Assembly (NCBI GenBank): GCA_001412365.1
Contig: LKUE01000265.1
Span: forward strand, 1 to 12,455
Length of the DNA stretch: 12,455 nucleotides
Source: Desulfuromonas sp. SDB
GTDB taxonomy: Bacteria; SDB-A
Direction of reading: 5' to 3'
The notes under the pieces were generated by a model. That model saw nothing but the letters and a program-made list of their open reading frames with translations. It did no database searches and had not been told where the DNA came from. The first letter of the stretch is position 1; the number at the start of each line of letters is the position of its first letter. Made by a program: the position numbers and the translations under genes. Positions 1-12,455 of this stretch are shown here, piece by piece.

Positions 1-225
1 TTTCTGCTCTATTAAATCCTCTAATTTATCCTCGGGCTCAATGGGTATCCCCTGAGGATAAAGATCACCGGATAGTTCAGCAGGATACTTACGGTCATCA
101 ATATCGGGAATTTGAGTTGCGGTAAAAGCAACCACCTCATATTGTTCCTGTTTGCGGAAAAAAGTATTGAAATTATGAAAATCTCTTCCCGCAGCTCCGA
201 GGATCAACACTTTTCTTCGATTCAA
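1..225 (-). CDS. Predicted GTPase, cyclic 2,3-diphosphoglycerate synthetase-like (5' part only)
   Basis: The first 75 codons of a gene that leaves the window at base 1. The N-terminus reads MNRRKVLILGAAGRDFHNFN, followed by VVAFTATQIPDI and YPQGIPIEPE. I recognise these blocks from the COG2403 family: predicted GTPases that include the methanogen cyclic 2,3-diphosphoglycerate synthetase. The VLILGAAGRD stretch looks like the start of a nucleotide-binding Rossmann-type fold. The nucleotide-binding P-loop of the family is not visible in this part. The start is TTG at 225, chosen because AAGGAGG (231-237) sits 5 nt upstream and no ATG lies in frame nearby. Bacterial members are widely annotated only as 'GTPase', so a role in cyclic 2,3-DPG synthesis should not be assumed. 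It is separated from the upstream lipoprotein gene by about 295 bp and probably has its own promoter. Family assignment is fairly sure; function is not. Confidence 0.8.
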   Translation of the reverse strand, partial: MNRRKVLILGAAGRDFHNFNTFFRKQEQYEVVAFTATQIPDIDDRKYPAELSGDLYPQGIPIEPEDKLEDLIEQK

Positions 226-520
226 GGTTTCCTCCTTATAATAAGAAATAATACTATTAGGAGTCTGGGGGTTGAAGTATTAGCTGAAATTGGGGACTCC
301 ATATACCCATCTTAAATTATTAATCTTATGTGATATAGACTTTTTACTGCAATTTAAATTTATTCGGATGTGTAAAAATAAATTTACTCCATGGTCTTGA
401 AAAGCAGTTATTTTTTTACGAAATAATCAAAAAGTCAAGTTTTATTTCATCTCAACGAATACCCTTATTTAACTGTACTCTTATACAAATCAGTGATAGA
501 AAAGCTAACCGGTAATAATA
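226..520. other. AT-rich intergenic spacer with no gene
   Basis: I see no coding sequence here. On the minus strand a possible sigma-70 promoter for the GTPase-like gene is TTGACT (433-438), a 17-nt spacer, then AAAAAT (410-415). Other A/T-rich -10-like words lie closer to the gene, so the choice is weak. No convincing hairpin plus T-run follows the stop of the lipoprotein gene at 521. The GGAGTC/GACTCC inverted repeat at 260-265 and 295-300 has a 29-nt loop and is probably incidental. Confidence 0.4.
231..237 (-). promoter_or_regulatory. Ribosome binding site fixing the TTG start
   Basis: On the minus strand this reads AAGGAGG, a near-perfect anti-16S match placed 5 nt before TTG at 225. 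It decides the non-ATG start of the GTPase-like gene, whose family-typical N-terminus begins right there. Confidence 0.8.
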
Positions 521-1678
521 TTAAAAACCTCTGACCACCCTGAAACCCAAAGTGTTGGCTTTGATCAGCACGTCAGCAAAGTCCGGATCAGAGGGATTTC
601 TGCAGGCGCATCTGAGATTCTCCGCTCCATCAAACCAGGAACCTCCCCTAATTACCCGGTAAGTTCCAGTAGCAGGACCAGAAGGATCCTGCTGGGGAGA
701 ATTTTCATAATAACTTGCAGAATAATAATCATTAGTCCATTCTAAAACATTTCCAGACAAGTCATACAATCCATAGGCATTGGGGTTAAAACTTCCCACC
801 GGACTGGTGTAGGGAAAACTATCCATTCCCGACCAATTACATCTCTGCCCGGGATCATCCTCTCCCCAAGGGTAGGGATTTTGATACAATCCTCCCCTGG
901 CTGCAAATTCCCACTCCGCTTCAGTGGGGAGGCGATAACCGCCGCCAAACAAACATTCCCAGGTTAAGGTATCGTATTGGGGTTGGTAACCATCCCTGTG
1001 GGAAAGCCAGTTGCAGTAACGGGCGGCATCATACCAGGAAACCATCACCACCGGATAGGCTGGAAAGCTGTCAAAATAATTATCCATTCCCGGAAAGTTA
1101 GGTGAAGGCGGATGGGGGTAGCCATTGGAATTACAAAAGGTTCTGTATTCCGCATTAGTCACTTCTTTTGCCGAAATATAAAATATAGACAGGGAAACCT
1201 GATGAACCGGGGCTTCATCGGGCAAATGACCGATTTCCGTACTGTCACTTCCCATATAGAAAAAACTGTCACAGGCTAACAGCACCAAATTAGTTTCAAT
1301 ATACCTGTCTATGATAAAGTTTCCGGGATTTAAATCATAAACAGATGTATCTGCTGAATTTACAATCTTTACCCGGGCTTCATTGGTAATTATCCGGGGT
1401 ACTGTCCAGTTATAGCTTAGAGAAGCAATATTGCTGTCAATTAAAATCCAGGATGAATCATCGGCTATGCGGTAATAGAGGTTAACCTGATTTACATCTC
1501 CCTCCACCATCCAGGAAACAACTGCAGTGCTGTCCCAATAGAACAAATTTCCTTGTTCCGGATGGGTAACCGTTATGTTGTCGGAAGGAGGGGGTGGTTC
1601 CGGATCTGTACCCCCTGATTTTGTACAACTGTAAAATAATATTACCGATAAAATAAACAGAATTTTTAATAATTTCAT
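521..1678 (-). CDS. Lipoprotein with Ig-like domain and SUMF1/FGE-fold domain, probably non-catalytic
   Basis: A 385-residue protein. Residues 1-18 form a lipoprotein signal peptide ending FYSC, so Cys18 would be lipidated. A Pro-rich linker (PEPPPP) follows. Residues about 35-125 (ITVTHPEQG... to ...FIID) resemble a small secreted Ig-like beta domain of the Ser/Thr-rich-anchor type. Residues about 131-385 are a formylglycine-generating-enzyme-sulfatase (SUMF1) domain: FYMGSD near 142, GYRLPTEAEWEFAARGG at 247-263, YGLYDLSGNVLEW, IRGGSW ending at 348, and the closing LGFRVVRG. True FGE has two catalytic cysteines just after the GGS-aromatic motif. Here Asp350 and Leu355 fall at those spacings, and the nearest cysteines are Cys357 and Cys359. 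No sulfatase gene is nearby. I infer a surface binding or structural role for a C-type-lectin-like fold rather than sulfatase maturation. AGGAGGAG at 1684-1691 supports the start. It appears to be its own transcription unit after the pilus operon terminator. Confidence 0.85.
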   Translation of the reverse strand: MKLLKILFILSVILFYSCTKSGGTDPEPPPPSDNITVTHPEQGNLFYWDSTAVVSWMVEGDVNQVNLYYRIADDSSWILIDSNIASLSYNWTVPRIITNEARVKIVNSADTSVYDLNPGNFIIDRYIETNLVLLACDSFFYMGSDSTEIGHLPDEAPVHQVSLSIFYISAKEVTNAEYRTFCNSNGYPHPPSPNFPGMDNYFDSFPAYPVVMVSWYDAARYCNWLSHRDGYQPQYDTLTWECLFGGGYRLPTEAEWEFAARGGLYQNPYPWGEDDPGQRCNWSGMDSFPYTSPVGSFNPNAYGLYDLSGNVLEWTNDYYSASYYENSPQQDPSGPATGTYRVIRGGSWFDGAENLRCACRNPSDPDFADVLIKANTLGFRVVRGF

Positions 1679-1716
1679 AAATACTCCTCCTGAACAACTT
1701 TAGTAAATTCAACTAA

Positions 1717-1745
1717 ATTATCACCTTTCTCTTTTCAAAATTCAA
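1717..1745 (-). promoter_or_regulatory. Candidate sigma-70 promoter of the SUMF1-fold lipoprotein gene
   Basis: On the minus strand: -35 TTGAAT (1740-1745), a 17-nt spacer, and -10 GATAAT (1717-1722). The -10 matches the consensus at five of six positions and the -35 at four of six. Transcription would begin near 1710, giving a leader of about 30 nt with the AGGAGGAG site. Placement just after an intrinsic-type terminator fits an independent gene. It is a pattern match only. Confidence 0.5.
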
Positions 1746-1834
1746 CATACTTCTATTACCTTTAAAAAACCATATTGTTTAAAGGGAACTTATTTAAATT
1801 GGCAGTTTAAACAAAGAAAACAATTTAAGTTCAG

Positions 1835-1876
1835 AGAAAAGAGTAGAGTGATCAAATATTTGATCACTCTACTCTT
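1835..1876 (-). terminator. Intrinsic terminator: 38-nt perfect palindrome at the operon end
   Basis: Bases 1839-1876 form a perfect palindrome with 19-nt arms (AAGAGTAGAGTGATCAAAT and its complement). It starts 5 nt after the TGA of the 1676-residue protein gene. In the minus direction it is followed by TTTTCT (last stem bases included). An RNA hairpin with a short U-run is expected. No plus-strand gene ends here, so it most likely serves the pilus operon. The 3' T-run is short, so efficiency is uncertain. Confidence 0.75.
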
Positions 1877-1881
1877 CGGTT

Positions 1882-4800
1882 TCACTCAACTCTCATTAAT
1901 TTGCCGCTCGAGGATCCGTATTCAGTTTCAATTACATAGAAATAGGTTCCTGCTGAAATCTGATGCCCGTGATGATCAGTTCCATTCCACCGTAGTTGGT
2001 GAATTCCAGCATTCATTTCCTGAACCATCGAGGAAACTTTTCTTCCGGTTAAATCATAGACATAGAAATTTACTCTGGTATGACCGGGAACAGTTAGATT
2101 AATTGAGACTCCGTCGGTGAAAACGTTGGAGGAGGATAAAAATACAGAAAAAGCATAAGGTGAATTGACAATCTGCTCTTCAGATTGTCCTCCCAAGGGT
2201 TTAGCCACATCCAAGCTGAGACAGTACAAAGATTTTAATTCTCCGGAACTGTCTTTCCCCCCCAAAACGTAGAATGTAGCTAAATCAGATATTCCATAAC
2301 CTTGTTCTTTAAGCATGGCAATAACCGTAGCATCCGCTTTTTGTTCAGGGAAATCGGGAAGGGTGAACCAGCCCCGTTCATTTTCATAAAGATAAACTGA
2401 AGATATATACTGTCCATCTTTTTCTCCTCCCGCCACCAGGAAGAAAGTGCCGGTTCCCCCGCCAAAAGCCTGATTAGTGCGTCCCACCGGTGAACGGTAA
2501 TCGGTGGACCAGTTTATCAGAGTGGGAGAGGCGGGATTCACTTCACCGATGTAAAAGTGATGTCCCAGGTTGTTTCCTGCCGCCAGCAATATTTTTCCAT
2601 CAATCTGACTGGCAACTCCCTGGGAAAACCCTCCGGGCACCGGATTGGCAATCATGAAGGTTTGGGTGTTTTGATCAAAAAGATAACATTTTGGATAGTG
2701 ATCAAGATCACCTTCGATAACATAGACATAATCATTGCCCCATCCGGTAGTTGAAATTACGGTAGGAGAAGTCATCCCCTCTGGTAATTCAACCGTTTGG
2801 TAATTATCCGAACTCTGATCGTAAATCAACATCACTTCTTCCTGATTTCTGAATTCTCCCACGATGAATACCTGTTCATTAGCCACGGTGCAATTACCAG
2901 AGAGCAGTTCCAGGGGAGGAGGGGTATCTTCACTCCAGGTATTTGTTCCTGGATTGTACACATAATGCAGGGTATCCGTGTAAACATGAATATAATCATC
3001 CTCATCAATCCAGGAGCAACCTCCTGAGACTGGAGTGGGAATATCTGCCAATCTAACCCATTGAGGTGATTGACACCGGATCATACTTACTGCAGTATCA
3101 TTGTGACAGTTCTGATCTCCGGGATAATCAATTAACACCTTTTTCTGGTATATATGATCTGATTCCAGCACAACCGATCCAAAGTTAATATTTAAACTGT
3201 CTTCATAGTGCAGGTTGGTGACATTATAGCTTTCATCTAAAATAACATCACCGGTCACCATATCCACTAATATGGCGTTAACGGTGAAGTCAGCGGTACT
3301 GGTTCCTGAATTAATAACCATCGAGGTTATCTCATGATTTCCTGCAGGGGCAAAAATATTTTCATTGCCCGGCTCAGGAGGGGCGACCAGGGCATCGGTC
3401 TCATCCGCTGAAAACAGGGTGATATTATCAATCACCGCCGCTCCGTGACTAGAAGTGTTTTCATAGAAACAGAACCCGATGTCTATCTTGGAATAAGCGG
3501 CATAAGCAGATACATCTACCGAATCCCATCCTACAAAAGCAGGGGTTATCAGAGGATAATAGGTTTTAAGTTCAAACCATTCCGACCATCCGGAGACGCT
3601 GTATCCGGAAAGAATTACCTTGATTGAATCGTAGTTGTTGTTAAATCCTATTCCATACCTCATGTACTTCACATTAATGGGATTCCAGTCCGCAGGGGAA
3701 AAGGTGGTGTCCACCAGAGGAGTGGTGCTGGAAGAGGCATTCCCAATCCACATACTGTATGATCCGTCGCTGGGCAAGCTTAAAGAGCTGACTGTACTAG
3801 AGCTTCTATTCTGCCATCCATTGGGCCATAAATTTCCGTTAGTATGAGTCCAGTCCACATTGGTATTATTTTCAAAATTCCATCCAATTTCAGTGATGTA
3901 AGGACGGTTGGAGAGCATGATGTTGTCAATGCCGAAGAAACGGTCATAACTTGTTCCGTCCCGGTGGATGTAGATTACAGCCATCTGAAAGCTGTCCGCT
4001 CCAGCTAAATCGGGAAGATCTTTATAATACCAGTTGGGATAACTTCTTTCGGTAAACATATAAGCCTGATCCCAGTCCGACCAGTTGGCATTTTTATAGA
4101 GTTTATAGAGGATTACCGCGGTATCCTGTAAAACGGATGTGCTGTTCCTAAAACAACTGGTCCAGATGAGGTACTTCTCATCTCCGCTTATTCCCACCTG
4201 AGGGGAAAAGGTGGTGTCATTGACATAAACCTGACCGGTTCCCTCGCACCACAGAGTCCAATCGTCTGAATCCATCAAGTCCCAGTCATTCCCGTGTTTA
4301 AGCGATGATTCCCGGTTCCAGTAAGTGGTGGACAAAAATCCCTGAAGTCCCGGTTCAAAGGTCCAGGGGGGATCAAAGTATCCGGTTAAGCCGATGTCAA
4401 TGCTGTGGGGCGGTGACCAGGGACCGATTAAAGTTGTATCTGAAATCACTCTAGCCCGGGACCGGATGTAGTAAACTCCGGTTCCCGCAAACTGATGGGA
4501 ATCCATCCGGGTAGTATCCCAGGAGGAATAAGACCCATCTCCCCACATAAACTGATATTCCAAATCTCCAAAACCGCTGCTGGCGGTGTCGGAGATAAAG
4601 GTATAATTGGTGTTCACATAACCCCAGGTGGGTCCCCAGGGAGCAGTCAACGGTCCGACAATGGGAGGAAGGAATGTATCCACCCTGATATCGTCAATGT
4701 AGAAACCGTAACCATTACCACCGGTTCCGTTGTTATCCGCCAGTCTCATCAATATGGACAAATCTTCAAAACTGGCATAGGGAGAGAGATTAATGCTGTA

Positions 4801-6912
4801 CAGCATCCAGTTAGCTTCTGAACCGGTATACCCGCCCTGGTTGCAACTTCTCCAGGTCATGTAAAAAGTTCCGGTGTAAATAGGATCTACCAGATCGTGG
4901 GGTATAGTATCCCAGTACTTTCCGCTGGAAGACCAGGTCCCCGAATAACTGGCTAAACTTTCACTGCCTACAAATAAACCCAGTCCGTCCACGGTCCAGT
5001 CAGATTCATACCACATCCAGTAGTACATTACTGCGGAATCGGCATAGGAAATATTTATATCCGGAGAAAGAAACCAGCTGGCATTGGTGTTGTAAATATT
5101 GTCCAGATCAGTAGCCCACACTAAATTGCCGCTTCTTGCCTGCAGGGGACCGGAAAGAGGAAGGCCCCATTCCCAGTCACCGGTAGTTCCCACTCCATAG
5201 CCGCCATCGTCCTCCTCAAAACCATTGTACCAAACCGTCTGAGGGCGGAGTATTTTAACCAACAGGGGATCAGACCAGGTGGAAACCATGGTGGTGTCTG
5301 CGGCATCTCTCACCCGGGAACGGATGTAGTAAGATCCCACTGTAGCCCAGGAATTGGAAACCATTTCCGAATTACTCCAGTTGGAAACCGATCCGTCTCC
5401 CCAGTCAAACTGGTACTGGTAAGTCCCGGGAATGACATCGGAGGTATAAGTGTACACTGTATCCACCAAGCCGCTATCCGGTCCAGAAGGGCTGACTACC
5501 GGTCCGGGAATATTCATAAAGGTGTCCACTCTGATATCATCTACATAGAATCCGTCTAATCCGGAAGCGCTGTTTACCCCTAATCTCCAGTTAATTTGTA
5601 AATCTTGCATATCCAGATAGGGAGTTAAGTTTACACTATATAAAATCCAGTTGTCCCCCATTCCGGTGTATCCCGGATCGGTAGTTCCCCACCAGGACAT
5701 AAAGTAAGTGCCGGTATAAGGAGGGAACACCTGATCAGCGGTGACCGCATTCATATTATCGTAACCGTTGGGCAAACTGTCGGTAAGCACCATTATCGCC
5801 ACCGCATCCTGATCCTGAGTGGATTCGTACCACATCCAGTAATACAAAACCGCTGAATCAGCAGCGGATAGGTCCATGGGCTGGGAAAGCAGCCAACTGG
5901 CATTTTCATCGTAGGGGGCATCCAGATCAGTTCCCCACAGCTGATAACCGCTGCGGGCGGAATAAGGACCGGATTCGGGGATTCCCCATTCCCAGTCTCT
6001 GCTTCTGCTGTTGGCAAAACCCCCGTCATCCACCTCAAATCCCCAGTATCTTACCGTGTTGTGATTCACTACAATCACCAGCATGGAATCAGACCAATCG
6101 GAAATGGAATCAGCAGGGAACAGGGCATCTCTCACCCGGGAACGGATAAAATAACTACCCGGTTCAGCCCACACCTGATCTACATCAGGAGTAGGGAACC
6201 AACCGGAAAGCGATCCGTCACCCCAGTAAAACTGGTATTCCACATTACCTGCCACCGCCTCCGAACTGTAGGTATAAGTCAGTCCGGTCAGGCAGCTGTC
6301 CGATCCGGTGGGGGGAAGAACCGGTCCGGGATAGTCGGGCAACTCTGTACTTAAACTGACGTTGTCAATTCCCACATAGTATTCCCTTCCCCAGGGTGTT
6401 CCTCCCCGGTAGGCAAAGGCAATCTGAAAGGAATCAGTTCCGTATACCTGGCTGGAAATATCCGCTGAATCGTAAACTCCGTAAACATCCGAACCGAAAT
6501 AAAAAGTCAACTGATTCCAGTTGGACCAAGCCCCTCCAACTGAAGTTCTAATCAGCACACTGGCGGTGTCATAATCTCTGCCACTGTAGTATCTATATCC
6601 CACTCCCCATTTAAACCACTTATAGAAATTCACCGAATCAGTTATCGCCGGGGAGATCAAGGTGTCTCTTAGTACAAAGCTTCCCGCATCATAACTGCTG
6701 CACCACATGGACATGGCATCCTGATCAGGCGGTCTCCGGTAGCGAAGATCGTAAGGCTGCCAGTCCCAGCGGCGGGGCCAGTTAACTCCTTGATCCCGCT
6801 TAGCGGTGGTCCAGCCATCAGTCCAGGGAGTATCCTCAAAGTCCCAGAAATGACCGGCTAGCAGGATCCCGGAAGATAATATTAAAAAGAGGATTAACAT
6901 TAATTTTTTCAT
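1882..6912 (-). CDS. Giant modular secreted/surface protein: PKD-like, jelly-roll, Kelch-like and FlgD/T9SS-type tail
   Basis: A 1676-residue exported protein. The signal peptide is MKKLMLILFLILSSGILLAG. Modules in order: a jelly-roll/MAM-like domain (about 21-190, ending VGIDNVSLS); three PKD-like domains (about 195-281, 469-552 and 752-842), each with a WGDGS core and an IRSR strand; jelly-rolls after each (ending FYVDDIRV near 460, FYIDDIRV near 744, FFGIDNIML near 1000); a fifth jelly-roll (ending VIDNITLF near 1165); a CARDB-like domain (about 1180-1280); a degenerate Kelch-like propeller (about 1283-1566); and a C-terminal FlgD-Ig/T9SS-type domain (about 1581-1676) with VYDLTGRKV, WNGTD and SAGTYFYVIE, ending KLMRVE. 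The tail suggests export by a type IX-like or related route, but no such machinery is in the window. I place the start at 6912: the in-frame ATG at 6924 lies at the 5' edge of the GGGAGGA ribosome site, and the signal peptide begins at 6912. The gene is 15 nt after the PilY1-like gene and last in the operon. Function is unknown; adhesion or surface display in concert with the pilus is inferred. Confidence 0.85.
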   Translation of the reverse strand: MKKLMLILFLILSSGILLAGHFWDFEDTPWTDGWTTAKRDQGVNWPRRWDWQPYDLRYRRPPDQDAMSMWCSSYDAGSFVLRDTLISPAITDSVNFYKWFKWGVGYRYYSGRDYDTASVLIRTSVGGAWSNWNQLTFYFGSDVYGVYDSADISSQVYGTDSFQIAFAYRGGTPWGREYYVGIDNVSLSTELPDYPGPVLPPTGSDSCLTGLTYTYSSEAVAGNVEYQFYWGDGSLSGWFPTPDVDQVWAEPGSYFIRSRVRDALFPADSISDWSDSMLVIVVNHNTVRYWGFEVDDGGFANSRSRDWEWGIPESGPYSARSGYQLWGTDLDAPYDENASWLLSQPMDLSAADSAVLYYWMWYESTQDQDAVAIMVLTDSLPNGYDNMNAVTADQVFPPYTGTYFMSWWGTTDPGYTGMGDNWILYSVNLTPYLDMQDLQINWRLGVNSASGLDGFYVDDIRVDTFMNIPGPVVSPSGPDSGLVDTVYTYTSDVIPGTYQYQFDWGDGSVSNWSNSEMVSNSWATVGSYYIRSRVRDAADTTMVSTWSDPLLVKILRPQTVWYNGFEEDDGGYGVGTTGDWEWGLPLSGPLQARSGNLVWATDLDNIYNTNASWFLSPDINISYADSAVMYYWMWYESDWTVDGLGLFVGSESLASYSGTWSSSGKYWDTIPHDLVDPIYTGTFYMTWRSCNQGGYTGSEANWMLYSINLSPYASFEDLSILMRLADNNGTGGNGYGFYIDDIRVDTFLPPIVGPLTAPWGPTWGYVNTNYTFISDTASSGFGDLEYQFMWGDGSYSSWDTTRMDSHQFAGTGVYYIRSRARVISDTTLIGPWSPPHSIDIGLTGYFDPPWTFEPGLQGFLSTTYWNRESSLKHGNDWDLMDSDDWTLWCEGTGQVYVNDTTFSPQVGISGDEKYLIWTSCFRNSTSVLQDTAVILYKLYKNANWSDWDQAYMFTERSYPNWYYKDLPDLAGADSFQMAVIYIHRDGTSYDRFFGIDNIMLSNRPYITEIGWNFENNTNVDWTHTNGNLWPNGWQNRSSSTVSSLSLPSDGSYSMWIGNASSSTTPLVDTTFSPADWNPINVKYMRYGIGFNNNYDSIKVILSGYSVSGWSEWFELKTYYPLITPAFVGWDSVDVSAYAAYSKIDIGFCFYENTSSHGAAVIDNITLFSADETDALVAPPEPGNENIFAPAGNHEITSMVINSGTSTADFTVNAILVDMVTGDVILDESYNVTNLHYEDSLNINFGSVVLESDHIYQKKVLIDYPGDQNCHNDTAVSMIRCQSPQWVRLADIPTPVSGGCSWIDEDDYIHVYTDTLHYVYNPGTNTWSEDTPPPLELLSGNCTVANEQVFIVGEFRNQEEVMLIYDQSSDNYQTVELPEGMTSPTVISTTGWGNDYVYVIEGDLDHYPKCYLFDQNTQTFMIANPVPGGFSQGVASQIDGKILLAAGNNLGHHFYIGEVNPASPTLINWSTDYRSPVGRTNQAFGGGTGTFFLVAGGEKDGQYISSVYLYENERGWFTLPDFPEQKADATVIAMLKEQGYGISDLATFYVLGGKDSSGELKSLYCLSLDVAKPLGGQSEEQIVNSPYAFSVFLSSSNVFTDGVSINLTVPGHTRVNFYVYDLTGRKVSSMVQEMNAGIHQLRWNGTDHHGHQISAGTYFYVIETEYGSSSGKLMRVE
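4387..6330 (-). repeat. Intragenic tandem module repeat (PKD + jelly-roll), period about 820-860 nt
   Basis: Inside the giant gene a PKD-like plus jelly-roll unit occurs twice in full (about 5509-6330 and 4660-5508), followed by a third PKD-like domain (about 4387-4659). Nearly the same DNA words recur at matching offsets: CCCGGGAACGGAT at 6135 and 5313 and CCCGGGACCGGAT at 4455; TACCACATCCAGTA near 5828 and 5010; CCCATTCCCAGTC near 5985 and 5169. Shared nucleotide words across units suggest duplication within the gene rather than only structural resemblance. Confidence 0.75.
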
Positions 6913-6915
6913 ATT

Positions 6916-6922
6916 TCCTCCC
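6916..6922 (-). promoter_or_regulatory. Ribosome binding site deciding the giant protein's start
   Basis: GGGAGGA on the minus strand, 3 nt before the ATG at 6912. The alternative in-frame ATG at 6924-6922 shares its G with this site, so it cannot use it. The 6912 start also gives a clean signal peptide. Confidence 0.75.
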
Positions 6923-6927
6923 ATTTA

Positions 6928-9699
6928 TTAATAAACTTCATTCCAATATACGTATTTCTTCTTCAATCCGGGGCCTGCAATTTCCGTAACCACCGGCCCT
7001 CCGCTGGTCATAATAACCACTACCGGACCATCGGGTCCCACCGTTACCTGGGGAGAGGAAGGAATGCCGATATGACCCAACTCTACAATATTTACCAATC
7101 TTCCCGTGGCTAATGTCGCCACATACAAACGGGCATAACCTGCTCCTACCTCGCAAGGACCGGCAACCGCCAGGTCAGGGGTAAAGGTAGTCCAGTAAAC
7201 ATAGCCCTGATAGATAAGAGGTAAAGAAGTAACCTTTTCACCCTGATGTTGATGCCGGTAATACCAACCGTTGTTTCCGGGAGGACAACCGGTGGAAGTT
7301 AACGAATCCAAATCATCCAAACTAGCCGGTGCCCCTGCCACCGGGGGATTTCTGAAGATAAAGAAATATCCGTATCCGGTGGAATCCATGGGGTCATCAC
7401 GATTTCCGGTTCCGTAGCAGTAATAGGTATTAGCGGAAATATCCAGAGCTACTGCCACCGGAAAGAAGGAAACCAGATCGGCATCAGCAGGAGCAGCGCT
7501 TTCCGGAGCAAACACATTCCTGAAGTTCCAGGCGGCAGGATCCGCAGTGTCCTGTATATTGTCAATGAGCAGAAGATTGCCACCCAGATCGGGAACAACC
7601 AACTGGTCCACATAACCGTCAATATTCATATCCATTAAGGAAACTGACGAGGCAATTCCATTAGATTCAGGACTGTTCCAGGCATAGGTGCTTTGCAAAT
7701 CTCTGTACACCGGCATAATTGCAATAAAATCGCCGGTGTCGGGGATGGGATCATTATTTGCATCGGGAACATACCCGCCGCCCATCATAAATCCCCATAC
7801 CGGTTGAGCGGTATCCACTCCTGATCCGTCCGGATCAACCCAAAACTGCCCGGCAGTGGGCTGGGACCAAGTATTGCCAAAGGTTCTGGTTACCATGCCC
7901 CCTTCCAGAGGCGCGGAATTAAATTCGGTTACAAACTTTGGATAATCCGAGGTATCCGGATTTAAAGGAACTTCGGTTATATCTAAAACAAAATAATTAT
8001 TTCCTCCTTCTCTTTGACCGAGAATTAGAAAAGTTCTCCAGTCGGAAGCATCTCTTACTCCGTTGGAATCAAGGTCGGACCAGAGATCGGCAGCGGTAAC
8101 CGGACCGTCTAAAATATAAGTATGACTGCCGTCCAGTGCCCAGATTCTCAACTCAGGAAGAGCAAAGGAGGGTATCCAAGCCCATTCCTCATGACCGGTT
8201 GCCCCGTTCAAACAGTGGAGTACTCCGGTATTGGTTCCCACATACACTCGTTTCCGGCTGTCCCGGTAGGCGTGCTGTTTGCGGAAGAAAATATAGGAAT
8301 CATCTCCGTTGTAAAAAGGACTGGGAGCGCCAATCATAAGAGGTGCGCTGTGAAAGACATCCCCCATTTTCCATCCCGGTTGAACTTCACTATGTCCTTG
8401 TCTCACCCGGGAAACAATTAAATCTTTCTGGGCGGTGGTTATTCCCCCTCCCAGATAAACCGGCATTACATTTGCCGCAGTAAATTCTTCCCTGCTATTA
8501 GCGTGAGTCCAGTATATATTCCGGGAGGCTTGACTGGTGTAAAGCAGGGAGTCTCCTGCCGACCACATCACGTCTCCGATCACCGTATCTCCGTGGAAAG
8601 AATGTGCTTTTACCTGCCCGTCCCAGAATCCGGAGGAGGTGGGGCGGAAGGTGGCAATGATAACCGAGGTATCACTCATTGCCGTTCTCACCACGGGAAC
8701 GCTGGCAGGAGAAAAGGAGAAATTAGCATTTACAATAGATTGAAAAATATGTTTCAAAGCTTCTGACAATTCATTGGCGGACTGAGCGATAAACGCATAA
8801 CCTTCGCAGCGGTGATATGAAGGAGGATAGGCGCGGTATCCGGAGGTGGTAGTGGAGGGAGGAGTGTACCACCCGTTAGTATTTCCCCAGTTATTGGGAA
8901 TGGGCATGGGCCAGCTTGCCGGTTTGTACACATGGCAATGAGGAGGGTTGTAGTCTTCATCGGAAAAATTATAATCATCGGGGTTATCCGTCCCCCCCCA
9001 TCTGGCAGCCCAGTTCAGCTCATTCCTGCCGTGTTCGGTAATACCCAAACCGAAACCAACGGTGAACACCGGAATATTGTTGTTTTCATAACTTACCGCC
9101 GCTTCTCTGACTACACTCCAGCTTCCCTGCCACTCATTGTGGTAGGTGTAGGTGTAGTTTTCAGTGGTTCCGTATTTGTTGGATTCACCATCGCTGATCA
9201 GAATGAGGTAGTAACTCCGGCAGTTGAGATCAGGATGGGAAGAATCGTATTCATGCACCCAGCGGGAAGCGTAGTAAAGAGCGGGTCCGTTGGGAGTGTA
9301 ACCACTGTTATAGGTATAATCCATGTGACTCCATATAGTGGCATATCCGGTTCCAAAGGGATCTGCCTCTAAATTCCCCACGGTCTCCCCGGGAGTGTAA
9401 ATATAAGGTTCGGGATTGCATCCGCTGCTGGGAATTCCGTAGTAGAACATCTGCCCCACATCAACTCCCAGAATATCCCTGTCCTCATCTTCCACCACTC
9501 CATCCCCGTCCGCATCCAGAAGGTTTTCCATAACCCAGAGGGCTTGCTGAATACGGCTGGGGCTTCCGCTGGCCATACTGCCTGACCGGTCCAACAAGAT
9601 CATCGCCGCTGGTTCAGCATTAACCCTGAACAGCACCTCATCATTGGCAGTGAGTACAAGCGGAAGAAAAATTATTAGCAGAAATATTTGTTTTTTCAT
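6928..9699 (-). CDS. pilY1: PilY1-like type IV pilus tip protein with VWA domain and C-terminal beta-propeller
   Basis: A 923-residue exported protein; signal peptide about 1-18 (MKKQIFLLIIFLPLVLTA). A von Willebrand factor A domain follows at once. Its metal site looks complete: DRSGS with Asp37, Ser39 and Ser41, Thr135 in YTPNGPAL, and Asp170 in LISDGES. An EF-hand-like loop DADGDG lies inside it at 62-73. A Pro/Tyr/Trp-rich stretch covers about 250-300. The rest is the PilC/PilY1 beta-propeller: MGDVFHSAPLMIGAP, RKRVYVGTNTGVLHCLNG, FLILGQREGGNNYFVLDIT, and the calcium loop DMNIDGYVD at 690-698 before VVPDLGGNL. A second Asp-rich loop, DLDSNGVRD, sits at 542-550. PilY1 proteins cap type IV pili, prime assembly with minor pilins, and act in adhesion and surface sensing; calcium binding at the propeller loop controls retraction in the Pseudomonas protein. 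It is slightly shorter than the Pseudomonas protein. It overlaps the upstream 189-residue gene by 4 nt (ATGA), so translation is probably coupled. Confidence 0.92.
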   Translation of the reverse strand: MKKQIFLLIIFLPLVLTANDEVLFRVNAEPAAMILLDRSGSMASGSPSRIQQALWVMENLLDADGDGVVEDEDRDILGVDVGQMFYYGIPSSGCNPEPYIYTPGETVGNLEADPFGTGYATIWSHMDYTYNSGYTPNGPALYYASRWVHEYDSSHPDLNCRSYYLILISDGESNKYGTTENYTYTYHNEWQGSWSVVREAAVSYENNNIPVFTVGFGLGITEHGRNELNWAARWGGTDNPDDYNFSDEDYNPPHCHVYKPASWPMPIPNNWGNTNGWYTPPSTTTSGYRAYPPSYHRCEGYAFIAQSANELSEALKHIFQSIVNANFSFSPASVPVVRTAMSDTSVIIATFRPTSSGFWDGQVKAHSFHGDTVIGDVMWSAGDSLLYTSQASRNIYWTHANSREEFTAANVMPVYLGGGITTAQKDLIVSRVRQGHSEVQPGWKMGDVFHSAPLMIGAPSPFYNGDDSYIFFRKQHAYRDSRKRVYVGTNTGVLHCLNGATGHEEWAWIPSFALPELRIWALDGSHTYILDGPVTAADLWSDLDSNGVRDASDWRTFLILGQREGGNNYFVLDITEVPLNPDTSDYPKFVTEFNSAPLEGGMVTRTFGNTWSQPTAGQFWVDPDGSGVDTAQPVWGFMMGGGYVPDANNDPIPDTGDFIAIMPVYRDLQSTYAWNSPESNGIASSVSLMDMNIDGYVDQLVVPDLGGNLLLIDNIQDTADPAAWNFRNVFAPESAAPADADLVSFFPVAVALDISANTYYCYGTGNRDDPMDSTGYGYFFIFRNPPVAGAPASLDDLDSLTSTGCPPGNNGWYYRHQHQGEKVTSLPLIYQGYVYWTTFTPDLAVAGPCEVGAGYARLYVATLATGRLVNIVELGHIGIPSSPQVTVGPDGPVVVIMTSGGPVVTEIAGPGLKKKYVYWNEVY

Positions 9700-10265
9700 C
9701 TGACCCCCCTTGATTGCAATGAGGGAGTTGTTTGAGCAAACAGAATGACCAAGGGCAAATATCCTTTGCCATTACCCAGCTCAATTTCTATCACACTGTA
9801 AGCAACTCCGCTGCGGGGAATACTTTGTTCTGAGGCAAAGTGGAGAGAATAACACCACTGGCTCCTGTTTAGATATTTCCCCTGAAAATTAACTTCCACT
9901 CCCTGGGGATTGTTCAGGGGAAAACCAGGAGTAAGCCCTTTTAAAGAACCTATCTCCAAGTGATACTCATCATCCCCGTGATAAATTATAATTTGGGGAG
10001 GGTAGCGGTAATTGCTGGTCACCGCGGTTGCTTTTTGTTCCAGATCATTTTCAACCAAGCTGGCAATTGAATCTCTTTGCTGAAGGTCCAGCTGATATTG
10101 ATGGTCATATTGGAGGGAAAAGGGAAGGGACAGACTGGTCCATCTGGAATCAGGTCCCAACTCAGGAGGGACATGATCCCCATAGGAATCCACTCCCCTC
10201 AAGCTGCGGGGTAAGATAAGCACACTCAGCAGGATATAAAACGTAAAAATAATGGATCTATTCAT
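9696..10265 (-). CDS. Uncharacterised exported protein between PilX-like and PilY1-like genes
   Basis: A 189-residue protein I do not recognise. Residues 1-24 look like a signal peptide (MNRSIIFTFYILLSVLILP, then RSLRG). The mature part is polar and probably beta-rich, with alternating strands such as QIIIYHG, YHLEIGSL and VEVNFQGKYL. A short helical segment near 60-80 (QQRDSIASLVENDLEQKA) precedes it. A single Cys (in SQWCYSL) and a basic end (QSRGVR) are notable. No prepilin motif is present, so it is not a pilin. A good ribosome site (CAGGAGG) precedes the ATG. It starts 12 nt after the PilX-like gene, and its stop overlaps the PilY1-like start in ATGA, which argues for near-equal production with PilY1. 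In Pseudomonas no such gene separates pilX from pilY1. I infer a PilY1 partner, chaperone or periplasmic assembly factor; this is unproven. Confidence 0.8.
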   Translation of the reverse strand: MNRSIIFTFYILLSVLILPRSLRGVDSYGDHVPPELGPDSRWTSLSLPFSLQYDHQYQLDLQQRDSIASLVENDLEQKATAVTSNYRYPPQIIIYHGDDEYHLEIGSLKGLTPGFPLNNPQGVEVNFQGKYLNRSQWCYSLHFASEQSIPRSGVAYSVIEIELGNGKGYLPLVILFAQTTPSLQSRGVR

Positions 10266-10277
10266 GTTACCTCCTGT

Positions 10278-10742
10278 TTAGGGATAGCCAGTAGTCCCTC
10301 CGGGGACAGGAGCTACTGAAGTTCCCACTAATATTTGTGATCTCCCCTGCCGGGGAGAAGTTATCAGTTCTTCACCGGTTATTTTATATGAATAGTTCAT
10401 AGCAACCAAAGCTCTCTCATTGGCGGTCCAGGAAGCGGTATATCCGGACATAATTTTAGTAGTCTTGGTCATGGTATCAACTGTAATTTCAACCCTTCCC
10501 ACATTAAACTGGGCTCCGTGATCGGGCTGGTGGACTGTTCCCAGGGTTGCGGTAACTCTTTCTGCCCCTGCTTCAGTTCCCCTGAACGCCTTGGTTTTAT
10601 GTCGGATGACGTCGGTAATCCGGATATCTGATACCGCCAGCATGTAGGCGGCAGCCACAATTAAAGCACCCGCCACCAGTATACTCAAGGCAAGTATCAG
10701 GGCTATTCCTTTCTGTGGCTTTTTCAATTCATATTTTCTCAT
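10278..10742 (-). CDS. pilX: PilX/GspK-like minor pilin
   Basis: A 154-residue type IV pilin-like protein. The prepilin cleavage site is QKG then IALIL, after Gly12, followed by a hydrophobic helix to about residue 36. The PilX N-terminal signature is clear: a D-rich turn (SDIRITD) then KAFRGTEAGAERV, matching the usual AFYAAEAG block. Position 5 of the mature protein is Leu17 rather than Glu, as in GspK-type pilins that sit at the filament tip. The rest (about 70-154) is small and beta-like with no cysteine. Its ATG overlaps the PilW-like stop by 4 nt, and AAGGAG lies 6 nt upstream. I infer a tip-complex minor pilin that works with PilV-, PilW- and PilY1-like neighbours in starting assembly. 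The symbol rests on the signature plus gene order. Confidence 0.8.
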   Translation of the reverse strand: MRKYELKKPQKGIALILALSILVAGALIVAAAYMLAVSDIRITDVIRHKTKAFRGTEAGAERVTATLGTVHQPDHGAQFNVGRVEITVDTMTKTTKIMSGYTASWTANERALVAMNYSYKITGEELITSPRQGRSQILVGTSVAPVPGGTTGYP

Positions 10743-11380
10743 AGCCTGCTCCTTACGGTAATTCTCCTGGAAAAAGTAATTGTATCCGCCTCTCCCATCG
10801 CTCCCCGTTCATTATAGGTTACTACTTCCAGGTCCACATAGGCGATATCTCCCTGTTCAGAAGTATCAGTTACCACTCCCCCGGTGTCATTGTAGGGGAT
10901 GATATTAAAATCTTCAACTCCGGTTATCAGGACATTGTAGACATAAGCTCCTCCCTGATAACGCACATTGTAAACATTTTTATCAGATGAATTATAAACC
11001 AATCCGAAAGTTTCATAAGCAGTATCTAAACTGTTGTTTCCAAAAGTAGAAGCAGGATAGACATCGGAGAAATAGCAGAAAGTATCATTGCCGCTGGAGT
11101 TATAATAAATTTTCCAAATTTTAAAAATTTCAATATTTTGAAATTCTGCAGTATTTCCGGGAATTGCCCGGAGCTCCTTGGAGGCAACTCTTAACACCGC
11201 TTCTGCTGATTGCATTGCCTCGGATCTTCCCTCCATGATCACCTGATGCTTTTTTTCCTGGGTGTAATAGACAATTAACATGCCCACAATTACAATTCCC
11301 ATGATTAATGCAGCCATTAATTCAATTAGAGAAAATCCTTTACCGGTGTGTTTATGAATAGAATGTTCAATCTTTTTCAT
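10739..11380 (-). CDS. pilW: PilW/GspJ-like minor pilin
   Basis: A 213-residue prepilin-like protein. A rather long, basic leader of 15 residues ends in GKG, then FSLIELMAALIMG, with Glu20 at mature position 5. The N-terminal helix continues to about residue 75 (SAEAVLRVASKELRA). The C-terminal half is a beta-rich globular domain whose last strand reads FSRRITVRSRL, a typical PilW ending. There is a single Cys (in TFCYFSD), so no disulfide within the protein. AGAGAGGTAGG precedes the ATG. The stop overlaps the next start (ATGA), so it is coupled to the PilX-like gene. The role inferred from family is a minor pilin of the priming complex. GspJ of type II secretion is the main alternative, but the PilY1-like gene downstream favours a pilus. 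Confidence 0.82.
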   Translation of the reverse strand: MKKIEHSIHKHTGKGFSLIELMAALIMGIVIVGMLIVYYTQEKKHQVIMEGRSEAMQSAEAVLRVASKELRAIPGNTAEFQNIEIFKIWKIYYNSSGNDTFCYFSDVYPASTFGNNSLDTAYETFGLVYNSSDKNVYNVRYQGGAYVYNVLITGVEDFNIIPYNDTGGVVTDTSEQGDIAYVDLEVVTYNERGAMGEADTITFSRRITVRSRL

Positions 11381-11385
11381 AATAC

Positions 11386-11745
11386 CTACCTCTCTGCAAT
11401 GTAAGATTCAATAGTATCATATTTAGTATTGCCAATCCGGTCTTTCCAGGTGTATTCAACAACCAGCATTTTCCCTCTTAATCCCGAAGTATCCATGGTA
11501 ACTTGCCAACTGATTTCAGTAGCTCCAATCACCGTGTCGCCATTGGCAACCGAGTCATAATCAATGCTTTTTATCCATTCAATATAGTCCTCAAAATCAT
11601 TGATTGCTGTTTTTTCTAACCTCACTGATTTTTCTGCCTGTACTGTTCTCATCCTAGCTGTTCCCAGGGCTACAATTCCTATAGCGAAAAGAACTACTAC
11701 TACTAGAACTTCAAGATAAGAAAATCCTTTATCTTTTTTTCTCAT
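11386..11745 (-). CDS. pilV: PilV-like minor pilin
   Basis: A 119-residue prepilin-like protein. The leader is MRKKDKG, then FSYLEVLVVVVLFAIGIVALG, with Glu at mature position 5 and a Gly/Ala-containing helix typical of PilV/GspI. The mature part is short; after a helix (LEKTAINDFEDYIEWIK) there is a small beta domain ending TIESYIAER. The start is ATG at 11745, not the GTG at 11748: AGGAGG (11750-11755) lies 4 nt before the ATG but only 1 nt before the GTG. The ribosome site overlaps the stop of the GspH/FimT-like gene, a sign of tight coupling. Position as second in the set matches the FimU-PilV-PilW-PilX-PilY1 order of Pseudomonas. GspI is the alternative family. Confidence 0.8.
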   Translation of the reverse strand: MRKKDKGFSYLEVLVVVVLFAIGIVALGTARMRTVQAEKSVRLEKTAINDFEDYIEWIKSIDYDSVANGDTVIGATEISWQVTMDTSGLRGKMLVVEYTWKDRIGNTKYDTIESYIAER

Positions 11746-11749
11746 CACC

Positions 11750-11755
11750 CCTCCT
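11750..11755 (-). promoter_or_regulatory. Ribosome binding site deciding the PilV-like start
   Basis: AGGAGG on the minus strand, overlapping the TAG stop (11754-11756) of the preceding pilin gene. Its spacing favours ATG at 11745 over GTG at 11748. Confidence 0.7.
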
Positions 11756-12218
11756 AGTACTTGATAATCCTGGTTAATCCAGTGGCGGCAATTACCTTAA
11801 CTGAAAGTTTTTGATCCCCTTGCTCGATAAGAACTGATTCTGCAGAAGTGGTTGTAGTATCAAGAGAACCAATTGGCAAAAATACCATCTGAGTATAGTT
11901 TCCGCCATTCATGGTAACATCTGAGGGTACATCTCCGGAAATCCCCATTGAAGAAGTTGATCCTCCGGAGAGCAGGTAAACTTCATAGTGACCTTTTTTC
12001 CCAGTTTCATTAAAACTGATTAGAACCGTATCCGCCTTGGTAACTGCAAATTCCCTCGCCTGTTTCAGAACACCGGAAACCTGGCGGGTAGCTCTTATAA
12101 ACTTGTTGTTTACACTGTTAACCACAGGAATGGAAATCAATACAATTAAGCCAATTAGCACGGTTACCACCATTAGCTCAATTAACGTAAAGCCTGAGTG
12201 AACGCCTTTTTTTATCAT
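11754..12218 (-). CDS. GspH/FimT (FimU)-like minor pilin, first gene of the operon
   Basis: A 154-residue prepilin-like protein. The leader is MIKKGVHSG, then FTLIELMVVTVLIGLIVLIS, with Glu at mature position 5. The helix carries the GspH/FimT-type segment VLKQAREFAVTKADTVLISF. The globular part holds a beta sheet with the FLPIGS turn and the ending VIAATGLTRIIKY, all usual for the GspH/FimU family. No cysteines. AGGAGGAG (12222-12229) precedes the ATG by 3 nt. It opens the operon, about 50 nt from a sigma-54-like promoter. FimU-type pilins link the tip complex to the major pilin filament in Pseudomonas; the same role is inferred here. FimT is the alternative name, so I leave the symbol empty. 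Confidence 0.85.
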   Translation of the reverse strand: MIKKGVHSGFTLIELMVVTVLIGLIVLISIPVVNSVNNKFIRATRQVSGVLKQAREFAVTKADTVLISFNETGKKGHYEVYLLSGGSTSSMGISGDVPSDVTMNGGNYTQMVFLPIGSLDTTTTSAESVLIEQGDQKLSVKVIAATGLTRIIKY

Positions 12219-12267
12219 CAGCTCCTCCTGAATATATCTAAATATTTTATCATTTTAATATTCTAGT

Positions 12268-12283
12268 AGCATGATCCATGCCA
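12268..12283 (-). promoter_or_regulatory. Candidate sigma-54 (-24/-12) promoter of the minor pilin operon
   Basis: On the minus strand this reads TGGCATGGATCATGCT. Against the TGGCACG-N4-TTGCW pattern it keeps TGGCA, the following G, TGC and the W, and the GG and GC doublets are separated by the required 10 nt. Transcription would start near 12258, about 40 nt before the ATG. Sigma-54 control with PilR is known for type IV pilin genes in other bacteria. Caution: GCATG-ATC-CATGC within it is a perfect inverted repeat, so an operator is possible. A sigma-70 reading (TTGTGG, 15 nt, TAGAAT) is poorer because of its short spacer. Confidence 0.6.
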
Positions 12284-12455
12284 CAAAATATTTTTTCGAT
12301 AAAATATGTAATATTGTGAAAGGAAAAACTATAAAAGGGCAGTAAAACTCAACATATTGTATATATTTGCAGTAATTAATCTAAATATTGACATTAATAT
12401 CACTAGAAAAATAAAACAAAGTTAATAAAAAAACAACTGTTCACCATTTAATGTG
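12284..12455. other. AT-rich upstream region of the pilus operon, no gene seen
   Basis: I find no coding sequence. The stretch is very A/T-rich and would suit bendable promoter-upstream DNA or activator sites. An imperfect inverted repeat, CACAAAATATT (12282-12292) and AATATTGTG (12310-12318), lies against the -24 element. A second short one, ATATT/AATAT at 12385-12389 and 12396-12400, is about 100 bp upstream, a usual distance for sigma-54 activator sites. Both have low information content. Confidence 0.35.

Follow-up and report, generated by a model that had tools for sequence, protein, structure and literature searches.

What is a gene for a giant secreted protein of 1676 residues doing at the end of an operon for the tip of a type IV pilus, and what is a small exported protein doing in the same operon, just before pilY1? 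The locus that raises this question fills the window, here the whole of a 12,455-base contig (C265) from a draft genome of 3.14 Mb. It was compared with its counterparts in the phylum, which is represented in our genome collection by four genomes from two genera: the window genome (G000) and three relatives (G001, G002 and G003), one of the four being labelled at NCBI as candidate division WOR-3, isolate Zod_Metabat.185. The features of the window, in which no Rfam family was matched, are collected in Table 1.

Table 1. Features of the window, listed in the direction of transcription.
Feature	Position	Strand	Length (aa)	Basis or remark
Sigma-54 type (-24/-12) promoter element, TGGCATGGATCATGCT	12268–12283	(-)		TGGCA-N7-TGCW matched here and nowhere else in the window (0.08 expected)
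GspH/FimU-like minor pilin	11754–12218	(-)	154	N_methyl PF07963, 24.3 bits (cut-off 21.2)
PilV-like minor pilin	11386–11748	(-)	120	N_methyl above cut-off; PilV TIGR02523 E 2.4e-5, below cut-off
PilW-like minor pilin	10739–11380	(-)	213	Prepilin N-terminus KGFSLIE; position
PilX-like minor pilin	10278–10742	(-)	154	Hydrophobic prepilin-like N-terminus without Glu5; position
189-residue exported protein	9696–10265	(-)	189	Signal-peptide-like N-terminus; overlaps pilY1 start by 4 nt
PilY1-like protein	6928–9699	(-)	923	MIDAS residues in a VWA-like N-terminus; beta-propeller at the C-terminus
Giant modular secreted protein	1882–6912	(-)	1676	T9SS type A sorting domain at the C-terminus, roughly the final 75–90 residues
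Intrinsic terminator hairpin, end of unit	1839–1876	(-)		Perfect 17-pair stem, then T-rich tail
FGE-sulfatase-type lipoprotein, distantly GldK/PorK-like, outside the unit	521–1678	(-)		PF03781, 198 bits
Partial gene	1–225	(-)		Matches the gene after the FGE gene in relatives; extends synteny beyond the FGE gene

The seven genes occupy 12218 to 1882 on the minus strand, and their junctions measure 5, 5, -4, 12, -4 and 15 nt; the open reading frames and all six junction lengths given in an earlier note on this DNA are confirmed. The 15-nt junction and the length of 1676 residues hold if the giant protein starts at Met5 of its listed open reading frame (6912), a start chosen because a GGGAGG ribosome-binding site is found there and none at the ATG at 6924, and because the G003 homologue starts there too. 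The strong hairpin that had been noted at the operon end is likewise present, its stem perfectly paired and followed by T's. In G001 and G003, a G/C-rich hairpin with a T-run – unrelated in sequence to that of the window – stands directly after the giant gene and before the FGE gene, and a terminator at this place is therefore seen in the three genomes in which the junction was read (G000, G001 and G003). That the seven genes are transcribed together is better evidenced by these short junctions and this unit end, both kept in relatives, than by gene order. On such grounds, the tip-set, 189-residue and giant genes likely form one transcription unit and are likely co-expressed.

Beyond the operon end, the FGE gene begins after 203 nt in the window, and its place after the terminator is conserved in G001 and G003; its product scores 150.8 bits against the GldK model TIGR03525 (cut-off 350), and a connection with the T9SS is possible. 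For a homologue of the partial gene at the contig edge (L011, 3520–4857), CobW is the sole match, below threshold, and the next gene along belongs to the amino-acid-kinase family.

Five of the seven genes make up a minor-pilin/PilY1 set of the usual type IVa pilus kind, as had been proposed, a reading supported by the prepilin N-termini, the gene order, and the profile and fold of the PilY1-like protein. The names of the four minor pilins are given as ‘-like’ and rest on gene order and N-termini, since none of the NCBIfam equivalog cut-offs for PilV, PilW, PilX and GspH was reached. The prepilin motif PF07963 scores above its cut-off in the GspH- and PilV-like proteins and below it in the PilW-like protein (16.4 bits against 21.2; a ComGE-like match has an E-value of 1.5e-5), and is absent from the PilX-like protein, which has no match in Pfam or NCBIfam. 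The GspH/FimU-like protein additionally reaches 18.9 bits against GspH PF12019 (cut-off 21) and an E-value of 6e-8, below cut-off, against TIGR01708. Identity to the relatives is 50–54% for the GspH/FimU-like, 64–67% for the PilV-like and 57–63% for the PilW-like protein, rising to 81–82% for the PilX-like protein, whose gene is the most conserved of the set.

The PilY1-like protein (61–63% identical in the relatives) scores 27.2 bits against PF05567, just under the cut-off of 28.1, with an E-value of 2.3e-6, and the same family is matched at E ≤0.001 by all 21 aligned PilY1 relatives. Its profile matches 3hx6, the PilY1 crystal structure, with an E-value of 2.3e-8, and a profile of the 21 relatives does so with 7.6e-69. 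The predicted fold, of moderate confidence (pLDDT 62), also finds 3hx6 as its best Foldseek match (E 3.6e-17), ahead of other propellers; by VIA, the model aligns with 3hx6 over 380 residues (Z 22.5, rmsd 2.9), amid other propellers. The MIDAS residues of the DxSxS...T...D pattern (D37, S39, S41, T135 and D170) are invariant in the four phylum genomes and nearly so in the 21 relatives, and a putative EF-hand-like calcium motif of the form Dx[DN]xDGxxD occurs at 690–698 (DMNIDGYVD; DMN[IV]NGFVD in the relatives).

A type IVa machine is encoded elsewhere in the genome, with two PilT proteins above cut-off, PilB- and PilC-type genes and just one secretin, which in G003 sits behind pilMNO. At L058 (1583–4974), two adjacent PilB-type ATPase genes precede pilT and pilC, the two being 73% and 69% identical to their respective G003 counterparts.

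In Pseudomonas aeruginosa, the corresponding operon reads fimU-pilV-pilW-pilX-pilY1-pilY2-pilE. The window shares with it the four minor pilins followed by PilY1, in the same order, and a PilY1 with a propeller fold and a VWA/MIDAS-type N-terminus; unlike it, the window has neither pilE nor pilY2, places the 189-residue gene ahead of pilY1 and the T9SS-tailed giant behind it, and has a sigma-54 type promoter element. The minor-pilin/PilY1 cluster 1 of Myxococcus xanthus, a tightly spaced operon, likewise encodes an additional exported protein immediately ahead of pilY1 (there pilY1.1). This is TfcP, which is periplasmic, stabilises PilY1 and is absent from pili (PMC8833165, PMC13190605). However, TfcP is a cytochrome c, whereas the 189-residue protein has no CxxCH motif and no sequence relative of it was found; moreover, cluster 1 is without T9SS cargo.

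The 189-residue protein itself has no match in Pfam, NCBIfam, the PDB sequences or phage records, and its orthologues, 31–34% identical, were found only in the four phylum genomes among the 386 genomes searched. Its model, of low confidence (pLDDT 61), combines one helix with an Ig-like sheet and finds only generic Ig-like matches, with Z up to 5.9. From the position just before pilY1 that it shares with tfcP, our guess is that it may be a periplasmic helper of PilY1.

How the unit might be switched on is suggested by its upstream region. The earlier note had placed a promoter candidate at the operon front, and such a candidate does exist, albeit of another kind: a sigma-70 match at 12258–12231 carries no weight because it lies within chance frequency (34 such matches, 22.6 expected), whereas the sigma-54 type element just upstream is conserved in the relatives. 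The sigma-70 scan missed this element, whose outer edge, 12283, is the end coordinate already given in the earlier note. Upstream of the same GspH-like gene stand TGGCAAAGGTTTTGCT in G001, CGGCAAAGATATTGCC (score 12) in G002 and TGGCAAAGATATTGCA in G003; the GG at -24, the GC at -12 and the fixed spacing between them are conserved in all four genomes, 32–49 nt 5' of the start codon. Among some 509,000 positions scanned, the only intergenic sites scoring at least 13 with GG and GC in place are those upstream of this operon in G000, G001 and G003. Elsewhere in the genome, pilB, pilT and pilC are adjoined by a PilS/PilR-type pair: a histidine kinase, and a response regulator that contains a sigma-54 activation domain and carries the motif GSFTGA, not GAFTGA. 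In Pseudomonas, PilR acts with sigma-54 at the pilA promoter (PMC6058289), and we infer that the PilR-type regulator may be the activator of this operon.

The giant protein appears, by its tail, to belong to a different surface machine, the type IX secretion system (T9SS). Pairwise comparison of its modules distinguishes two types of MAM-like module, one present three times and the other twice (this second pair sharing 49% identity), together with three PKD-like modules, a linker, a kelch-like region and the tail; a self-BLAST of the whole protein, unlike the pairwise comparison, gives no off-diagonal matches, and the InhA-MAM, PKD and kelch matches in Pfam are all below cut-off. Full-length orthologues, 48–51% identical, stand beside pilY1 in the relatives, that of G002 leaving the end of one contig and continuing on another. 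The genome encodes about 120 proteins with T9SS type A tails, the giant among them, and in searches for T9SS families, SprA and PorV-family proteins score above cut-off in all four phylum genomes.

The giant thus resembles T9SS type A cargo adhesins such as RemA of Flavobacterium johnsoniae (PMC10202324), which are likewise large, modular and secreted with a type A tail, in a genome with SprA and PorV; it differs from them in that its gene lies in an operon for the tip of a type IV pilus. Most likely it is cargo of the T9SS, exported by that route and displayed at the cell surface, and its modules point to a putative role as an adhesin.

Neither extra gene is found in the pilY1 clusters sampled outside the phylum. 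The phylum of G028 offers the closest comparison: its genomes too have T9SS tails – it is rich in them – and its clusters too place minor pilins before PilY1, yet no giant orthologue adjoins pilY1 at the roughly 20 loci sampled there, and in the clusters read a different exported protein of 145–180 residues follows PilY1. Examples, all directly after PilY1 and without an NCBIfam match, lie at L090 (5298–5735), L104 (5351–5812), L105 (11581–12120) and L095 (9301–9732), and they are possibly a different PilY1 accessory protein. At another locus (L102, 10690–15828, in G082), PilY1 is followed by a small exported protein, an unrelated 1037-residue T9SS-tail protein and a PorV-family protein, the T9SS-tail protein about 0.8 kb and the PorV-family gene about 4 kb downstream of pilY1; this is a second case of T9SS genes near a pilY1 cluster, at a rate explicable by chance. 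A literature search for papers linking PilY1 operons with T9SS cargo found none.

Could the tail of the giant be a plain FlgD-like Ig domain, with export by another route? The tail scores 25.6 bits against the T9SS type A model TIGR04183 (cut-off 23; 31.3 in the genome search) and, about equally, 26.2 of the 27 bits needed against FlgD_ig, which makes it borderline between the two; the Pfam model Por_Secre_tail has no match in it, and TIGR04183 at an E-value of 0.001 leaves two of the three giant orthologues unmatched. Nevertheless, the domain forms the very end of the protein and closes with the G-x-Y-F ... K-L pattern that the other tails of the genome share (in our local sorting-tail profile, one row, L108, looks mis-framed), which, with the SprA and PorV families present throughout the phylum, leaves the FlgD-like reading little credence. 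The same tail bears on the suggestion in the earlier note that the pilus complex may carry or mature the giant: with a T9SS sorting tail on the protein itself, and SprA and PorV encoded in the genome, this idea is unsupported and also unnecessary.

Another reading would make the giant a structural part of the pilus, an extended tip adhesin that docks on PilY1 or PilX after T9SS export or by riding the tip complex. In its favour, the gene belongs to the same unit in the same order in all four genomes and comes last after pilY1, the place where Pseudomonas has other pilus genes; however, the giant shares its tail with many other proteins, it lacks a prepilin signal, and pilY1 clusters elsewhere manage without it, and we regard such a structural role as quite improbable. 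A picture in which two secretion machines would build one adhesive tip, the T9SS-exported giant docking on PilY1/PilX and the 189-residue protein serving as an assembly factor, strikes us as similarly improbable.

Conversely, the giant and 189-residue genes might be chance residents of a pilus operon, inherited without a functional tie in a small phylum whose gene order changes slowly. All seven genes stand in identical order in the four genomes; the comparison of gene order around PilY1 homologues thus found the whole set in each of the three relatives, and the earlier proposal, exposed beforehand to the finding that these two genes are never near pilY1 in relatives, escaped it, for they are near it in every phylum genome. 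A chance cluster is untenable because three relatives keep the same gene order. Synteny nevertheless adds little proof of a functional tie, because the two genera also share much of their gene order elsewhere (by a crude count, 24 of 38 neighbouring gene pairs in six other regions compared between G000 and G003) and unrelated flanking genes are conserved around the operon as well. The small sample and the abundance of T9SS-tail proteins in the genome also fit mere residence; against it, the tight junctions and the terminator after the giant gene are kept though the hairpin sequences differ, and the giant is retained at full length in the relatives. Residence without function seems to us rather unlikely, if still deserving of some weight.

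The reading that we favour, and hold to be somewhat more probable than its negation, is that of a sigma-54 controlled operon that would jointly produce two sets of parts for contact with surfaces. One set, the four minor pilins and PilY1, would form the priming/tip complex of a type IVa pilus, which the pilB/T/C and pilMNOPQ machine, encoded elsewhere, would assemble, and the 189-residue protein would most likely fold or stabilise PilY1 in the periplasm before PilY1 enters that complex. The giant would pass through Sec and then the T9SS, to which the type A sorting domain at its C-terminus would direct it. Once displayed on the cell surface, it would act as a large modular adhesin with its repeated MAM-like and PKD-like modules and its kelch-like region. 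The PilS/PilR-type pair would turn on the pilus tip and the giant together.

The novelty of the locus is modest: it appears to be a minor-pilin/PilY1 operon of a known type that also includes a gene for T9SS cargo and one for an exported protein confined to the lineage. What it adds is that a type IV pilus tip and a type IX cargo are tied by one likely transcript, which suggests that the cell produces the tip of its pilus along with a separate adhesin for its surface. The conserved sigma-54 element offers a testable handle on when the pilus tip and the giant are produced, and if the two do act together, they would provide a concrete case of two surface machines being coordinated in an uncultured phylum.
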